From Tardibacter chloracetimidivorans (GTDB lineage Bacteria; Pseudomonadota; Alphaproteobacteria; Sphingomonadales; Sphingomonadaceae): a stretch of 64,000 nucleotides of DNA. The position numbers were made by a program, and so were the translations under genes. The notes under the pieces were generated by a model that saw nothing but the letters and a program-made list of their open reading frames with translations, did not search any database and had not been told where the DNA came from. Below, in pieces: positions 1-64,000 of the stretch (its first letter is position 1; each line of letters opens with the position of its first letter). The stretch is from NCBI RefSeq assembly GCF_001890385.1, contig NZ_CP018221.1, positions 2,281,501 through 2,345,500 of the forward strand, written 5' to 3'.

Positions 1-1785
1 GAGCACCGCCAGCTTTCGATCGAGACCCCGGCCCATATCGAGAGCCATCGGCACTTGACGGACGCCATCAGGAACGAGGGCACGGTCGCCTGCCTCCAAC
101 TGCAGCATGGCGGCCAGGCCGCCAAGCTCGACACCATCTTCGATGGCGTGGCGCGCGCGCCGAGCGATGTCTCGCGGCGCAGCGATCCGTCGCGCCTGAT
201 CGCGCGCGCCTTTACCGACGACGAGCTCGAGCGGCTGGTCGACGCGTTCGGCGCGGCCGCGATCGCCGGCATGGACGCGGGGTATCAGGCTATCGAATTC
301 CACGGGGCACATGGCTATGTGCTCAGCGCCTTCCTTTCGCCGCTCACCAACCGCCGTGATGATCGGTGGGGTGGTGACGAGGATCGCAGGCTCGAATTGC
401 CGCGCCGCGTGATCGAACGCGTGCGGGAAGCGATCGGCGAGCGCCCGCTCCTCTACCGCATCTCGGCGGACGAATTTTCGCGCGGCGGCCTTACGATCGA
501 GGACATGGAACGCATCACACCAAAGCTGGTGGCGGCGGGCCTCGACGGGATCCACGTCTCCACCGGGCTCGGCTGGACAGGGATGCACAACGTCATCGAG
601 CCGATGTCGCAGCCCGAAGGTTGGCGCCTCCCCTATTCGCGGCGCATCCGGGAAGCGACCGGCGTGCCGGTGATCACCGTTGGCCAGATCCGGTCGCCCG
701 TCACCGCCGAGCGCGCGTTGAGCGAAGGCGACGCGGATCTGATCGCGCTCGGCCGGCCGCTCCTCGCCGATCCGCACTGGGCGGCGAAAGCGAAGGCCGG
801 CCGCGCGGTCGACATCCGGCCATGCACATCCTGCAACTATTGCGTCAGCGTCAGCCTGACCCCCGACGGCACGATCTGCTGCGCCGAAAATCCGCGCACG
901 TCCCGGGAGCTTGATCCGCTTCCAAGGGCAGAGGGCCACCACAAGGCGGTGGTCGTCGGGGCGGGCCCCGGCGGGCTTGCCGCCGCCCTGCTGCTCGACC
1001 AGGCGGGCTATGACACGCGGCTGATCGAGGAGCGTTCCGCTGTCGGCGGCGGGCTGATCGCGTCCGCGGCGCCGCCGCACAAGGAAATGCTCAACTGGCA
1101 CCGCGACTATCTGTCGAGGCGGATCGCCGGCAGCGGCGTGACGCTCGACCTCGGCAAGGCAGAAACCGCCGATATGATCGCGGCGGGGCAACCCAGGCTC
1201 GTCGTGCTCGCCACGGGCAGCCGGGCACGGCCGATGCCGTTCGAGGGCCACGACGACGCCCTTGTCCATGATGCCTATGCGTTGCTGATGGGCGACGATC
1301 GCTGGATCGATTCGCTCGGCGAAGGCCCCGTGCTGGTCTATGGTGGCGGCGAGACGGGCTGCGAGACCGCGGAGATGATCGCCGCACGCGGACGATCGGT
1401 ATTGCTCGTCACCCGCTCGCCTCTCAAGTCGCTGGCCCGTTCGGCGGAGTTCATCTACCGCACCGTCCTTCTGAAACGGCTCACCGCCAACCCGTTGATC
1501 GAAATCCTGACGGATACGGAGCTGGTCGCCGTCCACGACGGCGAAGCCCGGCTCTGTTCGGCTGGCGAAGGCGCGGCCCGGCGCCTGGTCTCGGCCGTGC
1601 TGATCGCGCAGGGACGAGAACCGAACGATGCGCTGCTGGACGCGCTGACCGGTCTCGGCATCGAGGCGGTCCCGATCGGCGACGCGGTCAAGGGCGGCAG
1701 GATCGGGGACGCCATTCACGGGGCCTACGCCGCCGTTCGCAGCGTGACCATGCTCGATGCCGAACCGGAAGAGCTCGCTTGCTGA
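1..1785 (+). CDS. Old Yellow Enzyme-family NADH:flavin oxidoreductase / 2,4-dienoyl-CoA reductase-like, 5' partial
   Basis: The frame is open from base 1, so the start lies outside the window; 594 codons are visible. The N-terminal part is an FMN-binding TIM barrel of the OYE type (HGG near visible codon 40, then a FHGAHGY segment). A cysteine cluster of the form CxxCxxC followed by CCxENP at about codons 275-295 fits the 4Fe-4S site of FadH and trimethylamine-dehydrogenase-like enzymes. After it comes a FAD/NAD Rossmann domain starting with GAGPGG near codon 320. Members reduce C=C bonds in enoyl-CoA or cyclic enone substrates. The full family length is about 650-690 aa, so perhaps 60-90 residues are missing. 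It may begin the catabolic set that continues downstream; the substrate is unknown. Confidence 0.85.
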   Translation, partial: EHRQLSIETPAHIESHRHLTDAIRNEGTVACLQLQHGGQAAKLDTIFDGVARAPSDVSRRSDPSRLIARAFTDDELERLVDAFGAAAIAGMDAGYQAIEFHGAHGYVLSAFLSPLTNRRDDRWGGDEDRRLELPRRVIERVREAIGERPLLYRISADEFSRGGLTIEDMERITPKLVAAGLDGIHVSTGLGWTGMHNVIEPMSQPEGWRLPYSRRIREATGVPVITVGQIRSPVTAERALSEGDADLIALGRPLLADPHWAAKAKAGRAVDIRPCTSCNYCVSVSLTPDGTICCAENPRTSRELDPLPRAEGHHKAVVVGAGPGGLAAALLLDQAGYDTRLIEERSAVGGGLIASAAPPHKEMLNWHRDYLSRRIAGSGVTLDLGKAETADMIAAGQPRLVVLATGSRARPMPFEGHDDALVHDAYALLMGDDRWIDSLGEGPVLVYGGGETGCETAEMIAARGRSVLLVTRSPLKSLARSAEFIYRTVLLKRLTANPLIEILTDTELVAVHDGEARLCSAGEGAARRLVSAVLIAQGREPNDALLDALTGLGIEAVPIGDAVKGGRIGDAIHGAYAAVRSVTMLDAEPEELAC

Positions 1786-1923
1786 TCGCCCGGAGAAACC
1801 GGACATGGTGATCGAGCCGACGCAAGAGGCCCGGTCCGGCGTAGCGCCGACGCCGGCCGCCAGGCTAGAACCCGCCGCCAGAGCGTGCCGAACCGGCAAT
1901 GAATTTCAGGAAAGGAAAATTCG

Positions 1924-2649
1924 ATGACGGCCCTGACCAACAAGACTTTCATCATTATGGGCGCGAGCAGTGGCATCGGCGAGGCCACGGCGCACCGGCT
2001 CAGCAGCGAAGGCGCGCAGCTTGTCCTGGCGGCGCGGCGGACGGACCGGCTCGATATCCTCGCCCGCGCGCTTCCCGCGCCGGCGATCGCCTGCGCCTGC
2101 GACGTCGTCAATCGCGCTGATGTCGATGCGGTGGCAGCGGCGGCGCTGGAACGTTTCGGCCGCATCGACGGAATCGTCAACTGTGCCGGGATCATGCCGA
2201 TGTCGCCGTTGGCAAAAGGCCGCGTCGAAGATTGGGACCGGCTGATCGACGTCAATATCCGTGGCGTACTGCATGGGATCAATGCCGTGCTCGGCCACCT
2301 GATCGCGCAGGGCCATGGCGATATCGTCAATGTCGGCTCGATCGCGAGTTTCCGCACCTTCCCCTCCGGCGCCGTCTATTCCGCCACCAAATTCGCGGTA
2401 CGGGCGATCGGCGATGGCTTGCGGGCGGAATCGGGTGATGTGGTGCGCGTGACCACCGTCTATCCCGGCCCGGTGGCGAGCGAGCTGGCGGAAACGGTCG
2501 GCAACGATCAGCTGCGCGATCATATCAAGGGCCTTGAAGCGGTCGCGCTGCCCGCCGGCGCCATCGCGGATGCGATCGCCTTTGCGTTGAAGCAGCCGGC
2601 CGGAACCTCGATCGACGACATCACGATCAATCCCACCGCCCGTTTCTGA
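1924..2649 (+). CDS. SDR family NAD(P)-dependent oxidoreductase
   Basis: A 241-aa classical short-chain dehydrogenase. It has the cofactor motif GASSGIG near residue 13, an NCAG motif near residue 83 and the catalytic YSATK near residue 145. An AGGAAAGG ribosome site sits about 8 bases before the ATG. The closest general resemblance is to the clavulanate-dehydrogenase/YdfG type that oxidises or reduces hydroxyl/keto groups. It lies 138 bp after the OYE-type gene and 79 bp before the NTF2-like gene on the same strand, so the three probably form one transcription unit. The substrate cannot be read from sequence. Confidence 0.85.
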   Translation: MTALTNKTFIIMGASSGIGEATAHRLSSEGAQLVLAARRTDRLDILARALPAPAIACACDVVNRADVDAVAAAALERFGRIDGIVNCAGIMPMSPLAKGRVEDWDRLIDVNIRGVLHGINAVLGHLIAQGHGDIVNVGSIASFRTFPSGAVYSATKFAVRAIGDGLRAESGDVVRVTTVYPGPVASELAETVGNDQLRDHIKGLEAVALPAGAIADAIAFALKQPAGTSIDDITINPTARF

Positions 2650-2728
2650 GAACGCGGCCAGGAAACATTCGCACCGGCGCGGCGGGGAAGCCGGGTCGCG
2701 TGGCGAAAAATGGCGAAGGAAAGGCGAT

Positions 2729-3148
2729 ATGGCCGGCTCCGCTGACGAGGAAGACATTCGCAGGGTCATCACCAGCTACGCCACCGCCATCGACGGGCGG
2801 GACTGGGTGAAGCTCGGCCAATGCTTCACGGAGGACGTGACGGCCGACTACGGGCCGATCGGGCTCTGGAACTCGCGCGACGAACTGGTCGGCTACATGG
2901 CCTCGGCGCACGATGATTTTGGCCAGACCATGCACAGCCTGAGCAATTTCGACATCAACGTCACCGGCGACGATGCGGTCGCCCGGACCTATTTCAACGC
3001 CCTGCTGCCTTTCCGCGACAGGCGGCCTCCGATCCGGGTGTCCGGCTTCTACGATGACCGGTTGAGGCGCGCCGGCGGGGCCTGGCGCATCGCCGCGCGA
3101 ACGGTCGTGACCGCCTATGTCGAGAACATGCCAACGTGCCCGGCTTGA
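2729..3148 (+). CDS. SnoaL/NTF2-like protein
   Basis: A 139-aa protein with the alpha+beta cone fold signature of the SnoaL_4 group: an N-terminal helix with DEEDIRRVITSYA, then FTEDVTADYG, then a C-terminal sheet ending in WRIAARTV. Such proteins are small isomerases, hydratases or dehydratases, or non-catalytic binding domains; many sit in sphingomonad steroid and aromatic clusters. It follows the SDR on the same strand. A second, only distantly similar NTF2-like gene lies at 10145-10585. No catalytic dyad can be assigned with confidence. Confidence 0.75.
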   Translation: MAGSADEEDIRRVITSYATAIDGRDWVKLGQCFTEDVTADYGPIGLWNSRDELVGYMASAHDDFGQTMHSLSNFDINVTGDDAVARTYFNALLPFRDRRPPIRVSGFYDDRLRRAGGAWRIAARTVVTAYVENMPTCPA

Positions 3149-3222
3149 AGGGCTGCCGAACGAGCGGGCGCATCGTCAGGCGAATTCTCCCGCATGTTCG
3201 CACAGGCGCGTCAGGCGATGCC

Positions 3223-4662
3223 TCATTTTACGCCGTGATTGACATAAGCCGTCTTTGACTCGGTGAAGAATTCCGCCGCCGCCGCGCCGGTTTCGCGCGC
3301 GCCGAAGCCGGATGGCGCCCGCCCGCCCAGCGGAACATGATATTCGAGGCCGGCGGTCGGCGTGTTGATCATCACCATCCCGGCGCGCGAGGCACGGCGG
3401 AATGCCTCGGCATGCTTCAGGCTGCGCGTCGCGATGCCGGAAGACAGGCCGAGCTCGCACCCGTTCGCGACCGCGATCGCCTCATCGAGATCGGCGACCT
3501 CGATGACGGCGGCGATCGGCCCGAACGATTCATGCTGGTTGCAATGCATCTCGCCATGGGTGCCGACGAACAGCGTGGGCGCCATATAATGGCCGCGCGT
3601 GCGCGCCTCCACCGCGATCCCGCCCGCGAGCAGCTCGGCACCCTCAGCCCTGGCGGCGGCGACGAAGGCCAGATTGTCGTCGAACTGCGCTTTCGTCGCG
3701 ACCGGGCCGATCTGCGTGTCCGGATCGAGCGCGTGGCCCACCTTGTAGGCACGCGCCTTTGCCGCCAACCGCTCGACAAAGGCATCGTGGATGCCACGCT
3801 GGACGATGAAGCGCTCGGTGCCAGTGCAGCGCTGCCCGGTCTGGATCCAGGCGCCATCCGCCGCAATATCGACCGCAAGATCGAGATCGGCATCATCCAG
3901 CACGACCAGCGGATTCTTGCCGCCGAGCTCGAGCTGCGCCTTGGTCATGCTCTGCGCCGCGCGGATCATGACCGATCGGCCCGTATTCGTGCCGCCGGTG
4001 AAGCTGACGGCATCGGCCGCGTCCACCATGATGTCGCCGCTCGATCGACCATCGCCGACCACTAGGTTGAACACACCGCCGGGCAGGCCGACCTCCTCCA
4101 GGATGCGGGCGAGCATGATTGCCGGGCCGGGAACCGCGCTCGAAGGTTTCAACACCACCGTGTTGCCATAAGCGAGCGCGGCCGCGACCTTCCACGAAGG
4201 CAAGGCGAGCGGGAAATTCCACGGCGTGATCGCCGCGACCACGCCGACCGGCTCGTAACTCACGATGATATTGTGGCCATCGCGAATGGAGCCATGCCAC
4301 TGGCCGGGATGGCGCAGCACCTCGCCCGAATAATATTGGAAGCATTGCGCCGCGCGGATCGTTTCGCCGATACCCTCGGCAAGCGTTTTGCCTTCCTCCC
4401 GCGACAGCAGCCTTCCGATTTCCTCGCGGCTCGCCATCAGGCGATCGCCCACCGCGCGCAACAGATCGGTGCGAAGCTGAGCGTTGAACGCCCGCCAACC
4501 GGGAAGCGCCCGGTGCGCCGCCGCCATCGCCTCGGCAACCTCTTCCGGCGCGGCCTTGTGATAGATGCCGACAGCTTCGTCGAGATCGGAAGGATTGCGC
4601 GTTTCGAACGTGGATGCGCCGTGGCGCCAGCGCCCGTCGATATAATTCTCGCCCTGCATCAT
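3223..4662 (-). CDS. NAD(P)-dependent aldehyde dehydrogenase
   Basis: A 479-aa enzyme of the ALDH superfamily that oxidises an aldehyde to the acid. It shows the cofactor-binding ITPWNFPLA segment, the general-base LELGGKNP motif and the nucleophile in GQRCTGT. The open frame runs on upstream to 4809, but that part overlaps the crotonase gene and is low-complexity; the ATG pair at 4657-4662 gives the normal family length and an MQGENYIDG start like other ALDHs. It lies 76 bp downstream of the crotonase gene on the same strand, consistent with one operon controlled from the 5540-5933 interval. Confidence 0.9.
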   Translation of the reverse strand: MMQGENYIDGRWRHGASTFETRNPSDLDEAVGIYHKAAPEEVAEAMAAAHRALPGWRAFNAQLRTDLLRAVGDRLMASREEIGRLLSREEGKTLAEGIGETIRAAQCFQYYSGEVLRHPGQWHGSIRDGHNIIVSYEPVGVVAAITPWNFPLALPSWKVAAALAYGNTVVLKPSSAVPGPAIMLARILEEVGLPGGVFNLVVGDGRSSGDIMVDAADAVSFTGGTNTGRSVMIRAAQSMTKAQLELGGKNPLVVLDDADLDLAVDIAADGAWIQTGQRCTGTERFIVQRGIHDAFVERLAAKARAYKVGHALDPDTQIGPVATKAQFDDNLAFVAAARAEGAELLAGGIAVEARTRGHYMAPTLFVGTHGEMHCNQHESFGPIAAVIEVADLDEAIAVANGCELGLSSGIATRSLKHAEAFRRASRAGMVMINTPTAGLEYHVPLGGRAPSGFGARETGAAAAEFFTESKTAYVNHGVK

Positions 4663-4738
4663 CTCGCTCTTGCCATCGTTGTGGGTGTCGCCGGAGCCAG
4701 GCCGACGCGATCGCCGGGAGCCGTCAGGCCGCGGTCGA

Positions 4739-5539
4739 TCATCGATCCTTGAATTCCGGCGCACGCCTGCCGAGGAAGGCCGCGATCGCCTCGTGATGAT
4801 CCTCCGCATGGTGCGACAGCGCCTGAAACGCGCCCGCCATCTCGAGCGCCGATCCCAGCTTCATATCCTGTCCCTCCCGCATGAGGCGCTTCGCGAGGCG
4901 GGTCGCGTGGCCCGGATTGGCAGCGATCCGCCGCGCGATCTCCAGAGCGCGGTCGAGCAAGGCATCCTGCGGCACGACTTCGGCAACCAGGCCATATTCG
5001 AGCGCCTGCGCCGCGGTGATCGTATCCCCGGTCAGCGTCATCAGGCTGGCCCGCGCGGGGCCGATCACGCGAGGAAGCAACCACGCCCCGCCGCCGCCCG
5101 GAATTATGCCGAGCTTCACGTAACTCTCCGCCATCACCGCGGTTTCGCTGGCGATGCGGACGTCGCACATGCAAGCGATGTCGAGCCCGAGGCCGATCGC
5201 CGGCCCGTTGATCGCGGCCACGATCGGCACCTCCAGATCCTGGAACGCCGGACCGATCATCTGCACGCTGTTCCGGTAATTGCTTCTCACCGCGAAGGGA
5301 GAACCGCCGAACATGCCGGTGCGCTGCTGCATGTTCTTGATGTTACCGCCCGCACAGAAGGCGTCGCCCGCACCGGTCAGGACGATCGCGCGGACCGAGG
5401 TATCGCGCGTCATTGTCCGGCAGAACTCGACGATCTCCTCGCTCTGCGCATCTTCCGAGATCACGTTCTTCTGCTCGGGCCGGTTGAAGCGCGCGACGAC
5501 GACGGACGCCTGGCGCTCCACCATCAGGAAAGGCTGCAT
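4739..5539 (-). CDS. Enoyl-CoA hydratase/isomerase family (crotonase) protein
   Basis: A 266-aa crotonase-fold protein. The oxyanion-hole loop GAGDAFCAGGNIKNM is present near residue 60, as is the IIPGGGGAWLLP segment near residue 140. At the positions of the two catalytic glutamates of classical enoyl-CoA hydratase I read Tyr (ESYVKLGII) and Leu (SLMTLTG), so hydration by the usual mechanism is doubtful; isomerase, lyase or hydrolase activity is equally possible. It is the first gene of a likely two-gene unit with the aldehyde dehydrogenase. A palindromic operator candidate lies 19 bp upstream of its start. Confidence 0.85.
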   Translation of the reverse strand: MQPFLMVERQASVVVARFNRPEQKNVISEDAQSEEIVEFCRTMTRDTSVRAIVLTGAGDAFCAGGNIKNMQQRTGMFGGSPFAVRSNYRNSVQMIGPAFQDLEVPIVAAINGPAIGLGLDIACMCDVRIASETAVMAESYVKLGIIPGGGGAWLLPRVIGPARASLMTLTGDTITAAQALEYGLVAEVVPQDALLDRALEIARRIAANPGHATRLAKRLMREGQDMKLGSALEMAGAFQALSHHAEDHHEAIAAFLGRRAPEFKDR

Positions 5540-5557
5540 AAATGGGGTCCTTCTTAG

Positions 5558-5576
5558 AGCCGACTATATATCACTT
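5558..5576. promoter_or_regulatory. Candidate operator (AACTGA-N7-TCAGTT family), upstream of crotonase/ALDH
   Basis: AGCCGA-N7-TCACTT, 9 of 12 matches to the palindromic consensus inferred from the cluster. It overlaps an inverted repeat GCCGACT...AGTCGGC (about 5559-5586, 14-bp spacer). The rest of the 394-bp divergent interval 5540-5933 holds a possible -35 TTGACA at 5691-5696 pointing toward the LuxE-like gene, with a weak -10; I see no gene in it. Confidence 0.4.
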
Positions 5577-5933
5577 CTGAGTCGGCCAGCGATAGCTAAT
5601 GGGGGGCTCGGACGCACGCAATCGCTAAGTCACCCGGTGAAAGCTCCGGAAGGTCAGCCTGACTCCCCTGTCCGACCCACGCGGGTCTACTTGACACCAA
5701 TAAACCAACACATCATTGTTTTTCCGGAAATGCTATGACGGGGTTGTGCCGGTAGTCGCTGCGATCGATCTCTAGTCTCATGCCTGATCGGCGTTCCGAC
5801 CATCCGGGCGAACGATCGCCGACTTTGTGATCCAGCTGAAAGGATGATCCCGTGACGGGGCCTGTTCCCGCGTCCGCACTTTACGCGGTCGATCGACGAT
5901 CACTCCACGAACAACTCAAAGGAATGCCGTATC

Positions 5934-7304
5934 ATGACCCAATCCGTCCGTTCGGGAACCTCACTCGCCGGGAGCCTGCGTGAAATAGAAAATATCTGCG
6001 CCGGCGAAGATCCGTTCGAATATTCGCCGGCGCAGCTGCGGCCGCTCCAGCTCGACGCGGCACGCCAGATGTTCGACGAGATGCGTCCCCACATCCCGAT
6101 CTTGGACCGCCGCGCACGCGAGACCGGCACCGACAGTATCGACGACGAGTCCGACCTGATCCGGCTCCTGCTCTCGCACACGACGTATAAAAGCTACCCG
6201 CAGTCCTTCGTCGCGAACCGCCAGTGGGATCGCCTTTCCAAATGGCTCGGGCTGGTTTCCACCGAAAGCTTCGAGCATGTCGATGCTGCCGGCGCCACCG
6301 ATATCGACGACTGGCTGCAGGCCATGTGGGCGTCCGGGTATAAAATCACCACGTCGAGCGGAACCGGGGGCAAGGTCTCGCTGCTGCCGAAATCCGAACG
6401 GGACATGCAGCGGTACGACGAATATATCCGTCGTTTCCGCGGCTGGCCGAATCCCGCCAAGGCCAATCGCGATCGACACTTCTTCATATTCGGGCCGATC
6501 GAGGGTGCGTATACGGGCGTCATCTCCGCAGCCTTCGCGCGCGACCATTTCGCGCGGCCGGATTCGGTCCATGTTCTGATCGACGAGCCGCTCAAGATCG
6601 CCAAGGTCAGCCAGTCCGCCGCGTTTCGCGAGAAGCTGAAGGCCGGCACGGCGACCCCGGACGAGATCGCGACGATGGAGGCCGAGGGCGCGGTGCAGGC
6701 CGCGAAATCAGCGGCGCGCATAGACGAGATGGTCGCCGATATCTTCAGGCTGCGCCAAGAGCCGCAGTACATCATGGGCATGTCCGCCCAGATTTATGAC
6801 CTCGTCCTCCGCGCCCGCGCGCAGAATATAGGGGACGGCGAATTTCATCCCGAGACGATCGTGAGCCACGGAGGCGGCACAAAGCATTTCAAGCTGCCGG
6901 CCGATTATGGTGAGCAGATCGTCAAATTCTTCGGCGATGTGATCTGGTCGACGGGCTACGGCATGACCGAGATGACATGGCTTTCAAACCAGTGTCCGGC
7001 CGGCAACCACCATCTGCCGCCAAGCATCCTGCCGCTCATCCTCGACGAGAGCGGTGAGAACATGATCGAACCGCATGACGGCATCGTCACGGGCCGTTTC
7101 GCATTCGTCGACCTGCTCACCGATATCCGCTGGGGCGGCATGATCTCCGGAGACAAGGTGACGGCGGACCTCGCCGGAAACTGCCCCTGCGGCCACGGTG
7201 GCGTGGTCCTGCACAGCATCGGGCGCTTCGAATCGGACACTGACGACAAGATCCAATGCTCGGGGACCATAGACGCCTATATCCGCGGAGCCGTGGTCGA
7301 ATGA
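5934..7304 (+). CDS. LuxE/PaaK-like adenylate-forming acyl synthetase
   Basis: A 456-aa ANL-superfamily protein. The P-loop-like TSSGTGGK motif is at residues 140-147, and the STGYGMTEM motif, equivalent to the adenylate-binding YG.TE of phenylacetate-CoA ligases, is near residue 345. The C-terminus contains GDKV, CPCGHGG and GRFESDTDDKIQ, which is the arrangement of PaaK and LuxE. Such enzymes adenylate a carboxylic acid and pass the acyl group to CoA or to a protein cysteine. It is shorter and more divergent than the three FadD-like synthetases elsewhere in the window. It precedes the DUF35 and acyl-CoA dehydrogenase genes on the same strand, so it may supply their acyl thioester. Whether the acceptor is CoA or a protein is open. 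Confidence 0.7.
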   Translation: MTQSVRSGTSLAGSLREIENICAGEDPFEYSPAQLRPLQLDAARQMFDEMRPHIPILDRRARETGTDSIDDESDLIRLLLSHTTYKSYPQSFVANRQWDRLSKWLGLVSTESFEHVDAAGATDIDDWLQAMWASGYKITTSSGTGGKVSLLPKSERDMQRYDEYIRRFRGWPNPAKANRDRHFFIFGPIEGAYTGVISAAFARDHFARPDSVHVLIDEPLKIAKVSQSAAFREKLKAGTATPDEIATMEAEGAVQAAKSAARIDEMVADIFRLRQEPQYIMGMSAQIYDLVLRARAQNIGDGEFHPETIVSHGGGTKHFKLPADYGEQIVKFFGDVIWSTGYGMTEMTWLSNQCPAGNHHLPPSILPLILDESGENMIEPHDGIVTGRFAFVDLLTDIRWGGMISGDKVTADLAGNCPCGHGGVVLHSIGRFESDTDDKIQCSGTIDAYIRGAVVE

Positions 7305-7332
7305 TGCCGGCCTGCCGTCAGGCGAGAAGACC

Positions 7333-7359
7333 TTGACAATAACAAACAGATTGTTAGTT
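7333..7359 (+). promoter_or_regulatory. Promoter -35 plus candidate operator before DUF35/ACAD operon
   Basis: TTGACA at 7333-7338 is a consensus -35. Immediately after it comes AACAAA-N7-TTAGTT (7341-7359), 9 of 12 matches to the cluster operator, and within it a perfect inverted repeat TAACAA-N5-TTGTTA (7340-7356). The palindrome fills the -35/-10 spacer, a classic repressor position. Confidence 0.5.
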
Positions 7360-7409
7360 CCTATCGCCATGAGAGCGTGAGGCGCACGCTCGACAGCGGA
7401 GAAGCGAAT

Positions 7410-7778
7410 GTGAGCGAGCCTGGCGGGCCGGACACCATCTTCCAGCAATATCTCCGCGAGGGCCGGTTCATGGTTCAACGGGCGCGGGGATCGGGCCAAT
7501 ATTTCTTCTACCCTCGCGTGGTGGAGCCGGGGACAGGAAGCCGCGACATCGAGTGGGCCGAGGTATCGGGCATGGGCGAGGTTTATTCGTCGACCACGGT
7601 ATTCCCGCGCCCTCCCGCAGCGCCGTACAACGTTGCCCTGGTCGAGCTGGACGAAGGCCCTCGCCTGATGAGCCGCGTCGAGGGGATCGATCCGAAGGAC
7701 GTTCGGATCGGTGCCAAGGTGAAGGCCCGCATCGTCCAGGGTGAAGAGCAGGCCTTCGTGGTGTTCGATCCCGCCTGA
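7410..7778 (+). CDS. OB-fold (DUF35-like) acyl-CoA-associated protein
   Basis: A 122-aa protein with the C-terminal OB-fold part of the DUF35 family (GEVYSSTTVFPRPP, PYNVALVELDEGPRLMSRV, IGAKVKARI). The four cysteines of the N-terminal zinc ribbon usual in this family are absent. The GTG at 7410 is preferred over one at 7377 because GGAGAAG lies just before it. DUF35 proteins usually partner a thiolase (steroid SCP2/Ltp2 aldolases) or a MaoC hydratase (ChsH2); no thiolase is encoded nearby, so the partner may be the MaoC-like protein at 17486 or lie outside the window. It heads a likely operon with the acyl-CoA dehydrogenase pair. Confidence 0.7.
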   Translation: MSEPGGPDTIFQQYLREGRFMVQRARGSGQYFFYPRVVEPGTGSRDIEWAEVSGMGEVYSSTTVFPRPPAAPYNVALVELDEGPRLMSRVEGIDPKDVRIGAKVKARIVQGEEQAFVVFDPA

Positions 7779-7839
7779 TGGCCCGGCGGCGGGGGAGATA
7801 TTTCTCCCGCTTCCCGGATAGCCTGCAAACAGAGGCTTT

Positions 7840-8955
7840 ATGACTGACGACGACGATATCGGGGAGATGCTGCGCGACAGCGCGGCCTCCTTCATCCAAG
7901 CGCGCTTCGATCCCCACAGCCTTCGCGGCGAAATCGATGGCGTGAGAGCGATTGATCGCGCCTTGTGGTCCGAAATGGCGAAGCTTGGCTGGCTGGCGGT
8001 GCTGTTGCCGGAGGCGATGGGCGGGCTCGGCGCTTCGCTCAGGGCCGCGAACATACTGGCCGAGATCTTCGGTCGCGCGGCCTTCCAGCAACCCTTCGTC
8101 GCGGCGGCGGTCATCCCCTCGACCCTGTTGGCCCAATGCCAGGGCGCGGCGGCGAGCAAGATCGCGACCGAGCTTCTTTCCGGCGAGACGGTCGTGACCC
8201 TGGCCTGGCAGTCCGCCGCTGACGATTTCGACCCGCGCTTCGACGGCGCGGAACTGGGCAGCGGTGGCCTTTCCGGGGCGAAGCGCTTCGTTCCCGCCGT
8301 GGAGGAGGAGGGTCGCCTGATCGTCAGCGCGACGCGCAACGGCGAGCCCGTGCTCGTCGCCGTCGACGCCGCAGCCCCAGCGGTGCGGATATCTCGTCAT
8401 CGTTCCACTTTAATCGGGCTCGCCGATGTAGAATTCCACGGCGTGACGGAGTTCGTCGTGCTGGCCGAGGGCAAAGCCGCGCGCACGGCGCTGTCGCGCG
8501 CGATCGAGGCCGGCCGGGTGGCGCTGGCCGCACAGGCTTCCGGCCTGCTGGCGGGGGCGCTGGACAGGACGATCGCGCATGTTTCGCAGCGGGTGCAGTT
8601 CGACAAGCCGATCGGATCGTTCCAATCGGTGCAGCATCGCTGTGTGGATCAACATATCGCCTTGCAGATAGCGTCCGCATCGGTCGCGAATGCCGCCAGC
8701 TGCTATGATTCCGACCCGGAGCTGGCCGAAACGCTCGCCGCGATCAGCTCGGCCAAGGCGCGGGCATGCGATGCGGCGCTCGCGGCGGGCACGCTGGGCG
8801 TGCAGCTTCACGGCGCGATGGGCTTCACCGAAGAGGCCGAGATCGGCCATTATCTGCGCGCAGCGATGGCTTCTGCCGCCTGGCTGGGATCATCGCCCGC
8901 CCACCGACGCCGCTTCATCTCTCATCGCGCCCCGCGGGAATCCGTCCATGGCTGA
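7840..8955 (+). CDS. Acyl-CoA dehydrogenase, first subunit of a two-gene pair
   Basis: A 371-aa acyl-CoA dehydrogenase-family protein. It has an N-terminal helical domain with LAVLLPEAMGGLG, a short middle domain, and a C-terminal four-helix domain with FDKPIGSFQSVQH and LGVQLHGAMGFTEE. It is shorter than canonical members. Its stop overlaps the start of a second acyl-CoA dehydrogenase gene by 8 bp. Adjacent unequal pairs like this form alpha2beta2 enzymes in steroid side-chain and ring degradation, where one subunit keeps FAD contacts and the other the catalytic base. The reaction would be alpha,beta-desaturation of a bulky acyl-CoA. Pair assembly is inferred from overlap and family precedent. 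Confidence 0.85.
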   Translation: MTDDDDIGEMLRDSAASFIQARFDPHSLRGEIDGVRAIDRALWSEMAKLGWLAVLLPEAMGGLGASLRAANILAEIFGRAAFQQPFVAAAVIPSTLLAQCQGAAASKIATELLSGETVVTLAWQSAADDFDPRFDGAELGSGGLSGAKRFVPAVEEEGRLIVSATRNGEPVLVAVDAAAPAVRISRHRSTLIGLADVEFHGVTEFVVLAEGKAARTALSRAIEAGRVALAAQASGLLAGALDRTIAHVSQRVQFDKPIGSFQSVQHRCVDQHIALQIASASVANAASCYDSDPELAETLAAISSAKARACDAALAAGTLGVQLHGAMGFTEEAEIGHYLRAAMASAAWLGSSPAHRRRFISHRAPRESVHG

Positions 8956-10117
8956 TCCGATCGACTATAACAGCTATAGCGACGAAGACTTTCGCGCCAC
9001 TTTCCGCGCGTGGCTCGAAGCCAATTATCCCGAGCGTTTTCGCCAGACGGCGCGGCGCCCCTTCTATCGTCTGCGCGGCGCCGACATCCGGGAATGGCTC
9101 GCGCTCCTCTGCCGCGACGGCTGGCGGGTGCCGGGCTGGCCGCGCGAACATGGCGGGATGGGCCTCGATTTCCGGAAGCAGCTTATCTACCATACCGAGC
9201 TTGAGCGCATCGGCGCCGCCCGCGTGGTCGACATGGCGGAAACCCAGCTCGGCCCGATCATCATCCAGCACGGCACGCCGGAGCAGATCGCGCGCTATAT
9301 CCCGCCGATGCTGTCGGGCGAGCATTTCTGGTGCCAGGGCTATTCCGAGCCCAACGCCGGCTCCGATCTCGCCAGCCTGCGCACCTCGGCCGAAGTGACC
9401 GACAATGGGTTTGTCGTCAACGGCCAGAAGATCTGGACGACGCAGGCGAACGATGCCACGCACATCTTCCTGCTCGCGCGCACCGGCAAGTTCGGTCGGA
9501 AGCAGAAGGGGATAAGCTTCCTCCTCGCGCCCATCGATGCGCCCGGCATCACGTTGCGGCCGATCGTCAATCTGGCCGGCGAGGACGAATTCTGCGAGGT
9601 GTTCTTCGACAATGTCGAGCTCGGCCGTGACGCGCTGGTGGGCGAGCTCCACGAAGGCTGGGGCGTTGCCAAGGCGCTGCTGGGCTATGAGCGCGTCTGG
9701 AACGGCAGCCCGGCACTGGCAGGAAAGGCGCTGGCACTGGCGCGGCTCCTGGTCGAAAAGCTCGACAAGGGGGCCGATCAGCAAGTGATGCATCGATTGG
9801 CCGTGCTGGCATCCGATCATGACGACTATTGCCTGCTCTACAACCAATATACCGACCGGCTGGCGAACGGCGAGCGGCCCGGACCCGAATGTTCGATGCT
9901 GAAAATATATGCATCGGAGCTTTTGCAGCGGCTGACCGAATTCAACCTTGAGGTTGCCGGCAGCCATGGGCTGATGATCGGCGAGTTCGATCTCGATGGG
10001 ATCGCGGTGGACCTCCACTGGCAGCTGATGATGTCGCGTCCGCCGACGATCTTCGCCGGTGCGAACGAAGTTCAACGCAATATTCTGGCAAAATCACTGC
10101 TGCGAATGCCGCAGTAA
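8948..10117 (+). CDS. Acyl-CoA dehydrogenase, second subunit
   Basis: A 389-aa acyl-CoA dehydrogenase. It shows the FAD-contacting segment CQGYSEPNAGSDLA near residue 130, GQKIWTTQA near residue 160, and a C-terminal RPPTIFAGANEVQRNILAK tail. The open frame extends upstream to 8690, but the ATG at 8948 gives the family length and overlaps the preceding stop (ATGGCTGA), implying translational coupling and equal subunit supply. It is followed 27 bp later by an NTF2-like gene. Confidence 0.88.
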   Translation: MADPIDYNSYSDEDFRATFRAWLEANYPERFRQTARRPFYRLRGADIREWLALLCRDGWRVPGWPREHGGMGLDFRKQLIYHTELERIGAARVVDMAETQLGPIIIQHGTPEQIARYIPPMLSGEHFWCQGYSEPNAGSDLASLRTSAEVTDNGFVVNGQKIWTTQANDATHIFLLARTGKFGRKQKGISFLLAPIDAPGITLRPIVNLAGEDEFCEVFFDNVELGRDALVGELHEGWGVAKALLGYERVWNGSPALAGKALALARLLVEKLDKGADQQVMHRLAVLASDHDDYCLLYNQYTDRLANGERPGPECSMLKIYASELLQRLTEFNLEVAGSHGLMIGEFDLDGIAVDLHWQLMMSRPPTIFAGANEVQRNILAKSLLRMPQ

Positions 10118-10144
10118 TCGTCGGACGTATTTTGGGGGCTATCA

Positions 10145-10585
10145 ATGCGTGAACGCGACAGCGCGGCGCTTGCCGCAATCACCGCTCTTCTGAACCGGCT
10201 GGCGGTCGCGACGGATCGGGCCGACGCAGGCGAGCTGGCGGAGATCTACTACCCCGATGCGGCGGTCAGGACACCGGCGTGGGATGCGGACGGGCATGCG
10301 CAGATCATCGAAAAGATGAGGGGCAACCCCGATGTCGATCTTGGCGTGACCACGGTCCGTCACCATCTGACGACAATCAATATTTCGCTGATCGGTTCGG
10401 ACATCGCTGATACGCAGACCTATTTCATGGTCGTGACGGATCATGGCGTCGATCACACCGGTGTTTATTATGATCGGCTGCGGAAGAACCGGCGCGATCA
10501 TTGGCGCGTGGCGGAACGCCGGGTTAAGCTGAATTATCGTAGCGGCAAATCCATCACCAAACTGCTTCTGGCGCAAAATCGCTGA
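10145..10585 (+). CDS. SnoaL/NTF2-like protein
   Basis: A 146-aa protein of the SnoaL_4/NTF2-like group: an N-terminal helix with LLNRLAVATDRADAGELAEIYYPDA, a central THHL-like strand (TTVRHHLTTINISL) and a final DHWRVAERRVKLNY strand. It closes the DUF35-ACAD-ACAD operon. Small isomerase, dehydratase or scaffold roles are all possible. It is distinct in sequence from the protein at 2729-3148. Confidence 0.75.
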   Translation: MRERDSAALAAITALLNRLAVATDRADAGELAEIYYPDAAVRTPAWDADGHAQIIEKMRGNPDVDLGVTTVRHHLTTINISLIGSDIADTQTYFMVVTDHGVDHTGVYYDRLRKNRRDHWRVAERRVKLNYRSGKSITKLLLAQNR

Positions 10586-10693
10586 CCGGTTGGCGCCTGT
10601 CATATGCGCGGCGGCCTGATCTGCCGGCGTCAGGTTGATCCAAGATCGCACGTTGCAGGCAGTTACCCGTTTCGTTCGTGCCGCGCTTGCCGT

Positions 10694-11293
10694 CTAGAGG
10701 GGGGCTATCTCTCGGCGCTGGAGTTCGAGCTGGACACGTATCCGGTCGAGCGTCTCGCGTAACATCGTCTGCTCGGCAGCGGTCAGAGCCCACATTGCCT
10801 CACCCTCCACTCCCGCCCCGATTTCGTTGAGCTGCGCGACGATCGCTCGCGCCTTCGGGGTGAGGTGGAGGCGCCACACCCGCCTGTCGTGCGGGTCAGC
10901 GCGGCGCTCGACCAGCGACACGTCCGAAAGCCGGTCGACCATCCGACACAGGCTGATCCGCTCGACCTCGAGCAGATCGGCAAGCTCGGACTGGGTTATC
11001 CCCTCACGGCGCGCGATGTTGAGCAAGGCCCGCCATTGTGGCCGGGTGACGCCCAGCGCACGCACACGCTGATCGAAGATCTGGCGGAATTGCCGCGCAA
11101 CATCATGGATGAGGAACGCGAAGCTCGCCGCAGCAGCCTCGTGCTGGGCGAAATCCCCTTCGTCGGTCGGTACCTCGGCTGTGGAAGGCGTTGCCCCCCC
11201 GAGCGCAGGTTCAACGCCGGAGCCCAGCGCGCCTGTCCGCTGCCCGCGCCCCTGAACAGAGCGCGCGCGCGGCCTGGCAACCCCGCCTGTCAC
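10694..11293 (-). CDS. MarR family transcriptional regulator
   Basis: A 199-aa protein whose residues ~60-190 form a MarR winged helix: RPQWRALLNIA, then ITQSELADLLEVERISLCRMVDRL as the HTH, then VERRADPHDRRVWRLHLTPKA as the wing. About 45-50 N-terminal residues before the domain are proline/glycine-rich and unusual; an internal start is possible. The ATG overlaps the stop of the DUF2889 gene (ATGA), so the two are co-translated, at the end of a Rieske-SDR-DUF2889-MarR unit. MarR proteins typically bind 16-20 bp palindromes and release with aromatic or acyl-CoA ligands, so this is my leading candidate for the repeated palindrome in this cluster. Confidence 0.88.
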   Translation of the reverse strand: MTGGVARPRARSVQGRGQRTGALGSGVEPALGGATPSTAEVPTDEGDFAQHEAAAASFAFLIHDVARQFRQIFDQRVRALGVTRPQWRALLNIARREGITQSELADLLEVERISLCRMVDRLSDVSLVERRADPHDRRVWRLHLTPKARAIVAQLNEIGAGVEGEAMWALTAAEQTMLRETLDRIRVQLELQRREIAPL

Positions 11294-12312
11294 TCCACTC
11301 CCCCCTGTCGCGGAAGCGCCGCGGCCAGCACGGAAACGTCTGCAAGCGCTCGCAAGACATCGTTGAGGTGAGTGCAGCCGAGGACGGAATGGAGCGTCGC
11401 CGCGACCAGCTGACGGAAATCGGTCACTGGCTTCCCGATCATCTGCCGCGCTTCAGCCGCGGCGGCGGGGCATTCGGGGAAAGGCAGGACGTGCGGAACC
11501 GCATCCAGCGCCAGGAGCACCCCCGATCGCTGATCGATATCGGCCTGTATCCGATATTCGTGGACGGCGGCGCGGCCGCCCGATGGCTGTCTTCCGCTGT
11601 CCTGAAAGCCGGCGTGGACCTTGACGACCCCCTCTTCCAGCCGAATGTCGATCCGCCGTGCCCGCCGCATGTGAGGCCCCGATGTGATCGGCAGTTCGTG
11701 CCAGCCGGCCAGATCGTTCGGATTGCCGACCTCGGTCACCGAAACGCAATGGTCGCTGACCGAGGTGGCGTTTCGGGGGAGAAGCGCGCTCGATCCTTCG
11801 GCGAAACCGATGCAGACATTCCGCTGCGCAGGGCGCGCCTCGCCGACGGTGCGGGCGCTATCCTTCCGCCCGGACATCGAAAGCTGTTCGGCCCATAGCA
11901 ACTTCGCCCAGGGCGCCACCAGACTGGCGCCGGCGAAATCATCGAGCAGCTGGTAGAGCGGCGTCGCTTCGATATCGCCCATGCATTCGCGCAACGCCGC
12001 ACGGCTCGCCTTGCCCCCGCGAACGCCGCGAAGACGGTCCGCGTGGCGATGGGGAGGCGACAGATCCACCGCCAGCATCTCGCGCTGGTCGGAAACCGAG
12101 ATACGGAATTCGCCGGTCGCCAGGACGGCTGGTTCGGATCGATCTTCGGGCGTGTAGATGTCGCGGGCGCGACCGATCATGACGCCCGGTGAATCGGGAC
12201 CGTCAGGCCAGAATGTGTCGATCGACGTGGTTCGCCTTATGGAATTGGGGCGCCTCTCCGGCGAGTGACCGGCTGGTCGCCGGACCAATCCCGGATCAAG
12301 CCGGACCGTCAC
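11290..12312 (-). CDS. DUF2889 domain-containing protein
   Basis: A 340-aa protein. I recognise the DUF2889 signature in the spacing of the RRTTSIDTFWPDG start region, DIEATPLYQLLDDFAGASLVA, and the C-terminal GCTHLNDVLRALADV. The function is unknown. In proteobacteria these genes recur in aromatic and steroid catabolic clusters. Here it lies between an SDR (28 bp upstream) and MarR (4-bp overlap), which suggests either a regulatory/ligand-related role or a small catabolic step. No signal peptide or membrane segment is visible. Confidence 0.75.
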   Translation of the reverse strand: MTVRLDPGLVRRPAGHSPERRPNSIRRTTSIDTFWPDGPDSPGVMIGRARDIYTPEDRSEPAVLATGEFRISVSDQREMLAVDLSPPHRHADRLRGVRGGKASRAALRECMGDIEATPLYQLLDDFAGASLVAPWAKLLWAEQLSMSGRKDSARTVGEARPAQRNVCIGFAEGSSALLPRNATSVSDHCVSVTEVGNPNDLAGWHELPITSGPHMRRARRIDIRLEEGVVKVHAGFQDSGRQPSGGRAAVHEYRIQADIDQRSGVLLALDAVPHVLPFPECPAAAAEARQMIGKPVTDFRQLVAATLHSVLGCTHLNDVLRALADVSVLAAALPRQGGVE

Positions 12313-12340
12313 GCCGCCTCACCTGCTTAGCTCGGCGCTG

Positions 12341-13123
12341 TCATTTCGGCGGCATGCGGATCGCGCCGTCGAGGCGGATGTTCTGCCCGTTGAAGTAGCT
12401 GTTGCGGACGAGTTCCAGCACTAGGCTCCCAAACTCTTCGGGCTTGCCAAGACGCTTGGGGAACGGGACGGACGCCGCCAGCACATCGAGCACCTTCGGC
12501 GGCACATTGAGCATCGGCGGCGTCGCGAAGATGCCGGGCATCACCGAATTGACGCGTATGCCGAAATCCATCAGATCGCGCGCCATCGGCAGAACCAGCC
12601 CGTTCACGCCCGCCTTCAGCGAACCATAGGCGACCTGCCCGACCTGCGCATCCTGCGCGGCCGCGCTTGCGGTGAGGGTGATCACGCCTCGCTCGCTATC
12701 TTCCAACGGGTCGAGCGCGGCCATGCCCAGTGCCGCGATCGATGCGATTCGATAGCTCGCGACGAGAATTCCGCGCGACGAGAATTCATAATCCTCGGTC
12801 GAAAACCGGCTCAGTTCGCCCGTTTGCCTGTCGATCCGAACCGTCTTGCCCGCCTTGGACGCCTGTGCGCAGTGGACAAGTACGCGCTCCTGGCCCTGCC
12901 TGGCACGCGCGGAGTCGAACCCGGCGAGCACGCTCTCTTCGCTCAGTATGTCGACCTTGTGGAAACTTCCGCCGATCTCGGAGGCGAGCGCTTCCCCCGC
13001 CTCCGCATTGAGATCGAATATCGCGACGCTGATGCCCGCTGCCGCGAGCGCCCTTGCGCTGGCCTGGCCGAGCCCGGAAGCGCCGCCGGTGACAATCGCT
13101 GAAATCGACCCGTCGATCCGCAT
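12341..13123 (-). CDS. SDR family oxidoreductase, 3-hydroxyacyl-CoA dehydrogenase type II-like
   Basis: A 260-aa SDR. It has TGGASGLGQA near residue 12, FDLNAEAGEALA (an acidic residue ending beta-2, implying NAD), and YGSLKAG as the catalytic YxxxK near residue 175. The shape of the N-terminus and the LPMARDLMDFGIRVNSVMPGIF segment resemble HSD17B10-like 3-hydroxyacyl-CoA dehydrogenases, which would supply the third beta-oxidation step. It sits 73 bp after the Rieske gene on the same strand. Confidence 0.85.
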   Translation of the reverse strand: MRIDGSISAIVTGGASGLGQASARALAAAGISVAIFDLNAEAGEALASEIGGSFHKVDILSEESVLAGFDSARARQGQERVLVHCAQASKAGKTVRIDRQTGELSRFSTEDYEFSSRGILVASYRIASIAALGMAALDPLEDSERGVITLTASAAAQDAQVGQVAYGSLKAGVNGLVLPMARDLMDFGIRVNSVMPGIFATPPMLNVPPKVLDVLAASVPFPKRLGKPEEFGSLVLELVRNSYFNGQNIRLDGAIRMPPK

Positions 13124-13196
13124 CTTTTCAAGTCTCCATTAACCAGTCACTTCGTGGGATGGCATCATCGCCGCCACTGATGCGGAATTCAAAATC

Positions 13197-14201
13197 TCAA
13201 GCTGAGTTTTGGTTGAGCGGTGGCAGGTTGTAGAAGTTTTTCTGCCATTTCCGCATGGCGGTATAGGGTTTGATGTCCTGTTTTGCGTAGGTTGGCCTTG
13301 GGACATAGGCCTGGGTGCGCCAGATGAGCATGTCCTCTTCGAGCGTGTACAGGAACTGGGACTTGATGCGCTGGCGCAGGTCCGGCGGCATGATGCTGCC
13401 GGTGTCGCCGGGCTCGCGCGGGTACCAGATGGTGTAGTGATAATCGGTGGTGTCGTCGTCGACGGGCGTTCCGGCGAAGACGAGGCGATAATGGTAGCTG
13501 CCTTCGAAGGCGCTGAAGGACAGGCCGACGCCCGCGGTGATGTTGTGGAGCGTGAGCGCGACGTTGCCGGTGGCGGGCGAGAGGAACCCGACGCGGGTGT
13601 GGAGTTCGGCGTCGCGGATCACCCAGTCCTCGAGCACGGGATCGACGGGGGCGTTATGGGTGTGGCGGAAGTGCACCGAATCGACCCCGTTCTCCATCGT
13701 CACCTGGGTGTGGACGGACTCCCTGTCGAAGCGCGCGGTGCTGTTGCCGTAGGGCGGGTAATAATCCTCCTCCCGCCCCGGCAGCGCGGGATAGCTTTCA
13801 AACACGTGCGGCAGCGCCCAGCGCGGCGGCGCGCCCGTGGGATCGTGCCACATGAACACGCAGCCATGCTGTTCGCGCACCGGCCACTTGCGCAGCGACA
13901 TCTTCATCGGGCTGTCCTGATAGGGGATGCGCGCGTTGCGGCCCTCCGTATCCCATTCCCAGCCATGATAGGGGCATGCCACGCAATCGCCCTTGACCTT
14001 GCCGCCATAGCCGAGATGGGCGCCGAGATGCGGGCAGTGGCCGTCGAGCACCGACAGCTCGCCCACGAGCGTGCGGAACGCCACCAGATCATGGCCGAAA
14101 TAGCGCAGCGGATGCGCCGTGCCGGGCGCGAACTCGCCGCTCCACCCGATCTGGAACCAGCCAACGGGCCTGTTGGAAAAGGGTAAGCCAGACAGATCCA
14201 T
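13197..14201 (-). CDS. Rieske non-heme iron oxygenase, KshA-like
   Basis: A 334-aa oxygenase component. The Rieske 2Fe-2S ligands are C56-x-H58 (HCPHLGAH) and C76-xx-H79 (CPYHGW). The mononuclear iron motif D-xx-H-xxxx-H lies in VDSVHFRHTHN near residues 165-175. Overall layout resembles 3-ketosteroid 9-alpha-hydroxylase KshA and related single-component-type oxygenases. No ferredoxin or reductase gene is near, so electrons must come from elsewhere. Possible starts are 14222, 14216 and 14201; 14201 is chosen because homologues begin close to the FSNRPVGWF segment and GGTGGG precedes it. It probably heads the Rieske-SDR-DUF2889-MarR unit. Confidence 0.85.
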   Translation of the reverse strand: MDLSGLPFSNRPVGWFQIGWSGEFAPGTAHPLRYFGHDLVAFRTLVGELSVLDGHCPHLGAHLGYGGKVKGDCVACPYHGWEWDTEGRNARIPYQDSPMKMSLRKWPVREQHGCVFMWHDPTGAPPRWALPHVFESYPALPGREEDYYPPYGNSTARFDRESVHTQVTMENGVDSVHFRHTHNAPVDPVLEDWVIRDAELHTRVGFLSPATGNVALTLHNITAGVGLSFSAFEGSYHYRLVFAGTPVDDDTTDYHYTIWYPREPGDTGSIMPPDLRQRIKSQFLYTLEEDMLIWRTQAYVPRPTYAKQDIKPYTAMRKWQKNFYNLPPLNQNSA

Positions 14202-14221
14202 AACCCACCGTTCCATACACA

Positions 14222-14240
14222 AACTGACTGATACTCACCT
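14222..14240. promoter_or_regulatory. Candidate operator upstream of Rieske/SDR/DUF2889/MarR
   Basis: AACTGA-N7-TCACCT. The left half-site is perfect. It has the same right half and the same 7-bp spacer as the site at 17404. It lies directly before the Rieske gene start, within the 122-bp gap to the upstream crotonase gene. Confidence 0.5.
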
Positions 14241-14323
14241 ACAGGAACCCGCCACGCCATGTCAATCAAACAGAGCGGTGAATCGTGGGCGACGAAACTG
14301 CCTGAAAGCAGCGGGGACGCGCT

Positions 14324-15100
14324 TCACTCCCCCCTGAAACTGGGGGTCCGTTTGTCGAAAAACGCGTCGACGGCCGCCTTGTGATCGGCGGAGAGATACA
14401 GGGCCGGCTGGTGATCCACCTCGAACCGAAGCGCGTCTTCGAGGGTGGAGACGCCCTTCGCCAACGCCGATCTCGTCAATGCGACGGGGATCGGCGCGCG
14501 ATCGGCGAACTGGCTCGCCCATTCGAGCGCCGCTGTCAGCGCGGCGCCCCGCGCGACCGTCCGATCCGTCAGGCCGACACGCTCGGCTTCCGCCGCATCC
14601 ACCATCCGCGCGGTGAGAAGAATCTCGTGCGCGCGATGAACGCCGATCCGGTTGGACAGCGACCAGAGCAATCCCATGTCCGGGATGAGGCCCACCTTCG
14701 CGAATGAGGCGACGTAGCGGGCATCGTCCGTGCCCACCAGATAATCCGCGCCGCACGCCAGTGAAAGGCCCAGCCCCGCCGCGATGCCTTCCACGGCGAC
14801 GGCTACCGGCCTGGGACCGCCGACGAGCAGCCGGACGAGCCGGTGCGCGCGCTCGATCCGCCGCCGCGAACCGAGCAACGGTCGCTCGGTGCGCATGGCG
14901 GACAGATCACCGCCCGCGCAGAAGGTGCCGCCCGCGCCCGTGAGCACGACTGCGCGGCAATCGCCATCCGCCGTCGCAGCCTCCAGCGCCTCGATCAGCT
15001 CTCCCAACATGCTGCTGCTCAGCGCGTTGCGCGCCGCCTGGTTATCCAGCGTGAGCACACGTACGCGCCCTTCGCTCGCGATCGTAATCTGGCCTGTCAT
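14324..15100 (-). CDS. Enoyl-CoA hydratase/isomerase family protein, PaaG/ECI-like
   Basis: A 258-aa crotonase. The oxyanion-hole segment TGAGGTFCAGGDLSAM is near residue 55. FAKVGLIPDMGLLW near residue 125 carries Asp where enoyl-CoA isomerases and PaaG keep their catalytic acid, and the hydratase glutamate pair is not evident, so double-bond isomerisation is more likely than simple hydration. It starts 4 bp after the stop of the fused acyl-CoA dehydrogenase gene, implying coupled translation. Confidence 0.85.
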   Translation of the reverse strand: MTGQITIASEGRVRVLTLDNQAARNALSSSMLGELIEALEAATADGDCRAVVLTGAGGTFCAGGDLSAMRTERPLLGSRRRIERAHRLVRLLVGGPRPVAVAVEGIAAGLGLSLACGADYLVGTDDARYVASFAKVGLIPDMGLLWSLSNRIGVHRAHEILLTARMVDAAEAERVGLTDRTVARGAALTAALEWASQFADRAPIPVALTRSALAKGVSTLEDALRFEVDHQPALYLSADHKAAVDAFFDKRTPSFRGE

Positions 15101-15104
15101 GCGC

Positions 15105-17303
15105 TCAGCTTCTCGATTTCGGCAGCGCGAGCGCCTGCTCGGCGATCAGGCTGCGCTGGACCTCGCTCGTCCCGCCATAGATGGTCGTGCCGATCGACTG
15201 GCGATAGCCGATCTCCACCCCGCCGAGCCCTGAATGGCCCGCCGCGAGGCTTTCCGGCGCGGCGAGATCCATGAGATCGAGTGAATCGCGATTGAAGATC
15301 TCGGTCGCGAAGACCTTCGCCATAGGCCCCCAATAGCGATTGTCGATATCCTCGGCCATCATCCATATCGCGCGGTGGCACAGCACCTTCGAAACCTCGC
15401 CATGCGTGGTCGCCATCGCCAGCCGGGCGATCGCGTCGCTGTCTTCCAGCAGCGGGCGCCCGTCGCGCTCCGCATCTTTCGCCCAGGCGGCCGCCACGCG
15501 CAGCATCAGCGCGTGACCATGGCGATATTGATCGCCGGAGCCATGCTCGGTCTTCAACATGGCGGCCATCACGGATAACGCGCCGTCGACCTCACCGATA
15601 CGGCAATCGTCCGATATCCGGACGTCAGACAAATAGACGATGTTGGTCCGCTCGTCCTGCAACGTTTCCACCGCCTGGATGTCGACGCCCGGCGCGTCGA
15701 GCGGGACGAGGAAGATCGTCAGGCCGGCATGCTTAGCCTTGGCCGGATCGGTGCGCGCCAGCAGGAAGCAATATTTCGCCAGATTCGCCGACGTCGTGAA
15801 TATCTTCGAGCCGTTGATGATCCAGTTACCGTCGCCGTCGCGGTCGGCCCGTGTCTTCGCGGCGAAGATATCCGATCCGCCGCTCGGCTCGCTGAAGCCG
15901 AGGCAGCCGAGCGCGTCGCCATCCGCCATTTCCCGCACCGCGCGCCGATGGGCGTCGGTGGTCGCGAAGCGGTGCACGATATCCCCGACCGAGTTGGTGA
16001 TCGGGCCGGTCATATGCTCCCAGCCTTGCAGCGAGAACTGCTCGATACCCGCATAATAATCATAGAGGCTCTGGCCGCTGCCGCCTGCTTCCCTGGGCCA
16101 ATGCGGAAACAGCAGCCCCTCCGCCGCGAGCTTCCGGTGCAGGCCCGCATCATAGCCCGCCACCGAATGATGCGCCTTGGCGCGCAGTTCCGGCGTCAGA
16201 TTATCCTCGAAGAACCGGCGAACCCGCGCCGCGTGGGTTTCCGCCTCCTCCCCGAACGAGAATTCCAGCGTCACCTCGCCGGCGTCGATGCGCTGCGCCG
16301 CCTCGCCCAGCCATAGCCGCCGGCCGGCACGGAGCAGCTCCTGGCGCGGGTCCCCGGCAAGCAGCGACCAGGCCTTGGCGCGCCGGTAATAGAGCTGGAT
16401 GTCATATTCGAGCGAGACGCCGTAGCCCCCGAACGTGTGCAGCGACTTCGCCGTGGCACGGGCCGCTGCCTGCGTCGCCCACCAATAGGCCATCGAAGTC
16501 AGCGCACCGGCATCGTCGCGGCCGCGCGCATGGGCCCAGATCGCCTTTCGCAGCAGCAGCTGCGCTCCCTCGACCTCGGATATGGCGTCCGCGAGCGGAT
16601 GCGCGATGCCCTGGTAGCTGCCGATCGCACGGCCGAAGGCATGACGCTCGGTCGCATATTCCGCCGCCAGCTCGAGCGCCCTGCGCGCCAGCCCATTGAG
16701 CATACTGGCTTGGAGGATCTTCCATTCTTCCAGCACCGCCTCATAAGCGGAGACCGCTTCAGCGCCCTCGGCCAGCACCACATTCTCGCCACCATCGCCG
16801 ACCCAGGCAAGCGAGCTTCCGAAGGCCAGATTTTCGCCAAAACGCTCGGCGGCGCCCGAGGCGATGACGATCCGGCCATTTTCGAGCAGCAATATCCCGT
16901 CCGCGGCCATGCCGCCGTTCGCCATCCTGCGCCGGCTTGGCGTGGGATCGGTGACGAGCGTCACCAGCGCGCCATCATCCACCCGCGCCAGCCACGCCGC
17001 CGCGGCCTCACCCGGCAGCAGCGACAAAAGGCGGGTGGCAACGATCGCCTCGGCGAACGGCACCGATCCGAGCGACCTGCCCAGCTCCTCCGAGATCAGC
17101 GAGGCCTCAAGCAGCGTTCCGCCGCCGCCCGCCTGCCGCAGCGCAAATGCGCCGAATTCACCGAGCGCGCGATACAGCGCCGGATCGAATCCGCGATCTT
17201 CCGCGGCACGAACGCGCGCCGCCGACGATTCCGCCTGGAAAAGCCTGGCCGCCGCATCACGCAGCATCTCATGCTCCTCGGTCAGCGCGAAATTCATCTT
17301 CAT
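15105..17303 (-). CDS. Fused two-domain acyl-CoA dehydrogenase, FadE34-like
   Basis: A 732-aa chain containing two complete acyl-CoA dehydrogenase-like halves. Residues ~1-370 (NFALTEEHEMLRDAA... GRAIGSYQGIAHPLADA... HTFGGYGVSLEYDIQLYYRRAKAW) are followed by residues ~385-732 (EVTLEFSFGEEAETHAARVRRF... GFSEPSGGSDIFAAKTRAD... GGTSEVQRSLIAEQALALP). Actinobacterial FadE34, which acts on sterol and bile-acid side chains, has the same single-chain layout (about 710 aa), whereas other steroid enzymes use two genes. The ATG at 17303 is chosen because GAGAGA lies 6-7 bases before it; 17309 and 17297 are alternatives. It is transcribed divergently from the MaoC-like gene across an operator-like palindrome. 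Confidence 0.85.
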   Translation of the reverse strand: MKMNFALTEEHEMLRDAAARLFQAESSAARVRAAEDRGFDPALYRALGEFGAFALRQAGGGGTLLEASLISEELGRSLGSVPFAEAIVATRLLSLLPGEAAAAWLARVDDGALVTLVTDPTPSRRRMANGGMAADGILLLENGRIVIASGAAERFGENLAFGSSLAWVGDGGENVVLAEGAEAVSAYEAVLEEWKILQASMLNGLARRALELAAEYATERHAFGRAIGSYQGIAHPLADAISEVEGAQLLLRKAIWAHARGRDDAGALTSMAYWWATQAAARATAKSLHTFGGYGVSLEYDIQLYYRRAKAWSLLAGDPRQELLRAGRRLWLGEAAQRIDAGEVTLEFSFGEEAETHAARVRRFFEDNLTPELRAKAHHSVAGYDAGLHRKLAAEGLLFPHWPREAGGSGQSLYDYYAGIEQFSLQGWEHMTGPITNSVGDIVHRFATTDAHRRAVREMADGDALGCLGFSEPSGGSDIFAAKTRADRDGDGNWIINGSKIFTTSANLAKYCFLLARTDPAKAKHAGLTIFLVPLDAPGVDIQAVETLQDERTNIVYLSDVRISDDCRIGEVDGALSVMAAMLKTEHGSGDQYRHGHALMLRVAAAWAKDAERDGRPLLEDSDAIARLAMATTHGEVSKVLCHRAIWMMAEDIDNRYWGPMAKVFATEIFNRDSLDLMDLAAPESLAAGHSGLGGVEIGYRQSIGTTIYGGTSEVQRSLIAEQALALPKSRS

Positions 17304-17403
17304 CGGCATTCTCTCGGCAGGTCGGATCGGGATTTCACAGCGGCATCGCTGATGGTTCGAGCGCGCGCACGCTGTCGCATGCCGGCTGCGCTTGTCAACA
17401 AAT

Positions 17404-17422
17404 AACTGAGTATCTATCACCT
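17404..17422. promoter_or_regulatory. Candidate operator in fused-ACAD / MaoC divergent promoter
   Basis: AACTGA-N7-TCACCT, identical half-sites and spacing to the site at 14222. It is placed between two divergently transcribed beta-oxidation genes in a 182-bp interval and could control both. Confidence 0.5.
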
Positions 17423-17485
17423 GTCCTGACATCACGCTTTTCATGCCCCGTCGGCCCGCCGGCCGTCCGCAATCAGGATCAGAAA

Positions 17486-18349
17486 ATGACTGCCGATTAC
17501 AAAAAACTCCTCGCGCTCAAGATACCCGACACCGTTCAGGAATATGGCGAGAAGGACACAATCCTCTACGCGCTGGGGCTGGGGCTGGGCAGCAACCCGA
17601 ACGAACCCGCCGAACTCAAATATGTCTACGAGGACGGGTTGAGCGCGCTGCCGATGATGGCCGTTGTGCTCGCGCATCCGGGCTTCTGGATGCGCGATCT
17701 CGATACCGGGCTGGACTGGGTCCGGATCGTGCACGGCGAGCAGCAGCTCACGGTGCACAAGCCGCTTCCCGTATCGGGCCGGGTGATCGGGCGCACGCGC
17801 GTGCTGGACATCGTGGACAAGGGGCCCGGCAAGGGCGCGCTCCTCTATCAGGAGCGTGCGATCCACGATGCCGACAGCGACGAGCTGCTATGCACCGGCG
17901 TGCAGACGACCTTCTGTCGCGGGGACGGCGGAATGGGCGGCAGCGGCGCGATCGTGCCGCCTCCGCCCGCCATCCCCGATCGGGAGCCCGACATGATCGT
18001 CGAGCGCGCGACGCTTCCGCAGGCTGCGCTGATCTATCGCCTCGCCGCCGATCGCAATCCGCTCCATGCCGATCCGCAGATCGCCCGGAAGGCCGGGTTC
18101 GACCGGCCCATCCTGCACGGGTTGGCGACATATGGCGTTGCGGGCGTGGCGCTCATATCCGCCCTGTGCGGCAATGATCCTGCACGGCTGCGATCGCTGC
18201 GCGCGCGTTTCACCTCGCCGGTCTTCCCGGGCGAAACGCTCCAGACCGAGATTTGGCGCGAGGCGGACGGCGCGCGCTATCGGGTCCGCGTGCGTGAGCG
18301 CGGTGTCGTGGCGATCGATAACGGGCTGGTCGAATTCGACCCGGATTGA
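17486..18349 (+). CDS. MaoC-like 2-enoyl-CoA hydratase (double hot-dog)
   Basis: A 287-aa protein with two hot-dog halves. The hydratase-2 motif is YRLAADRNPLHADPQIA near residue 185 (Asp, Asn and His in D-x-NPLH), followed by FDRPILHGLATYG. Length and layout match eukaryotic-type hydratase 2 and the MaoC-type hydratases of actinobacterial cholesterol degradation. It would add water to an enoyl-CoA made by one of the acyl-CoA dehydrogenases. The ATG at 17486 follows a weak GGATCAG site; the frame is open upstream but overlaps the divergent promoter. Confidence 0.88.
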   Translation: MTADYKKLLALKIPDTVQEYGEKDTILYALGLGLGSNPNEPAELKYVYEDGLSALPMMAVVLAHPGFWMRDLDTGLDWVRIVHGEQQLTVHKPLPVSGRVIGRTRVLDIVDKGPGKGALLYQERAIHDADSDELLCTGVQTTFCRGDGGMGGSGAIVPPPPAIPDREPDMIVERATLPQAALIYRLAADRNPLHADPQIARKAGFDRPILHGLATYGVAGVALISALCGNDPARLRSLRARFTSPVFPGETLQTEIWREADGARYRVRVRERGVVAIDNGLVEFDPD

Positions 18350-18357
18350 CCGGGCGA

Positions 18358-19863
18358 TTACCCGGCCAACATCGCTTTGACGGCCTCGCGGCTGACCTTC
18401 ATGCTCGGCGTTCGCGGCAGCGCGTCGACAAACCTGACGACCGCCGGGATCTGGAAGGCGGCGAGGTGCCGTCGCGACCATTCCCTGACCGCTGCTTCGT
18501 CGATGTCCCCGTCTGATCGGCGCAGTTCCACCAGCGCCGCCGGCACGGCGCCGAGGCGCCCGTCGGGCAGGCCGACAACGGCCGCGTCGCGGATCGAGGG
18601 ATGGAGGCGGAGGACGGTTTCGACATCGGCCGGCACGATCTTGAACCCGCCTCGCATGATCGCATCGTCCGCCCGCCCGCGAAACCAGAGAAAGCCGTCA
18701 TCGTCGATATCGACGAGGTCGTTGGTCCTGATCCAGTCCGGCCCCACGCGTTCCGCGCGCACTTCCAGCAGGCCGGACTCGCCCGGCGGCAGTTCGGCGC
18801 CGCCGGTCGAATCCACGACCCGGATGGCCACGCCGGTGATCGGCCGGCCGGCGCTGAAGCGCTTTTCAGGGCGGTGGCGGGCGAGATCATCCGCTGTCCA
18901 GGTGGTGACGATGCCGCAGAATTCCGAAGCGCCATAGCTGAGCGCGACGGGGATGCCGAACCGCTCCTCGAACGCGTCGTGGATGGCTGGATCAAGCGGG
19001 GCCGCTCCGCTGCGGATCATTCTGATGCTGGCGAGATGATCGCGCGGAACATCGTTCGACAGTATCATCGCAATGGCGGCGGGCGGCAGATCCGCGCTTG
19101 CCGGCCGGTGGCGGCGGACCAGCTCCACCCACTGTTTCACTTGGAACCGTTCAAGTATCGCCAGCGGACGACGACCGAGCCCATAGGGCACGACGGTATA
19201 AAGGCCGCTTATATTGCAGAGCGGGAAAATGGAGATGCCGATCTGATCGGGCGCGGTGAGCTGATCGAGTTGCGCGGCGGCTGACAGGGCAGAAGCGGCA
19301 AGCGTCCCCATCGGCATGTCGATCCGCTTTGGCCGACCGGTGGTGCCACTGCTGAGCATCTGCAGCGCGACCCCTTCGCGCGGACTGCGATCTGCCGACG
19401 GGCTGACCGCCTCGAAGCCTTCAGCGGGCGAAAGGCTCATCGGCCCGAGGAGCAGAACGGCGGATCCGGCGTCGCGCGCCGCGGCGGCGATCACGGGGCT
19501 CCAATCATCGGCATCGATCAGCAGCAGCGGGCACCGCAAAGCGCGCACGTCGTCCGCGATCTTCTCGGCGGACTGGAAACCATAGATCATCGTGCCGCAC
19601 CGGCGAAGGGCAAGCAGCGCCCACACCGTCGCGACATGCGACGGCCGCGAACGAGCGATCAGGCCGACACGTTCGTCCTGCGCGATGCCGAGCCGGGCGA
19701 GCTGCCGCCCGAGCCCCGCCGCGACATCGCCCACCGCATCCCAGCTGTAGCGATCCGTGCCGAATTCCAGCGCCAGATCGGCCCCGCCCCGATGGAGATG
19801 GTCCCGGAGCCTGTCGGCGAGATGCTCCTCCAGGCGATCCTCCGCTTGTGCCGCAGCAGTCAT
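18358..19863 (-). CDS. AMP-dependent acyl-CoA synthetase
   Basis: A 501-aa ANL enzyme. The P-loop QMLSSGTTGRPKRI is near residue 150, the LSYGASEF adenylate motif near residue 310, WFRGRADD near residue 390, and the C-terminal PRTPSMKVSRE lysine region at the end. It converts a carboxylic acid to its CoA thioester. It converges on the MaoC-like gene (8 bp between stops). It is transcribed divergently from a second synthetase operon at 20192. Confidence 0.88.
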   Translation of the reverse strand: MTAAAQAEDRLEEHLADRLRDHLHRGGADLALEFGTDRYSWDAVGDVAAGLGRQLARLGIAQDERVGLIARSRPSHVATVWALLALRRCGTMIYGFQSAEKIADDVRALRCPLLLIDADDWSPVIAAAARDAGSAVLLLGPMSLSPAEGFEAVSPSADRSPREGVALQMLSSGTTGRPKRIDMPMGTLAASALSAAAQLDQLTAPDQIGISIFPLCNISGLYTVVPYGLGRRPLAILERFQVKQWVELVRRHRPASADLPPAAIAMILSNDVPRDHLASIRMIRSGAAPLDPAIHDAFEERFGIPVALSYGASEFCGIVTTWTADDLARHRPEKRFSAGRPITGVAIRVVDSTGGAELPPGESGLLEVRAERVGPDWIRTNDLVDIDDDGFLWFRGRADDAIMRGGFKIVPADVETVLRLHPSIRDAAVVGLPDGRLGAVPAALVELRRSDGDIDEAAVREWSRRHLAAFQIPAVVRFVDALPRTPSMKVSREAVKAMLAG

Positions 19864-20042
19864 CGGTCATTCCTTCTTATGCTGATCGGCGGATCGAGTG
19901 CGAAACATGCCTGATGCCGGATAATAGCTGATACTTCGCTAGCATTGCGAATCAGGTGGTGCCCACACCCCGCTCCCAAATACGGCAATCCGGGCCAGCG
20001 AGAGCCTTGAGGATGGTGGCGACTGGGAGCGTTTTCCCGAAT

Positions 20043-20061
20043 AACTGTTTGCTGGTCATTT
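20043..20061. promoter_or_regulatory. Candidate operator between divergent acyl-CoA synthetase genes
   Basis: AACTGT-N7-TCATTT, in the 328-bp interval 19864-20191 between an acyl-CoA synthetase on the minus strand and a synthetase-SDR-synthetase operon on the plus strand. The half-sites are identical to those at 33488. The interval also has an imperfect TAGC...GCTA repeat near 19925 and no gene that I can see. Confidence 0.45.
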
Positions 20062-20191
20062 TTTCCGCTGTTCAAATTGTCGGACTTCTGCCATGTCCCA
20101 GCGAACAGGACATGGCAACGACCGACGGCCGATATCCTAACCGACCTTATCCAGCCGCCTGTGATGGCCGCATCCAGATTACGGGACCAAA

Positions 20192-21760
20192 ATGCGCGAT
20201 TACGTCAGCCTAACGATGGGAACCACGCTGGAGGACAACGCCCTGCGGTTCGGCGACAGGCCCGCTTACAGGATGGGCGACGCGGTCCTCACCCATGCCG
20301 ATCTGCTCGACCGGGCAAAGCGCCTCGCATCCGCGTTGGAAAAGGCTGGCCTGCGTCGCCAGGATCGCATCTCCATCCTGTCGATGAATTCGCTCGCGTT
20401 CGGTGAGGTGCTGGCGATGGGCCAGTGGAGCGGGATCATCGTCGCCACGGTCAACTTCCGCCTCGCGCCGCCCGAGATCGAGGGCATCGTGGCGGACAGT
20501 TCGCCCCGCGTGCTGTTCTTCGAAGGCCAGTACGCCCCTGTCGTCGCGGCCATGCGCGATCGCCTGACGACGGTCGAACATTATATCGCGCTCGACGGGC
20601 AGGTCGAATGGGCGACGAGCTACGAGGAATTCCTGGAGAGCGGCGACCCCCGGGGATCAAGTTTCCAGGCGCGCGAGGAGGATATCTGCGCCCTGGTGTA
20701 TACCGGCGGCACGACCGGCCAGCCCAAGGGCTGCATCATGGGCCAGCGCGAGATGCGCGCCGGTGCCGGCACCCTCGCGACCGAGGTCAAGGCAGGGCCT
20801 GGCGACAGCATATTGCTCGTCATGCCGCTCTTCCACGTCGGCGCGATGAACATGGGCCAGTCCGTCCATTATCGCGGCGGCACCGTGGTGCTGCACAAGC
20901 TGTTCGATGCCGACGCGTTTCTGCACTCCGTCGCCAACGACGGGGTCACGATCCTGCATCTGGCCCCCACCCTACTCCAGGCCGTGCTCGACCATCCGGA
21001 TGCGGAGAGCACCGGTTGGGGCTCGATATCCACGCTCGTCTATTCGGCCGCCGCCATGCCGGTGCCCTTGCTCGAGCGCGGCATGGCGCTTCTGGGGGGC
21101 ATATTCGTCAATCTCTATGGCTCGACCGAGGTAATGGTGTCGGGCCTCGCGCGCGAACTGCACAAGCCTTATGGCACCGAGCGCGAGAAGAAGTGGCTCG
21201 CCTCCGTCGGGCATCCGTTCCCCAACGTGCTCGTCCGCATCGTCGATGACGAGGGGGAGGACTGCGCACCCGGAACGGCGGGCGAGATCGTCGTGAAGGG
21301 CGTGTCCATGTCCCGCGGCTATTGGAACAATGACGCGGCGACGATCGAGACCTTCCGGGACGGATGGTGTCATACCGGCGACGTCGGCGTCATCGACGAG
21401 GATGGCCTGATCTATCTGGTCGATCGCAAGAAGGACGTCATCATCTCCGGCGGCGAGAACATCTACTCGCGGGAAGTCGAAGACGCTGTACTGCGGCATC
21501 CAGCGGTCAGCGAATGCGCGGTGATCGGCGCTCCGGACGAAAAATGGGGAGAAGCCGTCTGCGCCGTGGTGGTGTTGAAGGACAATGGCAAGGCCAGCGC
21601 CGACGACATCATCGAGCACACCCGTACGCTCATCGCGGGCTACAAGCGGCCACGCCACGTCCTTTTCGTCGACGGGCTCCCGAAGCTTCCGACCGGCAAG
21701 ATAAACAAGGTCGCGATTCGCGACCTGCGCGAAAAGCTGATGGCGGAAGCCGGACGCTGA
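20192..21760 (+). CDS. FadD-like acyl-CoA synthetase
   Basis: A 522-aa AMP-forming ligase. It has CALVYTGGTTGQPKGCIMG near residue 170, LYGSTEV near residue 310, HTGDVGVIDEDG near residue 390, the hinge DRKKDVIISGGENIYSREVE near residue 410, and the catalytic-lysine tail LPTGKINKVAIR at the end. All core motifs are intact. It is likely to activate a side-chain or ring-derived acid. It is first in a three-gene unit with an SDR (36 bp later) and another synthetase. Confidence 0.9.
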   Translation: MRDYVSLTMGTTLEDNALRFGDRPAYRMGDAVLTHADLLDRAKRLASALEKAGLRRQDRISILSMNSLAFGEVLAMGQWSGIIVATVNFRLAPPEIEGIVADSSPRVLFFEGQYAPVVAAMRDRLTTVEHYIALDGQVEWATSYEEFLESGDPRGSSFQAREEDICALVYTGGTTGQPKGCIMGQREMRAGAGTLATEVKAGPGDSILLVMPLFHVGAMNMGQSVHYRGGTVVLHKLFDADAFLHSVANDGVTILHLAPTLLQAVLDHPDAESTGWGSISTLVYSAAAMPVPLLERGMALLGGIFVNLYGSTEVMVSGLARELHKPYGTEREKKWLASVGHPFPNVLVRIVDDEGEDCAPGTAGEIVVKGVSMSRGYWNNDAATIETFRDGWCHTGDVGVIDEDGLIYLVDRKKDVIISGGENIYSREVEDAVLRHPAVSECAVIGAPDEKWGEAVCAVVVLKDNGKASADDIIEHTRTLIAGYKRPRHVLFVDGLPKLPTGKINKVAIRDLREKLMAEAGR

Positions 21761-21796
21761 CTCGCCGGCCAATTTCAATTTCATTGAGAGGTTTGA

Positions 21797-22570
21797 ATGA
21801 CGAACCTGATTACGCTTAAAGACGAGACCATCATCGTGACCGGCGCCGGCCAGGGCATCGGCCTCGCGCTCAGCCGCTACGCCATCTCGCTCGGCGCCAA
21901 CGTCATCGGGGTGGACCTGAACCCGGAAGCGCTCGAAGCCGCCGCTGGCGAACTGGGCGGAAACTTCTTCCCGGAGCAGGGCGGAGTCTCCGATCCCGAG
22001 GTCGCCCGGCGGGTTGTCGCCAACGGCGTCGAACGTTTCGGCAAGATCCACGGCCTGATCAACAACGCCGGCATCACGCGCACCGCGATGATCGACAAGA
22101 TGTCGTTCGATTCCTGGACGCAGGTGATCGACGTACACCTCACCGGCTCCTTCCTGTTCACGCAGGAGCTTTGCCGGCATTTCATCCAGCGATCGAAGGG
22201 CGGGGACAAGAGCGGCGGCGCGATCGTCAATATCTCGTCCGATGCCGGCCGCAGGGGCAGCATCGGGCAGATCAACTATTCCACCGCGAAATCCGGCATG
22301 TTCGGCATGACGATGAGCACCGCGCGCGAGATGGCGAAGCATAATGTGCGCGCCAATGCGATCTGCTTCGGCACCGTCGAGACCGAGATGACGACGAAGG
22401 TCCGCACCGACGAGAAGCTCAGCGACTTCTACCTCGCGCAGACCCCGCTCGGCCGCTGGGCGAGCCCGGAAGAAGTGTCGGTGCCCGTGGTCTTCCTGCT
22501 CACGCCCGGCGCATCCTACATCACCGGCCAGATCCTGTCGGTGAACGGGGGCTATACCATCGCGGTGTGA
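21797..22570 (+). CDS. SDR family oxidoreductase, FabG/HSD-like
   Basis: A 257-aa classical SDR: TGAGQGIGLA near residue 15, NNAG near residue 90, and catalytic YSTAKSG near residue 160, ending in SVNGGYTI. Residue VDLN after beta-2 suggests NAD(H). It resembles 3-oxoacyl reductase or hydroxysteroid dehydrogenase enzymes. It lies inside a synthetase-SDR-synthetase unit, with one base between its stop and the next ATG. Confidence 0.87.
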   Translation: MTNLITLKDETIIVTGAGQGIGLALSRYAISLGANVIGVDLNPEALEAAAGELGGNFFPEQGGVSDPEVARRVVANGVERFGKIHGLINNAGITRTAMIDKMSFDSWTQVIDVHLTGSFLFTQELCRHFIQRSKGGDKSGGAIVNISSDAGRRGSIGQINYSTAKSGMFGMTMSTAREMAKHNVRANAICFGTVETEMTTKVRTDEKLSDFYLAQTPLGRWASPEEVSVPVVFLLTPGASYITGQILSVNGGYTIAV

Positions 22571-22571
22571 T

Positions 22572-24248
22572 ATGCCGCGAAGTGATCCTGACCAGAACGA
22601 TAGAATGATGGAATCGAACGTGGACGACGCATTTCCTATCTGGAGCAATCCGCCGGAAGACACGATCACCGGCGTATTCGCGCGGGCGACGGCGGCCGAT
22701 CCGGACAAACAGTTCCTCGATTTTCTGGGGAAGACGTTCAGCTACGCCGAGCTCGACCGCAAGGCGCGGCAGGCGGCGAACGGCCTTGTCGCAAATGGCG
22801 TCGCCAAGGGGGACACCGTCGTCTGCCTGCTCGACAACAGCGATGAGTTCGTAGCCCTGTGGCTAGGGATGATGCGCATCGGCGCGATCTGCGTACCGGT
22901 GAACACCGGCTACAAGGGCGAGTATCTTCGGCATCAGATCGCTGATTCCGGGGCCGCGCTGGTGGTCGCCGAACATGATTATGCGGAACGCATCGCATCG
23001 CTGTGCGACAACCTGCCGGAGCTCGCCACGATCGCACATCGCGGGCCGGCCCCCGCCGATGCGAAGGGCAAGCGCCTGCTGCCGTTCGAAGCCTTGTTCT
23101 CCGAAGACGATTCCGAGCCGGGCATTGAAATTCATCCGGAAGATCTGGCCTTCCTGATCTACACCGGGGGCACGACCGGCCCGTCCAAGGGATGCATGAT
23201 CTCCCACAACTATGCCGTGACGCTGGCCAAGCAACTCGTCATCGGATCGGGTCGCAAGCAGCATTGCGTCAGCTGGTCGGCCTTGCCGATGTTCCATTTC
23301 AACATCTACACCAATACGCTGCTGGCATGCGCTCTCGTCGGCGCGAGCGTCGCTATCTATCCGCGCTTTTCGGTGTCGAAATTCTGGCCCGAGCTGGAAC
23401 GGACCGGCGCCACCGATGTCTCGCTGATCGGCGCCATGTTCCCCATGTTGCTGAACGCGCCGGAGAACGAGGCCGAAAAGCGCTATGCCCACCGCCTCGA
23501 AGCGGTGATGGGGGCGCCGTTCACGGGCAAGACGATGGCGGCATGGGCCGAGCGCTTCGGCACCCGAAACCGCTACTGCCCGGGCTATGGCTTCACCGAG
23601 GCGACGATGCTGACCCTCGTCTCCGCCGAGGACGCGCACCTGGCGCCGCCTGACAGCTCGGGCCGGCGCAATGCCTGGTTCGACACGCGGATCGTCGATG
23701 ACCACGGCGTCGAGGTGGCCGATGGCCTGCCCGGCGAGATCATCGCCCGCCCCCGCATGCCCAATATCATGTTCTCGGGATATTGGCGCCGGCCGGAAGA
23801 CACCCTCAAGATCATGAAGAACATGTGGCTGCACACCGGCGATATCGGTCGGTTCGATGAGCAGGGCTGGTTCTACTTCGTCGACCGGAAGAAGGATTAT
23901 CTTCGCCGCCGCGGGGAGAATATCTCGAGCTTCGAGGTCGAGAATGTGCTGCGGAGCCATGCGGCGATCGACGATGTGGCGGCGCACGCCGTGCCCTCGC
24001 CGCTGGGCGAGGACGATCTCAAGATCACGGCGGTGCTCAAGACGGGAGAAGAGCTCCGCCCGGAAACCTTGTTCGAGTGGTGCGTCGATCGCCTGCCCTA
24101 TTTCGCCCTGCCGCGATATATCGAATTCCGCGCCGATCTCCCCAAGAGCCCGGTCGGGCGCGTGCTGAAGTATGAGCTTCGCGATCAGGGCGTGACCGCG
24201 GGCACCTGGGATTTCGAGAGCTCTGGCATTACGGTCGCGAAGCGCTGA
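22572..24248 (+). CDS. AMP-dependent acyl-CoA synthetase, CaiC-like
   Basis: A 558-aa ANL ligase. It has LIYTGGTTGPSKGCMISH near residue 195, PGYGFTEAT near residue 335, HTGDIGRFDEQG near residue 420, and the hinge DRKKDYLRRRGENISSFEVE, ending in KSPVGRVLKYELR. The DYLRRRGENIS form resembles carnitine-CoA ligase CaiC-like enzymes. The ATG at 22572 is one base after the SDR stop; an internal ATG pair at 22605-22610 is an alternative start. Three full-length synthetases in about 6 kb suggest that several acid intermediates are activated. Confidence 0.88.
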   Translation: MPRSDPDQNDRMMESNVDDAFPIWSNPPEDTITGVFARATAADPDKQFLDFLGKTFSYAELDRKARQAANGLVANGVAKGDTVVCLLDNSDEFVALWLGMMRIGAICVPVNTGYKGEYLRHQIADSGAALVVAEHDYAERIASLCDNLPELATIAHRGPAPADAKGKRLLPFEALFSEDDSEPGIEIHPEDLAFLIYTGGTTGPSKGCMISHNYAVTLAKQLVIGSGRKQHCVSWSALPMFHFNIYTNTLLACALVGASVAIYPRFSVSKFWPELERTGATDVSLIGAMFPMLLNAPENEAEKRYAHRLEAVMGAPFTGKTMAAWAERFGTRNRYCPGYGFTEATMLTLVSAEDAHLAPPDSSGRRNAWFDTRIVDDHGVEVADGLPGEIIARPRMPNIMFSGYWRRPEDTLKIMKNMWLHTGDIGRFDEQGWFYFVDRKKDYLRRRGENISSFEVENVLRSHAAIDDVAAHAVPSPLGEDDLKITAVLKTGEELRPETLFEWCVDRLPYFALPRYIEFRADLPKSPVGRVLKYELRDQGVTAGTWDFESSGITVAKR

Positions 24249-24461
24249 TCTGCGCAGGATAGTCCGGGACCTTCGGCTGCGAGGATGGGGCGGCGTGCGT
24301 CGCCCCTATCCCGGCCGCCTGCTTTCGCGCCTTCGTTCGCGATCCTCGGCCGGCGGATCGATCGCCTGCGGGCCGCCGCGAAGCCTGCGGGCGCGCTGCC
24401 CACGCATCGACGGACGAACGCGTATACGGGGCGGGCACAGCCCCCGCCACCACGGCGCCCG

Positions 24462-24947
24462 TTACGCCGCCGGCAAGGGCAGGTTGCTCACACGCACCAC
24501 CGAGAGCCGGCAGACTTCGTCGCCCTGATTGTGCCAATAATGGATCGGGTCCAGCTGTGCGATGTGATCGCCCGCTCTCACGACGATCTCGCGATCGCCC
24601 ACGCCCAGAGCTATCTCGCCGGAAACGACGATGACGAAATCGAGCGTGTCGGTCTTGTGCGCCGGGAGCTTGAGCCCGGGCGGCATATCGAGGACCTGCC
24701 ATACGACAGCGCCGGGATCGACATGCACATTGGGGAAATCGAATATGAGCGTCGTATCCCCGGTCTCGGCCGGAACCGATGCCTTCCAGAGATTGTACAA
24801 GGCGGCACCCGGAACTCTTTGATCGTGAAACTCTTCGGCCAGCAACGAATTCTGCCGATCGGCATCGTGCAGCACGACAGCGCCGCTATCGCCGGAGTTA
24901 GCCGTTACGACCATTCTGACCGGCGCAAGAGGCTCGACAGAAGCCAT
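24462..24947 (-). CDS. Cupin domain-containing protein
   Basis: A 161-aa protein with a single cupin barrel. Motif 1 is reduced (PPGLKLPAHKTDTLDFVIVVSGE) and motif 2 is present (LDPIHYWHNQGDE). One or two of the usual metal histidines remain, so metal binding is plausible but not certain. GGAA lies about 8 bases before the ATG at 24947. The function is unknown; small cupins in such clusters act as isomerases, dioxygenases or sensors. The 213-bp interval 24249-24461 between it and the convergent synthetase holds a GC-rich hairpin near 24284-24312. Confidence 0.75.
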   Translation of the reverse strand: MASVEPLAPVRMVVTANSGDSGAVVLHDADRQNSLLAEEFHDQRVPGAALYNLWKASVPAETGDTTLIFDFPNVHVDPGAVVWQVLDMPPGLKLPAHKTDTLDFVIVVSGEIALGVGDREIVVRAGDHIAQLDPIHYWHNQGDEVCRLSVVRVSNLPLPAA

Positions 24948-25162
24948 CGCATCATTCCTTCCCAGCTTCGATCGCCCGACCGGACAATCTTGGTGATTGA
25001 CGAATTTGGTTCGCGCTCTGCGCCATTTGCCGGCGGTTGGGACGGCCATGGCGGCTGCACACCGCCGCGGCTCCGCGCACTATGCTGGAAACCCAACGGG
25101 CGCCGGAACCGCAGGCTGTGCGCGGACAGAAAAGCCTCTGACCGCGCACCCTGCCACGGCGC

Positions 25163-26278
25163 TCAAACCGGGTAATATTCCCGGAACACGCGCTGCTCGG
25201 AATCGTCGGTCTTGCGCTTTATCCCGTCGCCGAGGGTCTTCGTGAAAAAGACGGGGAGGTCCATGGGATCGAGGATCCCTGGCGGTGCGTCGCACACGGC
25301 GGGAATGGCGTTGATCGGGTGCAGGGTGACGCACTGGATGGCGTCCATGATCTCCAGATTGACCTCGGCATCGAGGTTCGGAGCGCCCTTCACGATGACG
25401 CGATAGCAGGCCGTCTTCGCTTCGCCCGAGGGCATTTCCCAATCCGGCGCTGCGTCGGGCGCGTGCCGCTCCACCTTCTTGTACACCACGACGGGCTTGC
25501 CGTTGGACATGCCGCTGACGGTCCAACGACATGCCGCAGTGGTGCCCGCCTTGATGACGCCGAACCACGCCGGCTGATCATGATCGACCGCAGCGGTCTC
25601 CCAGCTTTGCTGAATTTCGTCGAGCTCGACCCCCAGATAATCCGCGATCTGGAGCAGCGTGCTGGTGTGCCAGAGCTGGTCGCGCAGATCGGTGAACAGC
25701 GCCGGCCTGAAATCGAGCGGCTTGCCCATGCCGTACAGAACATCGAGGCCGTGCCCGCTATAGGTGCTGTTGTCGACGATCTCATGGAAGATCACCTGGT
25801 CGACCTTGCCCGCGATCGCGAGCAGGCTCATGGTAAGCCCGGTTGTCCCATATCCCGGCTCCAGTCCGGAGCTGAACAGGCTCGCCTGGCCTTTGCGGCA
25901 GGCTTCCGCCAGCGGCTCAACGAATTCGGGCCGACCATATTTGCTGTGGACCGGGTCCATCAGCGAACAGCTTACCACGTTGGTGCCGCGCTCGAGAAAA
26001 CGGACTGCCTCCGCCGTCACGGCAGCTTCGCGCAGCGGCCCCTGCCCGAAATGGGCCAGGCAATCGGCCTTGAGGTCAAGCAGCGCCTCGACATCGTTGG
26101 TGCCGACGATACCGGTCTTGCCCGTGCCCGCGATATCGCCAGCATCCTGGCCGATCTTTTCCTTCGACCAGACGTGCAGACCAACCAACTCCAGATCGGG
26201 ATGCTCGATGATCTTTCTCAGTCCCTGGCTCCCGATACTTCCAGTACCCCACACCACGACACGTTTTCTAGCCGCCAT
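25163..26278 (-). CDS. Dihydrodipicolinate reductase-like NAD(P)-dependent oxidoreductase
   Basis: A 371-aa protein with an N-terminal Rossmann domain (VVWGTGSIGSQGLRKI) and the fold of the DapB / 2,4-diaminopentanoate dehydrogenase group (VGTNDVEALLDLKADC; GTNVVSCS; SGLEPGYGTTGL). It is related across its length to the protein at 46920-48005. GAGG precedes the ATG at 26278. These proteins recur in sphingomonad and actinobacterial catabolic clusters without a proven reaction. It lies 71 bp downstream of the TonB receptor gene on the same strand, and 215 bp of non-coding DNA follow before the cupin gene. Confidence 0.8.
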   Translation of the reverse strand: MAARKRVVVWGTGSIGSQGLRKIIEHPDLELVGLHVWSKEKIGQDAGDIAGTGKTGIVGTNDVEALLDLKADCLAHFGQGPLREAAVTAEAVRFLERGTNVVSCSLMDPVHSKYGRPEFVEPLAEACRKGQASLFSSGLEPGYGTTGLTMSLLAIAGKVDQVIFHEIVDNSTYSGHGLDVLYGMGKPLDFRPALFTDLRDQLWHTSTLLQIADYLGVELDEIQQSWETAAVDHDQPAWFGVIKAGTTAACRWTVSGMSNGKPVVVYKKVERHAPDAAPDWEMPSGEAKTACYRVIVKGAPNLDAEVNLEIMDAIQCVTLHPINAIPAVCDAPPGILDPMDLPVFFTKTLGDGIKRKTDDSEQRVFREYYPV

Positions 26279-26349
26279 AGTAAATATCCTCACTGTTACT
26301 CTATCTTCTCACCTGCGCCCCACCGAGGCACATTCGAGACACTCAAACC

Positions 26350-28835
26350 TCACCTCGCGCCGAACGGCATCTTCAGATCGACACCGACCGTCCGGGGTTG
26401 ACCTTGCAGACCGACCTCGTAGCCCAGCCCGCCGATCACGGTGACGCGCTCATCGAAGCGGTTGTTCGTCAGGTTGGTGCCGAAGACCCCGAACTCCATG
26501 CCCGTCGGCTTATGCGCGACCGAGAACCGTGCGCTGAGCAGATAGCGGTTGTTGATGCGCGGAACCCGCAGGATCGGCGTCAACCCAGTGGCCGGATCGA
26601 TCGCGGCGAAAGAATCGCGGAAGACCGCGTCGTTGTTCATCGCGCTGCGATAGGAGAAGTCCGACCGCAGCTTCATCAGATAGTCGCCCGAAACGTGGCT
26701 TACGTCCCCACCGACATTGAGCGCCCATTTGGGTACTTGCGCGATGAACCGGATATCGGGTGTCGCCGGATCATTGATACGCCCGCCAATGCGATTGACC
26801 GTGAGATCCAGGCCCATCCATTCGACCGGCCGCGCCGTTACATCGACTTCGACTCCACGAACCTTGCGCGTGCCGATGTTGGTCGTCCGCGAGAAGCTTG
26901 CGTTGTTGGCGTCCAGCCCCACGACGGTCGTCTGCGTGTCGATCGATTTCGAGGTGAACATGGCGATGTTGGTCCGCAGGCGGCGATCGAGCCAATCCGC
27001 CTTCAGGCCAATCTCATAGTCGGTCACGATCTCCGGCTTGAACGCCCCGAGCACGCCCAGGGAATTCACCCGCGAGTTGAATCCGCCCGCGCGGAAGCCG
27101 CGCGACGTTCTGAAATAGAGGAGCCGCGACTGCGCGAACTCATAGTTTATAGATCCCGTGTAATTGATCTTCTTGAAAGTATCACCCTGGTCTATCCCGC
27201 AGGGCGCGCTGAAGCCGGGGACAAGGGCCAGTCCGTTCGCGGCGGTATAGAGGCAGCTTATCGCGGCCGTATTCAACGCCAGATAATAGCCCTCGGAATG
27301 AAAATCCCGCTTGTCTATGGTGTATCGAATGCCGCCGGTGGCGCTCAATGCATCGTTGAAAAGATATGTGCCTTGCGCATACACGCCATAGGCTTTCACG
27401 CGGCTCTCGGCCACGAGGACCTGCCGCGCCCGGCCGGTTGGTATCACCAGATTGGGGAGAGACGCGTTAGTATCCGTCTGGGCGACCTTCTCCTGGAAGA
27501 AGATCGCGCCCGATGTCCAATCAAGCCGATCGTCGAATAGCTTGCCGTTCAGCAGGATTTCCTCGCTGAACTGCTTTTGATTGGCATCAATCGCCGATCC
27601 GACGATCGAATAGCCCGATCCATCCAGGTTTGCCTTTTGATCGTAGGTGCTGTGGCGGTAACTGGTGATCGACCGCAGCGTCGCCCAGCCCATATCGTAA
27701 CGCAACGTGGCCGCCCCGCCCTGCACCCTCAGCCTGGCGGACGGACCGATACGACCGTCGCTGAAAGTAAAGCCGGTCGTCGGGCTGTAGCTCACGACAT
27801 CGGCGCTCACGAACCGCAAGTCCCCGGCGTTCGATTGTCGCCGGCCCAGCCCTATTTCCGCCTGCAATGCGGCGATGCCCGCGGCGACACCCGCGGGCGT
27901 GCCCGGGTTGAGACCAAGTTCCGCCGCCACCTGCCGCGCGGTGTTCGGCCCGTCATTATACTCGTAACTTTTGAGGTAGTTCGCGGTCCCGCCGTAATTC
28001 GAATGCGACACATCGCCCTGGACGAGAATGTCCAGCCGATCGTTCGGCGCGATCTTGAGCGCCGCGCGGCCGAAATAGGTCTTCTCGGTATCCACCTTGT
28101 CGCCGGTCAGCACGTTCGTCATGAACCCGCCCTTGTGGAAATAGCGACCCGCCGCGCGAAAGGCGACGCTTTCACCGAGCGGAATATTGATCACGGCGTC
28201 GAGGCGATACTGGTCGAACGTCTCATACGACCCCGCCACATAGCCGCCGAATTCGTCAGTCGGTTTTCTGGAAATCAGCCGAACGGCACCGCCCGTCGTG
28301 TTCCTGCCGAACAAGGTCCCCTGCGGGCCCTTCAGGACCTCCACGCGTTCCATATCGAGCAGATTGCCAATCGAACCTGCGGCGCGCGCGACATATACAT
28401 CGTCGAAATAGATGCCGACCGACGGATCGAGCGTAGGCGCGGTATCCTTCTGGATCTGCCCGCGAATCTGGTAAGCCGCCGTACCAGGCCCCTGCGCATT
28501 GAACACCTGCAGGCTGGGCGCGATCCGGCTCAGCGCGCCCAGGCTCGTGATATTCTGCCCTTCCAGTCGCTGTGGTGTCACCGCGGAAACCGCGATCGGC
28601 ACAGCCTGAAGATTTGCGGCCTGGCGCGTGGCGGTCACCACGATATCCTCGACGCCGCCCGCACCCGCGGACGCACGCCGTCCTTGTCGAGGCTCGCATG
28701 CGGCGATTGGCCCGACGCCGGGCTGAGCTCCGAGGCGCCGGCGTCCTGCTGCGCGGCCGCCGGCGCAGCGACCATCAATCCCGTTGCCACCGCCACTGCT
28801 CTTCCCGAAACACCGATACCGAGCACAAGGCGCAT
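26350..28835 (-). pseudogene. TonB-dependent receptor, frameshifted near the signal peptide
   Basis: The receptor body (about 790 aa) is intact. A TonB-box-like EDIVVTATR is followed by a plug domain (LDMERVEVLKGPQGTLFGRNTTGGAVRL) and beta-barrel strands to the C-terminus LKMPFGAR. The expected leader starts at ATG 28835 with AGGGG before it and is a convincing signal peptide ending APAAAQQ, but it is in another frame and stops before the plug. One missing base between about 28680 and 28720 would join the two. The in-frame alternative start at 28842 gives no signal peptide. So either the gene is broken or the assembly has a 1-base error. An intact copy would import a large substrate across the outer membrane. 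Confidence 0.75.
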
Positions 28836-28902
28836 CAAACATCCCCTGATTTAAAGCTTTTGTTTTATTGAGCTGACAATCGTTCAGCACTCAGCATTAT
28901 TG

Positions 28903-28921
28903 AACTGTCCATATGTAATTT
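28903..28921. promoter_or_regulatory. Candidate operator upstream of TonB receptor
   Basis: AACTGT-N7-TAATTT, close to the AACTGT-N7-TCATTT form at 20043 and 33488. It lies 68 bp before the receptor start. The whole 342-bp interval 28836-29177 is non-coding and AT-richer than its surroundings. It also has a TTGACA on the minus strand near 28938 that could be a -35, and a second half-site (TCAGTT) near 28955. Confidence 0.4.
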
Positions 28922-29177
28922 CCGATACTGGTTCTTTCATGTCAAGAACATTTGATCAGTTAGTTATTGGGGGCTGCCATTCAAATCGTTGTGCGTGACC
29001 GGTTCATCTCACGCTTGATCGCTTGTTATTGCGGCCCTCATGCCGAGCGAGGCCAGTGGGATGGCCGTATCTTGCCAGCACCGCCGAGGCCGTCCGTTGA
29101 CGAAGTCGCTGAGCGTCATAAGCGGCCTTGCCGCCCACCCCGATCGCGTTGCTCACACGTGCATTCTACTATCAAGA

Positions 29178-30023
29178 TTATGCGTTCGCGATCACCGGCA
29201 TGCCCGCCTCGCCGCGCGCGAAATCGTCGATCTTGCCCTTGATGAATCGATCGGGCGACTTCGCCCACTGCTCCAATGTCTTCCACACGGCATCGTCCGA
29301 TGGAACGAGTATCTGCCCCGCCGCCATCGCATCCGCCAGCACGACGCCGACCTCTGCCGGCATCATCACCTTGAACTCGGAACCGGGGCCGCGTATCGGG
29401 CAATCCTTGGTCCAACTGGTCATCGATGCCATGAAGTCGGTGACGACAGGCCCGGGAATGAGGCAGCTCACGCGGATGCCCTGCGGCTCCAAGTAGAGCG
29501 CGAGGGACTCGCTCAGGGCGATCACGGCGGCTTTTGATGCCGCATAGGGCATCCGGCTCGCGGCATAGGGGTAGAGGCCGGCGAATGACGCGGTGTTGAC
29601 GATGTGACCGGTGCCACGGGCGAGCATTTTCGGCAGAAGAGCCGTCACGGCGCGGACCGTCCCCAGATAGTTCAGATCGGTGATCCGCATCCACTCGCTG
29701 AGGGGAATATCCTCGGGATTGCCATTCAGCGCCGCGCCGACATTGTTCATCAGAATGTCGATATCGCCGAAGACCGCCTCGGTCTCCGCAATCGCGGCCG
29801 AAATCGATGCTTCGGAGGTGACGTCCGCCTCGAGCGCGATGGCGCACCCTCCCAGCGAAACGATCTCCGCCGATGTTTCTCGAGCGGCAGCGAGGTCGAT
29901 ATCCGCGATCGCCACGCGGGCGCCCCGCCTCGCCCACTCCACCACTACCGCCTTCCCGATGCCCTTGCCGCCACCGAAGCCTAAAGCGTTCTTGTCCTGA
30001 AAATGGCGTGCTGCGCTTTCCAT
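29178..30023 (-). CDS. SDR family oxidoreductase
   Basis: A 281-aa SDR with GFGGGKGIGKA near residue 16 (Phe where most have Thr), IADIDLAAA (NAD-type), NNVGAAL near residue 90 and YAASKAA as YxxxK near residue 160. The C-terminal ~40 residues are longer than in the other SDRs here. GGAGG lies 8 bases before the ATG. An operator-like palindrome lies 42 bp upstream. Confidence 0.85.
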   Translation of the reverse strand: MESAARHFQDKNALGFGGGKGIGKAVVVEWARRGARVAIADIDLAAARETSAEIVSLGGCAIALEADVTSEASISAAIAETEAVFGDIDILMNNVGAALNGNPEDIPLSEWMRITDLNYLGTVRAVTALLPKMLARGTGHIVNTASFAGLYPYAASRMPYAASKAAVIALSESLALYLEPQGIRVSCLIPGPVVTDFMASMTSWTKDCPIRGPGSEFKVMMPAEVGVVLADAMAAGQILVPSDDAVWKTLEQWAKSPDRFIKGKIDDFARGEAGMPVIANA

Positions 30024-30064
30024 TATGGCGCCTCCAGCTCGAGGAGGATGCTATCTCACCAGCG

Positions 30065-30083
30065 AACTGACCTAGCATCGGGA
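30065..30083. promoter_or_regulatory. Candidate operator upstream of SDR (weak right half)
   Basis: AACTGA-N7-TCGGGA. The left half-site is perfect and 3 of 6 match in the right. It is located between the VOC gene and the start of the SDR at 30023. This is one of the weaker members of the set. Confidence 0.3.
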
Positions 30084-30167
30084 TTAGATTAACATCCGTG
30101 TCTCTCAACCGGGCATGGATGCAAGCCCTGCGCGGCATGAACGATGCTCGTGCGGCACAGGACGACT

Positions 30168-30635
30168 TCAACCAACGTCGACATAATCGATAGCATCGTC
30201 CGAATAGCGGATGTCCCCGACGACGAACTGGCAATTCATCCGCGTTCCGACCACCCGTTCGGACAGCCTGACCTTATCGTACCAGGGATCGCGCGAATCT
30301 CCCTGCATCACCGGGCCGAGCGCGAAGCCGTGCGCGGCGAGACGATCGGCCTCCTGATCGAGATTCCTGACGCCCATGATCACGCCCCAGACACCCTCAC
30401 CCGAGGTCTGGAGCCGTTCCTTGAATTTGACGTTGAATTCGGTCTCCCGCTCCATCGGCGCGACGATCTCGATGCCGGATTTGGGAGAGAAATATCCGAC
30501 GATGCCCCATTCTTCGCGCTCGAATGGTTCGAACCGGACCCCGCTGATGATGCTGAGCTGCGCCGCATTCTCCTCGAGAGTCTCGAGATGCGATACCCAG
30601 GCGACATGGTCGATGTGGTTGACGAACTGCTTCAT
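30168..30635 (-). CDS. VOC (glyoxalase/dioxygenase) family protein
   Basis: A 155-aa vicinal-oxygen-chelate fold protein: FVNHIDHVAWV at the start supplies the first metal histidine, and GIEIVAP and GVWGVIMGVRNLDQEADRL follow as strands of the second module. It resembles methylmalonyl-CoA-epimerase-like members. The reaction is unknown. AGGA lies 7 bases upstream of the ATG. It may be co-transcribed with the SDR downstream (144-bp gap, with an operator-like site in the gap). Confidence 0.75.
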   Translation of the reverse strand: MKQFVNHIDHVAWVSHLETLEENAAQLSIISGVRFEPFEREEWGIVGYFSPKSGIEIVAPMERETEFNVKFKERLQTSGEGVWGVIMGVRNLDQEADRLAAHGFALGPVMQGDSRDPWYDKVRLSERVVGTRMNCQFVVGDIRYSDDAIDYVDVG

Positions 30636-30842
30636 GGCTTCCTGCTCCCGACAGCATTCATCGGCCGCAAGTTTCGGTTGAAGCCGCGCCCGACATCAAA
30701 ATTCGTCACATCCCGCGCCGTGCCCGATGGTCTTTCTCCGCGCAATTGCAACGAAGTAAGCCCCGGGTCTGTTGAAAGCGATCCACAGGGAATTCGACCA
30801 TTGATCCCGGTTCTCCACTGTAGTGCCCGAGATCAAGGCAGA

Positions 30843-30875
30843 TCAGGCGCGACACCGTATCGGTATCGCGCCTGA
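30843..30875 (-). terminator. Hairpin downstream of TonB receptor gene
   Basis: Perfect 10-bp arms TCAGGCGCGA / TCGCGCCTGA with an additional ACCG/CGGT inner pairing, 6 bp past the receptor stop codon. No clear T-run follows, so it may be a 3' stabiliser or a Rho-assisted end. Confidence 0.5.
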
Positions 30876-30881
30876 CCAGAT

Positions 30882-33077
30882 TCAGAAGCTATATTGTAGC
30901 TGAACGCCGTACGTCCTCGGCTGATTATACTGGGCCGAATCCGCCTGTCCGACGATCTGCACCGATGCCAGATACCCCTTGTCGGTGAGGTTCCTACCAT
31001 AAACGCCCAGCTTCAGGTCGGGCATGCTGGACGGCGACCAGTTTAACTGACCACCCACCAGCGCGTAGCTCGACTGCTTTATCCGGTTGCTTGGTTCGAA
31101 GAAATACTCCGACGTGTAGTAAACATCACCCGACACGCTAATTGTACCGATCGATGTCTCAGTTTCGTAATTGACCCTGACCGACCCAGTAATTTCGGGA
31201 GCCCGCGGGAGCCAGTTTCCATCGACATTAGTGGGTAGAGCAGCGTTTCCGCCACCCGCCACCGGCGTCTGGATCGTCGCATCACGGTACTGGGTATATT
31301 TTGCGCTCAACCAGGAGAGCGCGCCCGTAACCGTCAAGCCGCGCGCTACCCGACCACGAAGCTCAATCTCCGCTCCGTAGATCTCGGCCTTTGCCGCATT
31401 TTCCAGAACGCTGACCGGATTGTTTGGATAACCGACGGTGGTCGCAACCTGAAGGTCGCTGTAATCATAATAGAAACCGGCAATATTGAAGGACACCGGA
31501 CCGGAGCCAAGTTTTGCGCCCGCCTCGTAAGCTTCGATCTTCTCCGGGTTTACTGGCTTATTCAATAAGGACGATGAATTAAATGAACCGGTTTTAAAGC
31601 CTTTTCCCCAGCTAGCATAGATATTTGCTTCGGTAGACACTTCGTAAACGGCCGTGATCCTGGGTGTGAGCGCATGCCAGGTCTTTCTTCCCACTTCATT
31701 GACGGGATATTCTGTAGGGAGCGGCGAACCTCCAACGGCAGGTCCATTAGGAGCAGTGCGCGCGGCACGCCCGATTTGCTTTTCTATGCTGTAGCGTAGG
31801 CCGCCGCTGATCTTGAGCGCAGGTGACACCTGAGCCGTGACCTGCCCAAACCCGGCGTAGGCCCTAACGGAATCATGAGTGTATATTCCTAAAAGATTAC
31901 TGAAATTAATGCTGTCCCAGCCACCGTCGGCTTTATAGTAATTTAGTCCCGCCGTTACGGTAAATATCCCGATCTGATCGGTATTGTACAGAAGTTCTTG
32001 GCTAAAGCTCTTACTAGACGCATCATTCAGATAAAACTGGTTGGCCAAAAAGAAGGAATTGGCCGGCAACGAGGTGTAATCTCCCTCAGCAAGGTACTTA
32101 ACAGGGGTCGACAGCCATGCCGTTGTCGTACTCAGCGTTCCCGGACCAACCTCGATGTCGCCGTGCAGCGAGACACTGTAGTTCGTCGTTTTCAGCGACT
32201 GCTCGAGGTTGGACGAAAAGGTGTGCGGCTCGGTTGCAAGCTGGCCGGGCGTTGCAAACGCAGCATAAGCATTGTTGCCCCCGAGAGAGAAATTCTCGAT
32301 TCCGCCGGGGTAGTTACGCTTTGCGTACAAACCAGACAGCGTGAAATCAGCACCCTCCCATGGGATGAGGCGCAGTTTTCCGCGGACCATCTTTGTAGAA
32401 TTTCTACCGCCCTTCTCGCCGGTCAAACTGTTTCGATTGAAACTATCCATCCGCGTATAATAGCCTGAGAGGCTAAGAGCCATGCGATCTTGAACGATCG
32501 GCACAGAGACGACACCGGCAGCCAGTATTTCATTGAAGTTACCATAGGCCAGTTTTCCGCGGCCTGTGACCTCGTTGAGGTCGGGCGCCTTCGTGGTGAT
32601 CAGGATCGCGCCACCAGTGGCGTTCCGGCCGAATAATGTTCCCTGCGGACCTTTTAGCACCTGAACGTTTTCGACATCAGGTAGATCGAAAGTCAGCGCC
32701 TGCATCGACGGCTGGTATACCCCGTCGACGTAGATCGCTACGGGGTTTTCACCCATCGGCGCGAGGTTGTCGGTGGAGATGCCGCGGATAGCCGGCTGTG
32801 TGAAGACATTCTGCCTGGCCATAACGAGCCCGGGCGTGACCTTCTGAAGGTCGATCGTGCTCGTGATGTTCGTCTGCTGAAGCGTCGCCGCCGAAAGCGA
32901 CGTGACCGAGATCGGAACATCCCTCGACCGCTCTTCGCGCCGCTGGGCGGTGACCACGATCTCGTTGCTGTTCTCGGACAGGCCGGGAGACGCATTAGCT
33001 ACCGACTGCGCGTTCGCCGTGCCGCAAAGGCCGACGGACAGTGCCGCCAGACTGACAAGACCAATCCCCTTAATCAT
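30882..33077 (-). CDS. TonB-dependent receptor
   Basis: A 731-aa outer-membrane receptor. A signal peptide begins at ATG 33077 (MIKGIGLVSLAALSVGL... ANAQS), with GAGGGG 4-5 bases upstream. NEIVVTAQRREE is the TonB-box region, VENVQVLKGPQGTLFGRNATGGAI the plug, and the barrel ends in the expected aromatic residue (VQLQYSF). It probably imports the same hydrophobic compound as the cluster degrades, together with or in place of the frameshifted receptor at 26350. Its DNA looks noticeably less GC-rich than the neighbouring genes, which suggests a separate origin. Confidence 0.9.
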   Translation of the reverse strand: MIKGIGLVSLAALSVGLCGTANAQSVANASPGLSENSNEIVVTAQRREERSRDVPISVTSLSAATLQQTNITSTIDLQKVTPGLVMARQNVFTQPAIRGISTDNLAPMGENPVAIYVDGVYQPSMQALTFDLPDVENVQVLKGPQGTLFGRNATGGAILITTKAPDLNEVTGRGKLAYGNFNEILAAGVVSVPIVQDRMALSLSGYYTRMDSFNRNSLTGEKGGRNSTKMVRGKLRLIPWEGADFTLSGLYAKRNYPGGIENFSLGGNNAYAAFATPGQLATEPHTFSSNLEQSLKTTNYSVSLHGDIEVGPGTLSTTTAWLSTPVKYLAEGDYTSLPANSFFLANQFYLNDASSKSFSQELLYNTDQIGIFTVTAGLNYYKADGGWDSINFSNLLGIYTHDSVRAYAGFGQVTAQVSPALKISGGLRYSIEKQIGRAARTAPNGPAVGGSPLPTEYPVNEVGRKTWHALTPRITAVYEVSTEANIYASWGKGFKTGSFNSSSLLNKPVNPEKIEAYEAGAKLGSGPVSFNIAGFYYDYSDLQVATTVGYPNNPVSVLENAAKAEIYGAEIELRGRVARGLTVTGALSWLSAKYTQYRDATIQTPVAGGGNAALPTNVDGNWLPRAPEITGSVRVNYETETSIGTISVSGDVYYTSEYFFEPSNRIKQSSYALVGGQLNWSPSSMPDLKLGVYGRNLTDKGYLASVQIVGQADSAQYNQPRTYGVQLQYSF

Positions 33078-33137
33078 ACACCCCTCTCCCTGAACCATGG
33101 TTTTGAGTTTGATAGACGTTGCATTTGATTTGAACAT

Positions 33138-33691
33138 TTAAATCAACCCTGAGCGTTTATATCATAATGTCATTTAGACGTTTATTTATATCGCGACTTA
33201 TATTTCTCTTATCACCATAATTGGACTAAGTTATAGTGATCACAGTGCACATATTTCTTAAGGCGTGGTCTGATCACATTATCTCTACGGTGGCAGATCT
33301 TCGCGGAAGCACGCTGCCTGGCCACACCCATCGGACACTCTGTCCACCGGGCTCAACCACAGCCAGAAGCTTTGCCAGTCGACAGATCCTTCTTAGCAGC
33401 TACCTCCCGGCCAGTTTCGCGGTGGATGTGTGAAACCACTATGCAGACGGCGCCCCGCGCGTCATCCAGCCATCACCTACATATAATAACTGTCTATCCG
33501 TCATTTCGTCCTTTGGCGCGCGACTGTCAACCGGAAAGAATCTGGCTGTCTGTTAGTAATGTGCAATGTGGAGATCGGCGGACGCAACGGTATCGCCCGG
33601 TCGAGGCCGACCGACATCCGTGGTCGACCTCGACCGGGCAAAAGCACCGAGTCATGCCAGATCGCCAAGGCCCAGCAGCACCGGCGAAGCG
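33138..33691. other. Non-coding interval, AT-rich promoter region
   Basis: This 554-bp interval lies upstream of the TonB receptor and downstream of the MFS gene. Positions ~33110-33250 are strongly AT-rich for this genome, as expected for a promoter. I see no credible gene in it; the small open frames here lack ribosome sites and family resemblance. Confidence 0.6.
33488..33506. promoter_or_regulatory. Candidate operator upstream of TonB receptor 2
   Basis: AACTGT-N7-TCATTT, half-sites identical to the site at 20043. It is about 410 bp upstream of the receptor start and 186 bp beyond the MFS stop, so the regulated promoter is uncertain. Confidence 0.4.
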
Positions 33692-35113
33692 TTACGCCCC
33701 CGAGCCGATGGTCGCGGTGGGCAAGCGCCGGTTGGTCAGAAGTGTCGCGGCCAGGAGGAGCGCGACCGCGACCGTTCCCGCCGCATAGGCCAGCACCAGA
33801 TCGACCCCGGTCAACCCCATCGTGGCGACGCCGCGCGTGGCGATCAGCAAGGCGATCAGCTGGGACCCGACGGACTGGCCCAGGCCCCGAACGACCGTCA
33901 GCATGCCACCTGCCTCGCTGTGCCGCGCGGCCGGCGTATGCGCGAGGACGATGTTCGGGAATATCGCCATCGCGGCGGCCATTCCCACGCCGACCAAAAT
34001 GACGCCCCCGACAACCACGCCGAGCTGACCGGACGACAGGCCGATCAGCACCCAGCCGGCGAGGACTATGGCAACGGCACAGACGGCGAGACGGCGTTCG
34101 GTCATCACCGACAGCAGCGACCCGGCAAGAGGGCTCACCGCCACCGCCATCAGCATCGACGGCATCATCACCAGACCGATGGCCGTGGCGGACAGACCGG
34201 GGCTGCCGCCGTGCGGCTGACTGAGGAACAAGGGCAGGATCAGGGGCAGCTGGACCGCGCCCAATGCGAGGAAGAACATGACCGCGTTCGACGCCGAAAC
34301 GCTCCTAACCGCCAGCATGCGCACATCGAGCAACGGCTCGGGATGGCGCAGCTCGTAACGTATCCACCACATGCACAGCAGAATTCCGCCCACCGCCATC
34401 CCGATGGTGGTATAGCTGGTCCATCCTGTCCGACCGCCGAGAGTGAGCGCGAGCAGGATCAGGCAGATCGCGGGAACGAACAAAATGCCGCCGACGACAT
34501 CGACTTTCGCGGCGGGACGCGAGAGGCTTGCCGGCAGGCCGAATTTGGCGGCGACGACGCCGGCCGCCGCAAGGACCGCGCCCAGCGAGAAGATGTGATG
34601 CCAGTCGAAATTGTCGACGATATAGCCGCCTGTCAAAAGCGCGAGCCCCGCCCCGAGCGATGCCGTCGCCGCGACGATACCCACGCCCATGGAGGCCCAC
34701 CGCGCGGGCAGGTGCTGATAAGCAAGTCCGAAACACAATGGCAGTACCGCACCGGCGCATCCCTGAAACGCGCGACCGACGAGTAGCATGGGGTAGTTGA
34801 CCGCGAAAAAGCTTAGTAACGAACCGCAACCTGAAATGAATAACGATATGATCAGCAGGCGTCTTCTGCCGAACAGATCGCCGAGCCGCCCGCCCAGCGC
34901 CGCCGAAGCCGTCTGGACGAGGAGGTAGATCGTCACGAGCCACCCGGCGCGGAGCGGATCGAACAGGATGACCAGCTTGCCCATCGCCGCATAGAGCATC
35001 AGGGTCTCGAACGCGCTTGCCAGCTCGGCCACGATCAGCGCAATGATGACCATCGCAACCGATCCTTTGGCAGTCGATGGCAGGCCACCGGGCGACGGCG
35101 GAGAAGCGATCAA
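33692..35113 (-). CDS. MFS transporter, DHA2-like (14 TMS) drug/efflux type
   Basis: A 473-aa integral membrane protein with about 14 hydrophobic segments and the MFS loop 2-3 motif GGRLGDLFGRRRLL near residue 75. The DHA2 family exports hydrophobic and amphipathic compounds in exchange for protons. The start is a TTG at 35113 supported by GGGAGAG 5 bases before it; the next ATG (35053) would cut into the first membrane segment. It is last in the ThDP enzyme-SDR-P450-MFS order, 114 bp after the P450, so it may export an intermediate or protect against the substrate. Confidence 0.85.
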   Translation of the reverse strand: MIASPPSPGGLPSTAKGSVAMVIIALIVAELASAFETLMLYAAMGKLVILFDPLRAGWLVTIYLLVQTASAALGGRLGDLFGRRRLLIISLFISGCGSLLSFFAVNYPMLLVGRAFQGCAGAVLPLCFGLAYQHLPARWASMGVGIVAATASLGAGLALLTGGYIVDNFDWHHIFSLGAVLAAAGVVAAKFGLPASLSRPAAKVDVVGGILFVPAICLILLALTLGGRTGWTSYTTIGMAVGGILLCMWWIRYELRHPEPLLDVRMLAVRSVSASNAVMFFLALGAVQLPLILPLFLSQPHGGSPGLSATAIGLVMMPSMLMAVAVSPLAGSLLSVMTERRLAVCAVAIVLAGWVLIGLSSGQLGVVVGGVILVGVGMAAAMAIFPNIVLAHTPAARHSEAGGMLTVVRGLGQSVGSQLIALLIATRGVATMGLTGVDLVLAYAAGTVAVALLLAATLLTNRRLPTATIGSGA

Positions 35114-35227
35114 GAACGCTCTCCCGATCGCCGGGTGGACTGGATGCTGGCACCAGAAATCATTACTTTCCCCAAGATGAGGTGCGGACGTGACTGGCGA
35201 CGGCTCGCCGCCAGTAGTCCCGTCGAC

Positions 35228-36445
35228 TTACAGATCCCAGGTGATGTTCAGTTCCGCCATTCCCAGAATAGGGCCTGCATGCGACGTCGGCCGACGTGCG
35301 GGATCGAGCCGCACCGGCGGCATGCGCTGGGTCCATTCTTCGAAAAAGACCTGCAGTTCCATCCGGGCGAGCGTCGCGCCAACACACTTGTGCGGGCCGT
35401 TGCCGAACGTGTTGTGCGGGGCCGGCACCCGATCGAAATCGATGGTCAGCGGGTTGCTGTAGGCTCGGTCGTCCATGCCGGAAAGACCGATCGGCACCAT
35501 CACCATCTCTTCGGGCAGGAAGCACGCGCCCTTGCGTTCGGTCCTGGTCTTGACCAGTCGCCCGGTGCTCGAAAGACCATGCCGCCTGAGAAACTCCTCG
35601 ACCGCGCTGGGAACCAGCTCGGGCTCATCGCGCAGCCGGGCGTGCAGCTCCGGACGGCGCGCGAGCTCAGCCACGGCGAAAGACAGTTGCGCAGCCACCG
35701 TATCCAGCCCGCCCACGAACGCCAGGATCGCCATGCCGAGCGTCTCCTGCTCGCTCTGGTAACGGGGATTCGACCGCCAGCCCGCTATGCGCGTCAGCAG
35801 GTCATCACCCTCGCCGCCCTGCCGCTCGTCGAGAACGGACCCGAGATACTCGAGTATCTTCTTCTGAAAACCGAGCCGCTCGTCCTCCCGCCCGGTGGCG
35901 AAGCCGCGGCCCCATGTCAGGAACTCTTCGCGCCTGTCCAACGGAAGGTCGACGATGCCGAGAAATATCGCGACCGGCATCACATAAGCGAAATCGTGAA
36001 CGAACTCGCAGGCGCCGCGCGGTTTGAGCTGCTTGATGAGGTCCACGGTCAGCGCCCGGATCTTGGGCTCATAGACGTTCGTGACCCGGCTCTTCGAGAA
36101 GCTCGGATTCATCACCGCACGGTAGCGGCTGTGGTGGGGCGGATCGACCGTGATCGGCGGCATCACCAGCAACGCGCCACGCGGGATTTGAAATTCCTCG
36201 TGCGAGAAGATCTCGTAATTCTCCTGCACCCACTTGATGTCCTCGGCGCGGGTCAGGATCCAGTGGCCACCGTTCCTCGGCGTCCAGACGATGTCGGGTC
36301 CGTCCTGGAGGGTGCGCCACGCCCGATAGACATCGCCATGTTCGGAAAGGCCGGGCGGGTTGAAATAATCGAAATCCACCACCAGCGCCGGATCGACATG
36401 GGGCGGAACTTCTACGGTTGCGTAATTCGGGACGATGTCAGACAC
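35228..36445 (-). CDS. Cytochrome P450, CYP101/P450cin-like
   Basis: A 405-aa soluble P450. The I-helix oxygen-activation motif lies in FVGGLDTVAAQ near residue 240, the K-helix ExxR in EEFLRR near residue 285, and the heme-binding FGNGPHKCVG loop places the thiolate at Cys354. The N-terminus resembles bacterial terpene hydroxylases such as P450cam and P450cin. The start is GTG at 36445 with AGGAG 7 bases upstream, located inside the end of the preceding SDR gene. No ferredoxin or ferredoxin reductase is encoded nearby, so redox partners are remote. Confidence 0.9.
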   Translation of the reverse strand: MSDIVPNYATVEVPPHVDPALVVDFDYFNPPGLSEHGDVYRAWRTLQDGPDIVWTPRNGGHWILTRAEDIKWVQENYEIFSHEEFQIPRGALLVMPPITVDPPHHSRYRAVMNPSFSKSRVTNVYEPKIRALTVDLIKQLKPRGACEFVHDFAYVMPVAIFLGIVDLPLDRREEFLTWGRGFATGREDERLGFQKKILEYLGSVLDERQGGEGDDLLTRIAGWRSNPRYQSEQETLGMAILAFVGGLDTVAAQLSFAVAELARRPELHARLRDEPELVPSAVEEFLRRHGLSSTGRLVKTRTERKGACFLPEEMVMVPIGLSGMDDRAYSNPLTIDFDRVPAPHNTFGNGPHKCVGATLARMELQVFFEEWTQRMPPVRLDPARRPTSHAGPILGMAELNITWDL

Positions 36446-37277
36446 CCTAATCTCCTAGATTTCAGAAGCGGCGAACGCTCCGGTCACTCCACCGTCGACA
36501 AGGATGTCGGTGCCGTTGATGAACGATGCATCATCGGACAAAAGGAACGCCAGCGCCGAGGCGACCTCGTGCATCGTCCCCTCGCGCCGGAGCGGCGTGG
36601 CTTTCAGTATCGACCATTTGATCGGATTTTTCTGATATTCCATAGCCCCCATCGGGGACGCGATCAGCCCCGGCGAAAGCGAGACTATCCTGGCGCCGCG
36701 CAATCCCCACTCGGTCGCGCGCGCCCGGCACAGCCTGTTGAGGCCATATTTCGACAACATATAGGCCATCACGGGGGTGGCCGGCTCGCCCAGCGCCGCC
36801 GCTGCATTATCGATCATGTCGGGATGGAGCGGCGCGTCGATCAGCTTCACCACATCGGCCGCGAACTGGCGCTGATGCGCCGCGATCGAGGACACGAAGA
36901 CCGCCGCCGTTCCCTCGGTCACGAGTGGGAGCAGCGCCCTCTCCACCAAAGCCGCGCCCACCAGATCGACCCGCATGATATCGGCAAAGCTGCCCATGCT
37001 CGGCGAAAGGCCGACGACATGGGCTAAGGCGCGCATCGGGCCATTCCGGGCAACGGCGTCCGCAAGCGCGATCGTATCTTCGGGGACCGTCACGTCGCAG
37101 CGGACCGTCGTCAGATCATAGCCATCTGCCCGCAGCGCCTCGGCAACCCGATCCAGATGAGCCTGATCGCGGTCCGCCAGCAGCAAGCGATATTGCTGGC
37201 CCAGGCGCCTGGCGACCACCCGCCCGATGCCGCCCGCGCCCACAACGACGGCGAGCGGCAGATCGGGTCTGGCCGAT

Positions 37278-37285
37278 GTTCCTAC
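37278..37285. repeat. Target site duplication, left copy (GTTCCTAC)
   Basis: An 8-bp direct repeat identical to 38436-38443, flanking the IS1595-family element exactly at the inverted-repeat ends. Confidence 0.9.
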
Positions 37286-38435
37286 CGTGCCTATCCGCTT
37301 AAGGCATACACCCACTAGATATGGTATGGTGGGTCCATTGGCCTGAGTAGAGTTCGGCAAAGGTCGGCGCCTCGATATCACTGGCGATCCCGAGGAGGGA
37401 TCGGAAGGCGTTGAACGGGTAGAAGCGGCGATTGAAGCGGAAAGTGAACTCGTTGAGGTAGGCTTGCAGATGCTTGGTGCTGACGCCGTGGTGGATGCCG
37501 TTGAGCCACGCTTTGAGGTTTGAGAACACCAGATGGACGATGGGCAGGAACTCTTCGGACACCTCCGGGTCGCCACACTGGGCGATGGCGTGATGGTCGT
37601 AACCGCCGCCCTGCAACCCGCTATAGCCGCTCCAATCATCGGTGATGACCAGCGTTCCCGGCTCGACCGCGCTCTGTACAAAGCCACCAAGGGCACCGGC
37701 ACTGCGGTCTGCACCGATGGCCAATCGAACCCTTCCGGCATAGCGTCCGTTCCGGCGGCGGTCCTGGCCAGTGCCAGGCTCCCGGTGACGAACTTCGACG
37801 GCGGCGACCACCAGCGTTTTGTGGTGGGTTCCCCGGCCTTCGCCGCGCGTTCGCCCGCCGATCCAGGTCTCATCGACCTCGACATGCTGACCGCTCTGCC
37901 CGCCGATCCGATCCTGATCGGGGCGCACCATCGCGGCGCGCAGTTTATGGAGCAGGCCAAAGGCCGTCTCGTACCGGGTCAGGCCAAGCTGGCGCTGCAA
38001 CTGGACGGCAGATATGCCGGTCGTCTGACTCGCAACCAGGTAAGCGGCCCAGAACCACACGCTGAGCGGGATGTGGCTTCGTTCCATGGCCGTGCCGACC
38101 ATCAGGCCGGTCTGACGGCGACACGAGCGGCACATCAGGATGACAGGCCGAGTGGTGAAACGAAACGGATCGCCGACGACGCCACAGCGTGGGCACGCAA
38201 ATCCATCAGGCCAGCGAGCTTTTTCAAGCCAGGACGCGCAAGCGCCATCATCCGGGAAAAGCCGCTGGAACTCGGGGAGGGATTTCGGGAACGGCAGCTT
38301 GTCGCGGTCAAGAACGTCCACAATCCCCACCCTTTACAACCGCTTTGGGTGGCACCAAGCCGCAGGAAAAGTCAGGCGCGCGCCACAAGGCAGCCACTAG
38401 ATGTAGTGGGTGTATGCGTCAAGCGGATAGGCACG
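37286..38435 (-). mobile_element. IS1595-family insertion sequence, complete (1150 bp)
   Basis: The element is bounded by inverted repeats starting CGTGCCTATCCGCTT that match at 30 of 32 positions (left 37286-37317, right 38404-38435). It is flanked by the direct repeat GTTCCTAC on both sides, the 8-bp target duplication expected for this family. It has one transposase gene on the minus strand. Both ends and the duplication are intact, so insertion is recent and the copy may be active. Confidence 0.92.
37299..38330 (-). CDS. IS1595-family transposase
   Basis: A 343-aa transposase. The N-terminal zinc ribbon (CPRCG ... CRSCRRQTG) lies at about residues 45-75, followed by the ISXO2-like DDE domain with VDETWIGG, ITDDWSGY and a FSNLKAWLNGIHHGV region. 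The start is a GTG near the right end, and the stop codon lies inside the left terminal repeat. The reading frame is intact. Confidence 0.9.
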   Translation of the reverse strand: MGIVDVLDRDKLPFPKSLPEFQRLFPDDGACASWLEKARWPDGFACPRCGVVGDPFRFTTRPVILMCRSCRRQTGLMVGTAMERSHIPLSVWFWAAYLVASQTTGISAVQLQRQLGLTRYETAFGLLHKLRAAMVRPDQDRIGGQSGQHVEVDETWIGGRTRGEGRGTHHKTLVVAAVEVRHREPGTGQDRRRNGRYAGRVRLAIGADRSAGALGGFVQSAVEPGTLVITDDWSGYSGLQGGGYDHHAIAQCGDPEVSEEFLPIVHLVFSNLKAWLNGIHHGVSTKHLQAYLNEFTFRFNRRFYPFNAFRSLLGIASDIEAPTFAELYSGQWTHHTISSGCMP

Positions 38436-38443
38436 GTTCCTAC
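38436..38443. repeat. Target site duplication, right copy (GTTCCTAC)
   Basis: The second copy of the 8-bp duplication. Collapsing it with 37278-37285 restores the SDR reading frame. Confidence 0.9.
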
Positions 38444-38608
38444 CTCCCAGTCGCGCCCTTGCTCTGCCGAGTTAGTCATTGCGCACTGCTCTCCCACGAT
38501 AATTAAAGTAAACCTCGGGCACGCCGCGCCTGAGGATTTTGCGCCGGGTCCGGCCTCGTGCGGTCAGCTTCCGGCCGATCGCAGGCCGCGACAAGGCGGG
38601 ACCATCCC

Positions 38609-40288
38609 TCAATAACCCTCGAAGCCGATGGGGATGATCACCGCATTGGGCCCCTTGCCCCTCGCCGCCCACGCCGTCTTCAGCGCGGCATCGACATCGT
38701 CTTCGGGCGAAAGCTCGGTACAGTCTATTCCGAAGCCGCGGATGACGCTGGCTACCGACGGCCCAAGCGATCGCAGGTCCATATTATAGTAGCTTGGCTT
38801 CGTGAGGTTGGTCTCGATTCCCCGCCGCGCGATATATTCGCGCTCGAAGAACCGGGTCGATCCGTAGCCGCCATTATCCAGAACGACGATCGTTATCGGC
38901 AGGTTCAAAGCGGCGATCGTCCAGAGACCGTGAACCCCGAAGCGCAGGGACCCATCACCCACCACGCAGGTAACGGGTTCGTTCGATGCGATCGCGACGC
39001 CCGCGGCGGCACCGGTTGCCCATCCGAGCGATCCGCCGGGCGCTCCGCAGTAGCGGCGACCGTCTTCGCAGTTCTGCGCGTCGATGATCATCGGGGTCGC
39101 CATGACCGACTCATCAACCACCCAGCCCTGGTTGAGAGCGTCCCGGACATAGGACGCGCCCTTGGCATAGTTGGCGAATGCCAATCCCGTGGCGTCCGTC
39201 GGCTGCGGTCGAGGTTCGCGGGCAGCGGCGACAAGCGACTTGATCCACTTGCCGCGCTTTTCCTGCAATTCGGCGCGAGGGGGTTCAGCGGCAAGCCCCT
39301 CCAGCAATGCTTCGGCAAACGCAGCGGGATCGCACACGGACGTCCAGTTCGCGAACTGCGTATGCTCGATACGCTTCGGGTCGGCATTCGCCTGCGCGAT
39401 GAATTTCGCGTTGCTGAACCACGGCTTTTCGCGCCTCTTGCCGTCCGCGAAAAGGTTGGCGCCGATAAGCACCACCACGTCCGCCTCGTTCTGGAACGCG
39501 ACACCACGCCCCATGACCGTTCCCACGGTGCGCGCCCGCCCCGGCCCGACACCCAGCCCGGCCTGGAACCCGCCGTCATAGCCCACGGGGATCTCGTACC
39601 GGTCCGACAACGCCTCGACCAGAGCTGCGCCGCCCGATTGACGAAGCTGCGAGCCGACGACGATCAGCGGCCGCTCCGCCGTTGCCAGCGCCGTGACGAT
39701 GGCGGATACGTCCGCTGTCCGGCTGGGCGCGCGATATGGAGGCGGCACGTCCTCGACGGGGCCTTCGCGCTCATACACATCTTCGCAGATCGAGAGGAAC
39801 GCCGGCCCCTTTGGCATCGATGTTGCGGCGCGATGCGCCCGCTCGAGCCAGGGGCGCACGACCATGTCTCGCCCAAGCTCGTGCGCGAGCCTCGTGAACG
39901 GCTTGACGATCTGGACGGTATCGCCCTCGCAGATCATGCCGTTGGACCCGGCAGAACGCTCGGTCGAATCCAGCTGCGATGCCATGACGAGGATCGGCGA
40001 TTCCGCCCACCACGCGTTATAGAGGTTGGCCAGCGCATTCGCCGTTCCGGGCGCCATATATATCGACGCACACGCCTTGCCCTTCACGCGGGCATAACCG
40101 TCCGCCGCCGCGATCGTGACCGACTCATGTATCGTCGGAACATATTGGACCGATGATTCCTGCATCTCATAGAGCGTGGCCACCATCGAGCTTCCCGGGA
40201 GGCCGAACATATGGCCATATCCATGGTCCTCGAGAAAGCGCACTATCTCCTTTGCGCCGGTCGCCCGTTTCTGCACCGACGGCTCCAT
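38609..40288 (-). CDS. Thiamine-diphosphate-dependent enzyme (benzoylformate decarboxylase / acetolactate synthase-like)
   Basis: A 559-aa ThDP enzyme with the three-domain layout. The N-terminal PYR domain has the catalytic Glu in TIHESVTIAAADGYAR; there is a central domain; the C-terminal PP domain has GDGSLRFG followed by LDNGGY near residues 440-470. The substrate would be a 2-oxo acid or 2-hydroxyacyl-CoA (decarboxylation or C-C lyase). The ATG at 40288 has GGAGAAG six bases upstream; the in-frame ATG at 40303 has none. It is first in a unit with the disrupted SDR, P450 and MFS genes. ThDP lyases such as oxalyl-CoA decarboxylase/HACL also look like this, so the exact reaction is open. 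Confidence 0.82.
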   Translation of the reverse strand: MEPSVQKRATGAKEIVRFLEDHGYGHMFGLPGSSMVATLYEMQESSVQYVPTIHESVTIAAADGYARVKGKACASIYMAPGTANALANLYNAWWAESPILVMASQLDSTERSAGSNGMICEGDTVQIVKPFTRLAHELGRDMVVRPWLERAHRAATSMPKGPAFLSICEDVYEREGPVEDVPPPYRAPSRTADVSAIVTALATAERPLIVVGSQLRQSGGAALVEALSDRYEIPVGYDGGFQAGLGVGPGRARTVGTVMGRGVAFQNEADVVVLIGANLFADGKRREKPWFSNAKFIAQANADPKRIEHTQFANWTSVCDPAAFAEALLEGLAAEPPRAELQEKRGKWIKSLVAAAREPRPQPTDATGLAFANYAKGASYVRDALNQGWVVDESVMATPMIIDAQNCEDGRRYCGAPGGSLGWATGAAAGVAIASNEPVTCVVGDGSLRFGVHGLWTIAALNLPITIVVLDNGGYGSTRFFEREYIARRGIETNLTKPSYYNMDLRSLGPSVASVIRGFGIDCTELSPEDDVDAALKTAWAARGKGPNAVIIPIGFEGY

Positions 40289-40303
40289 CGCATGCTTCTC
40301 CAT

Positions 40304-41004
40304 ATGTCTTTGTTATCCATTCAGAATTTGATAGCGTCGGGTGCAGGCATGCAGTTCGGTTTCACCTGCTCGGGGGCATGGGGCGCGATGGCCAGGGCGA
40401 TCCGAAGCTCGCCGCATCCCGCGTTGCCCCCGGGTGGCGCCTCAAGAGACGCGGGGCGAAATAAGGAATATCTGCATTCAAGCACGCTCCGCAGAGATAT
40501 GACTGACTTGCCGTCAGTTTCTTGAAGTTCAGCCTGAATGTCAAGCGAGCTTCACAAAAGCCGCTAGCGCGAACCGCGCCCGCAATCCCGCGCCGCGGCA
40601 GCGCGGCACAGGCAGCAGTCACCATCGGGATCGCCGCGCATCCGGCGATTGAATCGCCTTGACAAGCCCAGCGGCAAAGATGATGATTCATCACTTTTGT
40701 GAGATCGAGGCTTTTGAAAATTTGAAGCTACGGCATCTACAGGCCGCTGAAAGCGGAGCCGGCGCTGCTGATCGCCATGCATCGACGAGCGCACCGTCAT
40801 TCTTGCGCACCGCACCGACGCGAGCTGACGGCGTGTCCGGGCTTTTTTGGCCTGTGGCGATGACCAGCGTATGACCCCCCATGCCGGCTGGCCCGGCGGA
40901 AATTTACATGCGGCCGCGTGTGGAGCCTCGATCGAATCCCACAGGGGCCTCCGGCCTCTGATTACGAAGCATTACAAACAGCTACTGAATGGAGAAAAGC
41001 GACC
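40304..41004. other. Non-coding divergent interval
   Basis: About 700 bp between the ThDP enzyme and the FAD oxidoreductase. It holds the perfect palindrome at 40501-40519, a TTGACA on the minus strand near 40540 that could be a -35 for the ThDP operon, and a GGAGAAAAG ribosome site for the gene at 41005. Short open frames on both strands at 40660-40880 show no recognisable domain and were not called. Confidence 0.5.
40501..40519. promoter_or_regulatory. Candidate operator, best palindrome of the set
   Basis: GACTGA-N7-TCAGTT (plus strand). Inner arms ACTGAC/GTCAGT form a perfect inverted repeat with a 5-bp centre (40502-40518). It lies just downstream of a possible minus-strand -35/-10 pair, 213 bp before the ThDP gene, as expected for a repressor site. 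Confidence 0.55.
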
Positions 41005-42642
41005 ATGGGTGAGGGCAAGGAAAACCAGCTGCGGCACGATCTTCACGAAGGGCATGCGCAGCCCCGCTCGCATGATGTCGTTCTGGTCGGCGGCGCGCTG
41101 AGCAACATCGTGTGCGCGGTGATACTCGCCAAGCGCGGGTACAAGGTCGCGATCGTCGAGAAGCTGGACCGGCTTGGCGGCCGCGTCGGCTCCACCCAGC
41201 ATCGCGGCCACTGGATCGACTGGGGCCACCGGGATGCCGACAACGGATCGGGCGACGTCGGCCACACCCAGCTTTATCGCGGACAGGCGGAAGCCGCTGC
41301 CGGGCTCGACGTGCCGGTCATAAAGAATGCGCAGGGCGGCGTCGACGGGAAGGATGTGATGTACGTCCACCACCTTTCGGGCGACGGGTCCGTCACGGTG
41401 CTGCCCATGACGCAGATGACCGGCGGGCCGGCCGAGCAGATGGAAGGTCTTATGACCATGTTCAGGTCCGTCGCGCCGGAAGCGACCGACCCGCAGGGTG
41501 GCGCGATCGAATTCGGCCGTGCGCTGGGCCTCCTCACCTCCATGACCGAAGATGAAGCCTGGATACGGATCGAGGAAAGGCTCGGCGACTGGATCAGGCG
41601 CAACGTGCGTCATCCGGAAGCGCGCCGCGCGCTCATCACCTTCCTCGAATGCGCGACGTGCATGCCCGGCGAGGAAGCCTCGGTCGGCCGCTTCGCGCTT
41701 TCCTCCAAGTGGATCTATGGTTCGCCGGACTGGATCGATTGCCCAAAGGTCGGCGGCATGCAGGCGATGATCCAGCCCTGGATCGACGAGCTTCACCGGC
41801 TCGGCGTCGAGATCTGGACAGGCTGGAAGCCGATCGAGGTCCTCACCGATCGCGAGGAGGAGATCCATGCGTCCGCCGCCCTGTACGGCCGCGCGGCGGG
41901 CGTGCTGGCGATCAACGAGTCCAACCTGGTCCAGGAATTCCATGCGCCGATCGTGGTGTGCGACATCGATGGCTGGCGCCTGCCGGAGATCGTGGACGAA
42001 CGCCTCCTGCCCGCCGAATGGCTCGAGCGCGCGCGCCGCACCAAGGAACGCCAGAGCGAGATCCTCGGCTATGTCGGCAGCTTCACCCGGCTGCCGCGCA
42101 TCCGCTCCACCGGCGAGGTCGAAACCTTCAGCGGCTGGCAACGGCTTGTCTGGGGTGAGGGGATGAACAAGCATTACCATATGTCGTTCCACTGGTCGAC
42201 GCTCACAGACCCGCATTATGCGCCCGCAGGCCGTCACCAGTTCATGATCTGCGGCATGCGCAAGCCGCGCCGCAACTTCCCCGGGATAAAGGAGGCGGTG
42301 GAAGCATCGCTTCGCTACCTGCGGAACTATTATCTGGACTTCGACGAATGCATGGAATGGAGCCGGTATCTCTGGGTCCAGGCACCGCAGGACATCGGAT
42401 GGCATTTCGCGCCGGGCGTGCGGCACGGCGTGCGCATTCCATCGATCAGCGGCCTCTACAGCTCGGCGGCGTCGAATGAAGGTTTTGGCGGCTGGGTGGA
42501 CAGCGAGTTCGAAATCGCGCTGGCGGCGATCGAGGAGATCGAGACCGACTTCGTGCGGCCCGATGGAACGCGGGACATCGGCCCCTGGCGGTCGACCAAC
42601 ATGGAGCGCGCCCTGCGGGAGCCCGTGGGTGCGTCGGACTGA
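41005..42642 (+). CDS. FAD-dependent oxidoreductase, phytoene desaturase-like
   Basis: A 545-aa protein with an N-terminal dinucleotide-binding fold (VVLVGGALSNIVCAVILAKRG, then VEKLDRLGGRVGS), which has the spacing of phytoene-desaturase/CrtI-like and NAD(P)-binding flavoproteins. The C-terminal half ends in GLYSSAASNEGFGGWVDSEFEIALAA, the usual second FAD contact. It may desaturate or oxidise a ring substrate. The ATG at 41005 has GGAGAAAAG upstream. It starts a plus-strand run with the hydroxyisobutyrate-dehydrogenase-like and tandem CMD genes. Confidence 0.75.
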   Translation: MGEGKENQLRHDLHEGHAQPRSHDVVLVGGALSNIVCAVILAKRGYKVAIVEKLDRLGGRVGSTQHRGHWIDWGHRDADNGSGDVGHTQLYRGQAEAAAGLDVPVIKNAQGGVDGKDVMYVHHLSGDGSVTVLPMTQMTGGPAEQMEGLMTMFRSVAPEATDPQGGAIEFGRALGLLTSMTEDEAWIRIEERLGDWIRRNVRHPEARRALITFLECATCMPGEEASVGRFALSSKWIYGSPDWIDCPKVGGMQAMIQPWIDELHRLGVEIWTGWKPIEVLTDREEEIHASAALYGRAAGVLAINESNLVQEFHAPIVVCDIDGWRLPEIVDERLLPAEWLERARRTKERQSEILGYVGSFTRLPRIRSTGEVETFSGWQRLVWGEGMNKHYHMSFHWSTLTDPHYAPAGRHQFMICGMRKPRRNFPGIKEAVEASLRYLRNYYLDFDECMEWSRYLWVQAPQDIGWHFAPGVRHGVRIPSISGLYSSAASNEGFGGWVDSEFEIALAAIEEIETDFVRPDGTRDIGPWRSTNMERALREPVGASD

Positions 42643-42771
42643 CCATCCGTTGCCGCACAAACACTGACGCGCGTGGTCCGGATGGACGTGTTCAGTGGGT
42701 CGATTGATCGATAGCCGCGCGCGCCGGGCCGCGTGCGCGGCTATCAGGAACCGCTCAGCCGTGGAGGGAAG

Positions 42772-43626
42772 ATGAAGGTCGGATTCATTGGGATCGGGTC
42801 GCAAGGTGGCGGCATGGCCGAGATGATCGCCAGGGCCGGGCACGAATTGACGTTGTGGGCGCGCCGCCCCGACGTGCTTCCGCCCTATGTGGCGCTGGGC
42901 GCGCGCACCGCCGAAACTCCGGCCGGAGTCGCGGCCGGCGCCGACGTGGTCGGCATCTGCGTGGTGTCGGACAAGGACGTCATGGAAATCGTCCTCGAAA
43001 AGGGCGTTCTGGATGCGATGCCGGCTGGCTCGATCCTCGCGATCCACTCGACCGTCGCGATCGACACGTGCCTGAAGATCGCTGAGCTTGCCGCGCCGAA
43101 GGGGGTCAAGGTCGTGGACGCACCCGTGTCAGGATCGGGAGAAGCCGCGCTTCAGCGGAGCCTGGTGGTCATGGTCGGTGGAGAGGCGGACGCCATCGAA
43201 AAGGCGGGCAAGGTCTTTGAAAGCTATTCGGACCGCGTCATCCCCCTTGGCGAACTGGGCAGCGGCCTGCGCGCGAAGATCGTGAACAACTTCCTCTTCA
43301 CCGGAAACGCCGAGCTCGCGCGGACTGCGCTCGCCATGGGTGTTCAGATGGGAATAAACCGCGAGGCGTTGCACGAATGTCTTCTGGCGGCATCGGGTCG
43401 CAGTTTCGCGCTGACCAACATTGAAAGAATGCTTCGTCCCGAACAGGTGGACCATATGACGAAGCTCTTCTCAAAGGATATCTCGCTCGCGATCGAAGCG
43501 GCGCGCAGCGCAGGGGCAACGACGGGAACCATAGAAGACGCGGCGAAGGGCCTGCTGAAGGCATTTGATGATGTTCGTGCGTCAAGAAACGGAAAAAATG
43601 AGCTTGCCGGTTATCGGAATGGCTGA
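42772..43626 (+). CDS. 3-hydroxyisobutyrate dehydrogenase-like NAD(P)-dependent oxidoreductase
   Basis: A 284-aa beta-hydroxyacid dehydrogenase: VGFIGIGSQGGGMAEMI at residues 2-18, VDAPVSGSGEAALQ as the substrate-binding motif near residue 115, and the catalytic Lys in GLRAKIVNNFLF near residue 167. The family oxidises 3-hydroxy acids to semialdehydes or reduces them. GGAGGGAAG precedes the ATG. It is 129 bp after the FAD enzyme and 28 bp before the CMD gene. Confidence 0.87.
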   Translation: MKVGFIGIGSQGGGMAEMIARAGHELTLWARRPDVLPPYVALGARTAETPAGVAAGADVVGICVVSDKDVMEIVLEKGVLDAMPAGSILAIHSTVAIDTCLKIAELAAPKGVKVVDAPVSGSGEAALQRSLVVMVGGEADAIEKAGKVFESYSDRVIPLGELGSGLRAKIVNNFLFTGNAELARTALAMGVQMGINREALHECLLAASGRSFALTNIERMLRPEQVDHMTKLFSKDISLAIEAARSAGATTGTIEDAAKGLLKAFDDVRASRNGKNELAGYRNG

Positions 43627-43654
43627 AATATGGTCGTAAATTGCGGAGTTCCCG

Positions 43655-44488
43655 ATGGACGATAACAGTGAAGAAGTACTGAGTCCGGAACCGTTTCCGG
43701 ACCACGATACACGCCGCAAGTTCGGGCAGGACTGGTTCCTCAAGATCAACACCTATGACGGGCCGGGCTCCGAATATGCCTATTACGATACCGGTATCGT
43801 TGGTTTTGTCTTCGGAGAGATGTGGCCTCGTCCCCATCTCACGATACGTGAACGGCGGTGGATAACCTTGGTGGGCTGCGGTCAGTCCGACACACCGCGT
43901 CCGATCCAATCCCATGTATATGCGGCGATAAACAGCGGTGATTGCACCGTCGAAGAGGTCGATGAGTTCAACCTATTCTATGCGACGCTCACCGGCTGGC
44001 CCAAAGGCAACGCCATCAACGAAGCCCTTATTCTCGCGCAGCAGCGGATCGAGAAGGAAAAAGGGATCAAATACACATTCCCGAAGATCGTGCCATGGCA
44101 TGAGCCGGCCGCAGCGGAGATTCGGCGCGCGCGCGGGAAGAGGGCTTATGAGGAGATCATGCTCCGCCCGGCCCCTGTCGGGAATACCGCGTTTCGCGGC
44201 CCGGGCTATCTCGATTTCATGTATGGAGAGAATTGGACCCGACCTGTTCTTTCCCGGCGGGAAAGAAGAATAATCACGATTTGCTGCGCCATCGCGATGA
44301 GCTGCGACAAGGAAGCGGAGTCCCATGTCTTCGCAGCTTTCAAGTCCGGTGATATAACCAAGCTGGAGATGGACGAGCTTGTTCTTCATTACGCTGTTCT
44401 AGCGGGATGGCTGCAAGGTAGCCGTCTCGATGACATCGTTCAGAGGGTCCACGCAGAAGTTACGCGGGCGCAGTCCGAAGGCGATTAA
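43655..44488 (+). CDS. Tandem carboxymuconolactone decarboxylase-like (AhpD-fold) protein
   Basis: A 277-aa protein with two AhpD/CMD-like halves. The first has WPRPHLTIRERRWITLVGCGQSD... QSHVYAAINSGDCT near residues 50-100; the second repeats the pattern as WTRPVLSRRERRIITICCAIAMS... ESHVFAAFKSGDIT near residues 195-245. Neither half has the redox CxxC of AhpD, so lactone decarboxylation/isomerisation chemistry or a binding role is more likely than peroxidase support. It ends the plus-strand operon and converges on the AraC gene; a CCGCCG...CGGCGG hairpin at 44569-44585 lies between them. Confidence 0.8.
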   Translation: MDDNSEEVLSPEPFPDHDTRRKFGQDWFLKINTYDGPGSEYAYYDTGIVGFVFGEMWPRPHLTIRERRWITLVGCGQSDTPRPIQSHVYAAINSGDCTVEEVDEFNLFYATLTGWPKGNAINEALILAQQRIEKEKGIKYTFPKIVPWHEPAAAEIRRARGKRAYEEIMLRPAPVGNTAFRGPGYLDFMYGENWTRPVLSRRERRIITICCAIAMSCDKEAESHVFAAFKSGDITKLEMDELVLHYAVLAGWLQGSRLDDIVQRVHAEVTRAQSEGD

Positions 44489-44621
44489 CGAAAGAAATCG
44501 CCCGCTGCCGTTGCGGCGCCGCGTACGACGTCAGCCGCGGGCCTCATCCAAATGTTGATCGATAGTCACCGCCGTTTATCGGCGGCGGCCGATACGACGG
44601 ACTTTTAGCGAGAAGCTATTG

Positions 44622-45485
44622 CTAGGCTGGAGCGGCCCTGCGGCGATACGCGCGCGGCGTTTCCCCCGTTTCACGCCGAAAGGCCAAGGTGAAGCCGTTG
44701 GCCGAACGAAAGCCGAGCCGGGCACCAATCTCGCCGATGCTGAGTCCGGAATGCCGCAGCAGATCACACGACCTTGCCAGGCGAATGTCGGCAATCTCGC
44801 GATGCAGACACTGCCCTTCGCTGGCCCGGTACGCTCTGCTCAGATGGCCGGCAGAGAGGTCCACCAGTTCCGCCAGTTCGCCCATACGCGGCAAAGGGCA
44901 ATCGACTTCCGCAAGTCGCTCCCGAATGCGCTTGAGCTGCCATCCGGCCAAGCCGCCCACCCTTCCGAATGGTTTACACCGCACGGCGGCCATCGTCCGG
45001 GCAAGTTGGATAAGGAGCCAGGTTGCCAGAGCCTCGACCGCCAGCGAGCCGCCAAGATTTGACTGGAGAGCTTCACGAGCCAGATCGCGCATGGTCGCGG
45101 CGAGCGGAACCACATCGATGTCGAAACTGCTGAGCTGCTCGGCCGAAATCCTATCGCCTCCATCCCGCAGGATGGTCGCGAGCATGCCGCTCGAGTAGCT
45201 GAAGGTGACGACGGTGAGCGGCCTCGGCGAATGGTATCGGATCAAAACAGGCTCATCCGAAGAGAGTGCGGTGACGCGCCCCATCCGGGTCCCGGGACCG
45301 GAATCTCGCAACAAGCGCGCTTCCGCGTCCGGACGATTGCCGCCTGGCCACCACGAGACCGTGAAGTCGGAGAGCCGCTTGAGAGATTCCTCATCACGCT
45401 TGGGCACATAGTCATGCGCCTCAACTCGGACACCATGAAGCGTTCGGGGCCGGTCGGCGTGAGGATCCGCGAGCTCTTCAGTCAT
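44622..45485 (-). CDS. AraC family transcriptional regulator
   Basis: A 287-aa regulator with a poorly conserved ~170-aa N-terminal sensor half and a C-terminal AraC/XylS HTH pair: LPRMGELAELVDLSAGHLSRAYRASEG and LSIGEIGARLGFRSANGFTLAFRRETGETPRAYR. GGGGAGATGAAG lies before the ATG. It is transcribed divergently from the substrate-binding-protein-like gene across 179 bp, so it probably regulates that gene and the dihydrodipicolinate-reductase-like gene after it. Confidence 0.9.
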   Translation of the reverse strand: MTEELADPHADRPRTLHGVRVEAHDYVPKRDEESLKRLSDFTVSWWPGGNRPDAEARLLRDSGPGTRMGRVTALSSDEPVLIRYHSPRPLTVVTFSYSSGMLATILRDGGDRISAEQLSSFDIDVVPLAATMRDLAREALQSNLGGSLAVEALATWLLIQLARTMAAVRCKPFGRVGGLAGWQLKRIRERLAEVDCPLPRMGELAELVDLSAGHLSRAYRASEGQCLHREIADIRLARSCDLLRHSGLSIGEIGARLGFRSANGFTLAFRRETGETPRAYRRRAAPA

Positions 45486-45664
45486 TCTTCATCTCCCCGC
45501 CGGCGGGCCTACAATGATCCAAATCTTCCCGCATTTTTCCAACTCTCCTGATACAAAATACCGCCCTGCCCGGCAAACCTTGAGGTTTGGGCTCATGAGA
45601 CTTGCCTGCGCTATCGCAACCACCGAGGGTGGAAGCGACTATAGCTGCCGCGACAGGAGAGAAT

Positions 45665-46798
45665 ATGACTGCGAGCACGCCGATCAAGGTTGGCATCCTG
45701 TGGGACTGGATGCCGATGCCCAAGCTCGATCGCTTCAAAATCTGGGACGATTATCTGCTGATCCTCAAGATGATCTTCGCGGAAGCGTATGAGAAGCGGA
45801 TGCTCGATCGGCCGGTGGAATTGGTGATCCGCATGCCGGAGGGGCTTCCGCGGGGCAATGTGCGTGACGTGGTGACAGCTTATCGAGAATTGGTTCAGGA
45901 AGGCTGCGTTCTCATCCTCGGTCCGCTCATATCCGAGAACGCGGTCGATCTGAAGATCTACGTTGATTCTGCGCCGGTACAGGATCGTGTACCCTACGTC
46001 GGCTCGGTAGGCACGGAAGATTGCCTTTCCGAATGGGGCTTCGAGCTGAACAATGGCGGCCATCCCGAGGAGGCGGCGACTATCGCCAGCATCATGGAGC
46101 AGGACGGGATAAGGAGTACAGCGATCCTGCTCGAACAATCGCTCATTGGCCAGCACTATACAAAATTCTTCAAGGATGCGGCCGAGCTTTGGAAGATCGA
46201 CATAAAGGGAACGTTCTTCATGCCGCAAGTGGAGGGTGGCGACAAAAGCGACGTCCTCAAACAAGCGCGGGACAGCGGTGCGGAATCCGTCCTCGTACTG
46301 GGGTTCGGCTACGGGGTCGCGGGAGTGAACGCCGCCATGGAGAAGATCGGCTGGGTGGTGCCGCGATACACCGTCACCAACTTCCTAACCTGGCATTTCG
46401 GCACCGATTGGCAAGAGCAGATGCGCGGCTGGATCGGGCTTGACCAGTACGACGAGCGCAATCAGGTCGGCCAGCGTTTCCTCGATCGCTTCGAGGCCAA
46501 GCACGGCGCACGGCCCGCTTATTTTTGGGGCGTATACACCTACGATCAGGCGCGCATTGCTGTGGAGGCGCTTCGTCGCGCCGAGCCCCTAGGTGCCCGC
46601 GGGGTCCGCGATTCCCTGGAACGCGTCAAGGGGCTGCCGGCGGCGTCCGGCGCGCCGGGGACATGGCTGAAGTTCGGCAAATATGTCCATCAGGGCTGGA
46701 TGGGCGCGGGCTTCCTGGTCGCGCGCAAGATCAGCGAGGACGGGTCGCATCACGTGTTCCACGGCACGATCGAACCGCCCAATGAATTGCCGCTCTGA
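45665..46798 (+). CDS. Periplasmic-binding-fold (Leu/Ile/Val-type) ligand-binding protein without signal peptide
   Basis: A 377-aa type I periplasmic-binding-protein fold (Peripla_BP_6-like): IKVGILWDW at the start, GCVLILGPLISENA near residue 85, YVGSVGTEDCLSEWGFELNNGG near residue 115, and ARPAYFWGVYTYDQARIAVEALRR near residue 280. AGGAGAG lies 5 bases before the ATG at 45665. No signal peptide precedes the domain, even if an upstream TTG at 45602 is used, and no ABC permease or ATPase is nearby. It may therefore be a cytoplasmic ligand sensor, like AmiC, rather than a transporter component. The neighbouring AraC gene fits a regulatory role. Confidence 0.75.
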   Translation: MTASTPIKVGILWDWMPMPKLDRFKIWDDYLLILKMIFAEAYEKRMLDRPVELVIRMPEGLPRGNVRDVVTAYRELVQEGCVLILGPLISENAVDLKIYVDSAPVQDRVPYVGSVGTEDCLSEWGFELNNGGHPEEAATIASIMEQDGIRSTAILLEQSLIGQHYTKFFKDAAELWKIDIKGTFFMPQVEGGDKSDVLKQARDSGAESVLVLGFGYGVAGVNAAMEKIGWVVPRYTVTNFLTWHFGTDWQEQMRGWIGLDQYDERNQVGQRFLDRFEAKHGARPAYFWGVYTYDQARIAVEALRRAEPLGARGVRDSLERVKGLPAASGAPGTWLKFGKYVHQGWMGAGFLVARKISEDGSHHVFHGTIEPPNELPL

Positions 46799-46919
46799 TA
46801 TCTCCCGCAGCTGCCATGCGCCAGCATCGCTTCCCGTCGGAGAAAGGCGGGAAGCGATCTAATAGGTAACGGATATCGGAGGCAGCGCGGACAAATCGTT
46901 CATACAAACGGAGAGCAAG

Positions 46920-48005
46920 ATGGCGAGGAGATTACGGGTAGTCCATTGCGGCACCGCGGCTGTCGGACACTTGGCGCTGAGAGGAATTCTTGAGCATGAG
47001 AATCTCGAGCTCGTCGGACTACTCGCCGCCAGCCCGGAAAAGATCGGCCTCGACGTCGGCGAGATTTTGGGCATCGCACCGACCCGGATAATCGCAACGA
47101 ACGACATCGACGCGCTCGTCGCGCTAAAGCCTGACTGCTTCAGCTATTTTGCGGGAGCGATCGGGCGAGAAGATGAGGCCGTCGATCAGCTTTCTGCCTT
47201 TCTGTGTGCCGGCACGAACGTCGTGTCGACATCGATGTTCTCGTTGATCGACCCGGCCACCTCGCCGGAAATTGACTTGGTCCGCAAGCTGGAGGCGGCT
47301 TGTAGAGAGGGCGGCTCTTCCATGTTCAATTCAGGTATTGAGCCAGGGTTCGCGACAGTTCACCTGCCCGCGACACTCGCTTCGCTTTGCTCAGAAGTCG
47401 AATTGCTACGGATCACTGAATTCTTCAATTACAATAGCTATCCCGTTAAGCTGATCATTCAGGACCTTTTCGGCTTCGGCTTGGCCAAGGACCAATTGCC
47501 TGGCCTGTTCAACACGGAACTTCCGGGCAGCTACGACAAGATGTGGGGGCCGTCGATCCACTTGCTCGGCCGCATCCTGGGTCGAGAAATCGATGAGATC
47601 AGATTGGTAACGGACTTTTGGCTGGCAGAGGAGCCGTTCGATATGCGGGCTTGCCACGTTCCCAAGGATCATATCGGCGGGATCCGCTTTGAGATCCAGG
47701 GCATGGTCGGCGGCAAGCCGTTCATTATAGTCGAGCACGTCAATTACGGCTCGGATCACCATCCGCCGCACTGGGAACGACCAGTCACCGGGAACGGCAC
47801 CTACCGCGTCACCATCAAGGGTAAGCCCAATATCATAAATAGCATGTCGTTCGGTGGCGAAGGCGACGAGCCGAACGTCGCCGGCCGCATTGCCACGGCC
47901 ATGCACACGATCAATGCTATTCCCGGCGTTTGCGCGGCCCCGGCGGGAATACTCACAATCGCCGATTTGCCGCTTTACGCCAGCCGATCCAAGGCGCGGC
48001 CTTAG
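46920..48005 (+). CDS. Dihydrodipicolinate reductase-like NAD(P)-dependent oxidoreductase
   Basis: A 361-aa paralogue of the protein at 25163-26278, with HCGTAAVGHLALRGI as the Rossmann start, ATNDIDALVALKPDC, GTNVVSTS, and NSGIEPGFATVHLP. The C-terminal MHTINAIPGVCAAPAGILTIADLP matches its paralogue's INAIPAVCDAPPGILDPMDLP. GGAGAGCAAG precedes the ATG. It is 121 bp after the binding-fold protein and likely co-transcribed. The substrate is unknown. Confidence 0.8.
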   Translation: MARRLRVVHCGTAAVGHLALRGILEHENLELVGLLAASPEKIGLDVGEILGIAPTRIIATNDIDALVALKPDCFSYFAGAIGREDEAVDQLSAFLCAGTNVVSTSMFSLIDPATSPEIDLVRKLEAACREGGSSMFNSGIEPGFATVHLPATLASLCSEVELLRITEFFNYNSYPVKLIIQDLFGFGLAKDQLPGLFNTELPGSYDKMWGPSIHLLGRILGREIDEIRLVTDFWLAEEPFDMRACHVPKDHIGGIRFEIQGMVGGKPFIIVEHVNYGSDHHPPHWERPVTGNGTYRVTIKGKPNIINSMSFGGEGDEPNVAGRIATAMHTINAIPGVCAAPAGILTIADLPLYASRSKARP

Positions 48006-48217
48006 CCGCCATTGAACGACCCGGCTTGGCCGGGGTGGCGCCCACACCTCGGTTGCGATCAGCGCGCCGATCTAACGCACGGTGGGCCAGTTTCTATTAC
48101 AGCCGCATGCACTGAAGACAAAAATTTATTGATCTTAGGGTCCAAACTCAATCAGCCTCTTGAAAATCGTTGGTCTCATTGATTCAAGGCGTTTTCGCTG
48201 AAGAGGAGGCCTTGGGG

Positions 48218-48716
48218 ATGTCGCGTTCGTTGTTCTGGCTATCGGATGAAGCGTGGACAGCAATCGAGCTCCACTTGCCCAAGAACCAGCCGGGAGCACG
48301 ACGTGTTGATGACCGGCGGGTGATCTCCGGCATCGTTCACATGCTCAAGTGCGGCGGTCGCTGGGCAGATTGCCCCGCCGAATACGGGCCGGCGACGACG
48401 GTCTACAACCGATGGAACAGGTGGAGCCGGCGGGGCATCTGGACACGCATCCTGGCTGCACTGACCGAAGAAGGCTGGATCGCCGAGACCGGGCAGATCG
48501 ATAGCAGCTACATCAAGGCTCACCGTAGCGCCGGTGGGGCAAAGGGGGGGCGCGAGCCAATGCCATTGGGATCTCGCGTGGCGGCCGGACAACAAAGATC
48601 CACGCCCTTGTCGACGTCCTCGGACGGCCGCTTCGTCTCGTCCTGACGCCCGGCAACACATCGGACGTGAAGGGCGCCGACCTGCTCATCAACGAAACAG
48701 CGGGAATGAAGCGGGT
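48218..48716 (+). pseudogene. Truncated IS5-family (IS427-like) transposase remnant
   Basis: The orfA part starts at ATG 48218 (MSRSLFWLSDEAWTAIELHLP... STYIKAHRS-type segment) and runs to 48646. At the slippery run AAAGGGGGGG (48541-48550) a -1 shift leads into orfB (KGGARANAIGISRGGRTTKIHALVD... GNTSDVKGADLLIN). This is the normal two-frame layout of IS427-group elements. The orfB frame loses similarity after ETAGMKRV at about 48716, roughly 90-100 residues short, so the right end is deleted and the remnant cannot transpose. The left end is probably near 48130-48150, but I could not fix its inverted repeat. Confidence 0.8.
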
Positions 48717-48723
48717 GACCCTC

Positions 48724-48747
48724 GCGGGCGGGGGAAACCCCGCCCGC
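48724..48747. terminator. Perfect GC-rich hairpin with GAAA tetraloop
   Basis: Arms GCGGGCGGGG / CCCCGCCCGC (10 bp, no mismatch) around GAAA, immediately after the point where IS5 similarity ends. No T-run follows, so a folded RNA or DNA structure rather than a simple terminator is possible. Confidence 0.5.
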
Positions 48748-48769
48748 ACTTGCGACCGTCCAAAATCCG

Positions 48770-48810
48770 GCCGCGCGCCGCCGCCGTTCCGGCGGCGGCG
48801 CGCGGCTTTT
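48770..48810. terminator. Strong bidirectional Rho-independent terminator
   Basis: A 17-bp perfect stem (48770-48786 with 48790-48806) with a TTC loop, followed by TTTT on the plus strand and preceded by AAAA, so U-runs exist on both strands. It insulates the conjugative-element remnant from IS5 and catabolic transcription. Confidence 0.75.
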
Positions 48811-48849
48811 CTTGTGCCGGCAGTCGATGCGATGGGCTATACTGGTGCC

Positions 48850-49239
48850 ATGCCCGATAAAGACACCGATATGGAGAGCCAGCTTCAGACAGTCGATTGG
48901 AGCGCGATCAGCGACTATCAGACCGGCCTTCGTGAACCGAGCAGGCCTCCCAGTAAGGGCGGCAACACCGCCGCACTGCACGGGCACAGCATCAAGATCG
49001 GCGATACCTGGTACAGCTTCCTCGCGCTTGGCGCGCAAAAGTGGGTCTTTGCGTCAGATACCGTCGCCTTCGATTGGGCGTGGGATGTTTCGGGAAAATA
49101 CCGGAACATCGTCAAGGAGAGCATTCGGACCTTGGGCAAGAACGGTGTGCCGGTCGTTCGCGGCAACAGAGGTTCGAAGCCGATGCTCAGGACGGCGCAG
49201 ACGCGATTGCCGGCCCGCCGAAGTGAGTGGGAAGACTAA
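48850..49239 (+). CDS. Hypothetical protein of the integrative element
   Basis: 129 aa from ATG 48850 (48871 is an alternative). It is Trp/Lys-rich with a central DTWYSFLALGAQKWVFASDTVAFDWAWDV segment and a basic tail. I do not recognise a family. It follows the strong terminator and lies at the left side of the element remnant. Codon use and GC bias are normal for the region, which supports it being a real gene. Confidence 0.5.
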   Translation: MPDKDTDMESQLQTVDWSAISDYQTGLREPSRPPSKGGNTAALHGHSIKIGDTWYSFLALGAQKWVFASDTVAFDWAWDVSGKYRNIVKESIRTLGKNGVPVVRGNRGSKPMLRTAQTRLPARRSEWED

Positions 49240-49261
49240 ATCTTGATGGTCCGTCGCGAGC

Positions 49262-49573
49262 CTAGATGCCATCGCCCTCGGCGAGGGCAGCCTCGATCAT
49301 CATCCGCCAGCCCTCCACGTCCGTACCCGTCGGTGCCGTCGCGCGAACCGAATCGAACAGCGCACGCACCTGCGGCACATAGCTTCGCCACATCGACCCG
49401 CCCTCGAACGTGATATTCTCGGCATGCCCGTCGTCCAGGAAGAGACGATCGGCGGCGCGTTCGATCGTTTTCATCGCGTGATGAACCTCTCGGCAGCGGA
49501 GCGCGTATCGCTTCTCCGGCAGTCTGTTGGGCCTGTTAGCGTCCACCGGCGCGACCATTTGGCGGCGCAGCAC
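49262..49573 (-). CDS. Small hypothetical protein
   Basis: 103 aa if the GTG at 49573 is used, 98 aa from ATG 49558, and 71 aa from ATG 49474. It is mostly helical and acidic toward the C-terminus (AENITFEGGSMWRSYVPQVRALFDSVRA). No domain is recognised. It converges with the preceding hypothetical gene. Confidence 0.4.
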   Translation of the reverse strand: MLRRQMVAPVDANRPNRLPEKRYALRCREVHHAMKTIERAADRLFLDDGHAENITFEGGSMWRSYVPQVRALFDSVRATAPTGTDVEGWRMMIEAALAEGDGI

Positions 49574-49617
49574 GCCCCACGATCATAAACCCCGACCGTC
49601 CCTGATCAAATCCGAAA

Positions 49618-50104
49618 TCAGGCGGCGCGGCGGCAACAGTCCGGCTTCGGCCGACCGCGTGGCCACCACGCCGCGACACCGATCCGCACCAGCTCGGTGC
49701 CGAGATCATGGCCGTCGAGAACGACAGTGGCGACGGTCCGATTGTAGCTGCGGTCGACACGGCGGAAGGTCACCTCGCGCCCCGCGAGCAGCGCCGTAGC
49801 ACGGTCCTTTGCTCCCAAGCCCAACACGGTTTCGCCTGCGCACTTGGCCTGATCGCGGTGCATTTTCCGGGGCGTCGATCCCTGCAATCCTGATGCGCTC
49901 GCCGCTTTCCAGCCGGAACGTGTCGCCGTCGGGCACCCAGGCCACGCGGCCGGAATCGCAGCGGTCCGCTGCACCGGCGGTCGCGGGCATCGGCGTCGCG
50001 GCAATGAGGGCGGAGACCGCAAGGGCATGAAGCATGGACACGGCTATCGCGGTGCCGGGGGCCGATTGTCGAGCGTCATCCGCACAGTGCCAGGCCTCCT
50101 TCAT
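49618..50104 (-). pseudogene. Thermonuclease (SNase-like), frameshifted
   Basis: A signal-peptide-like start (MLHALAVSALIAATPMPATA from ATG 50035; ATG 50104 is in frame upstream) leads into WVPDGDTFRLESGERIRIAGIDAPEN, the SNase active-site strand. From about 49845 the similarity moves to another frame (RDQAKCAGETVLGLGAKDRATALLAGREVTF... ATVVLDGHDLGTELVRIG). The shift equals one extra or two missing bases near GCACCGCGATCAGG. The product would be non-functional unless this is a sequence error. Such nucleases are common cargo in this class of element. Upstream, a 40-codon open frame (50101-50223) ends at the IS110 border and overlaps the 50104 start by ATGA; it may be the tail of a gene cut by the IS. 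Confidence 0.7.
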
Positions 50105-50224
50105 TGCAACTGCCGCCCTGAACGGACCTCTCTCGCGGCGGGTCTGGCGAGGTCCGCCGGTTCCGCAACGGCGTCGCCGACCTTCTTCCCCGGCTCGGTG
50201 CCCTCGCCTTCCTCGCGAGGCATG

Positions 50225-51585
50225 TGTGGACACCCCTTCGGTCAAGGCCTGATTTGATAATGATGAACTCCGGTAGAGTGCTCACATGTGTCCGGCCTTG
50301 ATTTCGCAGTTTTAACACTGCGAGGCCCTGATGAAGTCCGCGGATCATGGTCCCTACCAAAAAAAGCGCATACGGTGATGCTGCCACGCGATCGGGTTTT
50401 CCTGATCCCCGGCTCGAGACCGGTTCTCATCAATATCAGTGCACGCCTTCTCCGAGTTGACTGACCCTACGGGTCAGGCAACTGCTGCAGCCAGCTCCGG
50501 CTGATAGTTCATTTTCCTCGCCATGACGGCCCAGGCGGTTCGCGCCATCTGTTCGCCAAGGCGACCGTCGCGAGCCTGGGAGGCTTTCGATCCAGAAGCT
50601 TTTTCACCCAGCCATAGAGGGGCGTCGGTTGCCCCGATCGCACCCTTCGCAACACCGAAGTCGCGCCCAGCACGAGCAACACGCGGATATGCCGATCACC
50701 GGCTTTTGTGATCCGCCCGTTGCGCTCCTTTCCGCCTGAGGATGACGACTTCGGTGTCAGGCCCAACCATGCTGCGAACGAACTTCCTGACTCGAACATC
50801 GAAGGGTCGGGCATTGCCGCTACGATCGCGGTCGCCGTAATCGTCCCGACGCCGGGAACCGACGCCACCCTTCGGCTGGCTTCACTCGTTCGGTGCCACA
50901 GGCGCAGCTCGCGCTCGAGCTTCCTGATCTGCTCTTTGATCTTCTCGATCTGCTCCGCATAAATGGCGACAGTGGACCGAACGAGTGGCGTTATCCCCAG
51001 CTCGTCGCCTTCGCGTCCAAGGACGCGGTCAACGAGCTCGGGAATACGCTCGATTCCCAACGGCGCGACGATGCCAAACTCGGCAAGGTGGCCGCGCAAG
51101 GCATTGACCAGCATGGTGCGTTGCCGGATCAGCAATGCCCTGGTCCTGTGGACGGCCAGAACCGACTGTTGCTCAACCGACTTCACCGCCACGAACCGCA
51201 TGGTCGGCCTGGTCAGCGCTTCGCAGATGGCCTCGGCATCGACGACATCGTTCTTGCCGCGCTTGACGTATGGCTTCACGTACATCGGGTTCATCATCCG
51301 AACCTCGTGGCCCATGGCGCTCAGCTCTCGCGCCCAATGGTGTGCTGAACCGCACGTCTCCATCCCAATAAGGCTGGGTGAAAGCTTCTGGAAGTGGGCG
51401 AGGAAATCTCGACGGGCGAGCTTGGTGCTCGTCACTTCGCCCGTCTCGCTATCAATGGCGTGCACTTGGAAAACCCGCTTCGCGATGTCGATACCGATCG
51501 TCAATCCAGTCATGTGCTCCTCCTGATAGGCAGTTGATAGGGACCAAGATCCGCAGCCTGCGGCTGAAGGTTGGGGGTGTCCACA
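50225..51585 (-). mobile_element. IS110-family insertion sequence, IS1111-like
   Basis: The element contains an IS110-type transposase and is bordered by the inverted 12-mer TGTGGACACCCC (50225-50236) and its complement (51574-51585), which fit the subterminal repeats of the IS1111 subgroup. True ends probably lie a few bases outside. There is no target duplication, as usual for this family. The long non-coding segment lies downstream of the transposase (about 50237-50473), which is where IS1111-type elements encode their bridge RNA. It separates the thermonuclease region from DUF736. Confidence 0.7.
50474..51513 (-). pseudogene. IS110-family transposase with C-terminal frameshift
   Basis: The N-terminal DEDD RuvC-like domain is intact (IGIDIAKRVFQVHAID; MNPMYVKPYVKRGKNDVVDAEAI), as is the C-terminal Tnp20 domain (VASVPGVGTITATAIVAAMPDPSMFESGSSFAAWLGLTP). 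The open frame stops at 50509 after LATVALAN plus 15 unrelated residues (334 aa). In the next frame the expected tail QMARTAWAVMARKMNYQPEL runs to 50474, so one base is missing near 50550. The lost 25 residues are at the extreme C-terminus and some activity may remain. Confidence 0.8.
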
Positions 51586-51759
51586 ACATCAAGAAGCCCG
51601 GCTTTGGCCGTCCTCCGCTCTGCTTCGGCCCTGCCGCCCACCCCATCGCGTGAGAGCGATGGGGACCCCGAGCTGGGTGCTGGGCCGTCCTCCGCCCGCC
51701 TGATCGACCGCCTGTCGAGGCCGCATCGGGCGGCATCGCATCACTTGAAGGAGGTTATC

Positions 51760-52059
51760 ATGGCACAGATTGGCAGCTTCACCCGCGGCGAAAACGGCAT
51801 CTACACCGGCGAAATCCGGACCCTGACGCTTCGCGTCAAGGCGAGCATCCGCCCCTGCGAGCGCGACAACGAGAAGTCGCCCGACCACCGGGTCAGCGCA
51901 TCGGGCGTCGAATTCGGGGCGGCCTGGACCAAGGCGGCGCGCGAGACCGGCGCGGAATATCTGAGCCTCAAGCTCGACGATCCGTCGTTCCCGGCACCGA
52001 TCTACGCGACGCTCAGCCAGGGCGACGACGGCGAGCACAAGCTCATCTGGTCGCGCTGA
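51760..52059 (+). CDS. DUF736 family protein
   Basis: A 99-aa protein recognised as DUF736 from [23 protein letters not shown] at the start and [18 protein letters not shown] near the end. AAGGAGG lies 5 bases before the ATG. It is a marker gene of the Trb-type integrative elements of Alphaproteobacteria, usually placed upstream of the TraF-type peptidase; its molecular role is unknown. The 174 bp between the IS110 border and its start hold only its promoter and leader. Confidence 0.88.
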
Positions 52060-52066
52060 ACCCGGA

Positions 52067-52092
52067 GCCCCGCGCGCCACCGCGCGCGGGGC
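52067..52092. terminator. GC hairpin after DUF736
   Basis: 10-bp arms GCCCCGCGCG / CGCGCGGGGC with a 6-base loop, 8 bp past the DUF736 stop, no T-run. The following interval to 52365 is non-coding and contains another inverted repeat (GTGTCG...CGACAC) near 52255-52307. Confidence 0.5.
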
Positions 52093-52365
52093 ACGAGCGG
52101 CGAGCCGGATTTGCCATAGCTCGCGAGGGACCTTGCAGGCGGGGGCGTCTGCTTGTGTCAGCTTACCGTCGCACGGGACCGACAGGCCCGTGCCACCCGG
52201 CATAACCCACGCCGCTCTTCCGCGCGGGGCTTTTCCATGTTTCCGCTTGGGGGGGTGTCGAAAACGCCGGTCGCGATTCCGACACTCCCCGGCCGGTGTC
52301 CCGCCCGCCATTCCCGGTGTCAGCGGCGGCAGATCGCCGTCCCTTTTCGGACACGGACAGGCAGA

Positions 52366-52605
52366 ATGGACAGCGACGACGACATCTCCCGCGCGACCCG
52401 CGCGAAACGCGGCTCCCCCTATCTCAACACCGATCAGGCGGCGGCCTATCTGAAGTTCTCCAGCCGGCTGCTGAAGCGGCTGCGGCGCGCCGGCAAGGGT
52501 CCGGTCTTCCGGCTGCACAGCCGCTTCGTCCAATATCATATCGACGATCTCGACGCATGGTCGAAGGCCCAGTCGATGGGAGGCGGCGACCATGACCAGG
52601 CGTGA
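52366..52605 (+). CDS. Helix-turn-helix DNA-binding protein (excisionase/AlpA-like)
   Basis: A 79-aa protein with a MerR/excisionase-type HTH: YLNTDQAAAYLKFSSRLLKRLRRAGKGPVFRLHSRFVQYHIDDLDAW. It is typical for small regulators between DUF736 and the peptidase in these elements. The last 14 bp overlap the TraF gene, so they are co-translated. Confidence 0.8.
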   Translation: MDSDDDISRATRAKRGSPYLNTDQAAAYLKFSSRLLKRLRRAGKGPVFRLHSRFVQYHIDDLDAWSKAQSMGGGDHDQA

Positions 52606-53176
52606 CATTCGCGGGTCGGCGACGCCGCTGCTGGACTGGGGCGACCAGCTTCGCGCCGGCAAGCAGCGGCGCCGGATCCTCGGTCGCCGCATCGCGATCA
52701 CCGGCATCGGCATATTCCTCCTCGGGCTGACAATGGCGTTTCCGCCGGCGCCGCGGCTTGTGTGGAATGCCAGCGCCAGTGCGCCGATCGGTCTCTATGC
52801 CGTGACCCCGGGCGCACCCGTCGATGCCGGCGACATGGTCATCGCCCGCGTGCCCGATCCCTGGCGGATGATGGCGGCGCAGCGGCGCTACATTCCCGCC
52901 AATGTGCCGTTGGTGAAACGCGTCGCCGCGGTGGCAGGCGACGAGGTCTGCGCGCTCGGCCAGGAAATCTTCGTCAATGGAAAATGGGTGGTCGAGCGCC
53001 GTCTGGCCGACGCCAAGGGGCGGCCGATGAAATGGTGGAACGGCTGCGTGCGGTTGCGCGGCCGCCAGCTCTTCCTGCTCATGTCGGATAGCCCCGCATC
53101 GTTCGATGGCCGGTATTTCGGCGTGACCGAAGGCGGACTCGTGGTGGGCAAGGCGCGGTTGCTATGGGCGCGCTGA
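52592..53176 (+). CDS. traF: S26 family signal peptidase, conjugal transfer TraF type
   Basis: A 194-aa inner-membrane serine peptidase. One transmembrane segment lies at about residues 33-55 (AITGIGIFLLGLTMAF), the nucleophilic Ser is in NASASAPIGLY near residue 65, and the general-base Lys is in PLVKRVAAVAGD near residue 106, with SDSPASFDGRYFG at the C-terminus. TraF processes and cyclises TrbC pilin in related systems, but trbC is missing here. Overlaps at both ends (14 and 13 bp) show a tight operon with the HTH and transglycosylase genes. Confidence 0.88.
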   Translation: MTRRDIRGSATPLLDWGDQLRAGKQRRRILGRRIAITGIGIFLLGLTMAFPPAPRLVWNASASAPIGLYAVTPGAPVDAGDMVIARVPDPWRMMAAQRRYIPANVPLVKRVAAVAGDEVCALGQEIFVNGKWVVERRLADAKGRPMKWWNGCVRLRGRQLFLLMSDSPASFDGRYFGVTEGGLVVGKARLLWAR

Positions 53177-53772
53177 CCCGGCTGCTTCCGGCCATCCTGC
53201 TGCTGACCGCCGTACCCGCCAAGGCCGACGAGGTCGGGCGCTGGCGACCGATGATCGAGGAGGCGTCGACCCGGTTCGGCATCCCGACGAGCTGGATCGA
53301 GCGCGTGATGCGGGCCGAAAGCCGGGGGTATACGACGCTGAACGGCCGCCCCATCCGGAGCCGTGCCGGGGCGATGGGCCTCATGCAGCTCATGCCCGCG
53401 ACCTGGACGGACATGCGCGCGCGCCTTGGATTGGGCAGCAACCCCGACGATCCGCGTGACAACATCCTCGCGGGCACCTTCTTCCTCCGGCTGATGTACG
53501 ACCGGTTTGGCTATCCCGGGCTGTTCGGCGCCTACAATGCCGGGCCTGGAGCCTATGCCGCCTTCCTGGCGGGGCGCCGACACCTTCCCGGCGAGACCGT
53601 CGCCTATCTCGGCACTGTCGGCGGCGCGGCACGGGGTGATCCACCGGCATCACAACCGGCGACGCAACCGTCGGTGTTCGTGGTTCGCCGGGACTCCGCT
53701 GGGGACCAACAGCCATCAGTCCCGGACGAAGGACCATCGGTGCTGTTCGCTGTCCGGAAGGTCGTGCCATGA
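53164..53772 (+). CDS. Lytic transglycosylase (SLT domain)
   Basis: A 202-aa exported protein: a signal peptide ending PAKA near residue 20, the catalytic Glu in ERVMRAESRGY near residue 45, RAGAMGLMQLMPATW near residue 75, and NILAGTFFLRLMYDRFG and GAYNAGPGAY motifs. It opens peptidoglycan for the mating-pair channel, like VirB1/TrbN. The ~50 C-terminal residues are low-complexity. It overlaps traF by 13 bp. The 198-bp gap to the next gene contains a CCAATTTTC / GAAAATCGG hairpin at 53853-53873. Confidence 0.88.
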   Translation: MGALTRLLPAILLLTAVPAKADEVGRWRPMIEEASTRFGIPTSWIERVMRAESRGYTTLNGRPIRSRAGAMGLMQLMPATWTDMRARLGLGSNPDDPRDNILAGTFFLRLMYDRFGYPGLFGAYNAGPGAYAAFLAGRRHLPGETVAYLGTVGGAARGDPPASQPATQPSVFVVRRDSAGDQQPSVPDEGPSVLFAVRKVVP

Positions 53773-53970
53773 TCGTGGGCGTTGGAGGGGCTCGTCTCGA
53801 CAGGCCCAGCATGACGGCTGCCGAAGCGGCTCTCAAGGCCCGTGGGTACCCCCCAATTTTCTGGGAAAATCGGTGCCCCCCACGTCCGCTTCGCGGCGCT
53901 GACACCCACTCCGCCACCCGTCTCCGGACAGCTGTTCTCGATGAGGAGAACAGAAGCGAAGGAGATGATC

Positions 53971-54327
53971 ATGGGCATGTTTCAACCCATTTCGGTGGCG
54001 TCGGATCGCGTGATGGCGGCGCTGGTTTCGGGGCTGGAGATCGAGTTCGGTCACGGTGCCGGGGAGGCTTTGGCGCATCGGTTTCTGGAAGCGGAGGGGA
54101 GCGATTTCCTCTGGGATGCACGGGAGCAGGAGCGCTGGATCGGCGCCTATGAGAGCACCGACGATGACGAAATCGACCTGGATCGGGTTCGGATTTTCGG
54201 GCGACTGCTCGGCAGATGGTTCGTCGCTGTGATGATCGTCGATGGCGATGGCAATGCGCACGGAGTGATGGGCAAGCGGGAGTTCGGGCGGCGGAAACAG
54301 GCGCTGGCGGCATTCGCGGATGCCTGA
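53971..54327 (+). CDS. Conserved hypothetical protein between transglycosylase and relaxase
   Basis: A 118-aa acidic protein (FQPISVASDRVMAALVSGLEIEFGHG; DDDEIDLDRVRIFGRLLGRWFVAVMI). AAGGAG lies 7 bases before the ATG at 53971; an in-frame ATG at 53941 is less likely. I do not recognise a named domain. Its position next to the relaxase gene suggests an element-specific function. Confidence 0.6.
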   Translation: MGMFQPISVASDRVMAALVSGLEIEFGHGAGEALAHRFLEAEGSDFLWDAREQERWIGAYESTDDDEIDLDRVRIFGRLLGRWFVAVMIVDGDGNAHGVMGKREFGRRKQALAAFADA

Positions 54328-54600
54328 GAATCTGCGCATTTCGGGCCGGGATGCGGTGCCAGGTTGGCATCGCGTCCCGGCCTCTATTTTGAGCCGAGGA
54401 TGGGGAGCCGGGCAGGAGGAAGGGGAAAAGCGAAAGCAAGAGAAAGGCACTGTCTCGCGACAGGTGCCAAGTGATTGTCTGCACATCGTTTTTTCGGGAG
54501 ACATGCTGCGGTTCGCGCGAGACATGCTCATCAGGAATGGTGAAAATCCGCCAATTTCAGCGTGGATTCGCGAGATTCGCGACCACAGCGACGGGCCGCG
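54328..54600. other. Structured interval upstream of relaxase, possible oriT
   Basis: The interval contains a long imperfect hairpin with GGCCGGGA/TCCCGGCC outer arms and TGCCA/TGGCA inner arms (54344-54382), a second hairpin with GGCAC...GTGCC arms near 54455, and two direct copies of GAGACATGCT at 54498-54507 and 54519-54528. Hairpins and short direct repeats just upstream of a relaxase gene are typical of transfer origins, but promoter or terminator roles are equally possible. Confidence 0.35.
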
Positions 54601-56265
54601 ATGAGCGACGACGACGAGTTCACGCCACGGCTGGGTCGGCAGCGCCAGCAGGGCGGCAAGCGCGCGCGCCGCTACCTCGGCCGCGTGGTCGGCGCGGCGA
54701 TCCGCTCGGCCGAGAAAGGGTCGATCAGGAGCCGTCGGTTCGACGGCAGCCGGATCGGCCGTGGCGCCAGCATGGGACGCCTGCTTTCCAGCCGCGATCG
54801 GTTCGGCGGGCTGCGCGCGCGGCGCGCGGTGGTGAAGACGCGCCTGGTCCGCATCGGCACCGAGGGGATGCCCGCCGCCCGCGCGCACCTGCGCTACATC
54901 CAGCGGGACGGCGTGACCCGCGAGGGCGCGCCGGGCGAGCTCTATTCGGCGGAGCGCGACACCGCGGACGGCAAGGCGTTCCTCCAGCGCTGCGATGGTG
55001 ACCGCCATCAGTTCCGCTTCATCGTCTCGGCCGAGGACGGCTCGGAATATCCCGATCTCAAGCCCTATATCCGCCGGCTGATGACTCAGATGGAAGCCGA
55101 CCTCGGCACCAGGCTCGACTGGGTCGCGGTCGACCATTTCAACACCGCCCATCCCCATACGCACATCATGCTGCGCGGCGTCGATGATACCGGCCAGAAT
55201 CTGATCATCGCCCGCGAGTATATCTCGCACGGCATCCGCGAGCGGGCGGCCGAGCTTGTGACGCTCGATCTCGGGCCGCGCACGCCCCAAGAAATCGAGG
55301 CGCGGCTTCGGCACGATATCGGCGAGGAACGAATGACCGCGATCGACCGGCGCCTGATCCGGTCGATGGATGCCGATCGGATGGTCACATCTGTGGACCG
55401 CGATCCTTTCCAGCAATCGCTTCGGGCTGGCCGATTGCAGAAGCTTGCGAGCATGGGGCTCGCCGAGAGCGTCGGCGGTGGCCGCTGGCAGCTCGCCGAA
55501 GATCTGGAGGAGACGCTGCGCATGCTTGGCGAGCGGGGCGACATCATCCGCACCATGCAGCGCGAACTGACGGCCCGGCATCTCCAGCGGCCGTGGCTCG
55601 GGCGGAGTCTGTTCGGGGCCGGGGAAACGGATCCGGAGCCCGTCGTCGGCCGGTTGATCGCGCGCGGCCTCGCCGACGAGCACAGTGACCGCCATTACCT
55701 GCTGGTCGACGGCATCGACGGTCACGCCCATTATGTCGACATCGGGCGCGGCGACGCCGTGCTGCCGATCCCGGAGGGCGCGATCGTCCGAGTGACGGCG
55801 CGGAGGATGGAAGTCAGGGAAGCCGATCGCGTCGTCGCCGACGTGGCGGTGGCAAACGGCGGACGATACTCCGTCGACCTGCATCTGCGGCACGACCCCT
55901 CGGCGACGCAGGCGTTCGCGGAAACCCATGTTCGACGGCTCGAGGCGATGCGGCGCGGTGGCGCGGGCGTCGAACGTGAGGCGGACGGGACTTGGTCGAT
56001 CCCGGCGGACCATGTCGATCGTGCGGCGGCCTACGAGGCGCGCCGCCATCGGGAGCAGCCGGTCGAAGTGGAGACCCTGTCAGCGCGACCCCTGGACCAG
56101 CTTCGTGAAGCTGATGCGGCAACCTGGGTCGATCGAGAGCTGGCATCACAGTCTCCGCTGCCGATCCGGGACGCCGGCTTCCACTGCGCCCGGCCCGACC
56201 GGCGAGGCCGAACTCGTCAACTATCGCGTTCGCGGCCGCTTCTATGTGGTCGATCGCATCTTTGA
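54601..56265 (+). pseudogene. DUF3363-type (VirD2-like) relaxase, 3' end replaced
   Basis: From ATG 54601 the first ~527 residues match a TraA/VirD2-type relaxase of the DUF3363 group: a basic N-terminus, LRYIQRDGVTREGAPGELYS, VDHFNTAHPHTHIMLRG as the metal-binding HxH motif, and a C-terminal ATWVDREL region. After DAGF at about 56181 the relaxase sequence stops and the DNA continues as trbG in the +1 frame; the frame reads 27 unrelated residues to a stop at 56265. Members of the family normally run to about 600-650 aa, so the end is lost. The catalytic N-terminal domain appears whole. Confidence 0.8.
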
Positions 56266-56362
56266 CGCCGCCGAGCTGAGGCTTGGCACCAGGAAGCAGC
56301 AGATCGTCCGCATCAACCGCGTTGCCGAGGGCGGCGCCGCGCGGAAGGGCAAGCGCTCATGA
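56180..56362 (+). pseudogene. trbG: trbG (VirB9-like) 3' fragment
   Basis: About 60 codons in the frame ending at 56362: EAELVNYRVRGRFYVVDRIFDAAELRLG then KQQIVRINR. This is the C-terminal beta-domain end of TrbG, the outer-membrane channel protein. No start codon or N-terminal domain exists. It overlaps the trbI ATG (ATGA), the normal trbG-trbI arrangement, which confirms the identity. The upstream junction to relaxase lies near 56181. Confidence 0.75.
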
Positions 56363-57561
56363 GCGAGTCCGTCATCCCTCCGGCGCCGAAGCTCGATCCC
56401 GAGACCTTGGCCATCCGGACCAAACCCGCCCGCGCAATCCGGTTTCGCCGGGGTGTCATCATCGCCATCGCCGCCTTGGGCTCGATCAGCCTGATGGCGG
56501 TGGCCTGGATCGCGTTGAAGCCGCGCGTGTTCAGCGCCGTTGCCGATCGTCAGGAACTGTCGGAACCGAGCAATCGGCCGTCGACCGACGCCCTGAATGG
56601 ATTGCCGGCGACCTATGGGGACGCGCCGAAACTCGGCCCACCGCTGCCGGGAGACCTTGGACGACCGATCCTCGAAAGCCAGCGCAGGATGGCGATGGAA
56701 ACCGGAACTGGCAGCGATCCATCGGCCCAGCAGGCAGCGCAGGAACGCGAGCGCCGGCTTGCAGAGCTTAAGGCCGCACGCGAGTCTGGGGTTCTGGTGC
56801 AGGGCCGCACGGCCTCCCCGCCGTCAGCCGCCCCCGACGTGTCGGGCACGCCAACGCCTACCCCGACGCCTGCCACAGGTCCGGCACTCGACCCCGATCG
56901 CGATCCGAACGCGCAGGGCCGCAAGGCTCAGTTCGTTGGTACGCTTGATCGTTTGGATGACGTCAACCCGCACACTCTGGCTGCCGCGCCGTCGCCCTAT
57001 CTGCTATCGGCCGGGAGCGTGATTTCGGCGAGCCTGATCACCGGTCTTCGTTCCGACCTCCCCGGTTTGGTCACGGCACAGGTGACTGCACAAGTGTTCG
57101 ATAGTCCCACCGGCCGCATCCTGCTCATTCCACAAGGGTCGCGGCTGATCGGCAACTACGACAGCGTCGTGGCGTTCGTCCAGAAGCGTGCGCTGATCGT
57201 CTGGCAGCGGATCGTGCTGCCCGATGGTAGCTCGATGAAGATCGACAATGTGCCGGCGACCGATGCGTCTGGATACGCGGGGCTGCAGGACAAGGTTGAT
57301 TTCCACACATGGGCACTGCTCAAAGGTGTCGCGCTCGCCACGTTGCTCGGGGTCGGTTCCGAGCTGACGGTTACGGGCGAAAGCGACCTGGTCCAGGCGA
57401 TCCGGGAGTCGACCCAGCAGAATGTGTCGCGCGCCGGCGATCAGCTCACATCGCGCAATCTCAACATCCAGCCGACGATCACGATCCGGCCCGGAGCGAC
57501 CGTCCGGCTGGTCGTCCACAAGGATCTCATTCTCGCGCCCTGGCGAGAGAAGGAGCGCTGA
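56359..57561 (+). CDS. trbI: TrbI/VirB10 family conjugal transfer protein
   Basis: A 400-aa protein with one N-terminal transmembrane segment (residues ~35-55, GVIIAIAALGSISLMAVAWIA), a proline-rich periplasmic linker, and a C-terminal VirB10 beta-barrel domain (SAGSVISASLITGLRSDLPG; PQGSRLIGNYDS; WQRIVLPDGSS; QPTITIRPGATVRLVVHKDL). It bridges inner and outer membrane in the mating channel. It is intact, but its partners TrbB-TrbF and most of TrbG are absent, so it should be without function here. Confidence 0.9.
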   Translation: MSESVIPPAPKLDPETLAIRTKPARAIRFRRGVIIAIAALGSISLMAVAWIALKPRVFSAVADRQELSEPSNRPSTDALNGLPATYGDAPKLGPPLPGDLGRPILESQRRMAMETGTGSDPSAQQAAQERERRLAELKAARESGVLVQGRTASPPSAAPDVSGTPTPTPTPATGPALDPDRDPNAQGRKAQFVGTLDRLDDVNPHTLAAAPSPYLLSAGSVISASLITGLRSDLPGLVTAQVTAQVFDSPTGRILLIPQGSRLIGNYDSVVAFVQKRALIVWQRIVLPDGSSMKIDNVPATDASGYAGLQDKVDFHTWALLKGVALATLLGVGSELTVTGESDLVQAIRESTQQNVSRAGDQLTSRNLNIQPTITIRPGATVRLVVHKDLILAPWREKER

Positions 57562-57562
57562 A

Positions 57563-57778
57563 ATGGCTGACCTCAGACTGCCCCAACTTCCCGATCGCAA
57601 TCCGGTCAAGCTCAGCATCGCTATCATGCCGGACCTTCATCAGGCTTTGAACGACTATGCCGCGCTTTACGCTCGGACCTACGGCCGCGACGAGCCAGTC
57701 ACCGAGCTGATTCCTGCCATGCTCGCTGCCTTCCTCGAAAGTGACAGGAGCTTTGCGCGAAACAGGACGAAGCTGTGA
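57563..57778 (+). CDS. DUF2274 family protein
   Basis: A 71-aa protein that always follows trbI in this type of element: LPDRNPVKLSIAIMPDLHQALNDYAALYARTYG then VTELIPAMLAAFLESDRSF. The fold looks like a small ribbon-helix-helix-type protein. Its start is 1 base after the trbI stop. The role is unknown. Confidence 0.85.
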   Translation: MADLRLPQLPDRNPVKLSIAIMPDLHQALNDYAALYARTYGRDEPVTELIPAMLAAFLESDRSFARNRTKL

Positions 57779-57781
57779 TTT

Positions 57782-57982
57782 ATGGCGCACAGCACTGATC
57801 GCCAGGCCGACGCCGTCCTCATCGAGCCTCTGACGGTCCGCATCTCCACGGCGGTCCAGCTCACCGGTATCAGCCGCTCGCGTCTCTATGAGCTGATCCA
57901 GTCCGGTGAGCTGGAAACTGTAAAGGTGGGTCGATCCACGCTGATCCCGTACAAAAGCCTGAAAGCCCTGACCGGCGTCTAG
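57782..57982 (+). CDS. Excisionase-like helix-turn-helix protein
   Basis: A 66-aa protein with an HTH_17-type domain (RISTAVQLTGISRSRLYELIQSGELETVKVGRSTLIPYKSL). The position next to the integrase and the size suggest a recombination directionality factor. Its stop codon and that of the convergent integrase share the tetranucleotide CTAG at 57979-57982. Confidence 0.8.
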   Translation: MAHSTDRQADAVLIEPLTVRISTAVQLTGISRSRLYELIQSGELETVKVGRSTLIPYKSLKALTGV

Positions 57983-59214
57983 CCTGGCGTGCCCCTACCT
58001 TTGCCGAAGTCCGGCCGCAGGATTTTCGCGCCGTCCCGCAGCTCGTCGAGATAGTCGGACCAGTGCTGCATCATGCGGACGCGTTCATCCCAATATTCAC
58101 CGCGGGTGTAAGCACGGCGCACCATCGAGGTGTCGAGGTGGGCGAGCTGCTTCTCGATGGCGTCCGGGTTCCAGATGCCCATCTCGTTGAGCAGGGTCGC
58201 GGCCATAGCCCGGAAGCCGTGCGCCGTCATTTCTTCCTGGCTGTAGCCCAGCCGGCGCAGTGCCGCGTTGATGGTGTTTTCCGACATGCACTGGCGAGGT
58301 GACCGGAATGACGGGAAAAGATACCTTCCGTCGCCGGTCAGCGGGTGAAGTTCTTCCAATAGCGCCAGCGCCTGTCGCGATAGCGATACGCGGTGCGGAC
58401 GGCGCATCTTCATCTTTTCCGCCGGGAGCGACCAGATGGCGGTTCGCATATCTATTTCCTCCCACTCCGCCTTGCGCAACTCGCCCGGACGGACGAACAG
58501 GTGGGGCGACAGCCGCAGAGCGATCGCGGTAATTTCATGTCCCGTATAACCGTCGATTGCGCGCAGCAGCCCGCCAGCCTCCTTGGGCGTCGTGATCGCG
58601 GCAAGATGCTGGACCTTCGGAGTAATGAGCGCGCCGCGCAGGTCGGCAGCGACATCGCGATCGGCCCGAGCAGTCGCGATTGCGTAGCGGAACACCCGAC
58701 TGAGCACGCTGCGCATCCGGCGCGCACTTTCGTAGCGACCGGTCGCTTCCACCTTGCGCAGGACGGCCAGCACCTCCTGCGGTGTGATTTTCGAGATCGG
58801 AAGGGCACCAATCATGGGATAGGCCATGCCAAGCAGCCAGCGAATCTTGTCGAGTGTGATCGGCGCGCGGCCCTCCCGTTCGTTCTTGGCGACCCATTCC
58901 TCTGCGATCGTCTTGAACGTGTTGTCGGCGGCGACCTTGCGTGCGAGCGTCTCAATCTTCTTCTCGGCGGAGGGATCAAGGCCGGCGGCGATCTGCTCCC
59001 GTGCCTTGTTAAGCTGTTGGCGCGCTGCCGCGATCCCGACTTCGGGCCAAGCACCGAAATAGAGCGTCTTTTGCCGGCCGAGGTGCCGGTAGTTCATTCG
59101 CCATAGCTTCGCGCCATTCGGCTGAACGAAAAGATACAAACCGTCGGAATCTGCCAGCTTGTAGGCCTTGTCCCGGGGCTTGGCGTTGGTGATCTGGATG
59201 TGATTCAGTGCCAT
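57979..59214 (-). CDS. Tyrosine-type site-specific integrase, P4-like
   Basis: A 411-aa integrase: N-terminal DUF4102 arm-binding domain (ITNAKPRDKAYKLADSDGLYLFVQPNGAKLWRMNYR), core-binding domain near residues 105-190, and a catalytic domain with Arg in HLFVRPGELRKAEW, HGFRAMAATLLNEMG (H-x-x-R) and the nucleophile Tyr in MVRRAYTRGEYWDER. The frame is open upstream through the tRNA, but ATG 59214 gives the family length. It lies next to the 3' end of tRNA-Thr, its likely attachment site. Confidence 0.92.
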   Translation of the reverse strand: MALNHIQITNAKPRDKAYKLADSDGLYLFVQPNGAKLWRMNYRHLGRQKTLYFGAWPEVGIAAARQQLNKAREQIAAGLDPSAEKKIETLARKVAADNTFKTIAEEWVAKNEREGRAPITLDKIRWLLGMAYPMIGALPISKITPQEVLAVLRKVEATGRYESARRMRSVLSRVFRYAIATARADRDVAADLRGALITPKVQHLAAITTPKEAGGLLRAIDGYTGHEITAIALRLSPHLFVRPGELRKAEWEEIDMRTAIWSLPAEKMKMRRPHRVSLSRQALALLEELHPLTGDGRYLFPSFRSPRQCMSENTINAALRRLGYSQEEMTAHGFRAMAATLLNEMGIWNPDAIEKQLAHLDTSMVRRAYTRGEYWDERVRMMQHWSDYLDELRDGAKILRPDFGKGRGTPG

Positions 59215-59390
59215 GATGGTGCCAGCTCCAAAGGGCTCACCGGCACCATCAAAAACACCATCATCTTGATGGTGCTGCCGATGGATTCGGGTGGATGAGC
59301 CCGGATTCCATTCGGCGATTTTCACTGAAAAAATGCTGGAAAACCAGCCGCTTGCTGGACGATTCCGGACGTTGCCGGAAAGGTCTCTGG

Positions 59391-59463
59391 TGCCGCTTAC
59401 AGGACTCGAACCTGTGACCCCCGCATTACGAATGCGATGCTCTACCAACTGAGCTAAAGCGGC
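59391..59463 (-). tRNA. tRNA-Thr (anticodon CGU)
   Basis: 73 nt without encoded CCA. Acceptor arms GCCGCTT / AAGCGGC with discriminator A, D arm GCTC...GAGC, anticodon stem TCGCA/TGCGG with loop TTCGTAA (anticodon CGT), a 5-base variable loop, and T arm ACAGG-TTCGAGT-CCTGT. The 3' end faces the integrase, so it is the probable attB of the element. I did not find a second copy of the tRNA 3' end in the window. Confidence 0.93.
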
Positions 59464-59629
59464 CTATAGGCTGCGGGCGCATAACAGTGCACGGGCGGCA
59501 AGACAAGCCTCTCTCGCTTGGCGCAGGCGCGGCCGGTCCCCGACAGGAAAACCGCCGCCTTAATCCTTTGGCAACCATGATGGGCCGATAACCGGCCGGT
59601 AGCATTAGGCTGATGTGATTGGGGGCTCG

Positions 59630-60931
59630 ATGGATCGCCTGGACCGTTCGGAAGTCGAACCGGCGGATGAAGTGCTGGAACTGACCGAACCAGCCTATGA
59701 CATACCACCCGAAATCGGCACCGATGAGCGCCGCATGCACGTGCGCGCCTATAATTACTGGGTTTCGCTGCTTCGCGGTCGCCCCTTCCCGTCGGTCGCC
59801 GATCTCGACCCCACCAGCCTCAACGACTTCGGCCCGCACAGCGTGCTGCTGGACTTCACGCGCGATCCCACGATTCCGTCCATCGCCTATGTCGGCCATG
59901 CCCTGCGCGAGGAAGGCGGCGTTGAAGTGCAGATGGCGACGATCGCCGATGTGCCCGCGCGGTCGCTCCTTTCCCGGCTGACCGATCATTATTTCCAGAT
60001 CATCGCCAATCGCGCGCCGATCGGCTTTGAGGCAGAGTTCGTCAACCTGCGCGGCAACAACACCATGTATCGCGGCATATTGATGCCGCTCTCCGCCGAT
60101 GGCAGCAGCATCGATTTCGTCTACGGAGTCATCAACTGGAAAGAGCTGGCGCAGGACGACATCGCCGCCCAGCTCACCGCCCAGATCAAGGGCTTCGGCG
60201 CGGAGCCGGCCGCGCCGCGTGCCGATGCGCAGGCTCCCATATGGGCTGACGGCCCGAGCGCATCAGTGCTGTCGACACTATCGGGGCCCGGGCCGTCGCA
60301 AGGCGCTGCCGACGAGGACGATGGGCTTGCCGACAGGCTCGCCACCGCGCGCGACGGCGCACAGGAAGCAAGCGTCGCCGCAGGCCGTTCGCGGGCCGCG
60401 CTCTACCGCGCGTTATCGCTTGCCTATGATTTTCATCTTGCAGCCGAGCAGGACCCGCAAGGCTATGCGGAGCTGCTGGAGGATGCGGGCATCGCCGTGC
60501 AGGCCCGCGCGCCGATGACGCCTGTCGTCAAGCTCGTGTTCGGCATGGATTACGACAAGACGCGGCTCACCGAATTTGCGGCCGCCCTCTCCTATGCGGC
60601 GCGCAACGGCGTGAAGCCGGGGCACCTCCAGGCTGTGCTCGAAGGCTATGAGGGCGGGCTGAAAGGCGTGGTCGCGGCCGAACGCGCCATGCGCCGCCCG
60701 GCCGAATCGGGTCGTCTGGCGCACAGCATCGAGGTGCGGCAATGGCTGCGCTCCGCCGCCCCCGCGGTGCATATCGATTTCGCGCCCGAAGGCGAGGAGG
60801 AGTTCGTCCTGCTGGTGGCGCGCCGCGACGCCACCGGGCTTTCGGTCATCGACAGCGTGCCGCACAATGCCGCGCTGGTGGAGCGGGCGCTGGTCGCAAT
60901 GACTTGCCCCCCCGCCGACAAGGACGCATAA
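59630..60931 (+). CDS. PAS domain-containing protein adjacent to NAD-glutamate dehydrogenase
   Basis: A 433-aa cytoplasmic protein. Residues ~30-170 look like a PAS-type sensory domain (DERRMHVRAYNYWVSLLRGRPFPSVADLDP; FDFVYGVINW-like end in SIDFVYGVINWKEL). The rest is helical and low in hallmark motifs (SRAALYRALSLAYDFHLAAEQDP), with a C-terminal RDATGLSVIDSVPHN segment. No kinase or cyclase domain is visible. The ATG at 59630 follows GGGGG; a GTG at 59615 is also possible. It precedes the glutamate dehydrogenase gene by 43 bp and is probably co-transcribed. Confidence 0.75.
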   Translation: MDRLDRSEVEPADEVLELTEPAYDIPPEIGTDERRMHVRAYNYWVSLLRGRPFPSVADLDPTSLNDFGPHSVLLDFTRDPTIPSIAYVGHALREEGGVEVQMATIADVPARSLLSRLTDHYFQIIANRAPIGFEAEFVNLRGNNTMYRGILMPLSADGSSIDFVYGVINWKELAQDDIAAQLTAQIKGFGAEPAAPRADAQAPIWADGPSASVLSTLSGPGPSQGAADEDDGLADRLATARDGAQEASVAAGRSRAALYRALSLAYDFHLAAEQDPQGYAELLEDAGIAVQARAPMTPVVKLVFGMDYDKTRLTEFAAALSYAARNGVKPGHLQAVLEGYEGGLKGVVAAERAMRRPAESGRLAHSIEVRQWLRSAAPAVHIDFAPEGEEEFVLLVARRDATGLSVIDSVPHNAALVERALVAMTCPPADKDA

Positions 60932-60974
60932 CAGCGCCTCCGGGTGCGTCTTTTCGGCCCCGGCGGAGTTGGTC

Positions 60975-63900
60975 ATGCCGGCGTCAGCCGACGAAGAAAA
61001 TCGATCCGCAACCGCAGACCCGCTCGCGCGGACCGTGGCCGATGTGCTGGTCCGGAATGCGCTGCCGGGTGAAATCGACCGCCTCGACAAGGACAGGCTG
61101 CACGCGATCGCGGCCTTTGCCGCCGCCGCAATTGCCGAACGCCCGCCCGGTAAACCGGTCGTACAGGTCGCGAGCGGCGCGGAAAGCGACGGCAAGCGGA
61201 CAAGCTGGGTCCTTGTCAACACCGACGACATGCCCTTCCTCGTCGATTCGGTGACCGCCGCGATTACCGCGCGCGGCCTCACCATGGAGCGGCTTCTCCA
61301 TCCCGTCGTGGACGCGGTGCGGACGCCCGAAGGCCGGCTGCGGTCGATCCAGCCGCTGGAGCCGGACCGCGCCGTCGCCGGACAGCGCGAATCGCTGATC
61401 TTCATCGAGATGGACCGGACTGCCGCCCGCAATCGCGCGGAGCTTGCAATCGAGATCGAACAGGTGCTCGACGAGGTCCGCCGCGCGGTGGGTGGCTGGA
61501 AGCCGATTCTGGCGAGGCTTCGGTCGGACACCGACCGGATCGCCGACCCGCAGGCGAAGGCGTTTCTGGAATGGCTTGCGGCGGACAATTTCACCTTCCT
61601 CGGTCATGCAGAGTTTCGCGCCGACGCCGACAGTCCGCGCGACGGCCTGGGGCTGCTGTCGGAGACCGGCGTCTATGGGCTTGCCGACGACCGCACGGCC
61701 GGTCGGGCAGCGCTGGATGCGCTGGAACGACCCGGATTGCCGGTGCTGGTCGTCAGGGCCGACCGCGTCGCCCGGGTCCATCGCCGCAGCCGGATGAACA
61801 TCGTCGCGGCGCCGCTGCGCGACGAAGAAGGGCGGCTGACCGGCGTCTCCTGCTATGCTGGCCATTTCACCAGCCAGGCCATGTCCGCGCCGCCCGACGA
61901 CATTCCCGTGCTTGGCGAGCGGGTGGCGCGGGTCGGCAGCGCTTTGCACTTTGCGCCGGGCGGGCATGCCGCAAAGGCGCTGGTCCACGTCATCGGCCAG
62001 TTGCCGCGCGACCTGCTGTTCGAAATGGACGAGCCTTGCCTGCGCGACATCGCGACGACGGCCATGTCGCTTGTCGACCGCCCGCGCCCCAGGGCAAAAA
62101 CGGTCAGGGATACGCTTCGCCGTTTCACCAATGTGCTCGTCTGGCTTCCCCGCGACGAGCTTTCATCCCAGCGTAGACGCGAGATCGGCGATCTTGCCAC
62201 CGGCCTTGTCGACGGCGTTCTGGACGGCTGGACGTCGATGATGGGCGAGGACCCGCTCGTATCGCTGCGCTACATCATCCGCCACGAACGCAACCGGGAG
62301 ATCGACGAGGCTGCGCTCGACGCCCAGCTGCGAGACATGATTCGCGGCTGGAACACGGCGGTGGAAGGGGCGCTTCGGTCGTCCGTCGGCGCGACCCGCG
62401 CCGCGCGGCTGGCGCTGACCCATGGCAGCGCGTTCAGCCAGTCCTATCGGAGCCAGTTCGAGCCCGAAGATGCGGCAAGCGACATATTGCGCCTCGCAGC
62501 CCTTTCCGGACGGGAGGAACGCGACGTCCGCGTCTACCGCAGGCACGACGACAAGCCCGGCCAGTTGCGCCTCAAGGTCTATCGACTGCGGGAGATCATC
62601 CCGCTGTCCGACGCAGTGCCGGTGCTTGAGCATTTCGGCTTTCGAGTGATCGAGGAATATCCGTTCGATCTGCGCGACGGCAGGCTGGGCTGGATACATG
62701 ATTTTTTGCTGGAAGGCCGGGCCGCAGATGCTTTTTCACCCGAAGCCAATGGCCGGCTCGAATCCGCGATTCGCGCCGTCCTCTCGGGCGAGGCGGAAAA
62801 CGACGCATTCAATGCGCTGATCGCGGAGGTTGGACTGGAGCCCGGCTCCATCACCCTGTTCCGCGCCTGGTTCCGCTATATGCGGCAGACGGGCAGCGCC
62901 TACGGCCTTCAGACCGTGGTCGATACCCTGGCGCGTTATCCGGGCCTGACCCGGTCGCTGGTCGAACTGTTCGAGGCGATGCACCGCCCGATGGAGGATG
63001 CGGGACAGCGCCAAAAGCGGGTGGAGAAGGCCGAAGCGCAGATCAAAACTGCGCTGACCGAAGTTACCGCAATCGACGACGACGGAATCTTGCGACGGCT
63101 GCTGGCGATCATCCGCGCGACCGTCAGGAGCAATGCCTTTGTTCCCGGCGGGCCGGAGGCGCTGGCGATCAAGCTCGACAGCGGGGCGATCAACTGGCTT
63201 CCGCGGCCCGTGCCGTGGCGGGAAATCTTCGTCTATTCACCACGGGTGGAAGGAATCCACCTTCGCGGCGGACCGGTGGCGCGCGGCGGCATCCGCTGGT
63301 CCGATCGCCGCGACGATTTCCGCACCGAGGTGCTGGGGCTGATGAAGGCCCAGATGGTGAAGAACGCCGTCATCGTCCCGACGGGCGCCAAGGGCGGCTT
63401 CCACCCCAAGCACCTTCCCTCACCCGCCGACCGCGATGCCTGGCTGAAGGAAGGAACGGAGGCCTACCGGATCTACATCCGGGCTTTGCTTTCGCTCACC
63501 GACAACATCGTCGACGGCGCGGTGGTGCACCCCGATCATGTGGTGTGCGGCGACGGCGACGACCCTTATTTCGTCGTCGCGGCGGACAAGGGCACCGCAA
63601 GCTTTTCCGACATCGCCAATGGCATCGCGCTGGAACGCGGCTTCTGGCTGGGCGACGCCTTCGCGAGCGGCGGCTCCAACGGCTATGACCACAAGGCGAT
63701 GGGCATTACCGCGCGGGGCGCATGGATCTCCGTCGCGCGCCATTTCGCCGAAATCGGCGTGGACGTTCAGACCGATCCGGTCACCGTGGCGGGCGTGGGC
63801 GACATGTCGGGCGATGTTTTCGGCAACGGCATGCTGCTGTCGAAGTCGATCCGGCTGGTCGCCGCCTTCGACCACCGTCACATCTTCATCGATCCCGACC

Positions 63901-64000
63901 CCGATCCGGCCGCAAGCTGGACGGAGCGGAAGCGCCTGTTCGAGCTTCCGCGCTCCTCATGGGCCGATTATGACACAGCGCTGATTTCCAGGGGCGGCGG
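60975..64000 (+). CDS. gdhB: NAD-specific glutamate dehydrogenase, large (180-kDa class) type, 3' partial
   Basis: The frame is open from ATG 60975 (GGAG upstream) to the window end, more than 1000 codons of about 1550-1600. Recognisable segments include TDDMPFLVDSVTAAI near residue 85 (ACT-like regulatory region), GGPVARGGIRWSDRRDDFRTE, LMKAQMVKNAVIVPTGAKGG with the substrate-binding lysines near residue 800, CGDGDDPYFVVAADKGTA, and GGSNGYDHKAMGITARGAW. The enzyme oxidises glutamate to 2-oxoglutarate and ammonium with NAD. This is a conserved chromosomal gene and marks the core side of the tRNA junction. Confidence 0.9.
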   Translation, partial: MPASADEENRSATADPLARTVADVLVRNALPGEIDRLDKDRLHAIAAFAAAAIAERPPGKPVVQVASGAESDGKRTSWVLVNTDDMPFLVDSVTAAITARGLTMERLLHPVVDAVRTPEGRLRSIQPLEPDRAVAGQRESLIFIEMDRTAARNRAELAIEIEQVLDEVRRAVGGWKPILARLRSDTDRIADPQAKAFLEWLAADNFTFLGHAEFRADADSPRDGLGLLSETGVYGLADDRTAGRAALDALERPGLPVLVVRADRVARVHRRSRMNIVAAPLRDEEGRLTGVSCYAGHFTSQAMSAPPDDIPVLGERVARVGSALHFAPGGHAAKALVHVIGQLPRDLLFEMDEPCLRDIATTAMSLVDRPRPRAKTVRDTLRRFTNVLVWLPRDELSSQRRREIGDLATGLVDGVLDGWTSMMGEDPLVSLRYIIRHERNREIDEAALDAQLRDMIRGWNTAVEGALRSSVGATRAARLALTHGSAFSQSYRSQFEPEDAASDILRLAALSGREERDVRVYRRHDDKPGQLRLKVYRLREIIPLSDAVPVLEHFGFRVIEEYPFDLRDGRLGWIHDFLLEGRAADAFSPEANGRLESAIRAVLSGEAENDAFNALIAEVGLEPGSITLFRAWFRYMRQTGSAYGLQTVVDTLARYPGLTRSLVELFEAMHRPMEDAGQRQKRVEKAEAQIKTALTEVTAIDDDGILRRLLAIIRATVRSNAFVPGGPEALAIKLDSGAINWLPRPVPWREIFVYSPRVEGIHLRGGPVARGGIRWSDRRDDFRTEVLGLMKAQMVKNAVIVPTGAKGGFHPKHLPSPADRDAWLKEGTEAYRIYIRALLSLTDNIVDGAVVHPDHVVCGDGDDPYFVVAADKGTASFSDIANGIALERGFWLGDAFASGGSNGYDHKAMGITARGAWISVARHFAEIGVDVQTDPVTVAGVGDMSGDVFGNGMLLSKSIRLVAAFDHRHIFIDPDPDPAASWTERKRLFELPRSSWADYDTALISRGG

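Follow-up and report, generated by a model that had tools for sequence, protein, structure and literature searches.

Genes and features of the locus

The window analysed here is a stretch of 64,000 nucleotides (C1:2281501-2345500) of the Tardibacter chloracetimidivorans genome, which comprises 3.79 Mb in 5 contigs and is rated 96.85% complete. Next to a tRNA-Thr gene, the window contains the following genes and sites of an integrated element (window positions, strand, description):

51760..52059, +, DUF736 gene, a backbone gene of this kind of element (Pfam E 1.9e-32)
52153..52605, +, gene for an HTH_17 protein, at the place of rdfS before traF (Pfam HTH_17 E 1.5e-7)
52592..53176, +, traF, S26-type pilin peptidase (Peptidase_S26 E 3.4e-23; TraF_Ti E 6.1e-24, below cut-off)
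53164..53772, +, lytic transglycosylase in the msi107 position (SLT E 6e-16)
54475..54492, +, putative oriT, conserved 18-bp core upstream of rlxS
54601..56181, +, rlxS, first 527 codons kept, encoding the nuclease domain and the greater part of DUF3363
56359..57561, +, trbI, intact open frame without stops (Pfam TrbI E 1.7e-57)
57563..57778, +, DUF2274 gene, intact (Pfam E 6.4e-27)
57782..57982, +, AlpA/excisionase-like (xis-like) HTH gene
57979..59214, −, tyrosine integrase (start codon inferred)
59388..59463, −, tRNA-Thr(CGT), integration site, with a shared 13-bp core at 59401-59413

The rdfS-like, traF, transglycosylase, trbI, DUF2274, xis-like and integrase frames are all open, and these genes are most likely intact passengers that have not yet decayed. 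It should be noted that the rdfS assignment is made from position and the HTH_17 match only, with the rdfS-traF order taken from the available part of PMC11963761. For trbI and the kept part of rlxS, dN/dS against relatives is 0.08-0.13, and the values among the relatives themselves are 0.08-0.12. Such likeness indicates that little decay has followed the loss of genes described below, and does not in itself show selection afterwards.

The junction between rlxS and trbG

The relaxase gene is interrupted at its 3' end, and the DNA then continues with the end of trbG, as follows:

56182..56190, +, nine bases assignable to neither parent side (base-by-base comparison with the three relatives G369, G011 and G373)
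56182..56265, +, out-of-frame 27-residue tail of the fused relaxase, then a stop
56191..56362, +, trbG 3' end, whose native start is lost and whose frame is open from 55928 inside rlxS

The relatives are the elements of Sphingobium estronivorans (L041/G369), Sphingomonas sp. NFR15 (L042/G373) and Sphingomonas formosensis (L044/G011). They belong to the same lineage, are 79-85% identical in DNA on either side of the junction and, unlike the element in the window, are complete between rlxS and trbG. The fused frame runs from the ATG at 54601 to the stop at 56265. The original prediction, that the relaxase frame is normal up to about 56181 and then gives way to the C-terminal end of TrbG in another frame, agrees with the comparison: the protein is of RlxS type and tracks its intact relatives through position 56181, the NCBIfam RlxS model (NF041267) matches over positions 1-526 of 654 (E 4.9e-244; 811.9 bits, with a cut-off of 850), and Pfam DUF3363 covers profile positions 2-247 of 375 only. 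DNA homology to the relatives stops at 56180-56181 on the relaxase side and resumes on the trbG side at 56191 (G011, G373) or 56200 (G369). From 56191 the last 56 codons of trbG are present, corresponding to residues 260-315 of the 315 of the G011 TrbG, and in the frame at 56141-56359 the final part of the CagX/TrbG profile is recognised (positions 151-197 of 198, E 9.4e-10). The trbG/trbI overlap ATGA, which had also been pointed out, is kept at 56359-56362. The new 27-residue tail of the relaxase lies in a different reading frame from that of trbG.

Could the segment after 56181 be a normal relaxase end, or one that intact relaxases of other elements also have? Either would have undone the original prediction, and both were rejected, since in 49 of 51 related relaxase loci the match includes the 128 C-terminal residues that the fused gene lacks (98-128 of them aligned); the other two (L090 and L091) match only a relaxase fragment. 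On the other side, at least 238 TrbG residues precede trbI in 28 of the 29 related loci fetched, the 29th (L136) being too short to tell. Counted among the 49 is the relaxase of Sphingomonas soli NBRC 100801 (L048 10001-11971), which has an internal stop codon and perhaps belongs to another decaying element.

What the truncation removes from the protein can be judged from a structure model of the full-length relaxase of L044 (mean pLDDT 80.9). The fold of known relaxases lies at about residues 74-243, with MobA (2ns6) as the best structural match (Z 10.7, 139 aligned); judged from this model, the truncation is predicted to spare the nuclease fold. The part lost from residue 528 on is modelled as two helices, each followed by strands (a run of them after the second), and a structure search with it gave weak matches only (Z about 6). 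A PDB profile search returned two matches, to bacteriophytochromes, at E 0.5-0.6, and nothing useful.

Between the two homology blocks, 11,966 bases lie in G373, 17,728 in G011 and 19,345 in G369. Alignment to complete sphingomonad elements thus bears out the deletion that had been proposed, and its expected size of more than 10 kb holds as well: 12.0, 17.7 and 19.3 kb separate the same points in the three relatives, so that 12.0-19.3 kb would be missing if the lost block resembled theirs. The corresponding gap is 24.6 kb in one other element of the same genome and about 14 kb in another, and same-contig, same-strand pairs among the matches listed range from 11.8 kb (G255) to 49.9 kb (G419), with 46.0 kb in G132. 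According to the ORFs and Pfam matches of the relatives, the missing block consists of the relaxase C-terminus, a variable cargo slot and the genes from traG to trbF, in agreement with the location given earlier for TraG and the trb genes, between rlxS and trbG. Pfam matches were checked for traG, trbB, C, E and L in G369, for trbF and trbG in G011, and for trbD in the resident element at C1:9.7k. The gene that we take to be trbJ, from its place, has a sub-threshold DUF4141 match only, and a small gene after traG has no Pfam match and is left unnamed. The cargo of the rlxS-traG slot differs among the elements compared; for example, in the resident element at C1:9.7k the slot (L012 13173-18960) contains genes whose products match the defence-system proteins MzaC, MzaD and MzaE.

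Among the 397 family genomes searched, own included, a match spanning the junction was found in this genome only (E 1e-15, at most two candidates scored per genome). At this threshold 55 genomes (54 others and its own) match the 801-base junction query on one or both sides. Since none of the matches listed for the 54 other genomes crosses the junction, the fusion match is not due to chance. Likewise, the same junction was absent from 98 relatives of other species, with at most five candidates scored for each. As for plasmids, 53 records matched an 8-kb junction query, none of them over 80% of the query, and the 20 matches listed cover 1-5%.

The genome holds several related elements, and two of them wrongly joined in assembly might look like a fusion. 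However, the other elements have about 68% DNA identity here, with two stretches of 109-121 bases at 76-79%, which is little to mislead an assembler. G011, G369 and G373 also match both flanks as one lineage, and the contig is 3.38 Mb long. An assembly artefact is therefore highly improbable.

The block might also have moved rather than been deleted, the locus then being one part of a multipartite ICE that site-specific recombination reassembles, as in the Mesorhizobium tripartite ICEs; according to the available parts of PMC11963761 and PMC8627217, such ICEs with an rlxS/Trb backbone exist. The search of the genome for the missing genes, which had been called for, speaks against it. A search with the G369 version of the lost relaxase end gave two matches in this genome, one in each of the two other relaxases, which argues that the block was deleted and not moved within this genome. 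TrbE has seven matches, none in the window, the best three being 84, 80 and 79% identical; those at C1:29.7k and C1:1954k sit in two other rlxS-bearing elements and that at C1:808k in a further trb set. The junction, moreover, is without a recombinase frame. A block moved elsewhere is thus disfavoured by the searches with TrbE and the lost relaxase end, and we regard a multipartite element as extremely improbable. A further TrbE match, at C1:2827361-2828647, covers only residues 417-844 of 852 and is perhaps part of another broken transfer set.

We therefore return to a deletion. The original prediction had specified a single one, and this part stands with a reservation: there is one junction, most simply made by one deletion, but the nine unassigned bases would also fit filler end-joining or several steps. 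No clear microhomology was seen in the base comparison with the relatives, from which the direct parent is absent. As the nearest relative is only about 85% identical on the relaxase side and 83% on the trbG side, the exact endpoints, the microhomology and the number of steps are uncertain.

The left edge and the integration site

The left side of the element is likewise truncated:

48136..48718, +, IS5-family insertion sequence, cut short at 48718, which is the left edge of the element
48719..50222, no strand assigned, retained left arm, which begins right behind the position of the parB stop codon
50223..51589, −, IS110-family insertion that splits the left arm

This second truncation falls at 48718/48719, within an IS5-family insertion sequence of high copy number, whose DUF4096 transposase ORF lies at 48170-48646. 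The genome contains 15 other copies of this stretch, 100% identical (rounded), and all 15 matches stop at 48718. The five copies fetched out of the 15 are 99.7-99.8% identical, and all of them share a further 273 bases past that position. The near identity of the copies suggests that the left cut is recent. On the element side, the left arm has 88% DNA identity to the related locus L049 from L049 position 5643, where the parB ORF ends at 5645; relative to L049, the element has lost parB, an ArdC-like gene and the remainder of this arm. The arm contains a nuclease-like SNase gene on the minus strand (weak match, E 2.1e-4). Four relatives (L042, L049, L054 and L065) are uninterrupted where the IS110-family copy is inserted: homology to them is lost after 50222 and found again from 51590. 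The transposase ORF of the insertion (50509-51513) has an NCBIfam name that denotes an RNA-guided transposase.

The right end lies at the tRNA-Thr gene. The integrase region of G152 is 85% identical to that of the window and sits at a tRNA-Leu gene (L108 7318-7404), and the homology between the two stops at 59413, after the shared 13-base core 59401-59413. From these two sites, the integrase may accept several tRNA genes. We found no second exact copy of the 13-base core in the 79 kb upstream, and the repeats seen are only of chance length; with up to 2 mismatches allowed, the last 25 bases of the tRNA gene were found a single time in the genome. As the genome is rated 96.85% complete, this absence is not absolute, and the searches could have overlooked a left att site that has diverged or become shorter. 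Because the left att site was not found, excision by the integrase is unlikely. The earlier account of the locus, which dealt with the internal deletion, is therefore incomplete, as the left-side truncation and the missing left attachment site were overlooked. Its statement that the element is mobilisable at best is probably too generous, since an element without a left att site should not excise.

A probable relic among known elements, and the question of its mobility

Both junctions and the gene content are direct observations, as is the occurrence of the lost relaxase end elsewhere in the genome in two other relaxases only. On this basis we consider, with a probability of roughly 0.93, that the locus is the relic of a conjugative element beside a tRNA gene, deprived by two deletions of the transfer machinery and of one end. 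The first joined rlxS codon 527 to about codon 260 of trbG at one junction, most simply in one deletion; lost with it were the C-terminal part of the relaxase, the cargo slot, TraG (the coupling protein), TrbB to TrbF and most of TrbG. The joining would be illegitimate end-joining without clear homology. The second deletion truncated the left arm, with the loss of parB and all that lay past it, and ended in the neighbouring IS5-family copy. Both events are probably recent. Excision would be lost together with the left att site, and so would normal transfer, the relic having neither its own TraG and Trb channel nor the conserved relaxase C-terminus.

Among known systems, the ICEMlSymR7A-type ICEs of Mesorhizobium are alike in the order of the rdfS-like gene, traF, the transglycosylase (msi107 place), the oriT place and rlxS, as well as in trbI followed by a small gene, the DUF736 gene and an integrase at a tRNA (gene lists from the available parts of PMC8627217 and PMC11963761). 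In contrast to them, the relic lacks its left arm, the end of the relaxase, traG, trbB-trbF and the greater part of trbG, and its host is a sphingomonad. Compared with what makes up an RlxS/Trb-type ICE, it has an RlxS relaxase, though scoring below the NF041267 cut-off, and the rdfS, traF, msi107 and DUF736 genes upstream of rlxS. From the set of the T4CP gene traG and trbBCDEJLFGI it has the trbG end and trbI only, and of the flanking attL and attR only the tRNA-side end was found. The Tn4371 family ICEs have a similar rdfS, rlxS and trb layout. The available text of PMC2789088 defines this family by an integrase more than 70% alike to intTn4371 and describes integration at 8-bp attB sites of the TTTTTCAT type. 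The right end of the relic lies at a tRNA gene (tRNA-Thr, by the homology break at 59413 against G152, whose copy lies at tRNA-Leu), which may set it apart from the family.

Like integrative and mobilizable elements (IMEs), the relic has lost the channel and kept the integrase and parts of the relaxase. Identified IMEs are not decaying ICEs, according to the available part of a review (PMC5704250), whereas the relic looks like simple decay. Still, the relic might be a functional IME, with a truncated relaxase that works, and might excise and ride the transfer channels of the resident ICEs. In favour of this, a putative oriT survives, the frames of the nuclease domain, the integrase and the xis-like and rdfS-like proteins are open, and two other rlxS genes and further trb sets occur in the genome. 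Against this, the left att site was not found in the upstream and genome searches, the left arm is cut into an IS, and the conserved relaxase C-terminus is lost, which makes a functional IME very unlikely. The relic of a conjugative element is thus a new, well-preserved example of ordinary ICE decay, a known kind, and what is known about ICEs is unchanged by it. A literature search by topic rather than by strain found no earlier work on this locus, which is weak evidence of absence. Its value is that the death of a conjugative element can be read cleanly, with both junctions placeable within about 10 bases and the flanking genes still open, while two intact-looking relatives reside in the same chromosome. 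In addition, a natural C-terminal truncation of RlxS is useful for asking which part of the relaxase transfer needs.

The putative oriT core is within a block conserved in 14 aligned upstream regions, and is exact in 10 of them. In ICEMlSymR7A, too, oriT lies upstream of rlxS, as stated in the available part of PMC11963761. Searched with up to 3 mismatches, the 18-base core occurs three times in the genome, always ahead of an rlxS gene (two copies are exact and the third has one mismatch; reversed control, 0), so the core of the relic is common to the two resident elements, exactly or with one mismatch. It is conceivable, if unlikely, that the relic serves as a fixed chromosomal origin of transfer in the manner of an Hfr strain, with the resident RlxS proteins and trb channels acting on the putative oriT. 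If true, the two resident ICEs would move the chromosomal DNA beside the relic, including catabolic-looking genes.

Those genes lie left of the relic, at window 1-48000, where a scan of 9 window proteins gave a P450, an AMP-binding enzyme, a TPP enzyme, a TonB receptor and an MFS transporter; it is possible that they are former cargo of the element. We also found 1154 bases at window 37286-38439 that are 99.9% identical to a stretch close to a different trb cluster of this genome (L018) and may be an insertion sequence that moved recently.
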